A DNA stretch of 64,000 nt from NCBI RefSeq assembly GCF_947498515.1, contig NZ_CANMKO010000001.1, positions 558,001-622,000 of the forward strand. Direction: 5' to 3'. Positions 1-64,000 of this stretch are shown here, one piece after another. Position 1 is the first letter of the stretch, and every line of letters begins with the position of its first letter. The notes below the pieces were generated by a model. The model was not told the origin of the DNA. It worked only from the letters and a program-made list of their open reading frames with translations, and searched no databases. This DNA is from an uncultured Pelagimonas sp. GTDB lineage: Bacteria; Pseudomonadota; Alphaproteobacteria; Rhodobacterales; Rhodobacteraceae. A program made the position numbers and the translations under genes.

Positions 1-1710
1 GCGCGCGCCGGTCCGCGCCACCGGTGGGCGATGCGCAACAGCCAGCATTTTGGCTTTGCCATCGCTATGAAAGAACTGTCCATCCGCAAAGAAGCGGCCA
101 CCGTTTTTGTGATCACTAATTGGCCAACGGGTGGGCGTTAAGGCGTCAAATGCCTCATTGCTGATCGATGCGAGACCGGAGATATCAAAGTCACGGCCCA
201 ACTCGCCCGCGATACCGGAAAGCGCCGCGTATTCACGAAACACATCGGCTTCGCTGTTATAGTCAAAGGCATCAGACCATCCCATACGACGGCCAACTTC
301 GGCCAATTGCGCCCAATCGGGGCGGGTGTGGCCGGGGGCGGGCAAGGCAGCGCGTTGGCGCGAAATGGTGCGATCTGTGTTGGTCACCGTGCCGGATTTT
401 TCGGCCCAGGCGGTGGCGGGGAGGACAACATCGGCCAATCGCGCCGTGTCGGTTAGACCGGTCACATCGGAAACCACGACAAAGTCACAGCCTTTAATTG
501 CGGCGCGCACGGCGCTGGCGTCAGGCATGGAAACGGCGGGGTTGGTGTGGATAATCCACAGCGCCTTGATCCGACCGTCACCCACGGCGCGGAACATGTC
601 GACGGCTTTCAACCCCGCCGTGTCCGGCATGCAAGGGGACTGCCAGAACCCTTGCACAGCGGCGCGGTGTTCCGCGCTTTCGATATCCAAATGGCAAGCC
701 AGCATATTGGCCAAACCGCCAACTTCGCGCCCGCCCATAGCATTGGGTTGCCCAGTGACCGACAATGGCCCGCAACCCGGTTTGCCAATCCGCCCGGTGG
801 CGAGGTGGCAATTCAAGATGGCATTGACCTTATCCGCACCTGCGCTGGATTGGTTCACGCCTTGGCTAAAGATCGTGACGGTCTTTTCGGTGCAAAGGAA
901 GAGTTTGATGAACTCTTTGACCTTGATCGGATCAAGTCCGGTGACCGAAAGGTCGCTGTTGAACGCAGTGTTGAGCGCATCGTCAAAGCCATTCACATTG
1001 GCAAGAAATTCGGCGTCAAGCGCCCCTTGTTCGTAAAGCTGCGTCAGAAGGTAGTTGAACAGGGCGACGTCGCTTCCAGCATTCAGAGGCAGGTGCATAT
1101 CGGCCCCGTCACAGGTGGCGGTACGGCGCGGGTCGATCACCACAATCTTGGTGCCGCGCTCGGCTTTGGCGGCGATCAGACGTTGGTACAACACCGGATG
1201 ACACCACGCGAGGTTGGAACCAACCAGAACGACCAAATCGGCCTCTTCTATGTCTTCGTAGGTTTGTGGCACGGTGTCGGTGCCAAAGGCGCGCTTGTGC
1301 CCGGCCACGGTCGAGGCCATGCAAAGCCTTGAATTCGTGTCGACATTTGCGGTGCCCATATAGCCTTTGATCAGCTTGTTGGCGACGTAATAGTCTTCGG
1401 TCAGCAATTGGCCCGATAGGTAAAAGGCGACGCTGTCGGGCCCGTGGTCGCGGATACTGGCGGCGAATTTATCCGCCACCAACTGCAATGCATCATCCCA
1501 ATCGCTCTCCTGCCCATTGACCTGTGGGGCCATGAGGCGCCCGCCAAGACCAACAGTTTCGCCCAAGGCCGATCCTTTGGAGCAGAGCCGACCATAGTTG
1601 GCCGGATGATCCGGATCGCCTTTGACGTCTAGCCCGGTGTCCGTATGGGTCAGTAAGACCCCGCAACCGGTGCCACAATAGGGGCAGGTGGAGCGAATGG
1701 GTTTGGTCAT
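1..1710 (-). CDS. nasA: Assimilatory nitrate reductase catalytic subunit, 3' end cut by window edge
   Basis: Cytoplasmic molybdenum bis-MGD enzyme that reduces nitrate to nitrite. The reading frame is open for 570 codons from the ATG at 1710 to the window edge, so the C-terminal part lies outside. The N-terminus carries the [4Fe-4S] cysteine pattern CPYCGTGC (about residues 9-16), and the fourth cysteine lies in LCSKG (about residue 43). It is followed by the molybdopterin oxidoreductase body (GSNLAWCHP, TGRIGKPGCGP, MGGREVGGLANM) and the start of the dinucleotide-binding region. There is no Tat signal, which fits an assimilatory rather than periplasmic enzyme. The start codon overlaps the nirD stop (ATGA, 1707-1710), so it is the last gene seen in the nas operon. 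Assigning it to NasA rather than formate dehydrogenase rests on this context and the N-terminal sequence. Confidence 0.93.
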   Translation of the reverse strand, partial: MTKPIRSTCPYCGTGCGVLLTHTDTGLDVKGDPDHPANYGRLCSKGSALGETVGLGGRLMAPQVNGQESDWDDALQLVADKFAASIRDHGPDSVAFYLSGQLLTEDYYVANKLIKGYMGTANVDTNSRLCMASTVAGHKRAFGTDTVPQTYEDIEEADLVVLVGSNLAWCHPVLYQRLIAAKAERGTKIVVIDPRRTATCDGADMHLPLNAGSDVALFNYLLTQLYEQGALDAEFLANVNGFDDALNTAFNSDLSVTGLDPIKVKEFIKLFLCTEKTVTIFSQGVNQSSAGADKVNAILNCHLATGRIGKPGCGPLSVTGQPNAMGGREVGGLANMLACHLDIESAEHRAAVQGFWQSPCMPDTAGLKAVDMFRAVGDGRIKALWIIHTNPAVSMPDASAVRAAIKGCDFVVVSDVTGLTDTARLADVVLPATAWAEKSGTVTNTDRTISRQRAALPAPGHTRPDWAQLAEVGRRMGWSDAFDYNSEADVFREYAALSGIAGELGRDFDISGLASISNEAFDALTPTRWPISDHKNGGRFFADGQFFHSDGKAKMLAVAHRPPVARTGAR

Positions 1711-2039
1711 GCGGCGCTCCTGTTTCCGACGGCCGATCCATCAAGCAAGATGCGGCCCGCGTCGACTTTGACCGGGAAGGTGTCGACACGACCTTCGTCC
1801 GCGCCTTGGGCTTCTCCGGTGTTGAGGTCAAACACCCAGTTGTGCAGCGGGCAGGTGACCTTGTTGTCATGCACGATGCCCTCAGACAGGGGGCCGCCCT
1901 TGTGCGGGCAGCGGTCCGAAATGGCGCGCACTTCGGTGTCGTCAGTGCGGAATAACGCCACGCAGCCAACCGGGGTTTTCACCACGCGCGCGCCGCGCAG
2001 AGGGATGTCGTTGATGTCTCCAATATCGATCCAGCTCAT
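1707..2039 (-). CDS. nirD: Nitrite reductase small subunit NirD, Rieske type
   Basis: A 110-residue small subunit of the assimilatory NAD(P)H nitrite reductase, working with NirB in the cytoplasm. It is a single Rieske-fold domain. The cluster ligands are all present: Cys44 and His46 in CPHKGGPL, and Cys63 and His66 in CPLHNW. Some NirD proteins, such as the enterobacterial one, have lost these ligands, so this copy probably binds a [2Fe-2S] cluster and takes part in electron transfer. Its start overlaps the nirB stop (2036-2039) and its stop overlaps the nasA start, so the three are translationally coupled. The ATG at 2039 is preferred to an upstream in-frame start because that extension lies inside nirB and has no domain match. 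Confidence 0.93.
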   Translation of the reverse strand: MSWIDIGDINDIPLRGARVVKTPVGCVALFRTDDTEVRAISDRCPHKGGPLSEGIVHDNKVTCPLHNWVFDLNTGEAQGADEGRVDTFPVKVDAGRILLDGSAVGNRSAA

Positions 2040-4486
2040 TCTGCGGCCTCCAAAGTCAAATCTGCAAGGGGTTGATAAGTCTCGGCTTTGTCCTTGGCGT
2101 GTTCGGCCCAAGGATCGGCGCGATAGACACTTTGCGAAATCTCAAACCGTTCGGCCAAGGCTTTGCGGTTGTCGAGGTCATCGACGATCTGTTCCTTGAC
2201 CCAATCGAGGCCCACCTTGTCGACCCATTTGAAAATCCGGTCGAGGTATTTGGCGTTCTCGCGATAGATTTGCGTCATCGCGCTGATCACCTCCATCGCC
2301 TCGTCTTCGGTGGCGACTTTGCACAGAACTTCGGTGCCCTTGATCTCCATCCCGGCCGCGCCGGCGACGTGGATTTCATAGCCCGAGTCGACACAGATCA
2401 CGCCGATGTCTTTGCAGGTCGCTTCGGCGCAGTTGCGCGGGCAACCCGACACGGCAAGCTTGAGCTTGTGCGGTGTCCAAGACCCCCACAGGTGCTTTTC
2501 AAGCTTGATACCAAGCCCGGTGCTATCCTGTGTGCCAAAGCGGCAATGATCCGTGCCAACACAGGTTTTTACCGTGCGCAGCCCCTTGGAATAAGCATGG
2601 CCCGAGACCATCCCGGCCTGATTGAGGTCATACCAAATCGCAGGCAGGTCAGAGCCTTTAACGCCGAGCAAATCGATCCGCTGGCCGCCGGTGACTTTGA
2701 CGGTTGGCACATCGTATTTGTCGGCCGCATCGGCAATGGCGCGTAGCTCATCCGGGGTGGTGATCCCGCCCCACATGCGTGGAACCACGCTATAGGTGCC
2801 GTCTTTTTGGATGTTGGCGTGTTTGCGTTCGTTAACGAAACGCGATTGCGGATCATCGGCATATTCCAGTGGCCAATCGGCCAGTAGGTAATAGTTGATC
2901 GCCGGACGACAGACGTGACAGCCATTGCGGGTTTTCCATCCCAATTCTTGCCAAACTGCGTCTTGCGATTTCAACTCTTGCACTTTGATCAAGCGGCGCA
3001 CGTCTTCGTGCGAGAAATCGGTACATCCACACACGGTTTGGGCCGCGGGCATGACAAAATCGTCTCCCAATGTGACGGCCAAAACCTGTTCGACCAATCC
3101 GGTGCAGGTCCCACAAGAGGCGGACGCTTTGGTTGTGGCTTTGATTGCACCTAGGTCGGTTGCGCCGTCATTGATCGCCGCGACGATGTCGCCTTTGCAT
3201 ACGCCGTTGCACCCGCAGATTTCAGCATCATCCGGCAAGGCTGCAACGGCTGAGAGCGGGTCCGAGGGGGCCCCTCCCTGATAGGCGGGGCCAAAGATCA
3301 GCGTGTCGCGCATGTCGGAGACATCGGTGCCGTCCTTGAGCAAGCCATAGAACCAGCTGCCATCGGCGGTATCGCCATACATGACCGCGCCGATGATCTT
3401 GTTGTCCTGCAAAACCAAACGCTTATAGACGCCGCGCGCCGGGTCGCGGAACACGATATCCTCTCGGTCGTCCCCTTCGGCAAAGTCACCCGCGCTAAAG
3501 AGGTCACAGCCGGTGACCTTGAGCTTGGTCGAGACTTCGCGATTGACGAAAGCGGCCTCGTCACCCAGCAAAACCTTGGCCAGAACCTTGGCCTGATCAA
3601 AGATCGGGGCGACTAGGCCAAAGATATCGCCGTTGTGTTCGACACATTCACCGATGGCAAAGATGTTTTCGTCCGAGGTCAGCAATTGGTCATCTACATG
3701 GATGCCGCGCCCACAGGCCAGCCCGACCTCCTGCGCCAGACCGATATTAGGGCGGATGCCGACTGCCATGACGAGCTTGTCACAGGGCAGTTCAGTACCA
3801 TCGTCAAGCATCAGCGCTTTTACCTTGCCATTCTCGCCGATGATCTCTTTTGAGTTGGCCGAGCATTTCACGGTGATGCCCTTGTCGACCAATGCCTTGC
3901 GCAGCAAATAGCCCGCCGGTTCATCCAACTGGCGCTCCATCAGGTGCCCCATCAGATGCACCACGGTCACGTCCACACCGCGCGCCGCCATGCCTGCTGC
4001 GGCTTCAAGCCCCAGCAAACCACCGCCAATCACCACTGCCTTTTGGCCAAGGGTCAGGGACATCATGTCATGGGTGTCTTCGAGATCGCGATAGGCAATC
4101 ACGCCGTCCAGATCATGGCCCGGCATCGGGATGATGAATGGGTTCGATCCGGTGGCAAAGACCAGCTTGTCATAGGCCACTTCAGAGCCGTCATCGCCGC
4201 GCACGATCTTGGCGGCGCGGTCAACCTCGGTGACTTTGACGCCAAATTTGGTGTCGACGCCTTTTTCTTCGTACCAATCGGCGTCATGGGTGACGATATC
4301 GTCATAGGTCTTTTCACCGGACAAAACCGGTGAAAGCATAATGCGGTTATAGGTCCCGCGCGGTTCGGCGTTGAACAGGGTGACATCCCAATCGGCGCTT
4401 TCCCCATCTTTCTGGGCGTCGGTCAGGTGGTCCAACACACGGCCAGCGGCCATGCCTGCTCCAATGATAACAAGGCGTTGGGTCAT
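2036..4486 (-). CDS. nirB: Assimilatory nitrite reductase large subunit NirB
   Basis: An 816-residue NAD(P)H-dependent nitrite reductase that takes nitrite to ammonium in the cytoplasm. Domains in order: a pyridine nucleotide-disulfide oxidoreductase FAD/NAD unit (Rossmann glycines at 9-14 and GGGLLGLEAA near 154-163); a first BFD-like [2Fe-2S] domain (Cys424, 426, 458, 461); a second BFD-like domain (Cys486, 488, 523, 526); then the ferredoxin-type half domain and the siroheme/[4Fe-4S] domain with Cys642, 648, 682 and 686 (motifs TCVGTDHC and GCPRNC). All expected cofactor cysteines are present and the length is normal. It lies 46 bp after the globin gene on the same strand and overlaps nirD. 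Confidence 0.96.
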   Translation of the reverse strand: MTQRLVIIGAGMAAGRVLDHLTDAQKDGESADWDVTLFNAEPRGTYNRIMLSPVLSGEKTYDDIVTHDADWYEEKGVDTKFGVKVTEVDRAAKIVRGDDGSEVAYDKLVFATGSNPFIIPMPGHDLDGVIAYRDLEDTHDMMSLTLGQKAVVIGGGLLGLEAAAGMAARGVDVTVVHLMGHLMERQLDEPAGYLLRKALVDKGITVKCSANSKEIIGENGKVKALMLDDGTELPCDKLVMAVGIRPNIGLAQEVGLACGRGIHVDDQLLTSDENIFAIGECVEHNGDIFGLVAPIFDQAKVLAKVLLGDEAAFVNREVSTKLKVTGCDLFSAGDFAEGDDREDIVFRDPARGVYKRLVLQDNKIIGAVMYGDTADGSWFYGLLKDGTDVSDMRDTLIFGPAYQGGAPSDPLSAVAALPDDAEICGCNGVCKGDIVAAINDGATDLGAIKATTKASASCGTCTGLVEQVLAVTLGDDFVMPAAQTVCGCTDFSHEDVRRLIKVQELKSQDAVWQELGWKTRNGCHVCRPAINYYLLADWPLEYADDPQSRFVNERKHANIQKDGTYSVVPRMWGGITTPDELRAIADAADKYDVPTVKVTGGQRIDLLGVKGSDLPAIWYDLNQAGMVSGHAYSKGLRTVKTCVGTDHCRFGTQDSTGLGIKLEKHLWGSWTPHKLKLAVSGCPRNCAEATCKDIGVICVDSGYEIHVAGAAGMEIKGTEVLCKVATEDEAMEVISAMTQIYRENAKYLDRIFKWVDKVGLDWVKEQIVDDLDNRKALAERFEISQSVYRADPWAEHAKDKAETYQPLADLTLEAAE

Positions 4487-4532
4487 TGCGCGCCCTCCTT
4501 AAGTTGGGGGCGCGTCTGGGCGACCCGTGATG

Positions 4533-4958
4533 TTAGCTTGCTAGTGAGTAGGCATGCCCAACCATCAGATCGCAGATGCTTTGCAAGGCGAGATCCCAGG
4601 CTTGCACTTCCGGTTCCGACAATCCGAAGGGGGTCATCTGAACGATCGTGTCGAATAGAGCGACGCGCACCACTTCGTAGTGCTCGGGAGTGGCCCCGTA
4701 GCCCACATGGCGTTCGGCCATTTCGAGAATGGGTTGCAAAATCACCGCCAGATTGGGCAAGTTTTGCACCACCAATTCCAATGTCTCCTCCAGCTTGCGC
4801 GACTGGTCGCAAATGTGATCGGGAAAGAAGGCCCGAACTGCCGGCGCACGTTCGAAGAGGATGAAGTAAAACTCGTCTGCAAAGTCGTTGTGTGCCGCTT
4901 TGAGACGGTTGAAACTGCGGGTGACATGCCAGATTTGTTCTTGAGTAAACTCGCTCAT
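4533..4958 (-). CDS. Single-domain globin (Vitreoscilla/flavohaemoglobin type) in the nas operon
   Basis: A 141-residue haem protein of the bacterial globin family, with no FAD/NAD reductase domain attached. The CD1 phenylalanine lies in RAFFPDH (Phe44/45). The proximal histidine is His84 in the AERHVGYG segment, which aligns with the KHCQAGV segment of Vitreoscilla haemoglobin. It sits between the nitrate transporter ATPase and nirB on the same strand, and a purine-rich AAGGAAAAG ribosome site lies just upstream of its ATG. Related globins bind O2 or NO. From the position I infer a role in removing NO formed as a side product of nitrite reduction, or in delivering a ligand to the reductase. 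The reductant partner is not visible; NirB is one possibility. The function is inferred and the family is clear. Confidence 0.85.
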   Translation of the reverse strand: MSEFTQEQIWHVTRSFNRLKAAHNDFADEFYFILFERAPAVRAFFPDHICDQSRKLEETLELVVQNLPNLAVILQPILEMAERHVGYGATPEHYEVVRVALFDTIVQMTPFGLSEPEVQAWDLALQSICDLMVGHAYSLAS

Positions 4959-5041
4959 TGTCTTTTCCTTCTGTTAGGAATTCGACAATATTTATTAAAA
5001 GTTTACTGAACCCAAAGGTGGTTTGGTTAACGGTCATCCCC

Positions 5042-6748
5042 TCACTCCGCTGCAATTGTGGTTGCAGGTTTCGCCTTTGGTTTGGGCTTGGCCCCGTGTT
5101 CGTATTCTTCAAGGAAATCGAGCACTTCCTGGCGGTAAGTGTAGTAGTCTGGATGTTCCAAAAGCGCCTTGCGGGTGCGCGGGCGCGGCAGGTCGACATT
5201 GGTGATTTTACCGATTGTCGCCTGTGGGCCGTTGGTCATCATCACCACACGATCCGCCAAAAGGATGGCCTCATCCACGTCATGGGTGACGCAGATTGCG
5301 GTGACTTTGGTGCGCGACCAGACTTCCATCAGAACCTCTTGCAATTCCCAGCGCGTGAGGCTGTCGAGCATGCCGAAAGGTTCATCAAGCAAGAGCAATT
5401 TCGGTGATAGGGCAAAGGCGCGGGCGATGCCGACCCGTTGCTTCATACCGTTGGACATGGAATTGGCCGGACGATCCATCGCATCGGCCAAACCAACCCG
5501 TTCAAGGTAGTATTCCACCACGTCTTGACGTTCTGCTTGGCTAGCCTTGGGATAGACCTTGTCAACGCCAATGGCACAGTTTTCGCGCGCGCTTAGCCAC
5601 GGGAAGAGGTTGGGCGATTGAAAGACAACGGCGCGTTCGGGGTCCGCCCCTTCGACGTGACGACCGTCAAGTTTGATCGCGCCCTTGGAGATGTCATTGA
5701 GGCCGGCAGCCATGGTCAAAACCGTGGATTTCCCGCAACCAGAGTGGCCAATCAGGGAGATGAATTCACCGCGATTGATCTTGAGATTGAAATCCTCGAC
5801 CACGGTCAAGGGGCCCTTGGGGGTGGGATAGATTTTGTGGAGCTGCGAGAAATCGAGAAAGCGTTCGTCGATCAAACCCTTTTGCGCTTCGACCACCGCC
5901 GAAGGCACGCCGTGGATTGGGGTGACATCGGGGAGCGTCTTGGTGCCCTCAACCTTGCCCTTGATCCCGACATCCATCAGGTAGTTGGTGACCTTGGCGC
6001 GCAGAGCTTTGAAACCCTCATCGTTGTTCATCTCGGTTCGATCGCGCGGACGCGGGATGTCGACCTTGAACTCATCCCCTAAGGTGCCGTCGGGGTTCAG
6101 AGCGATGATGCGATCGCCGACCAAAATGGCTTCGTCCACATCATTGGTGATCAAAACACAGGTCTTTTTGCTTTCGTCCCAGATTTTGACGATCTCATCG
6201 GCGAGATTGGCGCGGGTTAGGGCGTCAAGCGCCGACAGCGGTTCGTCAAGCAACAGCATTTCAGGGTCCATCGCCAAAGCGCGGGCGACGTTCACCCGTT
6301 GGCGCATACCGCCCGACAATTCGGCGGGGCGGCGGCTTGCCGCGTGGGACAAGCCAACCATCTTGATGTAATGGGCGACCTTTTCATCCTTTTCCGCGGT
6401 TGGCATCTTTGGAAAGACCGAGTCCAGCGCGAGGCGAATGTTACCGGCCACGGTGAGCCACGGCATCAAAGAGTAGCTTTGAAAGATCACGCCGCGCTCT
6501 GGGCTTGGCTCTTTGATGGGCTTGCCTTTGAAGGTGACGTCGCCGGTGCTTGGTTGTTCCAACCCGGCCATTAGATTGACCAAAGTGGTTTTGCCGGTGC
6601 CCGAAAACCCGAGGATGACAAGGAATTCGCCGTCTTGGATGTCGAGATTGATGTCGTTGAGTACTTTGGTGAAATGCGTGCCTTCACCAAAGCCTTTGTT
6701 GACGTGTTCGAACTTGAGAATGCTCTCTTGCGTGGTCATGGGGATCAC
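5042..6748 (-). CDS. nrtC: Nitrate/nitrite ABC transporter, two fused ATPase domains (NrtC/NrtD-like)
   Basis: A 568-residue protein with two complete ABC ATPase domains in tandem, driving nitrate/nitrite import with NrtA and NrtB. Domain 1: Walker [10 protein letters not shown] at 47-55, signature LSGGMRQ near 144-150, Walker B MLLLDEP at 164-170, and Asn202 where the switch histidine is expected (TNDVDEA). Domain 2: Walker [10 protein letters not shown] at 334-342, a variant signature MSNGMKQ at 431-437, Walker B LLLLDEP at 451-457, and a normal switch His489. Cyanobacterial NrtC carries a NrtA-like C-terminal domain and NrtD is separate; here both ATPases are fused and the NrtA-like domain is absent. 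The start may be the GTG at 6748, overlapping the nrtB stop, or the ATG at 6739. Confidence 0.93.
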
Positions 6749-7830
6749 CGGTTGTTCGAGAAGGTAAAGAGCGATTGCAGGGCGAACATCACACGATCAA
6801 GCAGGAAGCCGATGATGCCGATGGTCAAAACCGCAACAATGATCTTGGCGAGGGATTGCGAGGAGCCATTCTGGAACTCATCCCAGACGAATTTGCCAAG
6901 GCCGGGGTTTTGAGCCAGCATTTCCGCGGCAATCAGAACCATCCAACCCACACCCAAGGACAGACGCAGTCCGGTGAAGATCAGCGGCAGAGCTGAGGGG
7001 AGAACCAGCTTGGTGATCTTGGTCCAAGTGTTCATTTTCAGAACTTTGGAAACCGAGACGAGGTCTTTGTCGATGCTTGCAACGCCAAGGGCGGTGTTGA
7101 TCAGTGTTGGCCAGAGCGAGCAGAGCGTCACGGTGATCGCCGAGACGAGGAAGGATTTGGAGAACAACCCGTCGTTGGTGGCATACATGGCCGAGACGAC
7201 CATGGTCACGATGGGGAGCCATGCGAGGGGCGAGACCGGCTTGAAGATTTGTACAAGCGGGTTGATCGCGGCGTTGGCGCTTGGCGACAGACCGGCAAGA
7301 ATGCCCAGTGGAATTGCGATGGCCGAAGCGATCAGGAAACCAAAGAAGACGGTTTTGATCGAAGTCCAGATCTGTTCGTAATAGCTTGGCGATCCGGTAT
7401 AGGGGATGTCTTTGACTTTTTCAGGTTTGCCTTGGGCGATGAAGCGTTCGTTGCGGGTTGCGACGCGCTCTTCGTGTTTGGCTTTCTTTTCGGCCTTGGC
7501 AATGGCGTCCTGATGCAGGTTGACGGTTTCGGTCCAGACGGCGGCGGGGCCGGGGATGGCACCGAGGGAGGTTTGAACTTGGGGCGCAAGAGTGGCCCAG
7601 AGCAGCAGGAACCCGGTGATCGCCAGCAAAGGCACGCCGAGAAGACGCCAGATTTCTTTGTATTGCGCGCGCGGGTTGTCACCGGCGGCGGCTTTGAGGA
7701 TCGGCGTGATCCAGGCCAGTCCAAGGACCTGAAACCATTTGTCGGCGGCATTGATGCGGGTGAAAAGACGGGCGCGGCGGGCTTCGCGCTCGGCGTCGAT
7801 GTTGAGGCTGTCTGGGTCGATGGCAGTCAT
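6745..7830 (-). CDS. nrtB: Nitrate ABC transporter permease NrtB
   Basis: A 361-residue inner-membrane permease of the NrtB/SsuC class. It has a cytoplasmic-looking N-terminal 60 residues, a first membrane segment around 63-82, a charged stretch rich in Lys and Glu at about 108-142, then the binding-protein-dependent permease domain (about 155-350). The EAA-type loop, which docks to the ATPase, lies near [19 protein letters not shown]. NrtB proteins commonly lack such a long charged insert, so this one may form an extra loop. The start ATG at 7830 is the only one that keeps the N-terminal extension seen in frame. The stop overlaps the first codon of the ATPase gene. Confidence 0.93.
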
Positions 7831-7857
7831 CAGGAATGTCCTTGGGTGGATTGGGGT

Positions 7858-7904
7858 GGACGGGGGTGACGCTTGTGCGATGCACGTCGCCCCACCCGCC
7901 GTCC
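7858..7904 (-). other. Intercistronic stem-loop between nrtA and nrtB
   Basis: In the 103 bp gap, GGACGG at 7858-7863 pairs with CCGTCC at 7899-7904. Inside that, GGGTG pairs with CACCC across a one-base bulge, and ACG/CGT adds a further short stem. No U-run follows on the minus strand, so it does not look like a terminator. Stable hairpins after the binding-protein gene of ABC operons often protect the upstream message and raise its level over the permease genes. I infer that role here. Confidence 0.5.
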
Positions 7905-7933
7905 CATTTGGCGTTTGGGTGAAACGCGGCTGC

Positions 7934-9301
7934 TTAGCCTTCGATGTCGGATCCGACGACGCGTTGATCCGCTTTTAGGCCAATCGGCAAGCTGTCGAGA
8001 TAAGCGTTCGGGGCTTTGCCGTCATAGGCGATGCCGTCGATGATATCCTCGGATGGGGTCGGGGCTTTGTAGCCATCGCTGTCCCATGGGAAGTCCGCTT
8101 CGCTTACGAGACCTTCTTCGACCAGAAGCTTGGCAGCCTCCAGATAGATTTCAGGCTTGTAAACCGACTTGGCCACTTCGTCGTACCAGCTATCGGATTT
8201 CGCCTCAGGGATCTGACCCCAACGACGCATCTGTGTCAGGTACCAGATGGCATCCGAATAGAACGGGTAGGTTGCGTTGTAGCGGAAGAACACATTGAAA
8301 TCAGGCACTTCACGCTTGTCGCCTTTTTCGTACTCAAACGTGCCGGTCATCGACGCGGCGATCACTTCGGGATCGGCACCCACATAATCCGGGCGGCTCA
8401 GAATCTCGACAGCGGCTTCGCGGTTGGCGTTATCGTTTTCATCCAACCACTGGGCGGCGCGGATCAGAGCCTTGACCACGGCCAATGTGGTGTTTGGGTT
8501 CTCTTCGGCGAATTCAGCAGTGATGCCGAACACTTTTTCCGGGTTGTTCTTCCACAGTTCATAATCGGTGATGACCGGAACGCCGATGCCTTTGAATACG
8601 GCCTGTTGGTTCCAAGGCTCACCCACGCAATAGCCGTCGATGGTGCCAGCTTCGAGGGTCGCGGGCATCTGGGGCGGAGGGGTTACAGAGAGGAATGCCT
8701 CGGCGTTGATCTGGCCGGTGACATTTTCGGGGCTGTAGTAACCGGGGTTAATGCCACCCGCGGCCAACCAGTAGCGCAATTCGTAGTTATGGGTGGACAC
8801 CGGGAAAACCATGCCCATGTTAAAGGGCTTGCCCTTAGCCTGATAGCTTTCGATCACTGGCTTGAGGTGGCTTGCCGAAATCGGATGCTGAATTTTGCCA
8901 TCGGCGTCGGTGGGCAGATCAGGTTTGATCATTTCCCAAACGTCGTTCGACAGCGTGATGCCATTGCCGTTCAGGTCCATCGAGAAAGGCGTAATAATGT
9001 GGGCCTCGGTGCCATACCCGATGGTCGCTGCCAAAGGTTGACCGGCCAGCATATGCGCGCCGTCCAGTGTTCCGTCGATCACACCATCCAAAAGCACTTT
9101 CCAGTTGGCTTGCGCTTCGAGGGTGACGAACAGGCCTTCGTCGTCAAAAAATCCTTGCTCATAAGCGACGGCCAGTGGGGCCATGTCGGTTAGTTTGATG
9201 AAGCCAAAAGTCAGCTCATCCTTCTCCAACTCGAGCATCTCAGCAAAAGCGGGGGTGGTGAGGGCAGTTGTGGCTGCCAGTGCGCAGAACAGCTTTTTCA
9301 T
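7934..9301 (-). CDS. nrtA: Nitrate/nitrite ABC transporter substrate-binding protein NrtA
   Basis: A 455-residue periplasmic binding protein of the NrtA/CmpA family that captures nitrate or nitrite. The chosen ATG at 9301 gives a typical Sec signal peptide (basic MKK, hydrophobic core, cleavage after AFA near residue 20) and has AAAGGA about 10 nt upstream. An in-frame start 63 bp further upstream would bury the signal peptide. The mature part opens with the family motif [15 protein letters not shown] and contains [12 protein letters not shown], typical of the oxyanion-binding fold. It is the first gene behind the leader RNA and is followed by an intercistronic stem-loop before nrtB. It shares its fold with NasS upstream, which lacks a signal peptide. 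Confidence 0.94.
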
Positions 9302-9342
9302 CTGGGTCAGGTCCTTTGTTAGGTTGGTTTCGGGGAGGGCCG

Positions 9343-9400
9343 AAACAAAGAAAGCCGCAGACAAGTGCCAAGGGAGGATGGCATCCTGTCGAGCGGCTTT
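9343..9400 (-). terminator. Leader terminator ahead of nrtA (target of antitermination)
   Basis: On the minus strand AAAGCCGC (9400-9393) pairs with GCGGCTTT (9358-9351). Between them, GACA and TGCCA pair with TGGCA and TGTC, leaving an 8-nt loop (TCCTCCCT) and small bulges. The long stem is followed directly by CTTTGTTT. This has the form of an intrinsic terminator inside the 239-nt leader, about 42 nt before the nrtA start, so it should stop transcription unless it is disarmed. Confidence 0.85.
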
Positions 9401-9407
9401 GCTCTTG

Positions 9408-9466
9408 TTCTCCAGGGGCCATCGGTGCCTCTGGTGAATTCTGATTAGACAGCGTCGTTGCTATCT
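9408..9466 (-). ncRNA. ANTAR-type two-hairpin leader RNA recognised by NasT
   Basis: Two hairpins stand just upstream of the leader terminator. P1 (9466-9447): AGATAGC, hexaloop AACGAC, GCTGTCT, a seven-pair stem with one G-U pair. P2 (9438-9408): TTC and CCAG arms pairing with CTGG and GAA around an inner GGC/GCC stem, with loop ACCGAT plus one G. Both loops have A at position 1 and G at position 4, the known signature of RNAs bound by ANTAR regulators. The linker is 8 nt. NasT, encoded just upstream, carries an ANTAR domain, so antitermination of nrtA-nasA by NasT is the natural reading. The promoter itself was not identified. Confidence 0.85.
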
Positions 9467-9540
9467 TGATTCATTTATGGGCTTCATCTTGCTGCGCTTG
9501 CAAAGGAGTTCGTTAAAAATGCCGCATTGCAGCGTGCGGG

Positions 9541-10743
9541 TCAGCTAAGTTGCCTATTTTTTAATCTCGTCGTTTCTGATGGGTCAAAAATTGAGCCGTC
9601 AAAGAAGCGATCTGGGGGCAGGGTCAGGCTACCTGATTCCGATGCAACCGAAGTCCAAGCCGCATTTGCGCCTTCGAGCTTGGAAGAGGCACCGGGTAAA
9701 TCCGGGGTGATTCCACGCAAAGCCGCGCGGTAGATATCTGATCTAAACACTGTGCCTGCGGCTTTAGTGGCGTGGGTTTGGTCAAGACCAACACGAAGGG
9801 CAAGTTGCATCGCGATCCACTGGGCCTGGCTGCGCCAAGGGAAGTTCGCAGCTCCGGTGTGAAAGTCTAAAAACTCGTCCGCATGTCTCTGGACCCCATT
9901 GGGGGTGACGGTGAACGTTCCGGACAAGGCGCGGTCGATAATCTCGGTTGGACGATCCAAATAGGCTTTGCGCGCCAAAAGCTCGGCGGTCAAAAGCCGT
10001 GATCCCGGATCGGCCAACCATTGGCAGGCGCGCCAGATCGCTCGGATAAGACGCTGGGCGAGGTCGGTTTCGGTGTCGGCCCAATTGCGCCGCACCGCCA
10101 GAACCTTTTCCGGCGCGCGTTGCCAGATCGCCGAGCCGGGGAGTAAGAGCGAGCCTTGGCTTTGATCAACCGAAATCGACCCCCATGGCTCTCCGACGCA
10201 AAAGGCATCGACCTCTTTGGCGGCAAGCGCATCTGCCATCAGGGCCGGGGGCACGGTTTTGATTTCGACATGGTCCGGCGCGGGTAACCCGAGCGCATTG
10301 AGCCAATAGAACAACAGCTGGGCATGCATCGAAAACGGAAAGGGCACCCCGATTTTGAGCGGTGTGGTGCGCCCGGCGGTGAGGGCGTGCCCGGCCTTTG
10401 TCGCGTCGGTGAAATCAAAATCATGCCCCTGATCGACGAGATGGTCGGCCAGATCTTTGCCAACCCCAATGACATTGCCATTGATCGATGTGACCATGAT
10501 CGCATCTAGTGCCATGCCGGCATTGCCAAGTCCAAGCGCGGCGGCGACCGGCACGGGCGCAAGCATATGGGCGGCGTCGACCTGACCAAAGCTCAGCATA
10601 TCACGCAGGCTTGACCAAGACGGCGCGCGTTTGAGATCAAGCGTCAGCCCCTCCTGAGAGGCAAAGCCCATTTCCTGCGCCACGATAAGCGGCGCGGCGT
10701 CGACAAGCGGGATGAACCCGAGCGAAAGCGTGGTGTTTCTCAT
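9541..10743 (-). CDS. nasS: Nitrate/nitrite sensor NasS
   Basis: A 400-residue NrtA-like protein that starts directly with the fold (MRNTTLSLGFIPLVDAAPL) and has no signal peptide, so it stays in the cytoplasm. It keeps the family motif VDAFCVGEPWGS. In the NasS/NasT systems studied in Azotobacter and Paracoccus, NasS binds NasT without nitrate and releases it when nitrate or nitrite binds. The start overlaps the nasT stop (ATGA, 10740-10743), as expected for a translationally coupled pair that forms a complex. The downstream leader RNA and nrtA agree with this role. The alternative of a second transport binding protein is unlikely because export signals are absent. Confidence 0.93.
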   Translation of the reverse strand: MRNTTLSLGFIPLVDAAPLIVAQEMGFASQEGLTLDLKRAPSWSSLRDMLSFGQVDAAHMLAPVPVAAALGLGNAGMALDAIMVTSINGNVIGVGKDLADHLVDQGHDFDFTDATKAGHALTAGRTTPLKIGVPFPFSMHAQLLFYWLNALGLPAPDHVEIKTVPPALMADALAAKEVDAFCVGEPWGSISVDQSQGSLLLPGSAIWQRAPEKVLAVRRNWADTETDLAQRLIRAIWRACQWLADPGSRLLTAELLARKAYLDRPTEIIDRALSGTFTVTPNGVQRHADEFLDFHTGAANFPWRSQAQWIAMQLALRVGLDQTHATKAAGTVFRSDIYRAALRGITPDLPGASSKLEGANAAWTSVASESGSLTLPPDRFFDGSIFDPSETTRLKNRQLS

Positions 10744-11324
10744 GACAACAACCCCGCTGCGGTCACAAGCGCCTCGGCGACATCGGCCATGCGCCTGTTT
10801 TGATCCATGGCGGTTTTGCGGAGTAAGGCATAGGCCTCGTCTTCGGTGACGCCACGGGCTTTCATGATCATGCCCTTGGCGCGGTCGATGACTTTGCGTT
10901 CCTCTAAGGCGCGTTTTGTTTCGGCCAATTCCGCCCGCATCCTTTGAAAAAGGCGAAAGCGGGCGATGGCCGCTTCGAGCACCGGGGTAACGCGTTCGGG
11001 TTGCATGCCGCCAACCACATAGGCCGAGACCCCGGCCTCGATTGCGGCGGCGGATAGGCCCTCTTGGCTTTGGTCAACAAACATCGCAACGGCGCGGTCT
11101 TGGGGCCCGGAGGCCAGTGCCAGCTCTTCCAACATGTCGCGCGATGGGTTTTCGATGTCGATCAGAACCACGTCTGGATTGTGTTGGTGGATTTGCCGGG
11201 CAAGGCCGGTGGTTTCCGAAATAACACGAATATCATGATCGCCGGCGGCGCGCAGGCTGTCGATGATTTGTAAGGCGCGGTCACGGTCGGCTTCGACCAC
11301 TACGATTGAGAGCGTATTTGGCAT
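10740..11324 (-). CDS. nasT: Antitermination regulator NasT (receiver-like plus ANTAR domain)
   Basis: A 194-residue RNA-binding regulator. Residues 1-120 form a response-regulator receiver fold with Asp56 in VLIDIENP. Residues about 131-190 form the ANTAR helical bundle, including VIDRAKGMIMKARGVTEDEAYALLRKTA, here split as VIDRAKGMIM and ARGVTEDEAY. Regulation of NasT is known to be by sequestration by NasS rather than by a cognate kinase. Its RNA target can be seen 1.3 kb downstream at 9408-9466. It begins at the ATG at 11324 and is divergent from glpD, separated by about 205 bp that must hold both promoters. Confidence 0.94.
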   Translation of the reverse strand: MPNTLSIVVVEADRDRALQIIDSLRAAGDHDIRVISETTGLARQIHQHNPDVVLIDIENPSRDMLEELALASGPQDRAVAMFVDQSQEGLSAAAIEAGVSAYVVGGMQPERVTPVLEAAIARFRLFQRMRAELAETKRALEERKVIDRAKGMIMKARGVTEDEAYALLRKTAMDQNRRMADVAEALVTAAGLLS

Positions 11325-11434
11325 GAGGGATGAACACCGCGCCGGTGTTCGGATGTAAAGCTGCGTTGCGGCATTTTTAAGCGCCTTGTCGTTAATTGCT
11401 CAATTTTACAGCAAGTGGGTATTTTTTACGCATT

Positions 11435-11466
11435 TTCGGTTTAGCGCAAACTCGCGCATTTTCGAA
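11435..11466. promoter_or_regulatory. TTCG repeats upstream of glpD, candidate glycerol-regulator operator
   Basis: TTCG occurs at 11435, CTCG at 11451 and TTCGAA at 11461-11466; the last two are 10 bp apart. The same TTCGAA core and 10-bp spacing occur, more clearly, in front of glpK. A DeoR-type GlpR regulator is a reasonable guess, but no such gene is in the window. Confidence 0.35.
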
Positions 11467-11529
11467 CATTATGCTTTCCCATTTTTGCCATTTGTGGCAT
11501 TTGTTATTCGTCAGCCAAAGGAGACCGCC

Positions 11530-13116
11530 ATGCAGGCCAGCGATAAACAGATTGCAGATATTTTTGTTATTGGCGGCGGCATCAATGGTGTCGGTATCGC
11601 GCGGGATGCGGTTGGGCGCGGGATGACCGTTAAACTGGCGGAAATGAACGACTTGGCCTCGGCGACGTCGTCTGCCTCGACGAAACTGTTTCATGGTGGC
11701 TTGCGCTATCTGGAGTTTTTCAAGGTCCGGCTGGTTCGCGAGGCCCTTATCGAGCGCGAAGAGCTTTTGCGCGCCATGCCGCATATCAGCTGGCCGATGC
11801 GGTTTGTGCTCCCGTACCACAAGGACATGCGGTTTGAATCCGACACGCCGACGTCGCGGCTTTTGACGCTTTTTATGCCGTGGATGAAGGGGCGGCGCCC
11901 GGCGTGGCTAATCCGGATGGGTCTATTCATGTATGATCATCTAGGTGGGCGCAAAATCCTACCGGGCACCAAAACCTTGTCGCTGCCTTGCACAGACGAA
12001 GGGCACCCCATCGATGACCGCTTTGAAATGGCCTATGAATACTCTGATTGCTGGGTCCAAGATGCGCGTTTGGTTGTTCTCAACGCCCGTGACGCCGAGG
12101 CACGTGGTGCCCAAATTATGGTCCAAACCAAAGTAACATCGGCACGCCGCGACGATGGCATTTGGGTGATTGAAACCACAGACCAACACAGCGGTGAAAC
12201 ACGTGAACATCGCGCCAAGGTTTTGGTAAACGCCGGTGGCCCGTGGGTTGGTCAGGTCTTGCAAGAAACGCTTCGCCTCAATTCGCGCGAAGGGGTTCGC
12301 CTTGTGCGCGGAAGCCATATTGTCACCCGCAAGCTTTATGATCACGACAAATGCTACTTCTTCCAAGGCACCGATGGGCGCATCATTTTCGCGATCCCCT
12401 ATGAGCAGGATTTCACCCTCATTGGCACCACGGATTCCGAACATGAAAACCTTGAGGATCGTCCGACCTGTACCGACGAAGAGCGCGATTACCTGATTAA
12501 TTTCGCCAATAGCTACTTCAAAAACGATCTGAGCGCCGAGGATGTGGTGTGGACCTATTCCGGCGTGCGCCCGCTTTATGATGACGGCGCGAGCAGCGCG
12601 ACAGCGGCGACGCGGGACTATGTTCTAAAGGTCGATGACACCGGCGGTGCCCCGGTTTTGCACGTCTTTGGCGGCAAGATCACCACCTATCGGCGGCTGG
12701 CTGAGAACGCGATTGCCAAGCTTGTCCCGTATTTCGACGGCATGGAAAGCGACTGGACCGCCGGTGTGCCGCTTCCCGGCGGAAACTTCCCGGTTGAAGA
12801 GGTTGAGGCGCGTATCGCCAAGCTGACGCAGGACTATCCGTTCTTGTCTTTCAAAGAGGCACAGCGCCTATTCCGCGCTTACGGCACCGAGGTCCGCGAC
12901 ATCCTAGGCCAAGCCCGCAAACCCGATGATTTGGGGCGTGATTTCGGCGCGGGCCTGCGCGAGGCAGAAGTCATTTGGCTGATGGATCGAGAATACGCCA
13001 CGCGGGCCGAGGACGTTGTTTGGCGGCGCGGCAAGCTTGGGCTGCATCTTGATCAATCCCAGATCGAGGCTCTTGAGGGGTGGATGCAAGCCCGGCGGTC
13101 GTCCAAAGCCGCCTAA
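11530..13116 (+). CDS. glpD: Glycerol-3-phosphate dehydrogenase, FAD-dependent
   Basis: A 528-residue membrane-associated flavoenzyme that oxidises sn-glycerol 3-phosphate to dihydroxyacetone phosphate and passes electrons to quinone. The N-terminal FAD-binding glycine motif is IFVIGGGINGVGIARD, and the family signature KLFHGGLRYLE follows. The C-terminal DAO_C domain is present. I chose the ATG at 11530 because AAAGGAG lies 6-7 nt upstream and the FAD motif then sits at the expected distance; an upstream in-frame start adds 48 residues without family resemblance. glpK is 10 kb away on the same strand, so the glycerol genes are split, but both have TTCGAA repeats upstream. Confidence 0.95.
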   Translation: MQASDKQIADIFVIGGGINGVGIARDAVGRGMTVKLAEMNDLASATSSASTKLFHGGLRYLEFFKVRLVREALIEREELLRAMPHISWPMRFVLPYHKDMRFESDTPTSRLLTLFMPWMKGRRPAWLIRMGLFMYDHLGGRKILPGTKTLSLPCTDEGHPIDDRFEMAYEYSDCWVQDARLVVLNARDAEARGAQIMVQTKVTSARRDDGIWVIETTDQHSGETREHRAKVLVNAGGPWVGQVLQETLRLNSREGVRLVRGSHIVTRKLYDHDKCYFFQGTDGRIIFAIPYEQDFTLIGTTDSEHENLEDRPTCTDEERDYLINFANSYFKNDLSAEDVVWTYSGVRPLYDDGASSATAATRDYVLKVDDTGGAPVLHVFGGKITTYRRLAENAIAKLVPYFDGMESDWTAGVPLPGGNFPVEEVEARIAKLTQDYPFLSFKEAQRLFRAYGTEVRDILGQARKPDDLGRDFGAGLREAEVIWLMDREYATRAEDVVWRRGKLGLHLDQSQIEALEGWMQARRSSKAA

Positions 13117-13187
13117 ACAGCGGCTTGACCATTTGACACAGTTGATTGGCGGGTTGGTGTGCTTACCTATTGAAAAAGAGGTATCAA

Positions 13188-13652
13188 ATGCGCCCATCCC
13201 GCCAAACTGCCTATTCCTATCGAAACGACGCACAAGTCCCGGCCTATGACGACGGCTATGTGCTTTTGGTGATGGATGGCGATTGCGCATTGTGCTCGGC
13301 GTCGGCCCGGCGGGTTGCGCAGTGGGATAGGGATGACCGGGTTAGGATTACCACGGCCCAATCACCGCTTGGTGCGGGGCTAATGCGCCACTACGGGATT
13401 GATCCCGATGACCCGCAAAGCTGGCTCTTGGTGATGAACGGTCACGGTTATGGCTCGCTTGATGGGATATTGCGGGTTCTGCCGGTTTTGCATCCCGCCT
13501 TTAAGGTTTTTTCAGTCTGTCGGTTGCTACCCTTGCGGCTTCAGGATTGGCTTTATGCGCGTGTCGCCCTCAACCGCTATGCGTGGTTTGGCCGGGGCGA
13601 TCTCTGTGCATTGCCCGATCCAGAATTGCGGAGGCGGGTGTTGAGCGAATGA
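13188..13652 (+). CDS. DCC-family thiol-disulfide oxidoreductase-like protein (DUF393)
   Basis: A 154-residue protein with the DxDCxxC motif (DGDCALC, Asp32, Cys33, Cys36) that defines the DCC/DUF393 family, a thioredoxin-like group. Family members are often annotated as thiol-disulfide oxidoreductases, but their substrates are not established. The ATG at 13188 has AGAGG just upstream; a longer in-frame start at 13146 would leave the motif unusually deep. The stop overlaps the start of the DUF4166 gene (ATGA), so the two are coupled and probably work together. Confidence 0.85.
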   Translation: MRPSRQTAYSYRNDAQVPAYDDGYVLLVMDGDCALCSASARRVAQWDRDDRVRITTAQSPLGAGLMRHYGIDPDDPQSWLLVMNGHGYGSLDGILRVLPVLHPAFKVFSVCRLLPLRLQDWLYARVALNRYAWFGRGDLCALPDPELRRRVLSE

Positions 13653-14209
13653 CAGTCTATAGCAAATGGCTTGGTGATCAGTTTGATGACTTGCCCGACG
13701 CCTGTCAGGACCTTCACGCAGGGTATGGGCGTTTTGCCGGTCGCATCACGGTGAGCTACGCGCCGTTACCTTTTGTTGCGAAACTGGGGCGTTTGTTTGG
13801 GTTTGCCCCGGCTGCGGATGATGTCGCGCTTGTCTTTGAGGCGCGCCAAGAGGCGGGGCGCGATTACTGGCGGCGAATGGTTGGCGACACGCCGATGGAG
13901 TCCGAGCTTTGGGTCACGACCGATGGATTGTTAGCCGAAAAGCTTGGGCCGGTCACGGTGACCATGCGCCCAATCCTTCAGGGGCGGCAACTCATCCTAC
14001 GTGTGGCCGATTTTCATTTCGGCCGTTTGGCGATCCCCAGTTGGCTTCAACCCGAGATTGAGGCGACCGAATTTGCCGAAGCAGGCCGGTACCGTTTCGA
14101 AGTCACGATCTGCCTGCCGATATTTGGCACGCAGATCGTTCATTATTCCGGCTGGCTCGACACGTTTGAGGCCCTGCCGGATACCATTCCAGATCGGGAA
14201 ACGGCCTAA
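13649..14209 (+). CDS. DUF4166 domain protein
   Basis: A 186-residue protein of the DUF4166 family, with the typical middle part around LPFVAKLGRLFGFAP and a beta-rich C-terminal half. There is no signal peptide or membrane segment. The biochemical function is unknown. It is translationally coupled to the DCC protein before it (overlap 13649-13652), a pairing that suggests a shared redox or lipid-related process, but this is only inference. Its stop codon abuts the stop of the convergent FadJ-type gene without any gap. Confidence 0.8.
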   Translation: MTVYSKWLGDQFDDLPDACQDLHAGYGRFAGRITVSYAPLPFVAKLGRLFGFAPAADDVALVFEARQEAGRDYWRRMVGDTPMESELWVTTDGLLAEKLGPVTVTMRPILQGRQLILRVADFHFGRLAIPSWLQPEIEATEFAEAGRYRFEVTICLPIFGTQIVHYSGWLDTFEALPDTIPDRETA

Positions 14210-16297
14210 TCAACCGTTCAAACTTGCCAAGCAAAGCTTGTCTGTGACCAAGCGTTCCAACAAGGCTGCGGGTTGCCAGAGATAGCTGTCTTCTTTCGCA
14301 AATGAGCGGATGTCTGACAGAATTTTGTCTAACCCAACCGTTTCGGCATAGTGCATAGGGCCGCCGCGCCAGCGCGGGAAGCCATAGCCGTTTAGCATCG
14401 TTACATCGATATCCAATGGGCGCAGGGCGATACCTTCGTCAAGAATTTTGAACGCTTCGTTGACCATCGCAGCCATGTATCGATCGATGATGTCTTGCTC
14501 GTCCAATGCGCGTGCTGTGATCCCTTTTGCAAGGCGCTCTTGCTCAAGGATTGCAGTCAGATCGGGGTTGGGAACCGGGGTGCCATCGGAATAGTCGTAA
14601 TAGCCGCGGCCAGTTTTGCGGCCGAAATGGCCTGCTTCGCAAAGGGTATCGGCAAATTGGGCATAGGTTTCGCGCGGGTCCCGCGTGGCGGCATGGCGTT
14701 TGCGATTGGCCCAGGCAATATCAAGCCCCGAAAGGTCACCCACCGCAAAGGGGCCCATAGCAAGCCCAAAGCCAACAAGCGCTCGATCTACGTCATAGGG
14801 GCTGGCCCCGGCCAAAACCGCCCCCTCAAGCGCTTTGCGGTAATGGCTCAGAATGCGGTTGCCAATAAACCCGTCACAGACCCCGGCGCGAACAGCGATT
14901 TTGCCGAGCCGTTTAGCAAGCGCAAAGCCTGTGGCGGTCACGTCTGGGTCGGTTTTGTCTGCCACAACAACTTCGAGCAGGCGCATCACATGTGCCGGGC
15001 TAAAGAAGTGCAAGCCGATCACGTCATTAGGGCGAGAGGTCAGGTTGGCGATGTCGTTGATGTCGAGGTACGAGGTGTTGGTGGCCAAAATAGCACCGGG
15101 TTTGCACACCGAATCCAGCCGCGAAAACACGTCCTGTTTGACATCCATGCTTTCAAAAACCGCTTCGATCACCAAATCGGCGCTGGCCAACGCGGCGTAG
15201 TCCGAACCGGCATCAAAAGCGTCGCGCATCATCGCGTCGCGTTTCTCTGCGCTAAGCTTGCCGCGTTTGACCGCACCGTCCAAAATACCACGCACCGTGT
15301 CATGCCCTTTGGCGGCCGCAGCCTTGTCCCGCTCAATCATCGTGACATTTAACCCGGCCATCACGGCACTGGCGGCGATGCCAGCCCCCATCGTGCCGCC
15401 GCCGATCACGCCGATGTCTGCGACGCAACGGGGGGTGACATTCGCCAGTTCAGGCAGCTTGCCGACTTTGCGTTCGGCAAAAAACGCATGGATCATGGCG
15501 GCGCGTTGGTCTCCGCCCATCAGCTCAAGAAATAACCGGCGTTCGTTCTTCAACCCATCGTCAAAGGACTTGGTCAGGCTCGCTTCAACGGCGTCGATGG
15601 CCTTTTGCGGAGCAATTTGACCGCGCGCGGATTTGTGTAGCTTGGCACGCGTGTCCGCAAAGATGCTCTCAGTTCCGGGGTCAGGGCCAAGGTTGCGCGT
15701 CGGGCGTAGCGGCATCCGTTGTTCTAAGACATCTCGGGCAAAGGCCAATCCGGCCTCGCGCATCGGGCCTTCGGGGGTGATCCGGTCAATCAACCCGTTT
15801 TCAAAGGCATCTTGTGCGGTGATTGGTTTGCCGGAGGTGATCATGCCCAGTGCTTTTTGGGCCGAAACCAAACGTGGCAAGCGCTGGGTGCCACCAGCGC
15901 CGGGTAACAGGCCAAGCGAAACCTCGGGCAGCCCAAATTTGGCACTAGGCGGCGCAACGCGATAATGCCCCCCAAGAGCGACCTCAAGACCACCGCCAAG
16001 CGCGGTGCCATGGCAGGCCACCACAACCGGTTTTGGTGAGGCTTCGATCTCGTTGATCAGATCAGGCAGGTGCGGCACTTTGGGCGGTTGGCCAAATTCG
16101 CGAATATCCGCCCCGGCAATAAAGCTTCGCCCTTCACCGTAGATAACAATGGCTTGGATCTCATCATCTTCAATGGCCTGACGCAGGCAGTTTTGGAGCC
16201 CGCTTCGAACCGCGTGAGACAGGGCATTCACTGGGGGATTGTCGATGGCAATCAGCGCGACATGATCCTGCTGGGCAAGTGATACCGGCTGTGGCAT
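14210..16297 (-). CDS. Bifunctional enoyl-CoA hydratase/3-hydroxyacyl-CoA dehydrogenase (FadJ/FadB-like)
   Basis: A 695-residue multifunctional beta-oxidation enzyme. Residues 1 to about 190 are an enoyl-CoA hydratase/isomerase (crotonase) domain, with the two catalytic glutamates in the GLEVAL and LPEVSLG segments. From about 290 a 3-hydroxyacyl-CoA dehydrogenase follows, with the NAD motif GVIGGGTMGAGIA and the active-site segment GLHFFSPAHVM. A duplicated C-terminal helical domain completes it. It hydrates enoyl-CoA and oxidises the product to 3-oxoacyl-CoA. The ATG at 16297 is set by AGGAGG 7 nt upstream, and a palindrome lies just beyond. No thiolase is adjacent. Confidence 0.92.
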   Translation of the reverse strand: MPQPVSLAQQDHVALIAIDNPPVNALSHAVRSGLQNCLRQAIEDDEIQAIVIYGEGRSFIAGADIREFGQPPKVPHLPDLINEIEASPKPVVVACHGTALGGGLEVALGGHYRVAPPSAKFGLPEVSLGLLPGAGGTQRLPRLVSAQKALGMITSGKPITAQDAFENGLIDRITPEGPMREAGLAFARDVLEQRMPLRPTRNLGPDPGTESIFADTRAKLHKSARGQIAPQKAIDAVEASLTKSFDDGLKNERRLFLELMGGDQRAAMIHAFFAERKVGKLPELANVTPRCVADIGVIGGGTMGAGIAASAVMAGLNVTMIERDKAAAAKGHDTVRGILDGAVKRGKLSAEKRDAMMRDAFDAGSDYAALASADLVIEAVFESMDVKQDVFSRLDSVCKPGAILATNTSYLDINDIANLTSRPNDVIGLHFFSPAHVMRLLEVVVADKTDPDVTATGFALAKRLGKIAVRAGVCDGFIGNRILSHYRKALEGAVLAGASPYDVDRALVGFGLAMGPFAVGDLSGLDIAWANRKRHAATRDPRETYAQFADTLCEAGHFGRKTGRGYYDYSDGTPVPNPDLTAILEQERLAKGITARALDEQDIIDRYMAAMVNEAFKILDEGIALRPLDIDVTMLNGYGFPRWRGGPMHYAETVGLDKILSDIRSFAKEDSYLWQPAALLERLVTDKLCLASLNG

Positions 16298-16322
16298 GTC
16301 ATATCCTCCTGACAATATACCT

Positions 16323-16334
16323 GACTAATTGGTC
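16323..16334. promoter_or_regulatory. GAC-N6-GTC palindrome upstream of the FadJ-type gene
   Basis: GACTAATTGGTC is a palindrome with one mismatched pair, 26 bp upstream of the start codon and just beyond the ribosome site. TetR-type repressors of fatty-acid or CoA catabolism bind sites of this general form, so a repressor operator is plausible. No TetR gene is in the window. Confidence 0.35.
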
Positions 16335-16504
16335 GGTTATACTTTTAGGGAACTCAGATAATCAATACTGTTGCTCTATGTTTGCGACAAAACAAATGAT
16401 GGAACCACGGGGAAATCTGTGTTCGTTTTGTCTATTTTGGGGCTTTACCCGCACGCTAAGTCGGTTGAAACTGCGCCGAAATGCAAATGTAGGGCGCTAA
16501 CATT

Positions 16505-17353
16505 ATGACTGAGACCGTTCTCTCAAAGACTTCCTGTACCTTGGGGGAAGGGCCTCTGTGGCATCCGGGTCGCCAAAGCTTGTTTTGGTTCGATATTCTT
16601 GGGCATCGGCTTTTTGAACATACTGGCAGCGATCAGCGCGAATGGACGTTTGACCGGGCGGTCTCGGCGGCCGGTTGGATCGACAATACCCGGTTGCTGA
16701 TTGCCTCAGAGCGAGATCTGTTTGTCTTTGATGTCGAATCCGCAACTCAAACCCATGTGGTTGATCTAGAAGCGGATAATCCTCTGACGCGATCCAATGA
16801 TGGCCGCGCGGACCCCAAAGGCGGTTTTTGGATCGGCACCATGGGGTATGAGTGCGAACCCGGCGCAGGTGCGATTTATCGCTACTACAAAGGTGAGCTG
16901 CGCAAGCTGTTTGACGGTATTTCAATCACCAATGCGATCTGTTTTTCCCCCGACGCGCGCTATGCCTATTTCACCGACACAGCCACCAAAATGATCCAAA
17001 GGGTTGTGTTGGATCAAAGCGGCTGGCCCGCTGGTGACGCGGAGCCTTGGCTTGATCTGACATCTGAGGGACTAAACCCGGATGGGGCCGTGGTTGATGC
17101 CGCTGGCAATTTTTGGAATGCGCAATGGGGTGCGTCGCGGGTGGCCTGCTATAGCCCCGAGGGTGCGTTTATCGAGGCGGTGGAGTTTCCTGCCTTGCAA
17201 ATCAGTTGCCCAAGCTTTGGTGGCCCTGATCTTGAGACCTTATTTGCAACCTCGGCGGCCACGGGGTTGGGAGACGAAGATCCGCTGCGTGGCCAAACCT
17301 TTGTGAAACAGGTGAGCGCGCGCGGGCAGGCCGAACATCAGGTGATTTTGTGA
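16505..17353 (+). CDS. SMP-30/gluconolactonase-family sugar lactonase
   Basis: A 282-residue six-bladed beta-propeller of the SMP-30/gluconolaconase/LRE group. Family metal ligands are visible: the glutamate in LGEGPLWHP near residue 15, the Asn/Asp of RSNDGRADPKGGFW, and the aspartate in LNPDGAV. Members hydrolyse aldono-lactones with a divalent metal. It is cytoplasmic because there is no signal peptide. It is coupled to trmO downstream (GTGA overlap at 17350-17353), an odd functional pairing. The sugar operon at 49.7-58.7 kb lacks a lactonase of its own, so this gene could supply that step in trans; that is inference. Confidence 0.85.
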   Translation: MTETVLSKTSCTLGEGPLWHPGRQSLFWFDILGHRLFEHTGSDQREWTFDRAVSAAGWIDNTRLLIASERDLFVFDVESATQTHVVDLEADNPLTRSNDGRADPKGGFWIGTMGYECEPGAGAIYRYYKGELRKLFDGISITNAICFSPDARYAYFTDTATKMIQRVVLDQSGWPAGDAEPWLDLTSEGLNPDGAVVDAAGNFWNAQWGASRVACYSPEGAFIEAVEFPALQISCPSFGGPDLETLFATSAATGLGDEDPLRGQTFVKQVSARGQAEHQVIL

Positions 17354-17841
17354 ACGGAGCCACCCCGGATCCTAGCGACGCACCGCGCCCCGGTGAAACG
17401 GTACTTGACGCAAACATCCCCGAGCAGGCCAGCTTGCAGTTTATCGGGCATCTTCGCACGCCTTTTGCCACCCGCAATGATTGCCCTCGGCAGGGTGATC
17501 CGGCCCATGGACCGGACTGTCACGTTGTTGTGGAACCGCGCTTTGAACCGGCGTTGCAGGGGTTGGAACCAGGAACGCGGCTTGAGCTGCTTTATTGGTT
17601 AGATCGGGCGCGGCGCGATTTGCTTACGCAAAGCCCGAAGTCGAATGGTGAAACGCGTGGCACCTTTGCCTTGCGATCACCTGTGCGGCCCAATCCGATT
17701 GGCACGTCGGTGGTTGAGTTGATCGCGCGTGATGGCGCAACCTTGACGGTGCGTGGTCTTGATTGCCTCGACGGCACACCGCTTTTGGATATCAAACCGG
17801 ACCGTCGCAACTATTGCATTCAGGTCCCACCAAAACCTTAG
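17350..17841 (+). CDS. trmO: tRNA N6-threonylcarbamoyladenosine methyltransferase family (TrmO/TsaA)
   Basis: A 163-residue protein of the TsaA/TrmO family, which methylates t6A37 in threonine tRNAs using S-adenosylmethionine. Family segments are present: FIGHLRTPF near 31-39, the RPNPIG motif, and LDCLDGTPLLDIKP at the end of the fold. The start is a GTG overlapping the lactonase stop, and about 28 extra residues precede the domain. Its TAG stop overlaps the TAA stop of convergent matB by 4 bp. In other bacteria this family has also been annotated as an uncharacterised YaeB protein. Confidence 0.85.
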   Translation: MNGATPDPSDAPRPGETVLDANIPEQASLQFIGHLRTPFATRNDCPRQGDPAHGPDCHVVVEPRFEPALQGLEPGTRLELLYWLDRARRDLLTQSPKSNGETRGTFALRSPVRPNPIGTSVVELIARDGATLTVRGLDCLDGTPLLDIKPDRRNYCIQVPPKP

Positions 17842-19340
17842 GCGAAAAGCGCACCGTATTCTTGGCGTAGAGCGTTCTTTTGCACCTTGCCCATCGTGTT
17901 GCGCGGCAACGCTTCGACGGTGATGAACCGACGCGGGTGTTTAAAGCGGGCCAAACTGTTGCTGACGGCGCTTTGTACTGCGTCAATATCGGGTGGTCCA
18001 TCGGGTCCCGCCACCAAAACCGCCACCGGCGTTTCGCCAAATTCGGGATGGGGCACCCCGATCACGGCGCTTTCCAACACTCCGGGTTGATCATCCAGAA
18101 GGCTTTCGATTTCTTTGGGATAGATGTTGTAGCCACCCGAGATAATCAGGTCCTTGTTGCGGCCGACAATGGTGACGTAGCCGTCTTGTTCCTGCACGGC
18201 GAGGTCGCCGGTGATAAAGAACCCATCGGGGCGCAGTTCTTCGGCGGTCTTTTCTGGCATTTGCCAATAGCCTTTGAACACATTGGGCCCGCGTACTTCT
18301 AAGACGCCGATTTCCCCGCGCGGCAATTCATCACCATCCACGCCACAGACTTTGACGTCGACCCCCGGTAGGGGGAGGCCAACCGTTCCGGCGCGACGAT
18401 CCCCGGCATAGGGGTTTGAGGTGTTCATATTGGTTTCGGTCATCCCATAGCGTTCCAGAATGCGGTGACCGGTGCGGGCCTCAAAACTGCGATGGGTTTC
18501 TGCCAAAAGCGGGGCCGATCCAGAGATGAACAGGCGCATATTGGCGGTGACATCTTGGGTAAAGCGCGGATTGTCGAGCAAGCGGGTGTAAAAGGTCGGC
18601 ACCCCCATCAGGCTGGTGGTCTTGGGCATATGATCGATTAGGGCATCGGGATCGAGTTTTGGGAAAAACACCATCGAGGCCCCAGCGGCCAGAATAACAT
18701 TGGTGGCTACAAACAACCCATGGGTATGGAAAATTGGCAGCGCATGGAGCAACACATCCGAGGAGGTGAATTGCCAATGATCCACAAGCGTTAGGGCGTT
18801 GGACAACAGGTTATTCTGGGTTAGCATCGCGCCTTTGGAGCGGCCCGTGGTGCCAGAGGTGTAAAGAAAGGCAGCGATGTCATCGCCTTGGCGCGGTTCG
18901 GTTTTGAACACGCCGCCAGCGGCATTGGCCTGCGCGGTCAGGGTGCCGGTTTGGCCTAGGCTGGCAATCTCGGCACCTCTCTTATCTGCGATTGGGCGTA
19001 AGGTATCGATGTGTTCCGGGTCACAAACCAAAAGCCGCGCGCCGCTGTTTTGCACAAAATACGCCAGCTCATCGCCCGTATAGCCGGTGTTGAGCGGCAG
19101 AAAGATGATTCCGGCTTGAATGCAACCAAAGATCAGCGCCAAAGCGTCAGGGCTTTTGCCAACCTGAATGGCGACGCGATCACCCGGGGCGATGTTGTTT
19201 TCCGATAGCGCCTGAGCGAATTGGGCGGCGCGTTTGGCAAATTTCGCATAAGAGACCGAGCCGCCATCAGGCAGATGTAGAAACACTGCGTCGCTGTCTG
19301 CGCGTTTACCCAACAAACTATCGTGAAGCAGGTTGGCCAT
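17838..19340 (-). CDS. matB: Malonyl-CoA synthetase / AMP-dependent acyl-CoA ligase
   Basis: A 500-residue adenylate-forming enzyme. The phosphate-binding loop is YTSGTTGRSKGAM, the A8 hinge includes IISGGYNIYPKEIE, and the catalytic lysine lies near the C-terminus in RNTMGKVQK. The overall sequence, starting MANLLHDSLLGK, matches the malonyl-CoA synthetase subgroup common in Rhodobacteraceae, which makes malonyl-CoA from malonate, CoA and ATP. I prefer the ATG at 19340 because GGAGAGAG precedes it; the long in-frame extension upstream reads into the kinase gene. It lies 28 bp after the hybrid kinase on the same strand. Substrate choice within the family is not proven by sequence alone. Confidence 0.85.
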   Translation of the reverse strand: MANLLHDSLLGKRADSDAVFLHLPDGGSVSYAKFAKRAAQFAQALSENNIAPGDRVAIQVGKSPDALALIFGCIQAGIIFLPLNTGYTGDELAYFVQNSGARLLVCDPEHIDTLRPIADKRGAEIASLGQTGTLTAQANAAGGVFKTEPRQGDDIAAFLYTSGTTGRSKGAMLTQNNLLSNALTLVDHWQFTSSDVLLHALPIFHTHGLFVATNVILAAGASMVFFPKLDPDALIDHMPKTTSLMGVPTFYTRLLDNPRFTQDVTANMRLFISGSAPLLAETHRSFEARTGHRILERYGMTETNMNTSNPYAGDRRAGTVGLPLPGVDVKVCGVDGDELPRGEIGVLEVRGPNVFKGYWQMPEKTAEELRPDGFFITGDLAVQEQDGYVTIVGRNKDLIISGGYNIYPKEIESLLDDQPGVLESAVIGVPHPEFGETPVAVLVAGPDGPPDIDAVQSAVSNSLARFKHPRRFITVEALPRNTMGKVQKNALRQEYGALFA

Positions 19341-19368
19341 GTCTCTCTCCGGTGCTGCGGCTTTGGGG

Positions 19369-21978
19369 CTAGGGTTTAGCCTCTGCTGTGTCTGTGACAA
19401 GCCCGAGCAGTTGGAATTCGCGATATGTCGCGCTCCAAACTGGTGGCAGTTGGGCCAACAGAGGTGGCAATTCGGCGTGCGATTCCTGGGCTGCGGTCTG
19501 AATGTCGCGCAACAAGAGGTTAAGACGGTTTGCGCCAAATACCCCCGCAGAGCCAGCCATCCGGTGGGCCTCTTTGCCAAGTGTGTCGAAGTCTGTTGGC
19601 AATTCTTGAGTGCTAAGAGTCAGGAAGGCGGACATTTCGGCGCTAAATTTTTCCAACAAATCAAGGGCCCGCTCGCGCGGAAGCTCTTCGAGCAATTCAT
19701 CAAGAAGATCTTGATTGATCACGTCATCAGACAAAGGCATGCCCGGAACAATGATCAGTTTCGCGGTCACCGCGTCAATCATCGCTTGGCGCAGGGTCGC
19801 CTTGGTCAATGGCTTGACCAGAACCGCGTTCATACCAGCGCCGATAAAGCGGGCGGCTTCGGTGGGCAAGGCATGGGCGGTGGTGGCAATGATCGGGGTT
19901 TCAGAGTCGCTTTGGCGGATGTGCCCGGTTGCGGTGATCCCGTCCATTCCGGGCATGGAAATATCCATGAGTATCGCGTCGAATTCGGCGTCCCGGGCCT
20001 TGGCGACACCTTCGGCACCGTCAACCGCTTCTGTTACGCTGTGCCCGTCACGTTCCAACAATTGCCGGGCAACCATGCGGTTGGTCGGGTTGTCTTCGAC
20101 CAGCAGGACCGACATCGGGGCCGGGGCCTCTGGTAGTATGTCTTTGCCAGTGCTTTCTATAGGCAAAGCCGGTGCTTCCATATCGCCAATGGCAGGTCGG
20201 GCCATAGGCAGGCGAAGCCAAAACACGCTGCCATCGCCAAGCTCGCTTTCGGCCCCCATTTTGCCGCCCAAGGCCGTCACCAACCGTTGCGAAATGCCAA
20301 GTCCTAGACCGGTGCCTGTATTGCTTCGGGCATAGGAACTATCGATGGTGACGAAGTCGCCAAACACCCGATCCAGATCGGCCTGTGATATGCCCAAACC
20401 GGTGTCGATCACCCGAATTTCAACTTCACCAAGCCCATGATGGCATTCAGCTTCGACAATCACTTGGCCGTTTTCCGTGAATTTGATGGCGTTGCCGACA
20501 AGGTTCAAAAGCACCTGACGAAGCCGATCGGGATCGCTGAAGACGTCGTGCAATTCCGGCTGCATTGGCGATAGGATCAAGTCATTCCCACGTGCGTCGG
20601 CGCGGGCGCGTTGACCGTCAAGGATATCCTGAAGTAGCTCGATCAGATCAAAGGATTGATTTTGCATGCTCATCTTGCCGGCATCCAAACGCGAGATGTC
20701 TAGGACGTCATTGACATGACCTAGCAAAATCTGACCGGATTTGCGCATGACGCTAAGATAATGGCGGTCTTCTTTTGGAAGGTGGTCCGGTTCAAACAGG
20801 TCAAGCGTACCCAACAGCCCGTTCAGCGGCGTGCGCATTTCATGGCTCATCACTGCCAACAAATCCGCCTTTTGCTTTTCGCCGGCAATGGCCCGGTCTC
20901 GGGCATCACGCATGGCTTCTTCGGCTTGGACACGGGTAGAAATATCGCGGATGAAGCTGACAAAAATCTCACCGTCGCGGCTATCGGTCCGGGCGAGGGT
21001 CAAATCAACCGGAAAGACCCGGCCTTCTTGGTTTTGCGCCTCAAGCTGGACGATGCCGGGGCCAACCAATCGCCCGGTGCTGTCTTCTTGCAGGCGTGAC
21101 AAACCGGCGCGATGGTATTGAGCCAGCCCCTCTTTGTGTAGTGCGCGGAATTCTTCGGGAATTATCAGATCAACGATATTTGCGCCCAAGGCCACCTCGC
21201 GTGGATAACCAAACATATCCTCTGCGGCACCGTTATATTCGACCACGCGCCCTTTTCGGTCCGTCACGACAACGGCGTCCTGTGCCGTGGCGATGATGGC
21301 CTCCATGCGCTCGCTGATTTCTAAATTGGTCTGGGCGTCTTGTTCGCGGATTTGGGCCAACCGGAACATCGCCATGACCACAATGATCAAGACCGTCACC
21401 AAGGCGATCGTCAGGATGGCAATGCGGGTCAGGGTTTGCGAGATACTGTTGCGCTGACCGGTGCGAATCTCGGCAAAAATCGCAATCCCAGCCAAAGCGA
21501 CATTGCGCGTCGCATCCTGAGCTGCGCTGGCATCACGTGCGAACTCGGGCAAGGATTGCGCAAAACTATTGTCCTTGGCATCGATAATAGCCACCCATTT
21601 CGTCAGGAATTGATCGATATGGTCAAGGTTCTCAAGGACCCGGGGATGGGCATGAAGCGGCTCAAATGTCGGGCTGTTCCGAAGGGTGTCGATTCGGCTG
21701 TAATACACATCAAACCGCGTTTGAAGCGCGCCCGTATGGGGGGCTTCGTTGTGTAATGCCTCATGTGCTGCCAGCTCTAGGGCCAAGGCCTCGGTCTCGG
21801 CCTGACCCAAAAACCACTGAACATTGTCGGAGGTCGCATAGGCCAAGCGTTCCAGCTGCTTGCGCACATCCATGACCAGAAGCATGATGATCGTGATAAA
21901 CAGAATGACAATGACAGCCGTCAGGCCGCGCCGCATCCGTCCGGTTTCACCGGAGTCGTTTTCAGCTTTGTTTATCAC
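19369..21978 (-). CDS. Hybrid histidine kinase with PAS, receiver and HPt domains (ArcB/TorS-like layout)
   Basis: An 869-residue membrane sensor kinase. Membrane segments at about 17-37 and 185-206 enclose a helical periplasmic domain of about 145 residues. A PAS domain follows (about 225-345), then HisKA with His379 in SHEMRTPLNG, the ATPase with Asn496 and DTGLGI, a receiver with Asp672 in LMDISMPGMDG, and an HPt with His805 in EAHRMAGSAG. All phosphorelay residues are present. It follows the cysteine-free oxidoreductase-fold gene by 37 bp and probably senses through it. The LuxR-type regulator transcribed divergently is the likely output. The start is a GTG at 21978; an ATG at 21936 is possible. 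Confidence 0.92.
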   Translation of the reverse strand: MINKAENDSGETGRMRRGLTAVIVILFITIIMLLVMDVRKQLERLAYATSDNVQWFLGQAETEALALELAAHEALHNEAPHTGALQTRFDVYYSRIDTLRNSPTFEPLHAHPRVLENLDHIDQFLTKWVAIIDAKDNSFAQSLPEFARDASAAQDATRNVALAGIAIFAEIRTGQRNSISQTLTRIAILTIALVTVLIIVVMAMFRLAQIREQDAQTNLEISERMEAIIATAQDAVVVTDRKGRVVEYNGAAEDMFGYPREVALGANIVDLIIPEEFRALHKEGLAQYHRAGLSRLQEDSTGRLVGPGIVQLEAQNQEGRVFPVDLTLARTDSRDGEIFVSFIRDISTRVQAEEAMRDARDRAIAGEKQKADLLAVMSHEMRTPLNGLLGTLDLFEPDHLPKEDRHYLSVMRKSGQILLGHVNDVLDISRLDAGKMSMQNQSFDLIELLQDILDGQRARADARGNDLILSPMQPELHDVFSDPDRLRQVLLNLVGNAIKFTENGQVIVEAECHHGLGEVEIRVIDTGLGISQADLDRVFGDFVTIDSSYARSNTGTGLGLGISQRLVTALGGKMGAESELGDGSVFWLRLPMARPAIGDMEAPALPIESTGKDILPEAPAPMSVLLVEDNPTNRMVARQLLERDGHSVTEAVDGAEGVAKARDAEFDAILMDISMPGMDGITATGHIRQSDSETPIIATTAHALPTEAARFIGAGMNAVLVKPLTKATLRQAMIDAVTAKLIIVPGMPLSDDVINQDLLDELLEELPRERALDLLEKFSAEMSAFLTLSTQELPTDFDTLGKEAHRMAGSAGVFGANRLNLLLRDIQTAAQESHAELPPLLAQLPPVWSATYREFQLLGLVTDTAEAKP

Positions 21979-22015
21979 GGTAATTTACTGCCCTACATCA
22001 CGCCTGTGGCGCAGC

Positions 22016-22537
22016 TTAGCGCTCAATCTCAATCCGGTCCATTTGCCAAATGCTACGCGCGAAATAGACTTCGCTGCGATAATGGGCGGATTGGTCGTAG
22101 GGAAAGATGACCCACAAGGGGCCTTTGTCGCGCACCGACATCGGCGCACCGTTGCGTTCATAGGCAATTAGCGCCGCACCAGTGTCGGCATCCTCAAAAG
22201 GGATATCGATAAAATACTCATTAAGCGCAGACGCGTTGATAATGCCATCTTCCACGCCAAGATGTTTCAAAAGGGTGCCAAGCTTGATCCCGGCAAAATG
22301 TTGCAGGCCTTCGGTCCAGATAGTTGTGGTTTCCAGCTCGGTGCGTTCGAGGTCGCGCAACATGTCCAAATCGAATTCGGCTGTGTCACCAACGTTTGTT
22401 AGCTGAATTTCGCCCGATACCGTCAAAACCACCTGACCAGATGGGGCAGGGAGCGTGTCTGCCACAAGAATGGTGGTTGAAATCACCACCCAGAATACGC
22501 TCAGAAGGCCGAACAAATAGTGTGGCTGGCGAATCAT
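22016..22537 (-). CDS. Secreted oxidoreductase molybdopterin-binding-fold protein lacking cysteine
   Basis: A 173-residue exported protein. Residues 1-27 form a signal peptide or membrane anchor. The rest resembles the sulfite-oxidase molybdopterin-binding fold (FAGIKLGTLLKHLGV, LIAYERNGAPMSVRDKGPLW, PYDQ). Catalytic members of this fold coordinate molybdenum through a conserved cysteine, but this protein has no cysteine at all. I therefore infer a ligand-binding or sensory role rather than catalysis. It is the first gene of an operon with the hybrid kinase, 37 bp downstream, and would sit in the periplasm next to the kinase sensor domain. It faces the LuxR-type regulator across a 227 bp promoter region. 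Confidence 0.8.
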   Translation of the reverse strand: MIRQPHYLFGLLSVFWVVISTTILVADTLPAPSGQVVLTVSGEIQLTNVGDTAEFDLDMLRDLERTELETTTIWTEGLQHFAGIKLGTLLKHLGVEDGIINASALNEYFIDIPFEDADTGAALIAYERNGAPMSVRDKGPLWVIFPYDQSAHYRSEVYFARSIWQMDRIEIER

Positions 22538-22764
22538 TTTGCGTTTCTTTCGTCAAAATCAATGTGCGCGGATTGTGGTCCGCATTCGAATTTCTTGGTA
22601 AGAGCAGCCGGATACCTGTTGCTCTCTTTCGTATAGGCTGGCAGGCTATCGGTGTGGTAAGTCAAGGCTTTGCCCCTTGCCACTTTGTTAACGGAACATA
22701 TGTTATTCTTAAGATGTAAGAGTAGCAGAAGCGCGGCCGTGTGGCCCGGAACGGAAATTGCTGT

Positions 22765-23367
22765 ATGCGTATCTTGGTGGCAGATGACCATGACCTTGTT
22801 CGCGACACCATTGCGGCCTTTTTGACGGGTGAAGAGATCAAAGAGGTTGTGACTGTGTCGACGCTGGATGAGGCGGTGCAATCGGCCAATGAGACCGGTA
22901 GTTTCGATCTGGTTTTGCTAGACTACAATATGCCCGGTATGAATGGCCTTGAAGGGTTGGGTCGTATGAAGGACGCTAACGACGGGCGTCCGGTTGCGAT
23001 TATTTCCGGCAGCGCATCACGCGAGGTGGCTGATGCGGCGCTCAAAGCTGGTGCGCAGGGGTTTATTCCCAAAACGCTTAGCGCCAAATCCCTTTTGACG
23101 GCGGCTCGTTTTATGGCAGCTGGCGAAATCTATGCACCGGTCGAATTTATGCAGCAAAAGCCTGATGATGAAACCGGAACGCTGACGCGGCGCGAATTGG
23201 ATGTATTGCGCGGAATCTGCGAAGCCAAGGCCAACAAGGAAATCGCCCGCGACCTTGATCTCCAAGAGGTCACCGTCAAACTGCATGTCAAAACCCTCAG
23301 CCGGAAACTCGGTGCGCGCAACCGAACCCATGTTGCGATGATCGCTCGTGACAAAGGTTTGGCCTGA
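22765..23367 (+). CDS. LuxR/NarL-family response regulator
   Basis: A 200-residue regulator with a receiver domain (Asp53 in LLDYNMPGMNG, acidic pair DD at 7-8) and a C-terminal LuxR helix-turn-helix (about 135-190, LTRRELDVLRGI to KTLSRKLG). The ATG at 22765 puts the receiver at its normal N-terminal position; an in-frame GTG 24 bp upstream adds no family sequence. It is divergent from the operon of the Moco-fold protein and hybrid kinase, which makes it the natural phosphorelay partner. glpK follows 83 bp downstream on the same strand but behind its own operator-like repeats. Confidence 0.9.
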   Translation: MRILVADDHDLVRDTIAAFLTGEEIKEVVTVSTLDEAVQSANETGSFDLVLLDYNMPGMNGLEGLGRMKDANDGRPVAIISGSASREVADAALKAGAQGFIPKTLSAKSLLTAARFMAAGEIYAPVEFMQQKPDDETGTLTRRELDVLRGICEAKANKEIARDLDLQEVTVKLHVKTLSRKLGARNRTHVAMIARDKGLA

Positions 23368-23400
23368 CGCGTCTGATTTCTGTGGTTTCCTGTCCTGAAA

Positions 23401-23426
23401 TTCGCTAGAATTCGAAAAAATTCGAA
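23401..23426. promoter_or_regulatory. Three TTCG repeats at exact 10-bp spacing upstream of glpK
   Basis: TTCG stands at 23401, 23411 and 23421, the last two as TTCGAA, and a reverse copy CGAA lies at 23433. Repeats spaced by one helical turn place their faces on one side of the DNA, as expected for a repressor that binds cooperatively. They lie 25-50 bp before the glpK start. Regulators of the DeoR/GlpR type are known to control glycerol genes. Confidence 0.5.
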
Positions 23427-23450
23427 TACTGGCGAAAATGGAGGGGAAGA

Positions 23451-24935
23451 ATGGGGTTCATTCTCGCAATTGATCAAGGGACAACGTCCAGCCGGGCGAT
23501 TGTCTTTGACGACAAACTGAATATCGTCACATCCGCACAAGAAGAGTTTGCGCAGCATTTCCCCGATTCCGGGTGGGTGGAACATGATTGTATGGATCTT
23601 TGGACAACGACCTTGTCGACATGTCGCGCTGCGATCGACAAGGCCGGTATTTCCGCCACGGACATCGCCGCGATTGGCATAACCAATCAACGCGAGACAA
23701 CCTTGGTTTGGGACCGCAAAACCGGCGAACCCATTCACAACGCCATTGTTTGGCAAGACCGCCGAACCTCGGACATGTGCCAGCGTCTCAAGGCCGATGG
23801 CCACGAAGAGATGGTGACCAAACGCACGGGTTTGCTCCTAGATCCCTATTTCAGCGGTACAAAACTGGCATGGTTGCTTGATACAGTTGACGGAGCACGG
23901 GCACGGGCCGAGGCGGGCGAACTGGTTTTCGGCACTGTTGATAGTTGGCTTATCTGGCATCTGACTGGCGGGAAACGCCATGTGACCGACGCCACCAATG
24001 CGGCGCGGACCTTGCTCTATGACATCATCAAGGGCGAATGGTCGTCCGAGATTTGCGATTTGCTTAACATCCCTATGGCGATGCTGCCCGAGGTCCTTGA
24101 TTGCGGGGCTGACTTTGGCATTGCCGAGGCCGAGCATCTTGGCGCGGCGATCCCAATTCTGGGTGTCGCGGGGGATCAACAAGCCGCAACAATCGGACAG
24201 GCCTGTTTCAAACCGGGCATGTTGAAATCGACCTATGGCACCGGCTGTTTTGCCTTGCTCAACACCGGCGACACCCCGGTCATGTCCAAAAACCGCCTGC
24301 TTACCACCATTGCCTATCAGCTAGAGGGCAAGCCAACCTACGCGCTCGAAGGGTCGATCTTTGTGGCCGGCGCGGTGGTTCAATGGTTGCGTGACGGTCT
24401 CAAGGTGATTGGCGCAGCTCCTGATACACATGCCCTTGCGCAACAGGCGGACGACACCCAGGACGTTGTTTTGGTGCCCGCTTTTACCGGATTGGGTGCC
24501 CCCTATTGGAACGCCGAATGCCGGGGGGCGATGTTTGGGTTGACCCGTGGCTCTGGCGTCGCCGAAGTGGCCCGCGCGGCCTTGGAAAGCGTCGGCTATC
24601 AAACCCGCGATCTGCTCGAAGCGATGCAGGCGGATTGGGGCGACACCGGCGACACGGCTCTGCGGGTTGATGGCGGGATGAGCGCATCTGACTGGGCGAT
24701 GCAGTTCCTGTCGGACATCCTAGACGCACCCGTTGATCGGCCCAAAATTTTAGAGACCACGGCGATGGGCGCGGCGTGGTTGGCGGGGCAACGGGCCGGA
24801 ATTTACCCAAACATGCAAGGGTTTGCAGATATCTGGGCCTTGGAAAATCGGTTTCAACCTCAGATGGAACAGGACCTGCGAGATCGCAAATATAGGGCGT
24901 GGAAACGGGCAGTTGCTGCTGCGCAAGCGTTTTGA
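23451..24935 (+). CDS. glpK: Glycerol kinase
   Basis: A 494-residue FGGY-family kinase that converts glycerol and ATP to glycerol 3-phosphate, which GlpD then oxidises. The N-terminal ATPase motif is [11 protein letters not shown]. The segments WVEHD and NQRETT and the C-terminal [16 protein letters not shown] and MGAAWLAG match glycerol kinases rather than other sugar kinases. Length is normal. GAGGGGAAG precedes the ATG. No glycerol facilitator is adjacent, so uptake must be encoded elsewhere. The phased repeats upstream suggest repression in the absence of substrate. Confidence 0.96.
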
Positions 24936-25033
24936 TCCGCAAATGATGCATGAAATGGCGGGTCTAACCCTCGACAGGGTGGCCACAATCGGCAATATCT
25001 TTTGAGCACCAAAGCAAGCCTGATGGGCCCGCC

Positions 25034-25735
25034 ATGAAACCTGAAGATCTCGAAATTGCCTCCTCGTCGCTCTTACTGGGGGGGCTTGTGCCAGAAGCGC
25101 AAAAACTGCTTTTGCAGCGTGCACAAGTGCGCGATTTTGATCGTGGGGCCACGGTGTTTTTGCAAGGTGAACGCGCCAGCGCGATTTACATTGTTTTGGA
25201 TGGCTGGGTGAAACTCTATCGGATTGCCCGCAACGGCTCTGAAGCCGTGGTTGGTGTCTTTACCAAGGGTCGTAGTTTCGGCGAGGCGGTGGCCTTTCGT
25301 CATGACACCTATCCGGTGTCGGCCGAGGCGGTGACCAATTGCCGATTGGTGCGCATCGAGGCCGAGCATTACCTGCATCTGGTGCGCTCAAACCCAGATA
25401 TGGCCGTGTCGATCCTGTCTGCAACTTTTGCGCATTTGCATAGCCTCGTGTCTCAGGTCGAAGCGCTCAAGGCTCGTACCGGTGCCCAACGTGTGGCGGA
25501 ATTCCTGCTCGAGCTTTCGAAGAACGAAGTCGGTAAGTGCGAAGTTGTGTTGCCTTACGACAAAGTGTTGATTGCCGGGCGTTTGGGGATGAAACCCGAA
25601 AGTCTGAGCCGCGCCTTTGGGGCGCTCAAGGCGCATGGGGTTAAAATCAAACAAAACAAGGCAGAGATTGCGGATGTCGAAACCCTCCGTACCTATGCCG
25701 AAGAAGATCCAGCCAATGCATGGGGGCAAAAATGA
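25034..25735 (+). CDS. Crp/Fnr-family regulator of the Dnr/NnrR type
   Basis: A 233-residue transcription factor with a cyclic-nucleotide-like sensor domain (about 20-145) and a Crp-type winged helix (about 155-225, recognition segment RLGMKPESLSRAFGAL). It has none of the N-terminal cysteines that bind the Fnr iron-sulfur cluster. That, and its place next to the nor operon, point to the NO-responsive Dnr/NnrR group, which controls nitric oxide reductase. A matching TTGAC-N4-GTTAA site lies upstream of norC. It is coupled to the DUF4202 gene (ATGA at 25732-25735). Confidence 0.85.
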   Translation: MKPEDLEIASSSLLLGGLVPEAQKLLLQRAQVRDFDRGATVFLQGERASAIYIVLDGWVKLYRIARNGSEAVVGVFTKGRSFGEAVAFRHDTYPVSAEAVTNCRLVRIEAEHYLHLVRSNPDMAVSILSATFAHLHSLVSQVEALKARTGAQRVAEFLLELSKNEVGKCEVVLPYDKVLIAGRLGMKPESLSRAFGALKAHGVKIKQNKAEIADVETLRTYAEEDPANAWGQK

Positions 25736-26301
25736 GCGGTGATTTAACCAAGGCACTGGCACTGATCGATCAGGCAAACGAAGCGGACCCGAACATCGAC
25801 GAGGGCCGCCCCGAGGCGCGTTTGTACGGAGAGCGGATGACCTCAGAGGTCGACCGCCTGTTTCCCGACGCCTCCGACGTCTTAAAGATTGCTTGCCGGG
25901 GCCAACATGTTGAACGTTGGAAATTGCCCCGCAAGGATTTCCCCGAAGGGCGCGCAGGCTATTATGCTTGGCGCAAAGAACAAGGCCGCCGTCATGGCGA
26001 ACGGGTTGCCGGGATCATGGCCGAAGCCGGATATGATGCCACTGCGCAAACACGTGTCGGGGTGCTTTTGCGTAAAGAAGGCATCAAGCAAGACGCCGAG
26101 GTGCAGGCCCTCGAAGACGTCATCTGTTTCGTTTTCCTGAAATGGTACTTCTCACCTTTTGCAGACTCGCAAAAGCCCGAGGCCTTGCCCCGTATCGTGG
26201 AACGCACCGCCGCAAAAATGTCGGCAGAAGGGCGCGCCCGCGCTTTGCAGGAATTTGACCTACCGGAACCTTTTGCGGGGATGTTCCGAGATCAGGAATA
26301 A
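25732..26301 (+). CDS. DUF4202 family protein
   Basis: A 189-residue cytoplasmic protein of the DUF4202 family, with the characteristic AICRGQHVERW-like segment (here IACRGQHVERW), KDFPEGRAGYYAWR, and a helical C-terminal half. No catalytic role is established. It overlaps the stop of the Dnr-like regulator by 4 bp, so the two are made together, and its 3' end faces nnrU. This placement suggests a part in NO or denitrification physiology. The His in RGQHVERW and the conserved charged residues are possible metal or nucleotide ligands, which is speculation. Confidence 0.8.
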   Translation: MSGDLTKALALIDQANEADPNIDEGRPEARLYGERMTSEVDRLFPDASDVLKIACRGQHVERWKLPRKDFPEGRAGYYAWRKEQGRRHGERVAGIMAEAGYDATAQTRVGVLLRKEGIKQDAEVQALEDVICFVFLKWYFSPFADSQKPEALPRIVERTAAKMSAEGRARALQEFDLPEPFAGMFRDQE

Positions 26302-26344
26302 CTGGCCATGGAGCTTCTTCTTTCCCGAAATATCCCGGGGTGAA

Positions 26345-26398
26345 TTGCCGCTTGCGGCAAGAGGGGCTGGCCCCCTTGGGCCAATTGATCAAAGGGGG
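26345..26398. terminator. Inverted repeats between convergent DUF4202 and nnrU genes
   Basis: TTGCCG and CGGCAA (26345-26360) form a tight hairpin around CTTG. CCCCCTT at 26371-26377 pairs with AAGGGGG at 26392-26398. Both lie in the 110 bp gap between convergent stops. A bidirectional terminator is likely, although U-runs are short. Confidence 0.45.
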
Positions 26399-26411
26399 GA
26401 ACCCCGATGGT

Positions 26412-27092
26412 CTACGGGTTGGGCATCACCCCAATCACCCATTCATGCAAATGAAATACAGCGGCCCAAGCAATTACCGCGATTGTCAACCGAACCAGTG
26501 ATGGCCCGCTTTGGGGGCGCCATTTCCCCGTGAACATCGCGGCAAATGGCACAAGAGCGGTCTGCGCACTCAACCGATCCCAATCGTGCCCCATCATGCG
26601 GGCACGGCGACGTTCCACAAGTTTCATGCCCAGCAATGAAAACCCTGCAAAGGTGCCAAACAAAATGACATGGGCCAAGTCACCATTGGCCCAAAGATGG
26701 GCAAGGGACCAAAGCGCCAGCGCCCATAACAACGGCTGACGCGTGACCCCGGCTATGCCGGGATGATCGGGGTCAAACCCGGTGCTGCGCCCTTCAAAGG
26801 CAAAAGGATTGGGCGCGCCGACGCCAAAGGCGCTGAGTGCAATAACCACCGGCATCACAAGGTTGACAGCCCATCGAGCGGCGGGCGTTTGATCCCAAAG
26901 CGGCACAAAAGGCGCACGCCCCGCCGCCCAGATCACCCAAAGCAAAAGCAGCGTGGAGGCAATGGAAAACAGCGCCGTATAGCCGCGCGATCCCAATCGC
27001 TCGATCAAGCTGTCCTTGACCCCCAATGCCGATGGAATGCGGTGAGACGCCATGAACAACATCATGGCCAGCCCAAATTCAATCCAGCCCAA
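26412..27092 (-). CDS. nnrU: NnrU family membrane protein
   Basis: A 226-residue integral membrane protein of the NnrU family, which is required for or linked to nitrite/NO metabolism in Rhodobacter relatives; the exact reaction is unknown. The N-terminal segment MMLFMASHRIPS and the GVTRQPLLWALALWSLAHLWANGD region are typical. About six membrane segments are visible. The start is a TTG at 27092 preceded by AGGAGG five bases away; no ATG in a suitable place keeps the first membrane segment. It is the last gene of the nor operon, 16 bp after norF. Confidence 0.88.
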   Translation of the reverse strand: MGWIEFGLAMMLFMASHRIPSALGVKDSLIERLGSRGYTALFSIASTLLLLWVIWAAGRAPFVPLWDQTPAARWAVNLVMPVVIALSAFGVGAPNPFAFEGRSTGFDPDHPGIAGVTRQPLLWALALWSLAHLWANGDLAHVILFGTFAGFSLLGMKLVERRRARMMGHDWDRLSAQTALVPFAAMFTGKWRPQSGPSLVRLTIAVIAWAAVFHLHEWVIGVMPNP

Positions 27093-27108
27093 AATGGCCT
27101 CCTGCGTC

Positions 27109-27369
27109 TTAACCTGCGGCGATGGCCAAGCCCATAATGCCGATCATGTAGATCGCCAAAACAAGGGCAAAGCCGCGTCCCCAACTTGGGGCGTCTTGCA
27201 ATCCCAAATAGACGCGCAAGATGACCTGAGCCTTGATCCAGGCCAAGCCCAAAATCACCAACCCGGCAAAAACGCCGGTTGCGCCGAAAAACGCTAGAAG
27301 GGTGCTGCTAACGGATAGGGCGATCAGGCTGAGCCAAGCTTGGGTGGCACTCATATTGGGCAAGGACAT
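27109..27369 (-). CDS. norF: NorF, cytochrome oxidase subunit IV-like membrane protein
   Basis: An 86-residue protein with about three membrane segments, matching the small NorF/cytochrome c oxidase subunit IV-like family found after norE. It supports assembly or full activity of nitric oxide reductase in Paracoccus, although the enzyme can form without it. The ATG at 27369 has AAAGGTGAT upstream. It starts 10 bp after norE and ends 16 bp before nnrU on the same strand. Confidence 0.82.
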   Translation of the reverse strand: MSLPNMSATQAWLSLIALSVSSTLLAFFGATGVFAGLVILGLAWIKAQVILRVYLGLQDAPSWGRGFALVLAIYMIGIMGLAIAAG

Positions 27370-27379
27370 CAGATCACCT

Positions 27380-27937
27380 TTAGAGCAGGTAAATAATCGG
27401 GAACAGCAAAACCCAGACCAAGTCGACCATATGCCAAAAGGCCGCCCCGACTTCGGTGTTGCGCGGGGTGCATTTCCAGCCAACTAACGCCAGAATGACG
27501 ATCCCGGCGATCACATGCATGGCGTGGAACCCAGTCAGCATGTAGTAAAACAGAAAGAAGGTGTGGGTTTCAAAATCAATGCCTTGCGCGGCTTTGGAGG
27601 CATATTCCGCCCATTTAATCACCAAAAAGACGACACCCAAAACGCTGGCCGCTGTTAACAACAAACGGGTGCGTAGCACATCGCCCAACTCGGACGATCG
27701 CACAGCCATCGCCGCCAGCCAGCCAGACGTGACCAAGACCACGGTATTGATCCCGGCGGTGGTCGCGTTGAGATGGGTTTGGGCTTCGGCAAAGCCGCCC
27801 GGATCGGTAAGGCGCATGGCCATAAACGCAGCCAAACCTGCCCCAAAAACCAAAAGCTCCGATACGATCAGAACCCACATCATGAGATCGCCGGGCAGGG
27901 CGTCGATACCCTGCTCGGGGTGTGTTTGCGTGCTCAT
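27380..27937 (-). CDS. norE: NorE, cytochrome c oxidase subunit III-like protein
   Basis: A 185-residue membrane protein with about five segments, homologous to subunit III of haem-copper oxidases. The GFHAMHVIAGI segment is the family hallmark. NorE associates with nitric oxide reductase maturation. Its start overlaps the norD stop (ATGA at 27934-27937) and norF begins 10 bp later. The length and gene order identify it as NorE rather than a true oxidase subunit, since no subunit I or II of an aa3 oxidase is nearby. Confidence 0.88.
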   Translation of the reverse strand: MSTQTHPEQGIDALPGDLMMWVLIVSELLVFGAGLAAFMAMRLTDPGGFAEAQTHLNATTAGINTVVLVTSGWLAAMAVRSSELGDVLRTRLLLTAASVLGVVFLVIKWAEYASKAAQGIDFETHTFFLFYYMLTGFHAMHVIAGIVILALVGWKCTPRNTEVGAAFWHMVDLVWVLLFPIIYLL

Positions 27938-29916
27938 CCTGCGCCCACCAACTCCCGGTAGATGCGCGGCAGGGCCTGAATAAGCTTGTCCGGTTCAGGG
28001 ATCAGCGCATAACCCCCTTTGCCAAAAATTCGCGGGAACCAGCTTTTGCCATCCCGGTCTACGGCAATGCCATAGACCGCATGACCAGCACGGCGCGCCT
28101 CTTGGACGGCCATGCGGCTGTCTTCGATGCCATGACGGCCTTCGTAGTGGTCAAGGTCATTGGGTTTGCCATCGGTGATCACCAACAACAACCGCCGTTT
28201 GCGGGGCTGGTTACTAAGGTCTTTGGAGACGTGGCGCATTGCGGCACCAAGGCGCGTATAGAACCCAGGTTGCAGCGCCCCAATACGACCTTCGACCTGT
28301 TTGGTCATCTGCTCTTCAAAGCTTTTGGCGTTTTGGACATAAACCCGGTCCCGCTTGAGCGATGAAAACGCGTTGATGGCAAAATCATCCCCGCAAGCAT
28401 CCAAACCCCAAGCGAATGCGGCAAGCGCCTCGCGTTCGACATCAATCACCCGGCGACCATCATGGCCATGACCGGGGATCGAACTTTCGGTCGAGCGTGA
28501 CACATCGAGCAGGATCGACACCGCCAGATCACGCTTTTCGGCGCGGGTTTGGTTCCAAACCCGGTCATCTGATACGCCGGTTGCTAGAAAATCCACATGG
28601 GCGCGCACGGCGCGTTCGGTGTTTAGCTCATCGCCATCCGGGTGGCCGTGGGTCGACACACGACCGGGGCGCAGTGCTTCGAATTGACGACGCACGGCGC
28701 GAATGCGGGCCTGCGCACGCGGATCATGGGTGAAGACATCCACATCCCCCGCTTCGGCAGGTGAGGCCAAAACCCGGCAGTGATTGCGCATATAGGTGCC
28801 GGTGCGACAGTCCCATTCGGGATAGGTTGTCACCGCCGATAGCATCTCGCGATCGACATCTTCGGGGGCCAAATCGAGGTGAAGTTTCAGCCGCGTGGCC
28901 GGAGCCTGTTTGATCTGACCAAGGCCGATTTCCTCTTGGTCATCAGCGGCCTTTTTGGCGTCGTCGTTTTCATCGTCCTCAACCCGGCGGTTGATGTTCA
29001 TGAATTCGGCCCAGCTCAGGATTGCCTCGAATTTGTGTAAGATAAAGCTATCTGGGCGGTCAATGGCGTCGGCCTTGCGGCGGCGTGCCTTGCGGGCGCG
29101 GCCTTCTTCGGTGTCACCTTGTTCGGTTTCGCCCTCGGTTTCCGGGTTCGCAACCGTCATCGATTCCGAGCGATCAGAGGGGCGCAAATCGGGCCAAAGC
29201 GCAACTGGGCGGAACGACAGATAGCCACGCGGCGCGTGCCAATCGCCATAATCCCCTGCATTGATTGACGCGAGCATAGCAGTGGCGCGCTCGCTTAGCG
29301 CCTCGTTCGAGCCCAGCAATCTGGCAATAATAGCTTCGATGGCGGCCTCGGCCGGGGGCAGGGTGGGGGTGCGCCGCAAGAATAGCGTCGCCTCACAGAG
29401 GTCGCGGTAAAGCTTGGCAAAACCTGGTGCGATCTCCAAAGCCTTCGTAATCGTGTCTTGGACGGCTCGCAGCCCGGCCATATCGGCGCGCAGCGGATCA
29501 TCTTCTTCCACCGGAATATCGACCTGCGCGGCACCCGCCGCAGCGGCCGCCAGCCACAAATAAAGCGCGGCATTGGCCTCACGGGCCGGAAAAACCGCAA
29601 GGCTTTCGGGCATCCGGAGCGCCATACCGTCATAACTGGCACGCGGGACGGCTTCGGCCCATGTGCCCAGCTTACGGCGCAGGGTTAGCCGGTGATGAGA
29701 CACCTCGTCACCGACGGGTTTAAGCTCGACCGACGGGTCGCCGCCCAAACCACGGAATAAGACTGCCAGTCGCCCGCCAACCTCAGAAAGGTCGACGCGG
29801 GCTCCATCGTGGACAACAGGTGCGTCCAGACGACTGGCATAATTGTGCCAAAGTTTCCCGACAGTTTCTTCGGGTTCCCATGGCTCAATATCGATCGAAG
29901 TCACCACCGGCCTCAC
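27934..29916 (-). CDS. norD: NorD, von Willebrand factor A domain activation protein
   Basis: A 660-residue cytoplasmic protein needed to mature nitric oxide reductase together with NorQ. The C-terminal third is a von Willebrand A domain with an intact metal site (SILLDVSRSTES, DxSxS). The middle contains a charged, low-complexity stretch (about 245-310) rich in Glu, Asp and Lys. The N-terminal half is the usual NorD helical region. MoxR-type ATPase plus vWA pairs act together as chaperones for metal insertion. The start is a GTG at 29916 overlapping the norQ stop; nearby in-frame GTG codons make the exact start uncertain by a few residues. Confidence 0.93.
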   Translation of the reverse strand: MRPVVTSIDIEPWEPEETVGKLWHNYASRLDAPVVHDGARVDLSEVGGRLAVLFRGLGGDPSVELKPVGDEVSHHRLTLRRKLGTWAEAVPRASYDGMALRMPESLAVFPAREANAALYLWLAAAAAGAAQVDIPVEEDDPLRADMAGLRAVQDTITKALEIAPGFAKLYRDLCEATLFLRRTPTLPPAEAAIEAIIARLLGSNEALSERATAMLASINAGDYGDWHAPRGYLSFRPVALWPDLRPSDRSESMTVANPETEGETEQGDTEEGRARKARRRKADAIDRPDSFILHKFEAILSWAEFMNINRRVEDDENDDAKKAADDQEEIGLGQIKQAPATRLKLHLDLAPEDVDREMLSAVTTYPEWDCRTGTYMRNHCRVLASPAEAGDVDVFTHDPRAQARIRAVRRQFEALRPGRVSTHGHPDGDELNTERAVRAHVDFLATGVSDDRVWNQTRAEKRDLAVSILLDVSRSTESSIPGHGHDGRRVIDVEREALAAFAWGLDACGDDFAINAFSSLKRDRVYVQNAKSFEEQMTKQVEGRIGALQPGFYTRLGAAMRHVSKDLSNQPRKRRLLLVITDGKPNDLDHYEGRHGIEDSRMAVQEARRAGHAVYGIAVDRDGKSWFPRIFGKGGYALIPEPDKLIQALPRIYRELVGAG

Positions 29917-30743
29917 CCGAAAATAGCAGTGACAAGATCGAGGAGCCCGCGTTTCACGTCCGCGTCATCCGACAACGGTTCGATCATTGCGGCCAGAATG
30001 GCGCGTTCGACCGGCATGCCTTGGTTGATCAGCGTTGCCGCATAGATCACCAGACGGGTCGAGACGCCTTCCTCGAGGTCCTGCCCCTTGAGATCGCGCA
30101 GCTTGTTGGCCAAGCGGACAAGGGGTTTGACGCGCTCTTCGTCCAACCCGGATTCGCGAACCACAACGGGGATCTCGTATTCGGGGGTCGGGAAGTCGAA
30201 CTCCATCGACACAAAGCGTTGCCGCGTCGAAGGTTTCAGCGTCTTCAGGATATTTTGATAACCGGGGTTATAGCTCGCAACGAGCATAAATCCGGGCGTG
30301 GCTTCAAGTTCTTCACCGGTGCGATCCAGCGGCAGAATGCGCCGATCATCGGTAAGTGGATGAAGTACGACTGTTACATCTTTTCGGGCCTCAACAACCT
30401 CATCAAGGTAGCAGATAGCGCCCTCGCGCACAGCGCGGGTCAGGGGGCCATCGACCCAGACGGTCTCGCCACCTTTGAGAAGGTAACGACCGATCAGATC
30501 GCTGGCGGATAGGTCATCGTGGCAGGCCACGGTGTAAAGCTTGCGATTCAGTTTGGCGGCCATATGGGCCACAAAGCGGGTTTTCCCGCAGCCCGTCGGA
30601 CCCTTGAGCAGGACCGGCAGATTGTTTTGACTGGCCGCGGCGAACAATTCGCATTCGTCACCAGTGGGGAGGTAGAAGGGGGCATTTGCCGCCCCCTCCA
30701 GATTTGTTGGATTTCCGTCCATCATAGTCATTCCGCCGTTCAT
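29913..30743 (-). CDS. norQ: NorQ, MoxR-type AAA+ ATPase
   Basis: A 276-residue AAA+ ATPase of the NorQ/CbbQ branch. Walker A is GPTGCGKTRF near 39-48, Walker B is AICYLDEVVEA, and the sensor-1 segment is MLVASYNPGYQ. With NorD it inserts the non-haem iron FeB into NorB in studied systems. It starts at 30743, overlapping the norB stop by 4 bp, and its own stop overlaps norD, so norB-norQ-norD are coupled. A second in-frame ATG lies four codons later. Confidence 0.95.
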   Translation of the reverse strand: MNGGMTMMDGNPTNLEGAANAPFYLPTGDECELFAAASQNNLPVLLKGPTGCGKTRFVAHMAAKLNRKLYTVACHDDLSASDLIGRYLLKGGETVWVDGPLTRAVREGAICYLDEVVEARKDVTVVLHPLTDDRRILPLDRTGEELEATPGFMLVASYNPGYQNILKTLKPSTRQRFVSMEFDFPTPEYEIPVVVRESGLDEERVKPLVRLANKLRDLKGQDLEEGVSTRLVIYAATLINQGMPVERAILAAMIEPLSDDADVKRGLLDLVTAIFG

Positions 30744-32107
30744 TCAGCTGGGGTGCCAGCGGCACCGGCTTCGATGATTTCGTTGCGAGGCTTCAACACT
30801 GCGTAGATGAAGAGCAGCGCCCCAAGAACAACCGCGATACCGGAGCCAAAGCGCATCACATAAAAGACCCAGAGTTGGTCTTGAACGTCCATGAACGCCT
30901 CGCCATTCACACGTTGAAGGTGTGTTTGAACAGTACCGGCAAAGGTCAAGGTGAAGGTCATGAAGGTCATGCCGCCAGCCATCAGCCAGAAGGAGCACAT
31001 GTTGAGCACTTGGTTGAACGGATCACGTCCGCGAAGGATTGGCATTGCGTAGCTGATGATCGCCAGGTTCAGGGCAACATAAGCACCAAAGAATGCCAAG
31101 TGACCGTGGGCCGCGGTGATCTGCGTGCCGTGTGTGTAGTAATTCACACCGTGCAATGTGTGCAAAAAGCCCCAGACACCCGCGCCAAAGAAGGCCAGTG
31201 TCGCACAACCCAAGGACCACAGCAGCGCTGCTTTGTTGGGGTGGTCGCGACGACCTTTCCAAACCATGACAAAGGCAAAGGCCATCATGCCAAAGAAGGG
31301 AACGATTTCGAGCGAGCTGAAGATCGAGCCGATCCACTGCCAATAACCGGGAGTACCGATCCAGAAGTAGTGGTGACCAGTGCCAAGGATACCCGAGAAC
31401 AGGGCCAAGGCAGCCAGAACATATAGCCATTTTTCAACAACTTCGCGGTCCACACCGGTAAGTTTCAGCATCAGGAAGGCAAGGATGGAAGCCATCACAA
31501 GTTCCCAAGTGCCTTCGACCCAGAGGTGCACGATGTACCACCAGTACATTTTGTCGAGCGCCAAGTTGGCAGGGTTGTAGAAGCTGAAGAGGAACAGCAG
31601 CGCAATGCCCCACAGGCCCAAGAGCAGGATGTTGGTGATCGCGGTTTTCCGGCCTTTCAACACTGTCATCGAGATGTTGTAGAGGAAGATCAGCGCTGCA
31701 ACGACGATACCGGCTTTGACCCATTTGGGTTGCTCGATAAATTCGCGGCCTTCTTTACCAAAGAGGAAGTTACCTTCTGCGATATTAAACAGATAGGTGA
31801 CAACCACACCTGCGGTGCCGATCACAAGGATAAGCAGCTGAAGGTAGGCAAGTTTTTCCGAGTGGATTTCCCGCTCGGATTCCTCTGGTACCAAGAAGTA
31901 GGCAGCACCAAAGAAACCGGTCAGCAGCCAAACAACCAAAGAGTTGGTGTGCAGCATGCGGCCGATGTTGAAGGGGATCAGGTCAGACAGGAAGTTCCCG
32001 TCAACATAGATCCAGCCTAGGACCAGACCCATCGTCACCTGCACTGCGAACAGTGCCATGGCCACGATGAAATAGGCAAAGGCAATTTTCTGAGATTTGT
32101 ATTTCAT
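30740..32107 (-). CDS. norB: Nitric oxide reductase cytochrome b subunit NorB
   Basis: A 455-residue membrane enzyme that reduces two NO to N2O, with twelve predicted membrane segments. It is the short cytochrome-c-dependent form, lacking the N-terminal quinol-oxidising extension of qNor. Haem and FeB ligands fall in histidine-bearing helices, for example WYIVHLWVEGTWEL, GTGHHYFWIGTP, and HGHLAFFGAYVALN. The glutamates near the active site are in WVEGTWELV. AGGAGATAGG precedes the ATG, and norC ends 12 bp upstream. Electron donor would be cytochrome c or a cupredoxin through NorC. Confidence 0.97.
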   Translation of the reverse strand: MKYKSQKIAFAYFIVAMALFAVQVTMGLVLGWIYVDGNFLSDLIPFNIGRMLHTNSLVVWLLTGFFGAAYFLVPEESEREIHSEKLAYLQLLILVIGTAGVVVTYLFNIAEGNFLFGKEGREFIEQPKWVKAGIVVAALIFLYNISMTVLKGRKTAITNILLLGLWGIALLFLFSFYNPANLALDKMYWWYIVHLWVEGTWELVMASILAFLMLKLTGVDREVVEKWLYVLAALALFSGILGTGHHYFWIGTPGYWQWIGSIFSSLEIVPFFGMMAFAFVMVWKGRRDHPNKAALLWSLGCATLAFFGAGVWGFLHTLHGVNYYTHGTQITAAHGHLAFFGAYVALNLAIISYAMPILRGRDPFNQVLNMCSFWLMAGGMTFMTFTLTFAGTVQTHLQRVNGEAFMDVQDQLWVFYVMRFGSGIAVVLGALLFIYAVLKPRNEIIEAGAAGTPAE

Positions 32108-32119
32108 GTCCCTATCTCC

Positions 32120-32569
32120 TTAGCCGGCTTCGTTGGGTGGCCAGTCTTGGGCGTCGATCGTCTGGGACCACAAGAAGAAGTCGGCGAGGCCGCGATACTC
32201 TTCTTCGGTCAGATCAAAATTAGGCATCTGGCGGCGGCCTTCGATGCCTGTGGGCATCGCTTCCATCCAGTTGCGGAGTGCTTCGTAGCCCTCTTCGGCG
32301 TCTTCCACGCCCCAACGTTCCATCACGTTGACCAATTCAGGTGCAAAGTAGGCACCTTCCCCCAACAGGGTGTGGCAGTTGATGCAGGCGTGTTTTTCCC
32401 ACACGTGCTTGCCGAGGATCACGCTTTCTGTAAGCGTTTCTTCATTGGTAGAGGTCGTGACGATGTAACGGTGAGAGTGGGCCGAAAGGGCCAGGAATAT
32501 GATAATAAAGAACAGTGACCCACCATAGAAGATGTTGCGGGCCATGCTCTTGGTCATGACTTCGCGCAT
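32120..32569 (-). CDS. norC: Nitric oxide reductase cytochrome c subunit NorC
   Basis: A 149-residue membrane-anchored c-type cytochrome. One membrane segment at about 12-30 is followed by a periplasmic domain with a single haem site, CINCH, and a distal methionine in RRQMPNF. It passes electrons to haem b in NorB. The ATG at 32569 is preceded by GGAAGGA 8 nt away; an upstream in-frame TTG would overlap the regulator box and is rejected. It is the first gene of norCBQDEF-nnrU. Confidence 0.95.
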   Translation of the reverse strand: MREVMTKSMARNIFYGGSLFFIIIFLALSAHSHRYIVTTSTNEETLTESVILGKHVWEKHACINCHTLLGEGAYFAPELVNVMERWGVEDAEEGYEALRNWMEAMPTGIEGRRQMPNFDLTEEEYRGLADFFLWSQTIDAQDWPPNEAG

Positions 32570-32633
32570 CGCGCTTATCCTTCCCTTGAGTTTTCTGGTG
32601 AATAGAAAATCGCGGTTAGGGACGAGTCGCACC

Positions 32634-32647
32634 TTAACAATAGTCAA
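32634..32647 (-). promoter_or_regulatory. NnrR/Dnr-type box upstream of norC
   Basis: On the minus strand TTGACTATTGTTAA matches TTGAC-N4-GTCAA at nine of ten fixed positions. The box is about 72 bp upstream of the norC ATG, which leaves room for a class II promoter and leader. The adjacent Dnr/NnrR-like gene at 25034 would be the regulator. Confidence 0.65.
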
Positions 32648-33584
32648 TCGGAACAGTCAGTTTTTGGCAGTGCCCTCTTAAGGATTGAAAACGTTGCATT
32701 TTTGGGAGACCTTTTCCGGGGGAACCTCTTCGCGTTCCCCCGATTGCTCCGCCTCATTGTCCCGTCTTCGTGTCGAGCGGAGCAAGTGGAGCCGTAGGCC
32801 CGACCCTTTTGGAAAGATCCAGGGGCATGACCGGTTTCCTCTGGTCGCAAAGCCATCCCAACCGCCGTGTCTAGGACAGACCTTGAGAAATGGCGTTGGT
32901 CAAAAACCGGTGAACCACCGTTGAGACAGGGAAGGGATAAGAGAGCATCGAAGAGACGTTGCGCGTGATGGCAAACGATGAACTTTGTGACGGGTCACAA
33001 CGATGCACAGTCCACACCGAACGGGAAAAACCCACTGCGGTTTTGGGGAGTATGTTAACCAAGCGCACTGTTGGTAACGCCCCGTTCGCCCTTTGCGCAA
33101 CGGGGCAAAGGGGGCAAAATCCACCGAATTTGGGGGAGATTGCCCCCCTTGATCCGGGGCCCCAGATCAAGACTTTACCCCCGATCTGTCCGATTCTGGC
33201 GATGTTTCGGGGGGATTGGTAGAGCGTCGAGGTGCGCAAAGCCCTTTCAGGAGCGCGATTTGATTAAATACTGTTAAGACTAGTAAATTGGGTGGAAATC
33301 TGAGGTTATTTTGCAGCCCAAACAGGGCATTCGTGCCAAAAGATGAGTGACGCCGCTATTTTTTAAGAAGGGCCAAACTTGTTGAAAAACGCCCGATGAT
33401 TTGAGGGCCTTTGACTGATCCAATTCGCTCGAGAATGCAGGGAAACCGACGAGACCTATGACCCAGAGATGCAACGACTTCGAAGGCGACGCCGAGAAGA
33501 CCCGGTGCATCTTCTTAGATGGTGGGCCAGTCAAACTGGTCCGACGCCATCGTCCTCAACTTTCGCAACAAGACACCACTAGGA
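32648..33584. other. About 0.9 kb without a recognisable gene, containing two inverted repeats
   Basis: No frame here resembles a known protein on either strand. Two strong inverted repeats are present: GCCCCGTT at 33079-33086 pairing with AACGGGGC at 33099-33106, and a 24-bp near-palindrome at 33148-33171, with CTTGATC arms around GGGGCCCC and one mismatched pair. Short open frames between 32685 and 33658 lack ribosome sites and domain resemblance. Confidence 0.6.
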
Positions 33585-35339
33585 TTATGCTGCGCGTGCT
33601 GGTGGATCGTTTTCAGCCGGAACTGTGCCGTTTTGGCTTGGGGTGCCTTCCAGAGTGAAGTTTTCAACCAGATTGCTAAGACCCATAGCCTCTGATTTGA
33701 GCATTTGCGCAGCATGTGTGGACTCTTCGACCATCGCCGCGTTTTGCTGGGTCACCCGATCAAGGTTGGTCACGCCAATATTGATCTCATTCAATCCCTC
33801 AGCTTGGTCCGCTGAACGCTTTGCGATCGCTGCGACCATTGCCGAAATGCTCGTGACATTTTGCATAACCTCATCAAGAGCTGATCCGGCATTTTGAACT
33901 AGAATAACGCCATCTTGAACTTGGTTGGCGGACCCAACGATGAGATCTTTGATCTGTTGCGCCGCTTCGGCACTTCGTTGCGCAAGCCCTTGTACTTCGG
34001 AGGCTACAACGGCAAATCCCTTTCCTGACTCTCCCGCTCTTGCGGCTTCGACCCCAGCATTCAAAGCCAAGAGGTTCGTTTGAAAGGCGATGTCATCGAT
34101 AACTGAAATTATGTCGCTGATTTGTTCAGATGACTTTTCAATCTCCCCCATCGCGGTCATGGCGGAGTGCATAACTTCACCACTTCTGGAGGCAAGATCG
34201 CTGGTTGTTTGAACAGCCGTTTCAGTTTCATCAGCGGCTGTGGCGGCCTCTTTGACCATGGAAAGCATTTGGTCCAAGGCCGCTGAGGATTCTTCTAAGG
34301 TCGCCGCTTGCGTCTCTGTACGCCGGGAAAGGTCCGACGACGCTTTTGCAATTTCGTCTGCGTGAACCAAGATATTGGCCGAGTTCGAATTGACTTCGGT
34401 GATAACCGAATGAAGCCCCTGTACCGCGCGATTAAAATTTTGTTGGAGAAGCTGATAATTGCCAGGGAAATCGTCATTAATTTCGTCGTGCAATATCCCA
34501 TCGGCCAATTGTGATAGCCCTGCGCCCAATCTCTCAACCACGGTTATTTGAGCGGCACGTTGACGCTCTCGATCTGCCTCACTTTCGCGTGCGGATTGAA
34601 GCTTTTGCATCAAGCTTGCCAAGTCCCGAGCGACACCGCCAAGCTCGTCTCGTCGGTCGGTCATGTCGATGGGGGTGTCGTAGTCGCCGTCTGAAACTCG
34701 GCGCATAGCCTGACTTAGGTCGGCCAACGGTTGGCCCAGAGATCGGCGCAACAAAAACACTGTTAACAATGACATCACACCAAACACGGCGGTGGCCCAT
34801 CCCGCAATGGATAGCTTTTCAGCGGCTAGGGCGGCCTTGGCAGGGGCCGCGCTCCACGCCAAGGCGACGGCACCGATGACTTTGTTAGACTTTCCGGACA
34901 CGATTGGAAGGGCAAGAATCTGGCGCGTCTCGGATTCGGATAACACGCCGGCTTCAATAGACTTTTTCGCCATCTCCATAAGTGCGTCGAAAGAGGTGTT
35001 TGACGCGTCCGCGCTGTTTAATAAATCACCGTCACCGTTAACGACAACAAAGCCTAGGCCGCTTTCGCCCAGTGTCTGTAACCCGTCAAGCACCTCTGCC
35101 TCAATTTTGTTTGCGACGTTAAATTTGACCGGATTTGCAAGGGAAAGAGCCTTTTGGCCCAGTGTATTGTAGGCCCTTTCCTCAACGCTTTTGGCGGCCA
35201 GGTCGTCTGCGAGTTGCGCCGACAAAACTGATAATATGCTAGCAACTACAATGGTCGTTATTGTCATTAAGGCTGCGCACCGCACAAACAGCGAGTTGGA
35301 GGCTGTTGTGCGAAAGCTTGCGTCTATTGGAGTTGCCAT
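33585..35339 (-). CDS. Methyl-accepting chemotaxis protein with single Cache-like sensor
   Basis: A 584-residue chemoreceptor. Membrane segments at about 19-41 and 177-197 enclose a periplasmic domain of about 135 residues that looks like a single Cache fold (GLGFVVVNGDGDLL, ALPIVSGKSNKVIGAVALAW). A HAMP domain follows (about 198-250), then the cytoplasmic signalling hairpin with the conserved tip IDDIAFQTNLLALNAGVEAARAG, given here in part as DDIAFQTNLLALNAG. There is no C-terminal CheR-binding pentapeptide. It is 45 bp downstream of a gene for a secreted Cache-domain protein, which may feed it ligand information. No che genes are nearby. Confidence 0.92.
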   Translation of the reverse strand: MATPIDASFRTTASNSLFVRCAALMTITTIVVASILSVLSAQLADDLAAKSVEERAYNTLGQKALSLANPVKFNVANKIEAEVLDGLQTLGESGLGFVVVNGDGDLLNSADASNTSFDALMEMAKKSIEAGVLSESETRQILALPIVSGKSNKVIGAVALAWSAAPAKAALAAEKLSIAGWATAVFGVMSLLTVFLLRRSLGQPLADLSQAMRRVSDGDYDTPIDMTDRRDELGGVARDLASLMQKLQSARESEADRERQRAAQITVVERLGAGLSQLADGILHDEINDDFPGNYQLLQQNFNRAVQGLHSVITEVNSNSANILVHADEIAKASSDLSRRTETQAATLEESSAALDQMLSMVKEAATAADETETAVQTTSDLASRSGEVMHSAMTAMGEIEKSSEQISDIISVIDDIAFQTNLLALNAGVEAARAGESGKGFAVVASEVQGLAQRSAEAAQQIKDLIVGSANQVQDGVILVQNAGSALDEVMQNVTSISAMVAAIAKRSADQAEGLNEINIGVTNLDRVTQQNAAMVEESTHAAQMLKSEAMGLSNLVENFTLEGTPSQNGTVPAENDPPARAA

Positions 35340-35384
35340 AATCTATTCCCATGTTTTGTTGGTAAATACCGGTCTGGGATGCGC

Positions 35385-35957
35385 CTACATCAAGCTGTCT
35401 GCCAACACGCCTACGGTCAGAGCCCCAATCGCTTCCCCAGTGTCGGGATCAACAATCGTCATCGAAATTTGGGCTTGATAGGTTTGGCTGGATTCATCGA
35501 AATCAACGTCGCTAAAATGCACAGCCTGCGGCCCATGGGCGTATGTTTGAGTGAATTTTGCTTCATCACCCTGCCAATAATCTGATGTGACACCTGAGGC
35601 CGCGACGTTGAGACCAACGGAATCCATGATGAATATTTCAGTAATGATGCCATCCATTTCAGCGACTTTTGTTCGCAGGAATTCAGCTGTTTCATTCTCT
35701 AAAACGCGATTAATCATTGGGGTGTCTGATCCACCAACTTCAGATCTCCAGACCGTATCCAAGTCAATGATATGGGCCTCATCAAACCCGGCGGTTTCGC
35801 TGTTTTGCGAGTGAATCGCCGAGACGATTGCCGGGGCCGAGCTCCATGTTCGGATATTGCTGTCCAAAAACTCTTGTAGGACGTCATCATATTCAGCCGC
35901 ACAAAGGGGTGAGGCGCAAAGAGTGGCTGCGAGGGCCATTTTTGAAAGCAATGTCAT
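35385..35957 (-). CDS. Secreted stand-alone Cache (PDC-type) sensor protein
   Basis: A 190-residue exported protein. The signal peptide covers about residues 1-20 (cleavage near CAA-EYDD). The mature part is a single Cache/PDC-type domain: a long N-terminal helix, then EIFIMDSVGLNVAASG, a turn with SDYWQGDEAKF, and the closing strand IVDPDTGEAIGALTVGV. It has no membrane anchor and no output domain. It is transcribed ahead of a chemoreceptor, with 45 bp between. I infer a periplasmic co-sensor. The sequence carries AGGAC upstream of its ATG. Confidence 0.82.
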   Translation of the reverse strand: MTLLSKMALAATLCASPLCAAEYDDVLQEFLDSNIRTWSSAPAIVSAIHSQNSETAGFDEAHIIDLDTVWRSEVGGSDTPMINRVLENETAEFLRTKVAEMDGIITEIFIMDSVGLNVAASGVTSDYWQGDEAKFTQTYAHGPQAVHFSDVDFDESSQTYQAQISMTIVDPDTGEAIGALTVGVLADSLM

Positions 35958-37515
35958 TTTACAGTCCTAGTCGTTTCGGTCGCCTAGAGCTTGGGTTGAA
36001 AACTATTGATTCTAGGATAATCGGGTACTGCCGAATACGTAAAATTCGCTCGTTCTTGGTATTGAAGGAAGGCAAACTGCATGTCGGTCCAGCCCTTTTT
36101 AGATGGCGAATTACGCATTGGACGAGTTAGATTTCGACACGTGCAGTCAGCGGGGATTGAGCACCCGACGTTGGGAATGATCGGTTTTGGGGGCTGTCAC
36201 CAACGGCCCAACGGCTACGCGACTGGGTCACGCCATCCATCGATCTCCGCAACGAAGGATCAGCGCAGATAGTGGTCTTTGCTAAGGCGCACAGCTTATT
36301 GGCATGATGAAAGACCTTACCCGCATCGGTACCAGAAAACACCGAACATCGCTGCTCATGCGGCCACTCTGCGCGGTCGAACGGAGGCTGAGCGGACGAA
36401 ATCACCGTCGACCTACTGCTCCTTTGTATCCGTTCCGTTTCATAGGGGCGCAAAAGACGCCACAGAGTAGAGCCGCTAACCAAGTCACATTTCTAAATTA
36501 CCCCAGATACTAAGGTGGTTGATGCGGGAAGGTCGGTCACTCAGAACTCGATTTCGGGCAATTGATCGGGTGATCTTGTCGGCGAGACCTAGCAAATATT
36601 GCAACACCCTTAGTGGGCACAATGGCAAACCAAGCAACAAGGTGTCGACGGTTGGTGCTAGGTACTTAAATTTCTAGGGTACTAGTCTCGTTACCTGTTG
36701 CTGAGTGTCCCTTAAGGTTGGTGGTAACCTTATGAATTTACTGTCAACAACTGCCTTAACGGACTTTTTGTGGCGTGCCTTAGGGCCTTTGAGGAAGAGG
36801 CGGGCTTGCTTTTCCGGGCGGTCGTTTGTGAGGCATTGCAGTTTGGGGGAGAGAGACCGAATTTCAGCGCAAGCCATTTTCCCTAGTGCCTTACGTAAGC
36901 TTTTCTAGGTATAGGCTTTCGGTCGGCATACCATTCGCGACGATGACCTCATGTTGGTACAGCAGAATATGATGATGTGTCAGGTCGGTCACATCGTGTG
37001 CAACGCCACCTTCAGGCAGCTGTCCCCCGCCGAGGACTGCAACGGCAGCTCAGCGCAGGAAGTGGGCTTTGCAAAGTCGCGGGTTCCGCCCAAAGCTGTC
37101 ATCCAAAAATGGAAGCCATGTTGCGAAGCTGATTCCCGAAAGCGGACATACTAAATTTTCCGATATGTTCTAATCACCCGGGCGGTTAACTTTGGGCTCT
37201 CCGCTGGTCACACAGGTTTTCGAGATGAAATAGCCCGAACAACCTATATTGAATCAGCCTCTTTCCAACACTATAAAGTGTCACCTAAGCAGCTAGCCCT
37301 TTCAATTGAAACCAGCCCAATAAGGCCGCACCCCTCCAATAGATCAGACTTGAACGAACGCGCCTTTCAAGAGGTATCAAAGATACATTGCATTGATCGA
37401 AGTCAGTAAACCGGCACTGTGGATCTGACATGAGTAGCGCTCCACAGTGCCAGTCAATCTTCGAACAATTGGGGCTCACGACGCCGAATACGCCGCCGTG
37501 AAACCGAGAATACGG
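35958..37515. other. About 1.55 kb without a recognisable gene
   Basis: I read both strands and found no domain or conserved protein. The stretch includes a 7-bp hairpin (TAAGGTT at 36713-36719 with AACCTTA at 36726-36732) and the likely terminator of the RTX gene near its right end. The absence of ribosome sites before the short frames, and the decayed transposase on the far side of the RTX gene, suggest degraded DNA, but no parent gene is identified. Confidence 0.6.
37413..37451 (-). terminator. 11-bp perfect inverted repeat downstream of the RTX gene
   Basis: GGCACTGTGGA at 37413-37423 is repeated in reverse as TCCACAGTGCC at 37441-37451 around a 17-nt loop, 64 bp after the RTX stop. A short GGTTTACTGACTT follows on the minus strand, so the U-run is weak. 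It probably ends or stabilises the RTX transcript. Confidence 0.45.
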
Positions 37516-39309
37516 TCAAAAAATCAGGATATTATCCCCCAGCCCTGAAATATCCGACAGGTTGGACAGGGTGATCACATCGCCCCCACCGAAATCAAGG
37601 ACCACAACCCCAGTGCTATCATCGACGAACTGAGCAAGGATCGCTGCCCCATCGGTCAGCCCATCGGTTAGCTCAGACGACAGAAGAAGCGTGTCTCCGC
37701 TGGCTGTGACGTCGAAGTCGGTGATGGTGTCCGTCTCGGTACCCAGAGAAAACCGGAAGGTGTCGTGCCCGTCATCACCCGTCAGCGTATCACTGCCACG
37801 CCCGCCGTCGAGGAGGTCGTCATCCGATCCCCCAAACAGCGCATCGCCGCCATCACCGCCATACAGCCTGTCTTCGCCAGCACCACCATACAGCCTGTCG
37901 CTGTCGTCGTTCCCGGCAATCACGTCATCGCCTGAACGGCCAAGCAACAGATCATCGCCAACACCGCCACGGATCGTATCTTGGCCGCTTCCGCCATCAG
38001 CTGTATCCGCACCGTAATGCCCGAACAAACGGTCATTGCCCGCATCTCCCGAGATATCATCGCGCCCATAGCCACCATGCAGGAGATCATTCCCATCCCC
38101 GCCCGACAGCAAGTCATTGTTGGCCCCGCCAAACATCCGGTCATCGCCAGCACCGCCGTCTAGCGAATCCTGTCCAGAGTTTGCAGTTATCGTATCATTC
38201 CCGTCCCGGCCAAGTAGCACGTCATCGTCATGCCCTCCGCGCAGGAAATCGTCACCCGCACCTCCGTCGAGCTCATCATCTTTGGTGCCGCCGATCAGGA
38301 CATCATCCCCAGCGCCGCCGTCCAATGTGTCCCGGCCGGTACCGCTATCCAACGTGTCGTGACCTTCGTCACCGGACAACTGGTCACCTTCCGTGCCCCC
38401 AGTGATCAGGTCATTGCCCAGACCGCCGCTGATAACGTCGGCCCCTGAGCCACCATCTAGGTCGTCAGAGCCTTCGCCACCGTACATCGTGTCGCTGCCA
38501 CTATCACCTACGATAACATCACTACCACCCTCACCGTTCAGAAGGTCATCGCCGCTGCCACCTTCGATAAGGTCCCACGAGATTCCACCATAAACCTCGT
38601 CGTCACCATGCCCCCCGGCCAAAATGTCATTCCCGACGCCGCCTAGGATGGTATCGTGGCCACTCCCTCCCGCAGCTCTGTCGTTTCCGATGCCGCCTAA
38701 GATCGAATCGTTGCCCCTTCCCCCCCACAGACTGTCATTTCCGGCTTCGCCAAGGATCGTGTCGTGGCCATTACCACCCGAGACGTTATCATCACCGTCA
38801 CCGCCGTTCACACTGTCATTCCCGAAGTCGCCAGTAATCGTATCATTGTCCAACCCACCCGACAGCGTATCGTCGCCGGCATCGCCACGGATCAAATAAT
38901 TGCCGGAAATGTCGTCATCGCCGGGCGTTCCTTCCAAGACAGTATTGCCAATTGTCACTGTGTATTGACCGCTCGAAAAGTTTAAGTGGGACCGTACTTC
39001 AATATAGTAGCTACCCGACACCGACGCGGTAAAACCAAGGCGGCTATCCGAGCCCGGTCCGCCATTGTTATTGTACCCGATTATTTGGCCAGACTCATTT
39101 CGCAGCGCCAAATGGGGGTCTCTCAGCGCGTCAGCCCCGCCCGACCCAAACAGATCAATGATGTAAGTGGTCCCAGCAATCATCTGGATCTCGATCCAGT
39201 CGTCATCAACCCGGGGAGAGATTTCACCAACAAAGCTGTCCTCGACACCCATTTCATAGGTCGTGGACGTATCTTCAGCAGCATCGGTGGTTTCGGTAAT
39301 TACAGCCAT
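37516..39309 (-). CDS. RTX-type secreted calcium-binding protein with N-terminal PPC-like domain
   Basis: A 597-residue acidic protein with no Sec signal. The N-terminal part (about 15-110) resembles a pre-peptidase C-terminal (PPC) beta-sandwich (VDDDWIEIQMIAGTTYIIDL, YYIEVRS). Then come 42 nonapeptide RTX units of the GGxGxDxUx type, running without a single insertion or linker, about 378 residues. The last 80 residues form the capping domain and acidic C-terminus ending DNILIF, the usual type I secretion signal form. No protease, lipase or haemolysin domain is present, and no type I secretion genes are in the window. The ATG at 39309 has AAGGA 8 nt upstream. Likely an extracellular surface or matrix protein. 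Confidence 0.9.
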   Translation of the reverse strand: MAVITETTDAAEDTSTTYEMGVEDSFVGEISPRVDDDWIEIQMIAGTTYIIDLFGSGGADALRDPHLALRNESGQIIGYNNNGGPGSDSRLGFTASVSGSYYIEVRSHLNFSSGQYTVTIGNTVLEGTPGDDDISGNYLIRGDAGDDTLSGGLDNDTITGDFGNDSVNGGDGDDNVSGGNGHDTILGEAGNDSLWGGRGNDSILGGIGNDRAAGGSGHDTILGGVGNDILAGGHGDDEVYGGISWDLIEGGSGDDLLNGEGGSDVIVGDSGSDTMYGGEGSDDLDGGSGADVISGGLGNDLITGGTEGDQLSGDEGHDTLDSGTGRDTLDGGAGDDVLIGGTKDDELDGGAGDDFLRGGHDDDVLLGRDGNDTITANSGQDSLDGGAGDDRMFGGANNDLLSGGDGNDLLHGGYGRDDISGDAGNDRLFGHYGADTADGGSGQDTIRGGVGDDLLLGRSGDDVIAGNDDSDRLYGGAGEDRLYGGDGGDALFGGSDDDLLDGGRGSDTLTGDDGHDTFRFSLGTETDTITDFDVTASGDTLLLSSELTDGLTDGAAILAQFVDDSTGVVVLDFGGGDVITLSNLSDISGLGDNILIF

Positions 39310-39799
39310 TTCAAGGTCCTTTTCACTCACACAACCGTCAAAACAAACGGAATGCTACAATTCTAGATTCTCTACAATTTCCCTGCTGGATAGCATATCT
39401 TTGCATGAAAAACAGGCTCTGATTGAAGAGGCACTAGGCCACTCAACTTTGCAACCTCTATAGTCAGCGCATTTCTGACCGTTGTATTCTTTGCTGCATC
39501 TTTTACGTGAAAACTGACCCTTGAACGGCCACTTTTGCCAAACTAGCAAGATGCCTGAGCAAGCGTAGCGAGTTCACCGTGTTCGCCCGATGTGAAGATC
39601 GATCATGTCTGCTTTGGGCTGACTCCCGTCATCCGGTGTAGCTGTGACAGCGCGTTCAGGGAAAATAGGTAGGGTTACGCCGGTGCAAAACCGCCTTAGC
39701 CCAAAGTGACCTACGTTTGTTTAGCTTGATCGTTTGCGACGTTGCTCGAATACTGATGCCGTGTTTTTCTCTATGCCGATTTTCGTTCTAAAAGGCCTT
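39310..39799. other. Upstream region of the RTX gene, no recognisable gene
   Basis: This 490 bp holds the RTX promoter region and the stretch down to the transposase remnant. It is more AT-rich than the flanking genes. I see no conserved protein and no clear terminal repeat of the insertion sequence. Confidence 0.5.
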
Positions 39800-40300
39800 A
39801 TTTCCCAAATCGGTTGCTGGTCGGACGTCCCTTTTTCCCGGTGGGATTTTCACTATGGTCACTGCGCGGAATAGGCCAAGCGCGATGTCGCCGATGGGCA
39901 CGGCCATGCGGAGCTGTTGCGTTTTCTCGTCGATTTCGAAGTGGGCCTTGCGCCAGATACGCCGTTTCGCACCGCCGTCCCTGCGGGCATTCCGCGTGCC
40001 TTTACCTTTCGCGGCCCGCCAAGCTCATTCAAAGGATGGTGCCAAGAAGGGCGCCTTGATACCAGTGCGATCGATCAACAGGTTTTGCGGACCCTTGCTA
40101 CCACGATAGCGGACGTTCAGCATTGGTTGACGGCGTCGTAGGGTCCTGAAACCCGGCATCGCCCAGTCCAAACCGACAAGCTTCAGCTGGCTTTAAAGGC
40201 ACCTGTTGTTTGCCAAAATGGCACCCCAAAGAGCGTCTTGATCGTCGGGTAGGTCTGGATCAAACCAACCTCTCGCGGCACTTCGTTCCGGAGTGCACCG
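39800..40300 (-). pseudogene. Decayed IS5-family transposase
   Basis: Read on the minus strand from about 40300, the frames give GLIQTYPTIKTLFGVPFWQT, then after a frameshift KLVGLDWAMPGFRTLRRRQ, VRYRGSKGPQNLLIDRTGIK, and, past an in-frame TGA, GTRNARRDGGAKRRIWRKAH and FEIDEKTQQLRM. These follow the order and wording of IS5-family transposases, including the catalytic-core segment LLIDRTGIK and the RRIWRKAH region. The N-terminal part and the C-terminal third are missing or unrecognisable, and at least one frameshift and one stop interrupt it. It marks past insertion-sequence activity in the gene-poor region. Terminal repeats were not found. Edges are approximate. Confidence 0.75.
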
Positions 40301-40395
40301 CCGGTTAGAGGATGGAAACGATCCGCGTCGCTGCAACGCACCTTTGTAATCCGAGCAGTTTGTGCTCATGTCCTTCGTGGGAACCCAGCCTCAGA

Positions 40396-40423
40396 TTTGA
40401 GCAACAAGGCCCCGATAGGGGCC
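40396..40423 (-). terminator. Intrinsic terminator of the DUF4139 gene
   Basis: GGCCCC at 40408-40413 and GGGGCC at 40418-40423 form a six-pair stem around a four-base loop (GATA on the plus strand, TATC in the minus-strand transcript). On the minus strand TTGTTGCT follows. It lies 31 bp after the stop of the gene at 40454. Confidence 0.6.
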
Positions 40424-40453
40424 CTGCTAAGTCTTTGCACACTTTGGAACACC

Positions 40454-42364
40454 TTACATATTGGCGAAAATTGCACGCAGGGATGTTTCAAACCCGCGAA
40501 GCTCTGCCTTGAGCCGATCGCGATCGTCAAAGCTTTTGGCGATTTCGGTTTCGGTTTTATCCAGCGCCTCAAGATAGCGATTGCGCAGCGCATCTTGTTT
40601 GACGGTTTCAAGGTTCTCTAGCAGGCGCTTTTGCTCCTCGCCCAACTCCTTGTAGCGCGTATTGGCGGCGGAATGCGCCTCGCGCACCTCTTCGAACTTC
40701 ACCTTCAAATCGCTGGCCTGTTCAAATGCCGCCTTGTGGGCCGCGCTCAAATCGACCTGACCGCTTTCAATATCGGCAAGTACGGTTGCGAAATCACTGG
40801 CCCCTATGCGGACCCGTTTTTGGTAGGTTTTGCGTTCAACCAGTGAAATTTCACCCATGCTATCCTTGACCGGAGCGGTGATGCGATACACGCCGTTGAT
40901 CTGTTCCGATGACCCGTTTGTGCTGTCCAACTTGCCAAAGCCAACCGGGTGCTCAACGGTGAATACATCCGCCATCTCGGGCAATGTTCCCGAATAGGTG
41001 GTTGTGCGGGTGTCTTCAAAATCCAGCGTCAAACGACCGTCTTGATAGACCACCGTTGTCAAACGAATGCCGCGATCTTCTAGTGTGCGAATGTCGCTCC
41101 CGGTGACGGCGGCAAAGGGCAACAGGGTCGATTGCCCGGCCTGCATTCCCAAAAACGGCGCATCGCCGACAAATCCGTTTTGATCCTGAACCGAGACAAG
41201 CCCCGAGGCCAAAGCCTGATCCGAGGTGATGGACGCCGCCATCAAAATAGTGCCGCGCCGCTCCGCCGGACGATAAAGGCCTCGGATTTTTGGCTCGATC
41301 GCCAGATCAAGATACATCAGGTTGGCGGTGCGCCCGTCCTTGAGGTCAACCGCATCGGGCAGGGCATAGCGCAGGATGCCGCTGCTATCCAATGCATCAC
41401 CGGCTGACGCACTCCCTGATGCCGGGGCCGGGCGCGGGGCGCTTGGCGACGCTGATCTGGCTGAGTTCATTGACAAAAGCCCCATCCCAGCCGGGCTGGC
41501 TTTGACACGGATCGCCTCGGGTTTGGCGGTGTCATCTTTGCTGCGGCTGACGAAATGCGGGTCAATAAGGTCACGCTGAAAGGCCACGGGGGATCCGGTG
41601 GTTAAGGTCAGATCGACCTTGTCCCAATCCGCACCAGATACGTTTTCGAAAGTCGCCCAGCCCTGCAAGCGCCCCTCATCCAACAACAAACGCCAAGAGT
41701 TTTTCCAAGCGGCGGCTTCGGTCACATAGGACAAGTTAATGGCGCGTTGGCTGTCTGCTTCGAGGGTGAGGTCAAATTGGCGGGTGGCTTGGCTCACCTG
41801 TCCGGCATCCAGCGCCTTGGCCAGACGCGCGGCGATCTTTTCGGAAAAGCCAACATTGACGCCGGGCGTAAGGATGAATTCGCTAACACCCGTGCCCGAC
41901 AAAAGAATAACGGCAGCACGATCAACAAGTTCGCCACCCTCAACGGCGGTAAAATGGCGAAGACCCATGACCTGACCGGTGATTTTAGACGTCGCGCTAG
42001 AGAGCGAAACGGTTTCGCCTTTGAGCGCGAACAACAGCTGCTCTGTGTCATGTGGAATGCCGCGGGCAAAGGCTGTCTCGCGCAAGGCCGCCGCGGCAGA
42101 CCCGGGTGTGTCGGTTTGCAAATCAACCACGCCCCCGGCCGGATCGCGCACCACAAGCGACGCCAACACATCGCTTGAGGCGGCTTCGGGCACTGTGAAG
42201 CTGATGAGGTTGCCGTTTGCCTCTGCGCTCATGGTGTAGCGCGCTATCCCGGCCTGACCCAACTCAATCTGGGTGATTTCGGGGGCGGTTTGCGCGGAGG
42301 CAAACCCCGACAGGCAGGTGGTGATCATCAAAAGGGCGGAAAAGCTTGTTTGGAAACGGCGCAT
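40454..42364 (-). CDS. Exported DUF4139 domain protein with C-terminal coiled coil
   Basis: A 636-residue exported protein. The signal peptide (MRRFQTSFSALLMITTCLSG) is cleaved near residue 25. The body matches the DUF4139 type of beta-rich domain (DFEDTRTTTYSGTLPEMADV, KRVRIGASDFAT). A long helical region with heptad-like Glu/Lys/Leu pattern covers the last 90 residues (VKFEEVREAHSAANTRYKEL). The function of the family is unknown; members are surface or periplasmic. The ATG at 42364 follows AAGGAG by 6 nt; the longer in-frame reading upstream is rejected. It is divergent from the small exported protein gene at 42630. Confidence 0.82.
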   Translation of the reverse strand: MRRFQTSFSALLMITTCLSGFASAQTAPEITQIELGQAGIARYTMSAEANGNLISFTVPEAASSDVLASLVVRDPAGGVVDLQTDTPGSAAAALRETAFARGIPHDTEQLLFALKGETVSLSSATSKITGQVMGLRHFTAVEGGELVDRAAVILLSGTGVSEFILTPGVNVGFSEKIAARLAKALDAGQVSQATRQFDLTLEADSQRAINLSYVTEAAAWKNSWRLLLDEGRLQGWATFENVSGADWDKVDLTLTTGSPVAFQRDLIDPHFVSRSKDDTAKPEAIRVKASPAGMGLLSMNSARSASPSAPRPAPASGSASAGDALDSSGILRYALPDAVDLKDGRTANLMYLDLAIEPKIRGLYRPAERRGTILMAASITSDQALASGLVSVQDQNGFVGDAPFLGMQAGQSTLLPFAAVTGSDIRTLEDRGIRLTTVVYQDGRLTLDFEDTRTTTYSGTLPEMADVFTVEHPVGFGKLDSTNGSSEQINGVYRITAPVKDSMGEISLVERKTYQKRVRIGASDFATVLADIESGQVDLSAAHKAAFEQASDLKVKFEEVREAHSAANTRYKELGEEQKRLLENLETVKQDALRNRYLEALDKTETEIAKSFDDRDRLKAELRGFETSLRAIFANM

Positions 42365-42457
42365 GGCGCTCTCCTTTTCAATAAGGCGGGTTGCAATTTG
42401 GCCGCCCCGATAAGGTGCGGTTCTGTCTTCACTAAGCCTGAAGAGTCCACGCATGGC

Positions 42458-42477
42458 ACTGGGGGATTTCCCCCAGT
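42458..42477. promoter_or_regulatory. Perfect palindrome in the divergent promoter region at 42.4 kb
   Basis: ACTGGGGGA at 42458-42466 and TCCCCCAGT at 42469-42477 are perfect reverse complements two bases apart. It lies between the DUF4139 gene and the exported protein gene at 42630. Another GGGG/CCCC inverted pair follows within 40 bp. An operator for a dimeric regulator, possibly the LuxR-type protein at 46938, is plausible. Confidence 0.45.
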
Positions 42478-42629
42478 TTTCCCCGGCACAATTGGGGTGT
42501 TTCCCCGATCCCGCAACCGATCCGCGTTCGGCATGATGAGGATGTCGAGAGGCAAAACACAGCGCCCCTCGACACACAGAAACCTCAATCGCCGGGCGTT
42601 CCGGCATCATCCATAAAGGGATTAAGACC

Positions 42630-43022
42630 ATGTTTGCTAAGACACTTTTCGCCACCGCCATCATCGCTCTTGCCGGAGCCGTTGCCACTCCAAGCCACGC
42701 CCGGGGCAACTGTAAAGACGTCTACGTCATCGCTCACAACGAGACCGGCGGGCTGATCAAAGTGATCGACATGAACTTTATGATTTCGGGATACGGCAAG
42801 AAATCGGAACCGATCCGCAATGTCGACATTCCCAACGGTCAATCGTTTTCCGACACCCGCAATTTTGAACACGCCAACGAGCGTCAGACCCAGGTGACGA
42901 TCCTGTATCGCACCCGCACCAACAACAAGCATTTCAACAAATGGAGCGGCATCAAACGCGCCTCGTCGACCTATCAGGAATGCAAACGCAACCGCACCTT
43001 TAGCGTTGATTTGACGGACTAA
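42630..43022 (+). CDS. Small exported protein of unknown function
   Basis: A 130-residue protein with a clear Sec signal peptide cleaved after SHA near residue 24. The mature part is basic, with two cysteines (NCKDVYVIA and QECKRN) that could form one disulfide joining the ends of the domain, and a beta-rich pattern. I do not recognise the family. AAAGGG precedes the ATG. It is the first gene of a plus-strand row of exported proteins, 37 bp before the next one. Confidence 0.75.
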   Translation: MFAKTLFATAIIALAGAVATPSHARGNCKDVYVIAHNETGGLIKVIDMNFMISGYGKKSEPIRNVDIPNGQSFSDTRNFEHANERQTQVTILYRTRTNNKHFNKWSGIKRASSTYQECKRNRTFSVDLTD

Positions 43023-43059
43023 ACCCAACGATCACCCCCATTTCGCAAAGGACAAACCG

Positions 43060-43977
43060 ATGAAACCTGTAATCAAACGCGTCTTGATGGTGCTGGCCCT
43101 TGGTTTGGCCTCTGCGACCATGGCCCCTCCAACGCAAGCCATCGCCAAAAGCTGTGGTGGCAAAGGTCAAAGCGCCTGTGCATGGCACAAACCCGGCCCG
43201 GAATGCCGCAGGTGGCTCAGAGAGATCGGCGGCATTTGCAAACCCTGCGGGGCACAAGGGCAAAAGGCCTGCAAGATCATCTCCAAGGGCAAGGCCTGCA
43301 AACCGGGCCTGTCCATCAAAAAGGGCAAATGCGTGCCAACAAGCAGCACGTTGATCGGCGGCATCGGCGATACGGTGAGCGGCGTGTTCTCGGGCAAGAA
43401 AAAGGAGAAAGTCCGGGCCGCCAGCAAAAAACACGGGGCCGAAGTGGCCACAATTGCCCGCCAAATCTCGGCCGCTTTGCCAAGCGGTCGTGAGGCTAAG
43501 GCCCTTGTCAAAGCCATCAAGGATCAGGACGGCATCACCTTGCAGCGCCTATTGCGCAACAATCAAGAGTTGCGATCCAGTTTCGACGCTTTGGAGCGCA
43601 TGGGGTTCAAAACCATGACCGTCGGGATCGAAAGCAGCGGCGCGTTTTTCGCCGGCGGGGCCCATGAAACCGGGTTTTCCATGGATCTCGATTTTGACAA
43701 AACGCCCCGGCTTTATACGACGACGTCGCTCTCTGGTGGCTATCATTTTGGTGGTGGCAATGATCTGGTGTTCTCGTTCTTTCGCGCCAGCAACAACCGG
43801 ATTGACGGCCACGCCTTTGGGTCGATTGCGGAATTTGATGCCGGATCAGGGGTTGGGATAAACATGTGGTTTACCGCAAAACCCTTTGATTTCGCGGGGT
43901 TCACCCTTGGGATTGGCATTGGCAGTGTTGGCGGCGGCGGAGCGCTCACCTACGCTTTGACAAAAATCTGGAACTAA
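43060..43977 (+). CDS. Exported cysteine-rich protein with repeated CGxxGQxAC motif
   Basis: A 305-residue exported protein. A signal peptide (about 1-28) is followed by a cysteine-rich region with two copies of the motif CGxxGQxAC (CGGKGQSAC and CGAQGQKAC) and further cysteines up to residue 92. A helical linker rich in Lys and Arg (about 105-170) leads to a glycine-rich beta region (about 185-305) with alternating hydrophobic residues, which looks like a membrane-associated or barrel-like domain. I do not recognise a named family. AAGGAC precedes the ATG and a strong terminator follows the stop. Confidence 0.75.
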   Translation: MKPVIKRVLMVLALGLASATMAPPTQAIAKSCGGKGQSACAWHKPGPECRRWLREIGGICKPCGAQGQKACKIISKGKACKPGLSIKKGKCVPTSSTLIGGIGDTVSGVFSGKKKEKVRAASKKHGAEVATIARQISAALPSGREAKALVKAIKDQDGITLQRLLRNNQELRSSFDALERMGFKTMTVGIESSGAFFAGGAHETGFSMDLDFDKTPRLYTTTSLSGGYHFGGGNDLVFSFFRASNNRIDGHAFGSIAEFDAGSGVGINMWFTAKPFDFAGFTLGIGIGSVGGGGALTYALTKIWN

Positions 43978-43981
43978 TGGC

Positions 43982-44015
43982 GCGTCCCCCTCTAGGCTGA
44001 GGGGGCGCATTTTCT
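43982..44015 (+). terminator. Intrinsic terminator after the CGxxGQxAC protein gene
   Basis: GCG and CCCCCTC pair with GAGGGGG and CGC around a 6-nt loop (one bulged T), followed by ATTTTCTATT. The hairpin begins a few bases after the stop codon at 43977. Confidence 0.8.
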
Positions 44016-44041
44016 ATTCTTCAATTTGACGGAGCCTTTGC

Positions 44042-44920
44042 ATGAAACTCTCCCCAATGTCCCTTATCGCCTTTGTCGGCTTGTTGCCAAATTTGGCCCA
44101 TAGCGCCGACACCGACACGTTGATGTCTTTGCGCGATGCCATCGCCCCCCAAGAATGCTCCCTATCGGAGGACATCGAAAGCCAGCCCTTTGGGTCCGGA
44201 ACGCTGTATCAAATCCCCTGCCGGGCCACTATTGCCGATATGCTTTATGTGATGATTTTGGAAACCGAGACCGGATTGACACCGCTTTTCTTTCCTTTGT
44301 TTAGCACATCACTTGAGGCCGACCCAGACACCGGCGGGGCCCCTTTTCAGATGCAAACCGGGCGTATTGGCGTGACACCGATCATTTCGTCGCCTGACAT
44401 CCGGGCCGATGTTCGCACGATTTCAACCCGCGAACGCATCGCGCCGGGTGTCGCGGACGGGCATTTTTCCACCAGCTACCAAGTTAACGGTTTCGGTCCT
44501 GAATTGCTCGACGCCTATGTCGATATCCAAGGTCAGGACAGGATGTGGATTTGGCCGATCATTATGCCGCCCAAGGACCTTCACCAAGAGATTGGGTTAT
44601 CACATGATTTAGGTGTGTTTCGCCCGTTAGAGACGCCGCAGATCACGATGATGGACCCCAAAACAATCGCCACACATCTGGATCTGGATTTTCCAAGCGT
44701 CGAAGAAGGGCACCCCTATATCGACATCAAAATAGAGCAGGAGGGGAACAGCCTTGCCGCCAATGTCATTTCGGCGGGATGGGCAGATGATTCCGTTGCA
44801 GGAGAGGTTTTTCGGGTTCTGATGGAAAAACACGGTGATCTTTGGAGGGTCACGGGGTTGGGTGTTTTGACAATCTGCGGGCGCGGCGACAAACGCCTGA
44901 CGGATGGGCGATGCCCCTAG
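44042..44920 (+). CDS. Exported protein of unknown function
   Basis: A 292-residue protein with a Sec signal peptide (cleavage after AHS near residue 22). Four cysteines are visible (QECSLSE, IPCRATI, TICGRG and GRCP), enough for two disulfides in the periplasm. The C-terminal quarter (WRVTGLGVLTICGRG) resembles proteins that measure or bind in the periplasm, but I cannot name a family. GACGGAG precedes the ATG. It ends 6 bp from the convergent histidine kinase gene and lies behind the terminator of the gene before it, so it has its own promoter. Confidence 0.72.
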   Translation: MKLSPMSLIAFVGLLPNLAHSADTDTLMSLRDAIAPQECSLSEDIESQPFGSGTLYQIPCRATIADMLYVMILETETGLTPLFFPLFSTSLEADPDTGGAPFQMQTGRIGVTPIISSPDIRADVRTISTRERIAPGVADGHFSTSYQVNGFGPELLDAYVDIQGQDRMWIWPIIMPPKDLHQEIGLSHDLGVFRPLETPQITMMDPKTIATHLDLDFPSVEEGHPYIDIKIEQEGNSLAANVISAGWADDSVAGEVFRVLMEKHGDLWRVTGLGVLTICGRGDKRLTDGRCP

Positions 44921-44926
44921 GGTCCG

Positions 44927-46894
44927 TTATCCGGATTTTGGCAGGGCAAGGGAGAAGCAAGTGCCTTTGCCCGGCGTGGATGTGACGGTTAGGGTCATGT
45001 CATTTTCTTCGGCAAGGGCAAAGCACACCGACAGGCCCAAACCATGACCTTGGGATGTGTCGCCCTTGGCATAGGCTTGGCGAAACTTTGCGATGTCCTC
45101 GTTGTTCATACCCGGACCGCTATCAACGACCAAAATCCGCAGCGGATCACCGCGCCGGACCCCAACCAAAACAGCCCCCCGATCGGTGTATTTCAACGCG
45201 TTGGACACCAAGTTCGTGACAATCCGCATCAAGGCGATGGGCGCGGCGTTGGTTTGCGCCGTGCTCGGGATCACCCGCAGACCTAGGCCCTTGGCCTGCG
45301 CTTCGCCTTCAAACATTTGTTCAACCGTGCCTAGCGGTACGAAAAGCGCATAGGTTTCGGGTTTTGCATCCTCGAATGTCTCGTCGTCTGGTGCGTCCTC
45401 GACGCTCTCATCGACATAACCGGTGGCCAGCGAGTTGAGATAATCAAAGGCCTCGTTCAACCGCGATTTGATCTCGGGTTTCATATCCGAGGCGAGGCCA
45501 TCAAAGGTCATACGCAACGACATCAATGGTTGGCGCAAGTCATGTGATGCGGTTGCAAGTTGGCGCTGCCGCAGCGCCGCTAATTCGCGGGCGCGGGTGT
45601 AATTCCGTTCCGTTTCAAGGAGGTTCCGGCTTGTTTCGGCTTCTGCTTTGAGGGCCTCCACACGCGCCTCGACCGCTTGCAAATGTCGTTTTCGCAAGGC
45701 CATTACATTGGCGGTCAAGACCGTCATTGTGGCCAAAAGCAACGCCGAGAACACCAAACGCATGGCCATCGGCGCGTCCAACCAACGCCCACCAAAGCCG
45801 CCCACAACCAATGCGATCACGGCAACGGCCCCGAGAACAGCCAGTCCAGAGAGCCAAACCACGCCAACCGGCGGCGCGATTTCGTCTTGGGCAAAGACCT
45901 TGGCCGACATCACGTTGGCCGCCAACATCACCCCGATCAAACCATAGGACAAGATCGCCGACATCGGGCCGGGGACGAAAACCGCGAGGACAAACCCCGC
46001 CAATGACAACAAAGACAGGCCTGCCACCACCCGTCCCATTCGCGGGGCTTTGCGGGCCATGCCGACCCCGGCGACGATGAACCCAGCGCCAGACAAAGCA
46101 AACAACAAACCAAACCCAATGCTTGGGCCATATTCTGGATTTTGAGGATAGAGCACGCGAAACAACAACCCATCCACAAACCCAATCACCGCCAAAAATA
46201 CCAAGAACAATAAGGAGTTCCACACGCCCAAGGCGTTTCGCATGGCGGCCTGAAATCCGAAAAAGAACACAAGACAACTCAATGCAAAGGAGTAGAAACC
46301 GGTCAGCGACACGCCCCAGCGAAACGAGGCCTCGGCCAGATGATCGGGGCTATGGATTTGCATGCCAAAGTCGGGGAAAGGCCCGGTTTGCACATGCGCC
46401 AAAAGGGTGACCCGTTCCCCAGAGGAAAGGGTAAATTCGGGTGAGCGCAACCGGTTGACCGCATGTTCAACCGGATCAAATGCCTCAAAAATCGAATAGG
46501 TGGTCAGGTTTTCGGTGACCCCGTCCGCACGCACCAAGAACAGCCGAACCCCGCTTGCCAAGGGCGCATCCAAGGTCACGACGAAACGATCATCCGGGCG
46601 GCCATCATCCGGGGCGTCGTTGATGATCTCGACCGCGGCCCAGGTTTCGGGCGAATAATGGGCGCTATAGGATGTGGTTTGAAAACCTGACCTGAAGTGC
46701 CCCTCGCGAAAGGCGGTGATCGCGGTGCTGACCTTTGGGGCCAGCGAGGCCCAATAGCTAAGATCCGGTTCGAGATCTGCGACGTCGTGGCCCGGTTGCA
46801 AAGCAACCAACTGTGCCTGTGCCACCCCGCACCATAGAAAAATCGCAAGCCATGCGGCCAAAACTCTGGGTATCAACCTTTGGGCATGGCACAT
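44927..46894 (-). CDS. Membrane histidine kinase with 7TMR-DISM type sensor
   Basis: A 655-residue sensor kinase. A signal peptide (1-27) precedes an extracytoplasmic beta-rich domain (about 30-185) of the 7TMR-DISM extracellular type, then about seven membrane segments (195-400), a short coiled coil, HisKA with the phosphorylated histidine in ATASHDLRQPL, and the ATPase domain with NLVSNALKYTDRG and GHGLGLSV. The layout suggests that it senses a carbohydrate or other bound ligand outside. It is divergent from the LuxR-type response regulator with only 43 bp between the starts, which strongly pairs them. Confidence 0.9.
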   Translation of the reverse strand: MCHAQRLIPRVLAAWLAIFLWCGVAQAQLVALQPGHDVADLEPDLSYWASLAPKVSTAITAFREGHFRSGFQTTSYSAHYSPETWAAVEIINDAPDDGRPDDRFVVTLDAPLASGVRLFLVRADGVTENLTTYSIFEAFDPVEHAVNRLRSPEFTLSSGERVTLLAHVQTGPFPDFGMQIHSPDHLAEASFRWGVSLTGFYSFALSCLVFFFGFQAAMRNALGVWNSLLFLVFLAVIGFVDGLLFRVLYPQNPEYGPSIGFGLLFALSGAGFIVAGVGMARKAPRMGRVVAGLSLLSLAGFVLAVFVPGPMSAILSYGLIGVMLAANVMSAKVFAQDEIAPPVGVVWLSGLAVLGAVAVIALVVGGFGGRWLDAPMAMRLVFSALLLATMTVLTANVMALRKRHLQAVEARVEALKAEAETSRNLLETERNYTRARELAALRQRQLATASHDLRQPLMSLRMTFDGLASDMKPEIKSRLNEAFDYLNSLATGYVDESVEDAPDDETFEDAKPETYALFVPLGTVEQMFEGEAQAKGLGLRVIPSTAQTNAAPIALMRIVTNLVSNALKYTDRGAVLVGVRRGDPLRILVVDSGPGMNNEDIAKFRQAYAKGDTSQGHGLGLSVCFALAEENDMTLTVTSTPGKGTCFSLALPKSG

Positions 46895-46937
46895 TTCGAA
46901 AAGACCTTTGAGGGAATGCCAGCATGAAAGGGCGTGA

Positions 46938-47594
46938 ATGAAAGAGCGTGGGAAATACTATGCCGTCGTCGCGGACGATCATGCAATAGTGCGCAGCGGA
47001 TTGCGCGGTGCGCTTGAAACGCCGGGGCAAATCGAAGCCTCTGGGGTTGAGGTGGTTGGTGAGGCCGAGAACGGTTTGGAAGCCATCGCAATGGCCCGTC
47101 AGCACAAACCCGACCTGTTGCTTTTGGATGTGCAAATGCCATTGGCCGGCGGTGTCGAAGTGGTGGTTGAGGTGCGCCGTTGGAGCCCGGACACCAAGAT
47201 TGTTGTGCTCACCGGGGTCACGGCCTTGGGGATGATCAAGGCGTTGGTCGATAGTGGCATTGACGGGCTGTTTTCCAAGGGCGACGACAATCAAGAACTC
47301 TATACCCGATTGCCCGGAATTCTGCGTGGGCAGCGCCATATTGCCAATCGGTTTGTCGAAGCTCTCAGAGATGAACCAGAGGCGGTGCAATTGACCGCCC
47401 GCGAACGGCAAATGCTCAACATGATTTTGGCGGGGCATGCCAACAAGGAGATCGCCGAGATTTTGGGGATCAGTGCCAAGACCGTCGACAAACACCGCAC
47501 CAGCATGATGCAAAAGCTAAAGGTGCATTCCGTGCCGCAGTTGATGGCCTATGCCCTGCGCGAAGGGTTGGTCGATCCCGCGTCTGAGCTTTAA
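46938..47594 (+). CDS. LuxR/NarL-family response regulator paired with the 7TM kinase
   Basis: A 218-residue regulator with a receiver (DD at 13-14, Asp64 in LLLDVQMPLAGG) and a LuxR-type helix-turn-helix (about 150-205, LTARERQMLNMI, AKTVDKHRTSMMQKL). AAAGGG precedes the ATG at 46938. It is divergent from the kinase, 43 bp apart. Exported-protein genes lie on both sides, so they are the natural candidates for its regulon, though no shared operator was proven. Confidence 0.92.
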   Translation: MKERGKYYAVVADDHAIVRSGLRGALETPGQIEASGVEVVGEAENGLEAIAMARQHKPDLLLLDVQMPLAGGVEVVVEVRRWSPDTKIVVLTGVTALGMIKALVDSGIDGLFSKGDDNQELYTRLPGILRGQRHIANRFVEALRDEPEAVQLTARERQMLNMILAGHANKEIAEILGISAKTVDKHRTSMMQKLKVHSVPQLMAYALREGLVDPASEL

Positions 47595-47685
47595 TTGGGG
47601 GATCGGCCCCATAGGCCGGGGCGTTTAGGACCGGTACCTTGGTGGGAGACGACATCCCATGATGTTGCCGATCAAGGAGACATAC

Positions 47686-48135
47686 ATGCCCGCGCCCAAA
47701 CTTCACGTCGCAATAGCGCTGCTTTGTGCCCTCGTCTCCCCCGGATTAGGCAAGGCCCAAGATAGCGATATGCTGTCCTTTCATAGCGCCGCTGGGGATC
47801 AGGTTGATTTGATTGTTGGCATTGAGCGCGGCGTTGGGCCTGCGCGTGATGGCGTGCGATTGTGCTTGGAAAATCCAGCGCAAAACCACAGCGCCAAAGC
47901 GCTGAGCAATCGCCCGGACACGCCACCGGAATTTGTTGTTCCAATTGGTCAGTCCGATTGCCTCACCCTTGCGCCTTTGCGTCAATCTCTGGTGTTTTGG
48001 TCGCGGTCGCCTCATGGGGTGTTTGCCATCTCTATGCTGGCCCCGTTGGATTTGCGTGGTAAGGTTGGGCATGTCTATTACCTGCGCTGGTCCCAAGATG
48101 GCGCGCAAACCCCAACCGATGTCCCGACGAAGTGA
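47686..48135 (+). CDS. Small exported protein of unknown function
   Basis: A 149-residue protein with a Sec signal peptide (MPAPKLHVAIALLCALVSPG, cleavage near KAQ). Two cysteines lie in the mature part (LCLENP and DCLTLAP). The rest is a short beta-rich domain ending in RWSQDGAQTP. No family is recognised. The ATG at 47686 follows AAGGAG by 6 nt, so an ATG 27 bp upstream is not used. It is 10 bp before the EF-hand gene and probably shares a transcript with it. Confidence 0.72.
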   Translation: MPAPKLHVAIALLCALVSPGLGKAQDSDMLSFHSAAGDQVDLIVGIERGVGPARDGVRLCLENPAQNHSAKALSNRPDTPPEFVVPIGQSDCLTLAPLRQSLVFWSRSPHGVFAISMLAPLDLRGKVGHVYYLRWSQDGAQTPTDVPTK

Positions 48136-48145
48136 TGGGTCCAAA

Positions 48146-48454
48146 ATGCTCAAAACAACGCTTGTCACTCTGATTTGTCTTGCCCCTGCAACTTCATATG
48201 CACAGGTGTTTTCGGCGACAGATCAAGAGATTGATGCCTATGTGATCGCGGACCGAAATCAAGATGGGTATCTGTCTCTGACGGAGTTCCGGACCTTTGT
48301 CCAAGCCATGGCCAAGGCCGGGCAACCCACCGCAAAAACCATCCGGACCTTTGGGGCCTATCGCTTTGCTTTTGGCATCGTTGACGTCAACAAAGACAAC
48401 CGTGCGTCTCCTGATGAATTGCGCGCCGCTGATGATGATTATCGCGCGAACTAG
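48146..48454 (+). CDS. Small exported EF-hand protein
   Basis: A 102-residue protein with a signal peptide (about 1-19, cleaved after SYA) and two EF-hand calcium loops: DRNQDGYLSLTEF (a complete loop) and DVNKDNRASPDEL (Asn where Gly is usual at position 6). It is a periplasmic or surface calcium-binding protein. It starts 10 bp after the gene before it. The function is not known. The ribosome site is weak, which suggests translation follows from the upstream gene. Confidence 0.8.
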   Translation: MLKTTLVTLICLAPATSYAQVFSATDQEIDAYVIADRNQDGYLSLTEFRTFVQAMAKAGQPTAKTIRTFGAYRFAFGIVDVNKDNRASPDELRAADDDYRAN

Positions 48455-48592
48455 ATCGACGGTCATGATGACCAAAGAACTGGTGCTCATCCAATGCATT
48501 TGGACCGTCAGTTGAGCAATAGTACGTTTTTTCTTTAGAGATCAGTATCTTGCATTCGTTCCCCGACACAGATGTCGCGCCAACGTGCCCCA

Positions 48593-49522
48593 TCAAATGT
48601 TGCGGGTAGTTTCCAAAATAACATGTTCAGCGAGCGGCGACAGTTCGCGATCCGATCTCGCGATAACAAAGAAGGGGGAGACGCGGATGTCTTCGACAAC
48701 GTCCAATCGCACGACGTTCATGTCCAACGCCGAAACCGTCAGGAGTTCGACAACTTCTTGAGATTGAGGCGCGACGGCGGTCGATTGTTCTAGGAGCGCC
48801 AAGGCGACAAGCAAGGAAGACGTGTTGGTAATTTGTGTTGGCATTAAAACCCTATTGGTTAAAAACGCTGTCTCCACGGCGGCGCGGATGGGGGTGCCGT
48901 GGTCCTGAATGATCCAATCGAACGCCCTCAATTCCTTTAGACGGATTGCTTTTTGAGTGGCCAGCGGGTGATCCTTGTAGGCCAACATTGATACGACTTC
49001 GCTGCGGGCGGGATAGATGCGATAGCTTTGCCTATTATAATCTTGGGCGGGTCTTGCGACGACGAAGTCGAAAATGCCTTCGTCGAGCCCGCGCATCAAT
49101 GAAGCGGATGGGGCGACTTCAATTGTGAACTCGACTTCAGGTCTCTGTTCGCGCAAGGAACGAACCACCGGAACCACAAGACCAACGGCAGGGCCGGTCA
49201 CGGTCCCGATCCGCACCGATCCGGCCCGACCACTTGAAATTTGGGCGACATCCATTTCCAGATTGTCGAAAGCGCGAATGATTTGGCGCGCATGACGCAC
49301 CACCGCGTCGCCAATTGGCGTTGGCACCATCCCTTTGGCATGGCGGGTGAACAGCGGCACGCCGACCAGTTTTTCGATCTCGGCCAACATGCGGGAGGCC
49401 GCGGGTTGAGATAACGCGATTTCATCCGCCGCCGTTTGCAGTTTGCCCGTCAAAGCAACCTGCAAGATAAGGCGAAGATGAATGTTTTTGAGGCGACGGG
49501 CAAAATCCATAGTCTCATGCAT
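48593..49522 (-). CDS. LysR-type regulator of the chvE-gguAB operon (GbpR-like)
   Basis: A 309-residue LysR-family regulator with an N-terminal helix-turn-helix (about 10-68, LQTAADEIALSQPAASRMLAEIE given here in part as ALSQPAASRMLAEIE) and a C-terminal ligand-binding domain. It is divergent from the sugar-binding protein gene, an arrangement known for GbpR and chvE in Agrobacterium and Azospirillum, where it responds to galactose and arabinose. A perfect palindrome overlaps its start region. The start is the ATG at 49522 or the one at 49510. Confidence 0.88.
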   Translation of the reverse strand: MHETMDFARRLKNIHLRLILQVALTGKLQTAADEIALSQPAASRMLAEIEKLVGVPLFTRHAKGMVPTPIGDAVVRHARQIIRAFDNLEMDVAQISSGRAGSVRIGTVTGPAVGLVVPVVRSLREQRPEVEFTIEVAPSASLMRGLDEGIFDFVVARPAQDYNRQSYRIYPARSEVVSMLAYKDHPLATQKAIRLKELRAFDWIIQDHGTPIRAAVETAFLTNRVLMPTQITNTSSLLVALALLEQSTAVAPQSQEVVELLTVSALDMNVVRLDVVEDIRVSPFFVIARSDRELSPLAEHVILETTRNI

Positions 49523-49537
49523 ACCATCTTTGGTATG
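49520..49537. promoter_or_regulatory. Palindromic operator candidate between the LysR gene and chvE
   Basis: CATACCA at 49520-49526 and TGGTATG at 49531-49537 are perfect reverse complements 4 bp apart. It overlaps the first codon of the LysR gene and sits 125 bp before chvE. LysR regulators often bind ATAC-N(7-8)-GTAT sites of this form, so autoregulation and control of chvE are plausible. Confidence 0.5.
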
Positions 49538-49662
49538 TTTTGCGCCAATAAAGAAATTTTATTGTTATGCTTTTTATCGCTAGGCAAGAGAGGAGCCTTA
49601 TCGCTCGCAATAAGGAAACGCGCAGCACGTCTTGGTCAAAGCGCGTATTTTGGGAGGAAATT

Positions 49663-50715
49663 ATGACACTTACACGCCTGCTTACAACAGCAGCAGTGAC
49701 GGCCCTCGTGTCGGGTGCCGCATTCGCTGAAGGTACAATTGGGATTGCAATGCCGACGCAATCGTCTGCCCGCTGGATTTCTGACGGAAACTCTATGGTC
49801 GAGCAGTTCAAAGCTGCTGGCTACGAGACTATCTTGCAATACGCCGAAGACGACATTCCCAACCAACTTGCCCAGATCGAAAACATGATCACCAATGATG
49901 TCGATGTTCTGGTTATTGCGGCGATTGATGGCACGACCCTTTCGAACGCGCTGGAAAATGCGCATTTCGCCGATATCCGTGTTATTGCCTATGATCGTTT
50001 GATCCGCGACAGCGCCTATGTCGATTACTATGCGACATTCGACAATTTCAAAGTCGGCGTTCAGCAGGCGACATCACTTGTGGATGGCCTCTCGGAACGC
50101 TTTGGCGATGGTCCATATAACGTTGAGCTATTCGGCGGATCGCCCGACGACAACAACGCCTATTTCTTTTACAATGGCGCTATGTCGGTGCTTGATCCGT
50201 TGATCGCAGATGGCACGGTCAACATCGTGTCCGGCCAAATGGGCATGGAGACTGTGGGAACGTTGCGCTGGGATGGCGCTGTTGCACAGGCGCGGATGGA
50301 TAACCTGCTGTCTGCTCATTACACCGACGACACGATCCACGGTGTTTTGTCTCCTTATGACGGCTTGTCCATCGGCATCATTTCCTCACTCAAGGGTGTG
50401 GGTTATGGGTCTGGTGATCAGGAGATGCCGATTGTGTCCGGTCAGGACGCAGAGCTTCGCTCGATCAAATCCATGCTTGCCGGGGAGCAATACTCGACCG
50501 TTTTCAAAGACACGCGTGAGCTTGCGCGGGTGACGGTGGGGATGGTTGATGCTCTGCTTGCGGGCGGTGAGCCTGAGATCAACGATACGACCACCTATGA
50601 CAATGGCGTTAAGGTCATTCCGAGCTACCTGCTTGAGCCTGTGTCCGTCGACATGTCCAACTGGAAAGACGTGATTATCGGGTCCGGGTACTACACGATG
50701 GACGAAATCCAGTAA
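49663..50715 (+). CDS. chvE: Periplasmic sugar-binding protein, ChvE/XylF type
   Basis: A 350-residue periplasmic binding protein with a signal peptide cleaved after AFA near residue 22. The fold is that of the ChvE/XylF group of monosaccharide-binding proteins ([40 protein letters not shown]-like region here [13 protein letters not shown], and [10 protein letters not shown]). ChvE homologues bind galactose, arabinose, glucose and related sugars. GGGAGG lies just upstream of the ATG at 49663; a longer in-frame start would bury the signal peptide. It is followed by a stem-loop and the gguA gene. Confidence 0.93.
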
Positions 50716-50730
50716 TCTGGCTCCTCCCCG

Positions 50731-50758
50731 GGTCTGTCCGTTTATGGGCGGGCAGGCC
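50731..50758 (+). other. Intercistronic stem-loop between chvE and gguA
   Basis: GGTCTGTCCG at 50731-50740 pairs with CGGGCAGGCC at 50749-50758, ten pairs including two U-G pairs, with an 8-nt loop. No U-run follows immediately. Such stems protect the message of the binding protein, which is needed in excess, from decay and are common in this place. Confidence 0.55.
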
Positions 50759-50781
50759 TATACCTTTTCGGAGACGAGGTT

Positions 50782-52302
50782 ATGGACGCGTTACTTGAAA
50801 TGCGGGCGATCACCAAGGAATTCCCTGGTGTAAAAGCGCTCGACACGGTCAATTTGGCCGTTCAAAAAGGTGAAATTCACGCCATCTGTGGCGAGAATGG
50901 CGCAGGTAAATCCACCCTCATGAAGGTACTGTCCGGCGTCTATCCGGCGGGCACCTATGACGGCGAAATTCACTATGACGGCGCGCTAGCCGAATTTGAC
51001 GACATCTCGGGGTCTGAGGCGCGTGGTATCATAATTATCCATCAGGAACTGGCGCTTGTGCCGCTTTTGTCGATCGCCGAAAACTTGTTTTTGGGCAACG
51101 AGCGCGCCAAAGGCGGCATCATCGACTGGCGCGACACGAACCGACGCACAGAGGCCTTGTTGCGCAAGGTTGGTCTATCTGAACCGCCAAGCGCCATCGT
51201 CGACAAGTTGGGTGTGGGCAAACAGCAGTTGGTCGAAATTGCCAAGGCGCTTTCCAAAGAGGTTCGCTTGCTGATCCTAGACGAGCCGACGGCCGCACTT
51301 TCAGAAAGTGACAGCCAAGCACTGCTTGATCTGATGCTTGAGCTGAAAGAGCAAGGCGTGACCCAGATCATCATCAGCCACAAGCTAAACGAAGTCCGTC
51401 GCGTGGCCGATACAGTCACCGTAATCCGCGATGGGGCCACGGTGTCGACGATGAATGCTGCCAAAGGTGAGATCACTGAAGACCGCATCGTCAACGATAT
51501 GGTGGGCCGTGACATGGCCGACCGGTATCCCAAACGCGACCGCAAGGCCGGTGATATGTTGTTGGAGATTAAGGATTGGAACGTCTGGCATCCTATCCAC
51601 ACGGAACGCCAGATGATCAAGGACGTGAACCTTGCTGTGCGCGCGGGCGAAGTGGTTGGCATCGCCGGATTAATGGGGGCAGGGCGCACCGAATTGGCCA
51701 TGAGCGTGTTTGGAAAATCCTACGGGCGCAACATTTCTGGTGTGGTCGAGATGCAGGGCAAACCCGTCGACGTCAGCACTGTTAGCAAGGCGATCGGCGC
51801 TGGGCTGGCCTATGTCACAGAAGACCGAAAGTCGCTGGGGCTGGTGCTTGATGAAACTATTCAGCGCAACATAACACTGTCCAATCTTCCCGAGGTGTCG
51901 CGCAATGCGATCTTGAATGAAGGCCGCGAAACCCAGGTCGCCGAACAGTACCGCAAGACCCTCAACATTCGCACGCCAAGCGTGTTTCAGCGTGTCATGA
52001 ACCTGTCCGGAGGCAATCAGCAGAAAGTTGTTTTGTCCAAATGGCTCTTTGCCGAACCAGAGGTTCTGATCTTGGATGAACCCACCCGCGGTATCGACGT
52101 GGGTGCAAAGTTTGAAATCTACGGGATCATCAATGACCTGTCCAAGCAGGGCAAAGGTGTTGTGATGATCTCGTCCGAAATGCCCGAGCTTTTGGGCATG
52201 TGTGATCGCATTTACGTAATGAACGAAGGTGCTTTTGTCGGTGAGTTATCCGCCGATGACGCCAGCCAAGAGCGCATCATGTCGCTCATCGTGACCGAAT
52301 AG
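50782..52302 (+). CDS. gguA: Sugar ABC transporter ATPase GguA
   Basis: A 506-residue protein with two ABC domains, the layout of sugar importers of the XylG/GguA class. Domain 1 has Walker [11 protein letters not shown] (near 39-48), signature GVGKQQL and Walker B LLILDEP. Domain 2 has the variant Walker [11 protein letters not shown] typical of this class, with a complete signature LSGGNQQK and [11 protein letters not shown]. It powers uptake with GguB and ChvE. It is 66 bp after chvE and 11 bp before gguB. Confidence 0.95.
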
Positions 52303-52313
52303 GAGACCCCAAC

Positions 52314-53549
52314 ATGGACGCAGCAGAACAGAGCGCCAAGACCACCAAGAAGCTTGGGATCGGGGAATATCTCGTGCGGCACATGCGTGAATACGGGCTG
52401 TTGTTTGCCTTGATTGCGATCATGCTCTTCTTTCAGGTGGTGACGAACGGCACACTTCTTAAGCCTGTGAATGTGACCAACCTGTTGTTGCAAAACAGCT
52501 ATATCATCATCATGGCGCTAGGGATGTTGATTGTCATTGTCGCAGGGCACATCGACCTATCGGTGGGGTCGGTGATGGGGTTTGTTGGGGCGTTGGCGGC
52601 GGTGATGATCGTTGAATATGACCAATCCACCGGCGTCACCATTGTTACATGTCTTGTCGCTGGTGGGCTTATCGGCGCGGCGCAGGGGTACTGGATCGCC
52701 TATTGGAGCATCCCGTCCTTTATTGTGACACTGGCGGGCATGCTGGTGTTTCGCGGCCTGTCGCTCTGGCTGCTTGAGGGGCAATCTCTTGGCCCGTTTC
52801 CACGTGAATTTCAGATGATCTCAAACGGATTTGTACCTGATATCGTCCCCCAAAGCGTCTCTGACGCCGTGGCGGGTCTGCTTGGGGTGAAACGCATCAA
52901 TGTGTTGTCGTTGGCCACAGGGATCATTGCCGCCTTTTTGATCACGTGGATGGGGCTCAAGGCCCGTGAGCAGAACCGGGCCCATGGCATCGAACTTGAA
53001 CCCAGCGCGTTTTTCTATGCGCGCATCGGTATCACCTCGCTGGCGCTGATCTTTATCTTCTACAAACTCTCGACCTTTCGGGGCCTGCCTAATGTTTTGC
53101 TGACCATGGGCGTGCTGACGATCATTTACGCCTTTTTCACGGAACGTACAGTTACGGGGCGCCGGATTTATGCCCTTGGCGGCAATGAAAAGGCGGCCAA
53201 GCTGTCTGGTGTAAAGACTGAACGCCTCACGTTTCTGGCCTTTGCCAATATGGGGGTGCTGGCGGCGGCGGCGGGTATGGTGTTTGCGGCGCGCTTGAAC
53301 TCGGCCACTCCAAAGGCTGGCTTTGCCCTTGAGCTGGATGTCATCGCGGCAGTGTTCATCGGCGGGGCGTCAATGTCTGGTGGGGTCGGTCGCATTGTCG
53401 GCGCGGTTGTCGGGGCCTTCCTGATGGGGGTTCTCAACAACGGAATGTCGATCCTTGGTATTGGGATCGACTACCAGCAGGTCATCAAGGGCCTTGTGCT
53501 GCTCGCCGCGGTGATTTTCGACGTCTATAACAAATCAAAGCAGACCTGA
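52314..53549 (+). CDS. gguB: Sugar ABC transporter permease GguB
   Basis: A 411-residue permease of the BPD_transp_2 class (XylH/GguB type). It has an N-terminal cytoplasmic stretch of about 30 residues and about ten membrane segments, with the family segments GHIDLSVGSVMGFVGAL and GGASMSGGVGRIVGA-type motif near the C-terminus. A hydrophilic stretch at about 220-240 (KAREQNRAHGIELEP) is a cytoplasmic loop. AGGAG lies ahead of the ATG. The stop (53547-53549) is followed one base later by the dehydratase start. Confidence 0.94.
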   Translation: MDAAEQSAKTTKKLGIGEYLVRHMREYGLLFALIAIMLFFQVVTNGTLLKPVNVTNLLLQNSYIIIMALGMLIVIVAGHIDLSVGSVMGFVGALAAVMIVEYDQSTGVTIVTCLVAGGLIGAAQGYWIAYWSIPSFIVTLAGMLVFRGLSLWLLEGQSLGPFPREFQMISNGFVPDIVPQSVSDAVAGLLGVKRINVLSLATGIIAAFLITWMGLKAREQNRAHGIELEPSAFFYARIGITSLALIFIFYKLSTFRGLPNVLLTMGVLTIIYAFFTERTVTGRRIYALGGNEKAAKLSGVKTERLTFLAFANMGVLAAAAGMVFAARLNSATPKAGFALELDVIAAVFIGGASMSGGVGRIVGAVVGAFLMGVLNNGMSILGIGIDYQQVIKGLVLLAAVIFDVYNKSKQT

Positions 53550-53550
53550 G

Positions 53551-55293
53551 ATGACATTCAAACCCGCCAAATGGCCCCGCCGCCTACGCTCAGCTGAATG
53601 GTATGAAGGCAGCTCCAAAGACGTAATCTATCATCGTGGTTGGATGAAAAACCAAGGTTACCCGGACGACCTTTTCGACGGGCGGCCCGTAATCGGCATC
53701 CTCAATACATGGTCGGATATGACCCCCTGCAACGGCCACCTGCGAGAGCTGGCTGAAAAGGTCAAAGCAGGTATCTGGGAGGCCGGTGGATTTCCGCTCG
53801 AAGTGCCTGTTTTCTCGGCCTCCGAGAACACCTTTCGCCCGACGGCGATGATGTTTAGAAACCTTGCCGCGTTGTCGATAGAAGAGCAAATCCGGGGCCA
53901 GCCGATGGATGGCTGTGTGCTGATGGTGGGCTGTGACAAGACCACCCCGTCGTTGCTAATGGCCGCTGCGTCTTGTGATCTTCCCTCGATTGTCGTGACC
54001 GGTGGGCCGATGCTGAACGGTTGGTTCCAAGGTGAACGGGTCGGCGCGGGTACACATTTGTGGCGGTTCTCTGAGGCGGTCAAAGCCGGAGACATGACGC
54101 AGGATGAATTCCTCAACGCTGAGACCGCTGTCACTCGATCTTCGGGAAGCTGCAATACCATGGGAACAGCGTCGTCGATGGCCGCCATGTCAGAAGCGCT
54201 TGGCATGGCGCTTTCTGGCAACGCCGCCATTCCCGCCGTTGACAGCCGTCGCCGCGTCATGGCGCAACTATCGGGAAGACGCATCGTGCAGATGGTGAAA
54301 GATGACCTAAAGCCGTCTGATGTCCTCACCAAAAAGGCGTTTGAAAACGCGATCCGCTGCAATGGGGCGGTTGGGGGCTCGACCAATACGGTTGTTCATA
54401 TGCTGGCGATTGCCGGGCGCATGGGTGTTGATCTGACGCTTGACGACTGGGACCGATGTGGTCGGGATATTTCGACAATTTTGAACCTGCAACCGTCTGG
54501 GGAATACCTCATGGAAGAGTTCTTCTATGCGGGCGGTTTGCCGGTTGTGCTCAAACGGCTCGCGGAGGCGAACAAACTGGACAAAGACGCATTAACCGTG
54601 TCCGGTGAAACCATCTGGGACGAGGTGAAAGGCGCGGTCAACCTGAACGAAGATGTAATTCGCCCGGTGGACAACCCTTTGACAGAAAAGGGCGGTATCG
54701 CTGTTTTGAAAGGCAATCTGGCCCCCAAGGGCGCGATCTTGAAACCCTCTGCGGCGTCGCCCCATCTGATGCAACATCGCGGCCGCGCCGTCGTGTTTGA
54801 AGACATCGATGACTACAAGGCGCAGATCGAGGATGATGCGCTTGATATTGATGAAACTTGCATCATGGTCCTCAAAAACTGTGGTCCCAAAGGGTATCCC
54901 GGCATGGCCGAAGTCGGCAATATGGGGTTGCCGCCGAAGGTGTTGAAGAAAGGGATCAAAGATATGATCCGCATTTCTGATGCACGTATGTCGGGCACGG
55001 CCTATGGCACCGTGATCCTGCATACTTCACCCGAAGCCGCCGCCGGGGGGCCGCTTGCTGTTGTGCAGAACGGCGACATGATCGAGGTCGATGTCGAAGG
55101 ACGCCGTCTACATCTGGATATTTCTGATGTTGAATTGGCGCAACGTTTGTCCGACTGGCAGCCCCGGCACGAGACCGCCAGATCAGGCTATGCTTGGTTG
55201 CATCAGACCCATGTAGAAGGGGCCGATACGGGGGCCGACCTCGGGTTCCTAAAGGGGTGCCGGGGTGCCGCCGTTGGAAAGGATTCTCATTGA
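53551..55293 (+). CDS. Sugar-acid dehydratase of the IlvD/Edd family, probably L-arabinonate dehydratase
   Basis: A 580-residue iron-sulfur dehydratase. Cluster ligands Cys60 (TPCNGH), Cys128 (GCDKTTP) and Cys201 (SCNTMGT) agree in position with the cysteines of known [2Fe-2S] sugar-acid dehydratases such as L-arabinonate and D-xylonate dehydratase, not of ilvD-type branched-chain enzymes. The catalytic serine is in the MSGTAYG segment near the C-terminus. It dehydrates L-arabinonate (or a related acid) to L-2-keto-3-deoxyarabinonate. It follows gguB by one base and overlaps the next gene by one base. The preferred substrate cannot be fixed by sequence alone. Confidence 0.9.
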   Translation: MTFKPAKWPRRLRSAEWYEGSSKDVIYHRGWMKNQGYPDDLFDGRPVIGILNTWSDMTPCNGHLRELAEKVKAGIWEAGGFPLEVPVFSASENTFRPTAMMFRNLAALSIEEQIRGQPMDGCVLMVGCDKTTPSLLMAAASCDLPSIVVTGGPMLNGWFQGERVGAGTHLWRFSEAVKAGDMTQDEFLNAETAVTRSSGSCNTMGTASSMAAMSEALGMALSGNAAIPAVDSRRRVMAQLSGRRIVQMVKDDLKPSDVLTKKAFENAIRCNGAVGGSTNTVVHMLAIAGRMGVDLTLDDWDRCGRDISTILNLQPSGEYLMEEFFYAGGLPVVLKRLAEANKLDKDALTVSGETIWDEVKGAVNLNEDVIRPVDNPLTEKGGIAVLKGNLAPKGAILKPSAASPHLMQHRGRAVVFEDIDDYKAQIEDDALDIDETCIMVLKNCGPKGYPGMAEVGNMGLPPKVLKKGIKDMIRISDARMSGTAYGTVILHTSPEAAAGGPLAVVQNGDMIEVDVEGRRLHLDISDVELAQRLSDWQPRHETARSGYAWLHQTHVEGADTGADLGFLKGCRGAAVGKDSH

Positions 55294-56222
55294 TGAAAAT
55301 CGCGCTTATGGGGATTGGCAAGATTGCTGTAGATCAGCATATTCCCGCAATAAACACCTCCCCTGATTGGGACTTGGCCGCGACGGTGTCGCGTCACGGC
55401 AAGGTAGAGGAGGTCGAGGCCTTTACCGATTTGGAAAAGATGCTTGCCGCACGTAGCGACGTGCGCGTTGTTTCCTTGTGTTTGCCGCCCGTGCCACGGT
55501 TTGCCGCGGCGACCGCCGCGATCCAAGCAGGGCGTCATGTGATGCTTGAAAAGCCTCCCGGTGCGACGCTTTCAGAATGTTACGCCCTCGAAGCATTGGC
55601 CCGCAAACACCGGGTTTCTTTGTTTGCGACGTGGCATTCGCGTGAAGCGGCTGGCGTTGCAGAGGCCAAAGCATGGTTGGCTGGCAAGACCCTGCGCAAG
55701 ATGACGATCACGTGGAAGGAAGATGTGCGCCGCTGGCACCCCGGACAAGACTGGATATGGCAGCCGGGTGGACTTGGTGTTTTTGATCCCGGCATCAACG
55801 CCTTGTCGATCGTGACCGACATCTTGCCTGACCCCATTCATGTGGCTCGCGCGGTGCTTGAAGTGCCTGAAAATTGTCAGACCCCGATTGCCGCGTCTAT
55901 CGAATTTGCCCACCCCCATGGGGCAGAGGTTCACGCGGACTTCGACTTTCGAAAGACGGGGGAGCAAATCTGGAGCATCACCGCAGAAACCGACCAAGGC
56001 ACTTTGGTGCTTTCGGAAGGTGGCGCACAGCTCTCGATTGATGGCACCAAACGGCTAAGCGCCACAGAGCAGACCCTCACCGGAGAATATCCGCGGCTCT
56101 ATGCCAGAATGGCCAAGTTGGTGAGCCACGGCGATATCGATGTCGACGTCGCCCCAATGCGCCATGTGGCGGATGCGTTCACCCTTGGACAGCGGATCAT
56201 GGTCGATGCGTTTGTTGAATAA
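55293..56222 (+). CDS. D-galactose/L-arabinose 1-dehydrogenase, Gfo/Idh/MocA family
   Basis: A 309-residue NAD(P)-dependent dehydrogenase. The N-terminal Rossmann motif is IALMGIGKIA, and the family EKP motif appears as MLEKPPGATLSE. The sequence is of the galactose 1-dehydrogenase type (WHSREAAGVA, DPGINALSIVTDILP), an enzyme that also accepts L-arabinose and makes a sugar lactone. The start overlaps the dehydratase stop by one base (TGATG). A lactonase should follow in the pathway but none is in this operon; the SMP-30 protein at 16505 could do it. Confidence 0.88.
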   Translation: MKIALMGIGKIAVDQHIPAINTSPDWDLAATVSRHGKVEEVEAFTDLEKMLAARSDVRVVSLCLPPVPRFAAATAAIQAGRHVMLEKPPGATLSECYALEALARKHRVSLFATWHSREAAGVAEAKAWLAGKTLRKMTITWKEDVRRWHPGQDWIWQPGGLGVFDPGINALSIVTDILPDPIHVARAVLEVPENCQTPIAASIEFAHPHGAEVHADFDFRKTGEQIWSITAETDQGTLVLSEGGAQLSIDGTKRLSATEQTLTGEYPRLYARMAKLVSHGDIDVDVAPMRHVADAFTLGQRIMVDAFVE

Positions 56223-56288
56223 ACCTAACATATTGCGGTTGGCGGGGGCATCTCGCCTGACCGCACGGACACTTCAAGGAGCCCCAAA

Positions 56289-57206
56289 ATGCAACATCCT
56301 TTGACAGGTATCTTGCCGGTTGCCCCAACACCATTCCATGGCGATGGGCGCGTTGACGAAGACGGTATGCGCCGCGTGCTGGACTGCATGATTGATCAAG
56401 GGGTAGACGCGATCTGCATTTTGGCAAACTACTCGGAACAGTTTGTGTTATCCGATGCGGAACGCGCCACTCTGACCCGTATCAGCCTTGAACATGTATC
56501 AGGTCGGGTTCCTGTGATTGTGACCACCAGCCACTTTTCCACGCAGATTGCCGTGGCACGCGCGGTCGAAGCTGAGGCCATGGGCGCGTCGATGATTATG
56601 ATGATGCCGCCCTATCACGGCGTTGGGTTGGTGCCGGGTGAGGCGGGGCTTCTTGAGCACTTTCAAGCAGTCTCAGACGCGATCTCTATACCGATCATGG
56701 TGCAGGACGCGCCCTTGTCCGGTGTCACGCTAAGCGTGCCTTTGTTGGTCAAAATGGCGCGTGAAATTGAGAATGTCAGCTACTTCAAAATGGAGACGCC
56801 CTTCGCGGCGGATAAACTTGCCGCTTTGATTGAGGCAGGCGGGGCGGATATCGTCGGGCCGTTTGACGGGGAAGAGGCCGTGACCTTGTTGGCTGATCTT
56901 GACGCGGGTGCGACCGGCACGATGACGTCGGCCCTGCAACCGGAATTGATCCGGCCCATCGTCACGCGCTATTTGGCGGGCGATCATGACGGGGCACTTG
57001 AGCAATGGAAAATTTGCCTGCCGTTGATCAATCACGAAAACCGCCAATGCGGTTTGCGAGCGACTAAGACAGTGATGATGGCGGGCGGCGTGATTGGATC
57101 GGACCACGTGCGCCATCCGCTAAAACCCTTGTCGGAACGCACCACATCCCGATTATTGCAGCTTGCCGGAGAGCTTGATCTCATTGCGCTGCGTTGGGGC
57201 AAATAA
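56289..57206 (+). CDS. DapA-family enzyme, probable L-2-keto-3-deoxyarabinonate dehydratase
   Basis: A 305-residue TIM-barrel enzyme of the dihydrodipicolinate synthase superfamily. The Schiff-base lysine is Lys167 (SYFKMETP). The usual aldolase tyrosine motif YYN is replaced by VQDAPLSG, the form seen in L-2-keto-3-deoxyarabinonate dehydratase, which makes 2-oxoglutarate semialdehyde. An aldolase that splits the acid to pyruvate and glycolaldehyde is the alternative. The semialdehyde dehydrogenase directly downstream favours the dehydratase. AAGGAG precedes the ATG. Confidence 0.87.
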   Translation: MQHPLTGILPVAPTPFHGDGRVDEDGMRRVLDCMIDQGVDAICILANYSEQFVLSDAERATLTRISLEHVSGRVPVIVTTSHFSTQIAVARAVEAEAMGASMIMMMPPYHGVGLVPGEAGLLEHFQAVSDAISIPIMVQDAPLSGVTLSVPLLVKMAREIENVSYFKMETPFAADKLAALIEAGGADIVGPFDGEEAVTLLADLDAGATGTMTSALQPELIRPIVTRYLAGDHDGALEQWKICLPLINHENRQCGLRATKTVMMAGGVIGSDHVRHPLKPLSERTTSRLLQLAGELDLIALRWGK

Positions 57207-57218
57207 GGAATTCTGACA

Positions 57219-58733
57219 ATGGCATTTCAACCCCACGGAAAACACTTGATCGCGGGACAGTGGGTGGCTAGCGACACCAGCTTTGCATCGACACCTGCCT
57301 TTGGCGGTACCCATCGCTTTGGCATATCAACGCCTGCTGATGTGGATCGGGCCTGTGTTGCAGCAGAAGAGGCCTTTTGGACCTATGGCTATTCCACCCG
57401 CACCGACCGCGCCGCATTTTTAAACGTTATTGCAGAGGAAATTGACGCTCGCGCAGATGACATTACCGCCATTGGCACCCAAGAAAGCGGTCTTCCCGAG
57501 GCGCGGCTTCAAGGCGAAAGAGGCCGCACCACAGGCCAGTTGCGATTATTCGCGGACCATATCTTGAAGGGCGAATACCTTGATGTGCGCCACGACGTGG
57601 CACTGCCTGATAGGACCCCATTGCCGCGACCTGACCTCAAAACTTTGCAACGGCCAATCGGCCCTGTTGCGGTTTTTGGCGCGTCGAATTTCCCGCTGGC
57701 CTTTTCAACAGCTGGCGGTGACACGGCCTCGGCCTTGGCGGCGGGCTGTCCAGTGGTTGTCAAGGGGCATCCGGCCCATCCCGGCACTGGTGAAATAATC
57801 GCCGAGGCCATTCATGCCGCAATCTCCAAGTGTGATGTAGCGCCGGGCACGTTCAGTTTCTTGCAAGGTGATACGCGTGAATTGGGGCAGGCGCTTGTAC
57901 AGCATCCTATGATCAATGCGGTCGGCTTTACAGGGTCTCTTGGTGGCGGGCGAGCTTTGTTTGATCTCTGCGCGAGACGTCCTATCCCGATCCCTTTCTT
58001 TGGCGAGTTAGGAAGCGTCAATCCGATGTTCTTGTTGCCCGAAGCGTTGAAAGCACGCGGTGGAGACATCGCCTCTGGCTGGGTGGCGTCGCTGACAATG
58101 GGCGCGGGCCAGTTTTGCACCAACCCTGGCGTTGTCGTCATGATCGATGGGCCAGATGCCGATGCATTCGAAATAGCCGCGGTCGAGGCGGTTGCGACAA
58201 TCGCACCTCAAACCATGCTGACAGACGGTATCGCCCAAGCCTACCGAGATGGCCGCGACCGCATCGTGGCCACATCCGGAGTTGAAAACCTCTTCTCATC
58301 ATCCTGCGAGCAACGCACAGGAACCCCCAATTTGTTTACCAGCACTGGCGCTCAATGGTTGAAGAATAGATCGCTCGGAGAAGAGGTTTTCGGTCCTCTT
58401 GGGGTCGTTGTCCGCGCCGGTGATGAGGACGAAATGATCAAAATTGCCAAGTCCCTTGAAGGGCAACTGACCTGTACACTACACATGGAGGGCGGCGATT
58501 TTGGCTTAGCTCAAACGTTGATGCCTGTTCTTGAACGAAAGGCTGGCCGCATCATGACCAACGGATTTCCAACCGGAGTTGAAGTGAGCGATGCTATGGT
58601 TCACGGAGGTCCTTATCCCGCATCCACCAACTTTGGCGCGACCTCTGTTGGCACCCTCGCCATCCGCCGTTTTTTGCGGCCAGTTTGTTTTCAGAATGTC
58701 CCAAAGGGTCTTGTGCCAGATGAGTTTGCCTGA
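57219..58733 (+). CDS. 2-Oxoglutarate semialdehyde dehydrogenase, aldehyde dehydrogenase family
   Basis: A 504-residue NAD(P)-dependent aldehyde dehydrogenase. The catalytic Cys300 lies in GAGQFCTNPG, the general-base Glu263 in FGELGSVNP and Asn157 in ASNFP. The sequence is of the 2-oxoglutarate semialdehyde dehydrogenase subgroup that ends oxidative pentose and galactose pathways. It converts the semialdehyde to 2-oxoglutarate, which enters the citric acid cycle. AAGGAA lies upstream, and the gene is the last of the sugar operon. Confidence 0.9.
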   Translation: MAFQPHGKHLIAGQWVASDTSFASTPAFGGTHRFGISTPADVDRACVAAEEAFWTYGYSTRTDRAAFLNVIAEEIDARADDITAIGTQESGLPEARLQGERGRTTGQLRLFADHILKGEYLDVRHDVALPDRTPLPRPDLKTLQRPIGPVAVFGASNFPLAFSTAGGDTASALAAGCPVVVKGHPAHPGTGEIIAEAIHAAISKCDVAPGTFSFLQGDTRELGQALVQHPMINAVGFTGSLGGGRALFDLCARRPIPIPFFGELGSVNPMFLLPEALKARGGDIASGWVASLTMGAGQFCTNPGVVVMIDGPDADAFEIAAVEAVATIAPQTMLTDGIAQAYRDGRDRIVATSGVENLFSSSCEQRTGTPNLFTSTGAQWLKNRSLGEEVFGPLGVVVRAGDEDEMIKIAKSLEGQLTCTLHMEGGDFGLAQTLMPVLERKAGRIMTNGFPTGVEVSDAMVHGGPYPASTNFGATSVGTLAIRRFLRPVCFQNVPKGLVPDEFA

Positions 58734-59463
58734 CAGGCATCTTGGCTAAGGTGAAGGTGGCGGCCGTTTGGCCTTGGCGCGTGGTGAAATGCTGGCGCGT
58801 TTTCGTGACATTGGCCGCGTCAGGACAGGTTTTCGTTGTTGCTCCTTCAACAGTCACTACCGCTAGGTATCTGGCAGCGAGCGATATGAGCCGAATGTTG
58901 GATTTCGCCGCACTTTCGTCGAGGCCATTGGCCTAACCACATTGCAGTGGTTCGGTGCGACTGGCCGCTTTGAGGGCAATGCAGTGCCTCCGTTCACCCC
59001 TATTCTTTGCAGGGGGGCAGCAGTGGAAGCTAGGTTAAGTTCAATTTCTGTATCAGGGTCATTCCTCTGTTTCTCATGGTTGGCGCTTCGGTGTTGTGTG
59101 TCCATTGAAAGCCCGCGACCTTGCACCTCCGCGAGTTAATTGGCCGTGGCGCGCCTCAGGGGATATTGCGCTTGCGCAATTGCCTGTTGGGCAATGCAAG
59201 GGCCTGACTTCGTTTGAGGTTTCTGGTGCGGCATGTGGCCTGGGCTTCTCCGGTTGCGGTCGCTCACGGCGTTCAGTTCACATATTCCACTCCACTCCAC
59301 TCCACTCCACTTTGCGACAGATGCGATGCACGCACTCGTGGTTTCAACAGAAGCCCTTGACGGTCGGCGACTTTATGAAACCAAACCAATTGCAACCTAA
59401 GCGGAGCAAAGTTTCAGGTCCCTTGTCTGAACTGAAACCTTGCTCTGGTTTCTGGCTTTTCCC
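58734..59463. other. About 0.73 kb without a recognisable gene, with a TCCAC repeat
   Basis: No protein is recognised on either strand. Features seen: five tandem TCCAC units (59286-59310), and CAAAGTTTCAG at 59407-59417 pairing with CTGAAACCTTG at 59432-59442 with one mismatch. The latter lies 22 bp after the stop of the chemoreceptor gene on the minus strand and may end its transcript, though no U-run follows. No clear terminator for the sugar operon was found. Confidence 0.55.
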
Positions 59464-61551
59464 TTAGCCCTGGATTGACGTTTTGCTAAATTGGTTTGTC
59501 TGGAAATGCTGAGCTTCCACTCCCACTTGGAAACGGTCCATAAGCTCCCTCAGTTTTATCGCCTCAGAATTCAAGAGCTGCCCCAAAGCGGTGGATTGTT
59601 CGGCCATAGCTGCGTTTTTCTGAGTAACGGAGTCCATATGAGTCACACCTGTGTTGATTTCAGACAGGCTGGTTGATTGCTCCGCAGCGCTTCTTGCTAT
59701 TCCTCCAATCAGGTCGGAAATCTCGTTGACCTGGGAGACAATAGAATTGAGAGCCAGACCGGCTTCACTGACAAGTTGGGAGCCCCTAAGGACTTCGGCC
59801 GTGCTTTCAGTAATCAAATCTTTGATCCCTGTTGCGGCTTCGGCGGACCGCTGCGCCAACCCCTGCACCTCAACGGCAACGACTGCAAACCCTTTGCCAG
59901 CGGGGCCAGCACGGGCAGCTTCTACCCCCGCGTTTAGGGCCAATAAGTTGGTTTGAAATGCAATGTCATCGATCACATTGGTAATTTTTGCAATCTCGTC
60001 GGATGTCGACTCGATCTGCTCCATTGCGGTGACGGCGTTGTTCACGACAGTTTCGCTTTTGGTCGCCTCAATTCGGGCCTTATCCACTGTTTGATCGACG
60101 TTCGCCGCCCCAGCAGCGGCCGACCGAACCGAAGCGGTTTGTTGTTCCAAGGCTGCCGCAGCTTGTTCAAGTGTGGCGGCCTGGCTTTCCGTGCGGCGCG
60201 ACATTTCGTTTGCGGCTTGATGAACCTCAGATGCGCTTGAAGCGATGCCTTTGGCAACATTTGCAACATCTGAAATGGTCGTTTTTAAGGTATGAACAGT
60301 GGCATTGAAACTTAGCCGTAGAGTTTCAAACTCCGCAGGGAATTCTTCGTGGATTTCACAATCAAGATTTCGATCCGCCAAACGCTCGAGATGGGATTCA
60401 ATGGTTGCAACCACAGAACCTCGGTCGGCAATCCGGCTTTTCTCAAGCTGAACCAGTTTGTCTTCTGAGTCTTGCAATGCGATCCGCGTTTTTTCCATGG
60501 AACGGCTGAGTTGCCCGATCTCGTTTTTCGCGTCGAGGCTGCTCGGCTTGAAATCGAAATCTTTGCGAGACAACCTATCTAGGTCACTTTGAACTTCGGC
60601 GAATTCGTGCGTTAAAATCCTAACGAGCCGCGCACCCATGAAGACGCTTCCAAGTAGTGAAATCAGGACACATGCGAGCGTGATCAACAGGGTTTGCTTG
60701 GCGGCGCTCGCCTCTTGTAACGCTATTGCACTTAGCCTATCGGTGATTTCGACTTCTACATCGTGAAGGTGGCTAATCCAAAGCGTTGACAGCGAAAACC
60801 ACTCATTCGCGGTCAAGTTGGGAAGCGGCCCTTCTGGTCCCGCATTCAAAATGTCTGTTCGTACTTCGTCCAAACCGGTGACAACGGAACTATTGGTTAG
60901 TTCAAGATCGGGAAAGAAAGTCTTTAACGTCAATTGAGCGACTGCGAGAAGCTGAGCTTCTTTAGCGCCTTTTTCAGCGAATTTCTTGTAGATATCCAAG
61001 GTGAAGATCTGTCCACCGAACCCGGTCGCGCCGGCTGCCCGCTGCAAACCGGCGGCTTCTTTGGCATACATCAAGGACACCATGCCATTGCCGATCTGAG
61101 AAAGTTGAATATTATTTTGGATAATCAACTTCTGACTGACCGCGCCTAGAATGCCTTGAATGGCATCGGTGTAAAACGTCGCCATTTCCGGAACGTTCAA
61201 AGATTGATTAGAGACTGCTGTTCTTGTTGCCTGCAAGTTATCAAGGAGTGCCATCAGCTCAGCTTCACTACTCGGAACATCCAAGAATGCTAGGTCAACT
61301 TCGTCTCGGGCTTTCGCAAGTCCAGTACGACCAGAAGTGCCCCCAGAAGATAAGAAGACTGCCGATTGCCCCCGCTCTACTTGAAGATCATGAATAAGCG
61401 TAACCAGCCCAAGAGACACCGCAACTTCGGATTGAGCAAGTTCGGCGCTTCCCAAGCGGTGCCAGTTTTCATTGGCCCTCAAGAATCCGAGCGCGGTCAG
61501 GGCGCAAAATGGCAATACCATCATGACCAAAATGTGCGTGCGAAATTTCAT
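59464..61551 (-). CDS. Chemotaxis receptor with NIT (nitrate/nitrite-sensing) domain
   Basis: A 695-residue methyl-accepting chemotaxis protein. Membrane segments at about 6-24 and 286-305 enclose a helical periplasmic domain of about 260 residues that carries both NIT signatures: LIHDLQVERGQSAVFLSS near 52-69 and KEAAGLQRAAGATGF near 164-178. A HAMP-like linker follows, then the signalling hairpin with the conserved tip DDIAFQTNLLALNAGVEAAR. NIT domains are known to sense nitrate and nitrite. The ATG at 61551 follows GGAGA by 6 nt; an in-frame upstream extension is rejected. No CheR pentapeptide is seen. Confidence 0.9.
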   Translation of the reverse strand: MKFRTHILVMMVLPFCALTALGFLRANENWHRLGSAELAQSEVAVSLGLVTLIHDLQVERGQSAVFLSSGGTSGRTGLAKARDEVDLAFLDVPSSEAELMALLDNLQATRTAVSNQSLNVPEMATFYTDAIQGILGAVSQKLIIQNNIQLSQIGNGMVSLMYAKEAAGLQRAAGATGFGGQIFTLDIYKKFAEKGAKEAQLLAVAQLTLKTFFPDLELTNSSVVTGLDEVRTDILNAGPEGPLPNLTANEWFSLSTLWISHLHDVEVEITDRLSAIALQEASAAKQTLLITLACVLISLLGSVFMGARLVRILTHEFAEVQSDLDRLSRKDFDFKPSSLDAKNEIGQLSRSMEKTRIALQDSEDKLVQLEKSRIADRGSVVATIESHLERLADRNLDCEIHEEFPAEFETLRLSFNATVHTLKTTISDVANVAKGIASSASEVHQAANEMSRRTESQAATLEQAAAALEQQTASVRSAAAGAANVDQTVDKARIEATKSETVVNNAVTAMEQIESTSDEIAKITNVIDDIAFQTNLLALNAGVEAARAGPAGKGFAVVAVEVQGLAQRSAEAATGIKDLITESTAEVLRGSQLVSEAGLALNSIVSQVNEISDLIGGIARSAAEQSTSLSEINTGVTHMDSVTQKNAAMAEQSTALGQLLNSEAIKLRELMDRFQVGVEAQHFQTNQFSKTSIQG

Positions 61552-62234
61552 TTTTTCTCCAAACAAATACGTCAAATTACTTTTCGGTCGCAATTTGGCT
61601 AAATGAATTTGTTGAAGAAATGGTACTTGTCCAAATTTGAATTTTCTCAATTTTACTTTTTGGCGGTTTCTCGGGCCATGAGTTTGCGTTTCAGAACAAT
61701 TGCAAAAGGGTGCCACCCCTTCGTTTCGGTTGATATAAATCCACACCTAAGAGAGTTTTAATACACAGATTTAGATGTTGATTTGATTCCTTAGAGCGGG
61801 TGCTTTTGGGCTGCCGTTCGCCATCGGGAAGCCGAGTTACATGTGTTTCGAGGCTCCACTGGAAGTCCACTTGGAGCCTGTGTTGATCGGTCCTGTGACG
61901 GGTGTGAAGCCCCGCATTGCTAAGCGCTCAACGTCGTCCCGAATGGCGCTGCAATGTAAAGAGATGGCAGCCAAAAAAGGTTGCTTGTCTAGTGGGTCAC
62001 CTTTGGAAAGCCCCTGAAAGTGGTCTACCTAGTGGGATAGGAATACCCCACTAGGTAGACCATAGAATAACGAGAAAACGACAAACATCGGATGATATTT
62101 GAAAGAGGCCGCGCCAGAGTTAAATGTCGCGCGCCCAAGGCATTTCAATTGCGGGGGCAGTACGCCGGGTTCAGGTTCGGCCGCCAAAAGAAACGCAAGT
62201 AAGGCCGGTCACTTCAACAAAACTAGGGATTGTC
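61552..62234. other. About 0.68 kb without a recognisable gene
   Basis: This stretch lies between the NIT receptor and tcuB, which run in the same direction, and should hold the promoter of the receptor. No conserved protein is seen. The notable element is the long inverted repeat at 62021-62062, listed separately. Confidence 0.55.
62021..62062. repeat. 16-bp perfect inverted repeat downstream of tcuAB
   Basis: TGGTCTACCTAGTGGG at 62021-62036 is repeated as its exact reverse complement at 62047-62062, with 10 bases between. A shortened copy, GTCTAGTGGG, lies at 61987-61996. No U-run follows on either strand. Each arm contains a GGT-N2-ACC core like a FadR/GntR-type operator. It may be an operator pair, a transcript stabiliser or a mobile-element scar. 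Confidence 0.6.
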
Positions 62235-63308
62235 CTAAGGATTCCCATCAATTGACCTTTGTGCGTCTCGTATCAATGCAGCCAAGCGGAAAAACCCATG
62301 CGCCATTTTGGTGAAGGGGGTCAGCAAGAAAAAGGTCAGGACTGCACCCAGATGCAGGGCTAGCATCGTCGGCATGGCTTGGGTGTCCCCAAACGCATAG
62401 AGTGCAAGGCCGCTCAGCCCAGAAAACCCCAGCAGGGCGATGAATCCGAGGTCTCCGCTCCAAGCGCCGATATCCCCAATATGGCGGTCGGCGCGCAGTT
62501 TTAAGACCATCATCCATCCGCAGCCGAGAGTGAGAAGCAAGCCTCCGCTGGTGCCCAAAAGTTTTGGCAGGGACCAAAACGGATAGGGTGCGGGCATGTT
62601 GAACAGATAATGCATCACCGTGCCCGCGCTGGTCGCAGCAAAGCAGAGCAGAAACCCATACATGATCGCCTGATGTGCAAAGCGGCGGGCGTGGGAAAAG
62701 CGGTCTTCATCTTCGAAATTGCAGCCATCACCATGACCGGCGGCCAGATCTTTCATCTTGGCGGCCATACCAACGGCGTGGGTGATGTTGGCTAGGCGCA
62801 AATGGGTTCCCCCAACCGACCGCCAATAGCGGCGCAGGCTTATCGCGAGGCTTACAAGCGGCAAGACAAAGGCGGGCAGAAAGATCGCGACCATGGCGTT
62901 GTGGGAGAGAACGGCGTAAAAACCTGCGCCGCCGGCCGACCCAATTGCGCGAATGGCTAGGAAAAGCAGGGCAAGGCCAAGCACCAAAGCCAAGGCGATT
63001 GCGCCGCCGTGGCTATGGAACTTGCGGGCAAGCGGTTGTGGCCAGGCAAAGCTTTCCCAACTGTCACGCCGCACTTCAGAGAGCGCTTTGGGAAGGTTCA
63101 GATCGAATTCATGCGGTGCAGTGTATTGGCAGGCGTAGTAGCAGCCGCGGCAATTGTGGCACAGGTTCGCCAATTGGGTCAGGTCGCCATCGGAAAATGC
63201 GCGGCCCGCATGCATGGACGGAAAGACCGAACAATAGCCTTCGCAATAGCGGCAGGCGTTGCATATCTCGGCCTGACGACGGGCTTCGGTGAGCAGATCA
63301 GTTTGCAT
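62235..63308 (-). CDS. tcuB: Tricarballylate/citrate utilisation membrane protein TcuB
   Basis: A 357-residue iron-sulfur and haem-type membrane protein. The N-terminus carries two cysteine clusters, CNACRYCEGYC and CHNCRGCYYAC, the form of two [4Fe-4S] ferredoxin sites. About six membrane segments follow, with histidines that could bind haem. In Salmonella, TcuB re-oxidises the flavin of TcuA by passing electrons to the quinone pool. GGAGG lies upstream of the ATG at 63308, which overlaps the tcuA stop by 11 bp, so the two are coupled. Confidence 0.9.
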   Translation of the reverse strand: MQTDLLTEARRQAEICNACRYCEGYCSVFPSMHAGRAFSDGDLTQLANLCHNCRGCYYACQYTAPHEFDLNLPKALSEVRRDSWESFAWPQPLARKFHSHGGAIALALVLGLALLFLAIRAIGSAGGAGFYAVLSHNAMVAIFLPAFVLPLVSLAISLRRYWRSVGGTHLRLANITHAVGMAAKMKDLAAGHGDGCNFEDEDRFSHARRFAHQAIMYGFLLCFAATSAGTVMHYLFNMPAPYPFWSLPKLLGTSGGLLLTLGCGWMMVLKLRADRHIGDIGAWSGDLGFIALLGFSGLSGLALYAFGDTQAMPTMLALHLGAVLTFFLLTPFTKMAHGFFRLAALIRDAQRSIDGNP

Positions 63309-64000
63309 AAGCGGCGGCCTCCCGACCTGCGATACGTCCAAAAACAGTGCCGATGGTCATGCCGAACCCAGCCAGATACCCTTGGCCCAGGATCGACCCG
63401 GCCATGGTTTCCCCCGCCGCCCAAAGATTGGCGATCGGGCCGTTCTGGGTTGAACATTGTGCGTTCTCATCGACCTTTAGGCCGAGATAGGTAAAGGTCA
63501 CACCGGTTCGCAGCGAATACCCATAAAACGGCGGTTCGCTAATCGGGCGGGCCCAATTGGTTTTCGCCGGGGTGATGCCGGTTGTCGCGACATTGTCTAA
63601 CTCGGTTGGGTGAAAATTCGTGGTGTCCCCGCATGCGGCGTTGAACTGATCCACTGTGTCGCACAACGCGGATGCGGGGAGATCCAATTGCGCGGCCAGT
63701 TCCTCAAGCGTGTCGGCTTTTAGCGGCGGAAACACCGACGGCATAAACAGGTCAAGCGACTTGGCGTCGATGATGACATAGCCGACCTGATCGGGTTGGG
63801 CGGCCACAAGACGGCCCCAGATCGCGTAGCGCTTGGGCCAAACATCCTCTCCCTCGTCATAGAACCTCTCGGCGTTTTTGTTCACGACGATGGAAAATGG
63901 TACGCAATCCAGACGGGTTACGATGCCACCGTCGAATTTCGGCGCGCGCCCGTCGATGGCAACCGCGTGGCATTGGTCGGCGTCACCAACCGATTGAACA
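63298..64000 (-). CDS. tcuA: FAD-dependent tricarballylate dehydrogenase TcuA, 5' end outside the window
   Basis: The C-terminal 233 codons of a flavoprotein; the frame is open to the window edge, so the N-terminal FAD-binding part lies beyond 64000. Segments typical of the FAD-binding 2 family (fumarate reductase/TcuA) are GKTNWARPISEPPFYGYSL-like (here TNWARPISEPPFYGYSL), and NLWAAGETMAGSILGQGYL followed by GFGMTIGTVFGRIAG, which close the FAD site. The pairing with TcuB identifies it as TcuA, which oxidises tricarballylate to cis-aconitate. The overlap with tcuB makes translation coupling likely. Confidence 0.88.
   Translation of the reverse strand, partial: VQSVGDADQCHAVAIDGRAPKFDGGIVTRLDCVPFSIVVNKNAERFYDEGEDVWPKRYAIWGRLVAAQPDQVGYVIIDAKSLDLFMPSVFPPLKADTLEELAAQLDLPASALCDTVDQFNAACGDTTNFHPTELDNVATTGITPAKTNWARPISEPPFYGYSLRTGVTFTYLGLKVDENAQCSTQNGPIANLWAAGETMAGSILGQGYLAGFGMTIGTVFGRIAGREAAAYAN

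Follow-up and report, generated by a model that had tools for sequence, protein, structure and literature searches.

A probable NasT-controlled attenuator with three hairpins in the nrtA leader of a Pelagimonas species

The closest described counterparts of the RNA element analyzed here are the dual-hexaloop leaders of the ANTAR proteins EutV (eut), NasR (nasF) and AmiR. These leaders carry hexaloops with A at loop position 1 and G at position 4 (A1/G4) on C:G closing pairs, and the last hairpin sits at the 5' base of a terminator with which it is mutually exclusive (PMC3369931, PMC7496416); the linker of the dual motif is described as 2-25 nt long (PMC8164766). How an ANTAR dimer uses the two hexaloops is debated, and the EutV structure shows that a single dimer is unable to bind the two simultaneously. 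In the NasS-NasT system of Paracoccus denitrificans, nasT and nasS immediately precede the nitrate operon, the intergenic leader (200-250 nt) contains hairpins, and NasT bound the leader RNA (PMC3795266, PMC5424462). Nitrate frees NasT from NasS, a dissociation shown for P. denitrificans only, and NasT then binds the leader RNA as an oligomer of ~130 kDa (PMC3795266). Furthermore, activity dropped severely when 3 bases were changed in the HI hairpin, which is located 137 bp upstream of nasA (PMC5424462). In Bradyrhizobium, NasT also acts through leader hairpins, with several proposed targets (nos, nap and narK-bjgb-flp-nasC), and a single-domain globin gene is located within the nitrate operon (PMC6759348).

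We analyzed the leader between nasS and nrtA in a stretch of 64,000 nucleotides from an uncultured Pelagimonas sp. (the window, from whose first letter all positions are counted). This leader and all genes concerned are located on the minus strand:

10740-11324, minus strand: nasT, 194-aa response-regulator-like protein with a C-terminal ANTAR RNA-binding domain (Pfam ANTAR, E 3.7e-23)
9541-10743, minus strand: nasS, 400-aa NrtA-like protein without evident signal peptide (Pfam NMT1_2, E 4.2e-66)
7934-9301, minus strand: nrtA, periplasmic nitrate-binding protein, first gene of the putatively controlled operon (NMT1_2, E 2.8e-95)
6745-7830, minus strand: nrtB, after nrtA
5042-6748, minus strand: nrtCD, after nrtB
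4533-4958, minus strand: 141-aa single-domain globin, between nrtCD and nirB and within the nitrate operon
2036-4486, minus strand: nirB, after the globin gene
1707-2111, minus strand: nirD, after nirB
1-1710, minus strand: molybdopterin nitrate reductase, gene truncated by the window edge

The genes nasT and nasS overlap by 4 bases and directly precede the leader, which confirms the placement given in an earlier sequence-only reading of this locus. A receiver-like plus ANTAR protein, NasT, is thus encoded beside a cytoplasmic NrtA-like protein, NasS, as in a NasS-NasT system. NasT aligns to EutV (6wsh/6ww6), NasR (4akk) and AmiR (1qo0), its receiver domain is degenerate and stays below the Pfam cut-off, and it is the sole ANTAR protein of the genome, since a whole-genome ANTAR search pointed to one place. 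By alignment, NasT also keeps the residues that contact G4 in EutV (E160, Y164, R142 and K149, numbering of PMC8934654). By analogy with NasS of P. denitrificans (PMC3795266), NasS is presumed to be the nitrate/nitrite sensor that holds NasT. The operon starts with the nrtABCD ABC nitrate transporter, whereas that of P. denitrificans starts with the NarK-type nasA. The globin, which has a counterpart in the Bradyrhizobium operon, could perhaps provide protection against nitric oxide.

The minus-strand leader folds far more stably than its shuffles (z = -4.8, 0/200), whereas the fold of the plus strand is weaker (z = -2.65). With this weaker fold and all genes concerned on the minus strand, plus-strand RNA was rejected as the relevant strand. 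An Rfam scan of the window gave no family match up to E = 5. When folded only as far as the terminator loop, the leader yields exactly three hairpins, P1, Pm and P3; folding the complete leader yields the terminator:

9447-9466, minus strand: P1, hexaloop hairpin AGAUAGC-AACGAC-GCUGUCU with 7 bp, loop at 9454-9459, putative first ANTAR site
9412-9434, minus strand: Pm, middle hairpin CCAGAGGC-ACCGAUG-GCCCCUGG with a 7-nt loop and G at position 4, either a degenerate ANTAR-like hairpin or a structured linker
9391-9404, minus strand: P3, GAGC-AAAGCC-GCUC, canonical A1/G4 hexaloop on a C:G closing pair, loop at 9395-9400, proposed antiterminator
9351-9400, minus strand: intrinsic terminator hairpin, 5' arm AAAGCCGC (the P3 loop plus 2 nt, GC), 3' arm GCGGCUUU
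9343-9353, minus strand: U-rich tail UUUCUUUGUUU, with C and G breaking up the U tract of this species; most relatives have a longer U run

We assign a probability of roughly 85% to the reading that this leader is a NasT-controlled attenuator consisting of P1, Pm, P3 and a terminator partly built from P3, which would switch the nrtA operon on when nitrate is available. An attenuator of the NasT/ANTAR kind in front of nrtA had been proposed from the sequence alone, and the proposal is well supported by comparative data: the only ANTAR protein is encoded next to the leader, the hexaloops carry A1/G4, the terminator covaries and the element co-occurs with nasT. The long terminator and its U-rich tail, which ends at 9343, were also correctly recognized. 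In contrast, the second ANTAR site had been placed in the ACCGAT hairpin, which is Pm; this assignment was wrong, and the likely antiterminator is P3, which had escaped notice because its bases are inside the terminator in the full fold.

To compare leaders, we looked for NasT in 121 relatives as well as in named genomes and extracted the leaders between nasS and nrtA. The resulting alignment contains 44 Rhodobacteraceae leaders with the same layout and a hexaloop hairpin that overlaps the terminator. Five of 50 nrtA-type leaders failed this P3 filter, one of them by the tail rule alone and one, L096, with G at loop position 1; the covariance model R1 nevertheless detected three of the five (L038, L045 and L096) at 31-42 bits, and leaders outside the model seed (L075, L086, L096, L038 and L045) scored 31-51 bits. 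A stricter automatic detector (hexaloop, terminator and TT tail) missed the window owing to the interrupted U tract, which also counts against the attenuator reading. A covariance search and a Rhodobacteraceae alignment were among the checks that the sequence-only reading had named. The window leader reaches 57.7 bits with R1 and the next match in the same genome 19.5 bits, and scores of at least 29.9 bits were found in 24 of the 121 relatives' genomes, all with a full-length nasT, and in 0 genomes without nasT. Hence the RNA co-occurs with the ANTAR protein, as in dual-hexaloop systems. Matches of 14-20 bits were considered as a second ANTAR target in the genome and rejected, as the best six are located within ORFs and lack the attenuator arrangement; the same applies to an exact P3-like 14-mer within a coding frame on contig 12. 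One strong target in this genome compares with several proposed in Bradyrhizobium (PMC6759348). As a side observation, the record JAHVJD010000003.1 (L066), titled Nocardioides marinus, contains a Rhodobacteraceae-type nasTS-nrt cluster with a 79% identical NasT and is probably mislabelled or contaminated.

P1 is a real hairpin, as had been claimed, with a clean stem and strong covariation: both sides change at 6/7 pairs. Its loop has G4 in 44/44 leaders, A1 in 42/44 and a C:G closing pair in 44/44, and this conservation counts as independent evidence because the loop sequence played no part in the selection of P1. P1-type hexaloops occur at the right place in 33 of 44 relatives, compared with 1.7 expected from dinucleotide shuffles.

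The predicted pairings make P3 and the terminator mutually exclusive, as they share the bases of AAAGCCGC, and these shared bases covary; in this respect P3 behaves like the last hairpin of a dual-hexaloop leader. The same overlap between P2 and terminator was found in the Siccibacter NasR leader, our positive control. Calculated stabilities are -4.0 kcal/mol for P3 and -28.8 kcal/mol for the terminator core, so termination would be the default and P3 would need a protein to prevail during synthesis of the 3' arm. The earlier remark that the second hairpin does not overlap the terminator holds for the ACCGAT hairpin but not for P3; the mechanistic oddity seen there is therefore resolved by the mutual exclusivity and gives way to the question why there are three hairpins.

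It could be argued that the conserved element is just an intrinsic terminator and that P3 arises incidentally from the conservation of its arm, since the terminator pairing is the strongest fold and the loop bases are shared between both structures. For the terminator, 92% of the alignment cells are paired with 31 double-change cells; for P1 and P3 together the values are 85.9% and 68, which 0/500 shuffles reach, while slid controls stay at or below 45% paired. As the P3 stem varies little (exact GAGCAAAGCCGCTC is present in 34/44 leaders by count from the alignment), the pairing of P3 itself rests on few compensatory changes. However, GAGC (columns 108-111) and UC (columns 120-121) are near-invariant, yet the terminator core does not use them or has them bulged out. 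In 6 leaders, column 114 (loop position 3) is G, C or U, each time with a matching change in the terminator 3' arm. ANTAR proteins are not known to read this position. Positions 1 and 4 are A and G throughout the 44 leaders, although the terminator would tolerate compensated changes; since only hairpins with A1/G4, a stem of 4 bp and a terminator passed the finder, this invariance is by selection of the set. Together, the invariant GAGC/UC and the covariation at position 3 indicate that one stretch is constrained by two distinct pairings, which is what a switch would require, and by this comparative evidence P3 is selected separately from the terminator. With the strong covariation of P1 and the co-occurrence of the element with nasT also speaking against it, a terminator on its own seems very improbable.

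The role of the middle hairpin is less clear-cut. The ACCGAT hairpin does exist (9434-9412) and contains ACCGAU, but it is no proper hexaloop: read as such, a single C-G closing pair is followed by a G/G mismatch, and in the stable form GGC/GCC closes a loop of 7 nt, ACCGAUG, with an internal A/C mismatch beneath. P1 and P3 thus have the 6-nt loop, A1, G4 and C:G closing pair of a dual hexaloop, whereas Pm does not. A dual motif made of P1 and the ACCGAT hairpin, with bound NasT blocking the terminator sterically or via RNA polymerase, would profit from a short linker of 8-12 nt, from the presence of both A1 and G4 in ACCGAU and from the conservation of Pm as a hairpin. The sequence-only reading had set its proposal against the loss of A1/G4 in close relatives, and this loss was found for the ACCGAT hairpin: the sister species Pelagimonas phthalicica has AACCTT at the Pm loop, and A1 and G4 occur together in 19 of 43 relatives only. 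As P3, by contrast, agrees with all known rules and shares bases with the terminator, we regard the P1-ACCGAT pair as unlikely.

Pm is present as a hairpin in 43 of 44 relatives (7.0 expected by chance), with loops of 5-8 nt. Since P1, P3 and the terminator covary or are near-invariant in the 44 leaders and Pm is found in all but one, this Rhodobacteraceae clade, as judged from the alignment, uses a three-hairpin leader of P1, Pm and P3 followed by the terminator. The P1-P3 linker is 42 nt in the window, with the third hairpin inside, and we call the leader a variant of the dual motif because this linker exceeds 2-25 nt; the 7 nt between Pm and P3 are within that range, but Pm lacks a hexaloop. 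Loop to loop, P1 and P3 are 43-59 nt apart in most Rhodobacteraceae relatives, compared with 24 nt in eutP. As 20 nt added to the linker abolished EutV antitermination (PMC8934654), the gap would need compaction. Pm might therefore be a mere structured linker that shortens the distance between two NasT sites, which is in line with its variable loop length, a free A1 and the non-ANTAR loop on the middle hairpin of L228, a leader from outside the Alphaproteobacteria. On the other hand, G4 is kept in 33/43 leaders (10.2 in permutations) and A1 together with G4 in 19/43 (3.8), values reached by 0/5000 permutations each, which ignore the kinship of the sequences. Moreover, all three hairpins are perfect A1/G4 hexaloops in Rhodobacter-like leaders (L087 and L089; L040 and L091 resemble them) and in L062 and L181, which belong to two further families. 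A pure linker is a possibility that we take seriously without favoring it; judged from the conserved G4, Pm is probably a weakened third NasT site.

Beyond this clade, only two hairpins, 18-26 nt apart, were found in other proteobacterial leaders (L059, L060, L177, L180, L224, L230 and the NasR leader L098), and a long-spaced pair with a middle hairpin in L174, L175 and L228. The Paracoccus leaders examined have two or three hexaloops without a U-tailed terminator overlapping the last one: P. denitrificans (L244, third loop GACGAU) and P. ferrooxidans (L245) carry three hairpins upstream of nasA and then a long hairpin without a U tract. Therefore, the mechanism cannot be transferred unchanged to every NasT leader. 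As the P. ferrooxidans leader has a hexaloop at -135, HI of P. denitrificans is probably one of the hexaloops, although the strains differ.

The intergenic region contains no sigma-70 consensus promoter and the window no sigma-54 pattern, whereas a sigma-54-like promoter (TGGCAC-N5-TTGCT type) is located just upstream in most examined leaders outside the Rhodobacteraceae, directly before the first ANTAR hairpin in L059, L060, L173, L174, L177, L179-L181, L212 and L228. One clade seems to have changed the promoter type and kept the RNA switch. Assuming 12 nt from the -12 element, transcription is predicted to start 2-4 nt upstream of P1 in four leaders of the three-hairpin or long-spaced kind, and where there are just two hairpins the predicted +1 precedes the first by 2-19 nt; this position just before the first hairpin is an independent line that suggests that P1 opens the transcript. 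Furthermore, a palindrome, GCnGCnnnGCnGC, occurs at 9521-9533 upstream of P1 and at 11360-11372 upstream of nasT, and upstream of P1 in 21/44 relatives (0.3 expected). It is possibly an NtrC-type operator that replaces the sigma-54 promoters of other families; the few further matches sampled across the genome are not flanked by nitrogen genes, which would have marked it as a nitrogen-regulon element.

For the preferred attenuator we propose the following course of events. Without nitrate, NasT would be held by NasS, P3 (~-4 kcal/mol) would exist only briefly until the terminator (~-29) captures the loop and 3' arm of P3, and transcription would stop before nrtA. With nitrate, freed NasT would first load at P1 on the emerging RNA and next clamp P3 as RNA polymerase exposes it, while Pm would keep P1 and P3 close; AAAGCCGC could then not pair with GCGGCUUU and the nitrate operon would be transcribed. 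Most likely, transcription continues solely when nitrate is present. It is also conceivable, and we put this forward tentatively, that a NasT oligomer takes the hairpins in turn, with loading at P1, hand-over at Pm and clamping at P3, and that such a relay is general in many alphaproteobacterial NasT leaders.

This kind of attenuator is known as such; what is new are the additional hairpin and the wide spacing of P1 and P3, which are outside the described dual motif. In the literature searched, mostly outside subscription journals, no description of a third ANTAR hairpin was found. Searches for dual motifs with linkers of up to 25 nt would mis-assign or miss the three-hairpin class, and a covariance model for the leaders of nitrate assimilation in Rhodobacteraceae is now at hand. 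Leaders with two hairpins occur naturally beside three-hairpin leaders in which the middle hairpin is either canonical or degenerate, and this series provides a test set for sequential hand-over. If the relay is true, such NasT leaders would represent a class of antiterminators of their own, separate from the two-site model of EutV and NasR.
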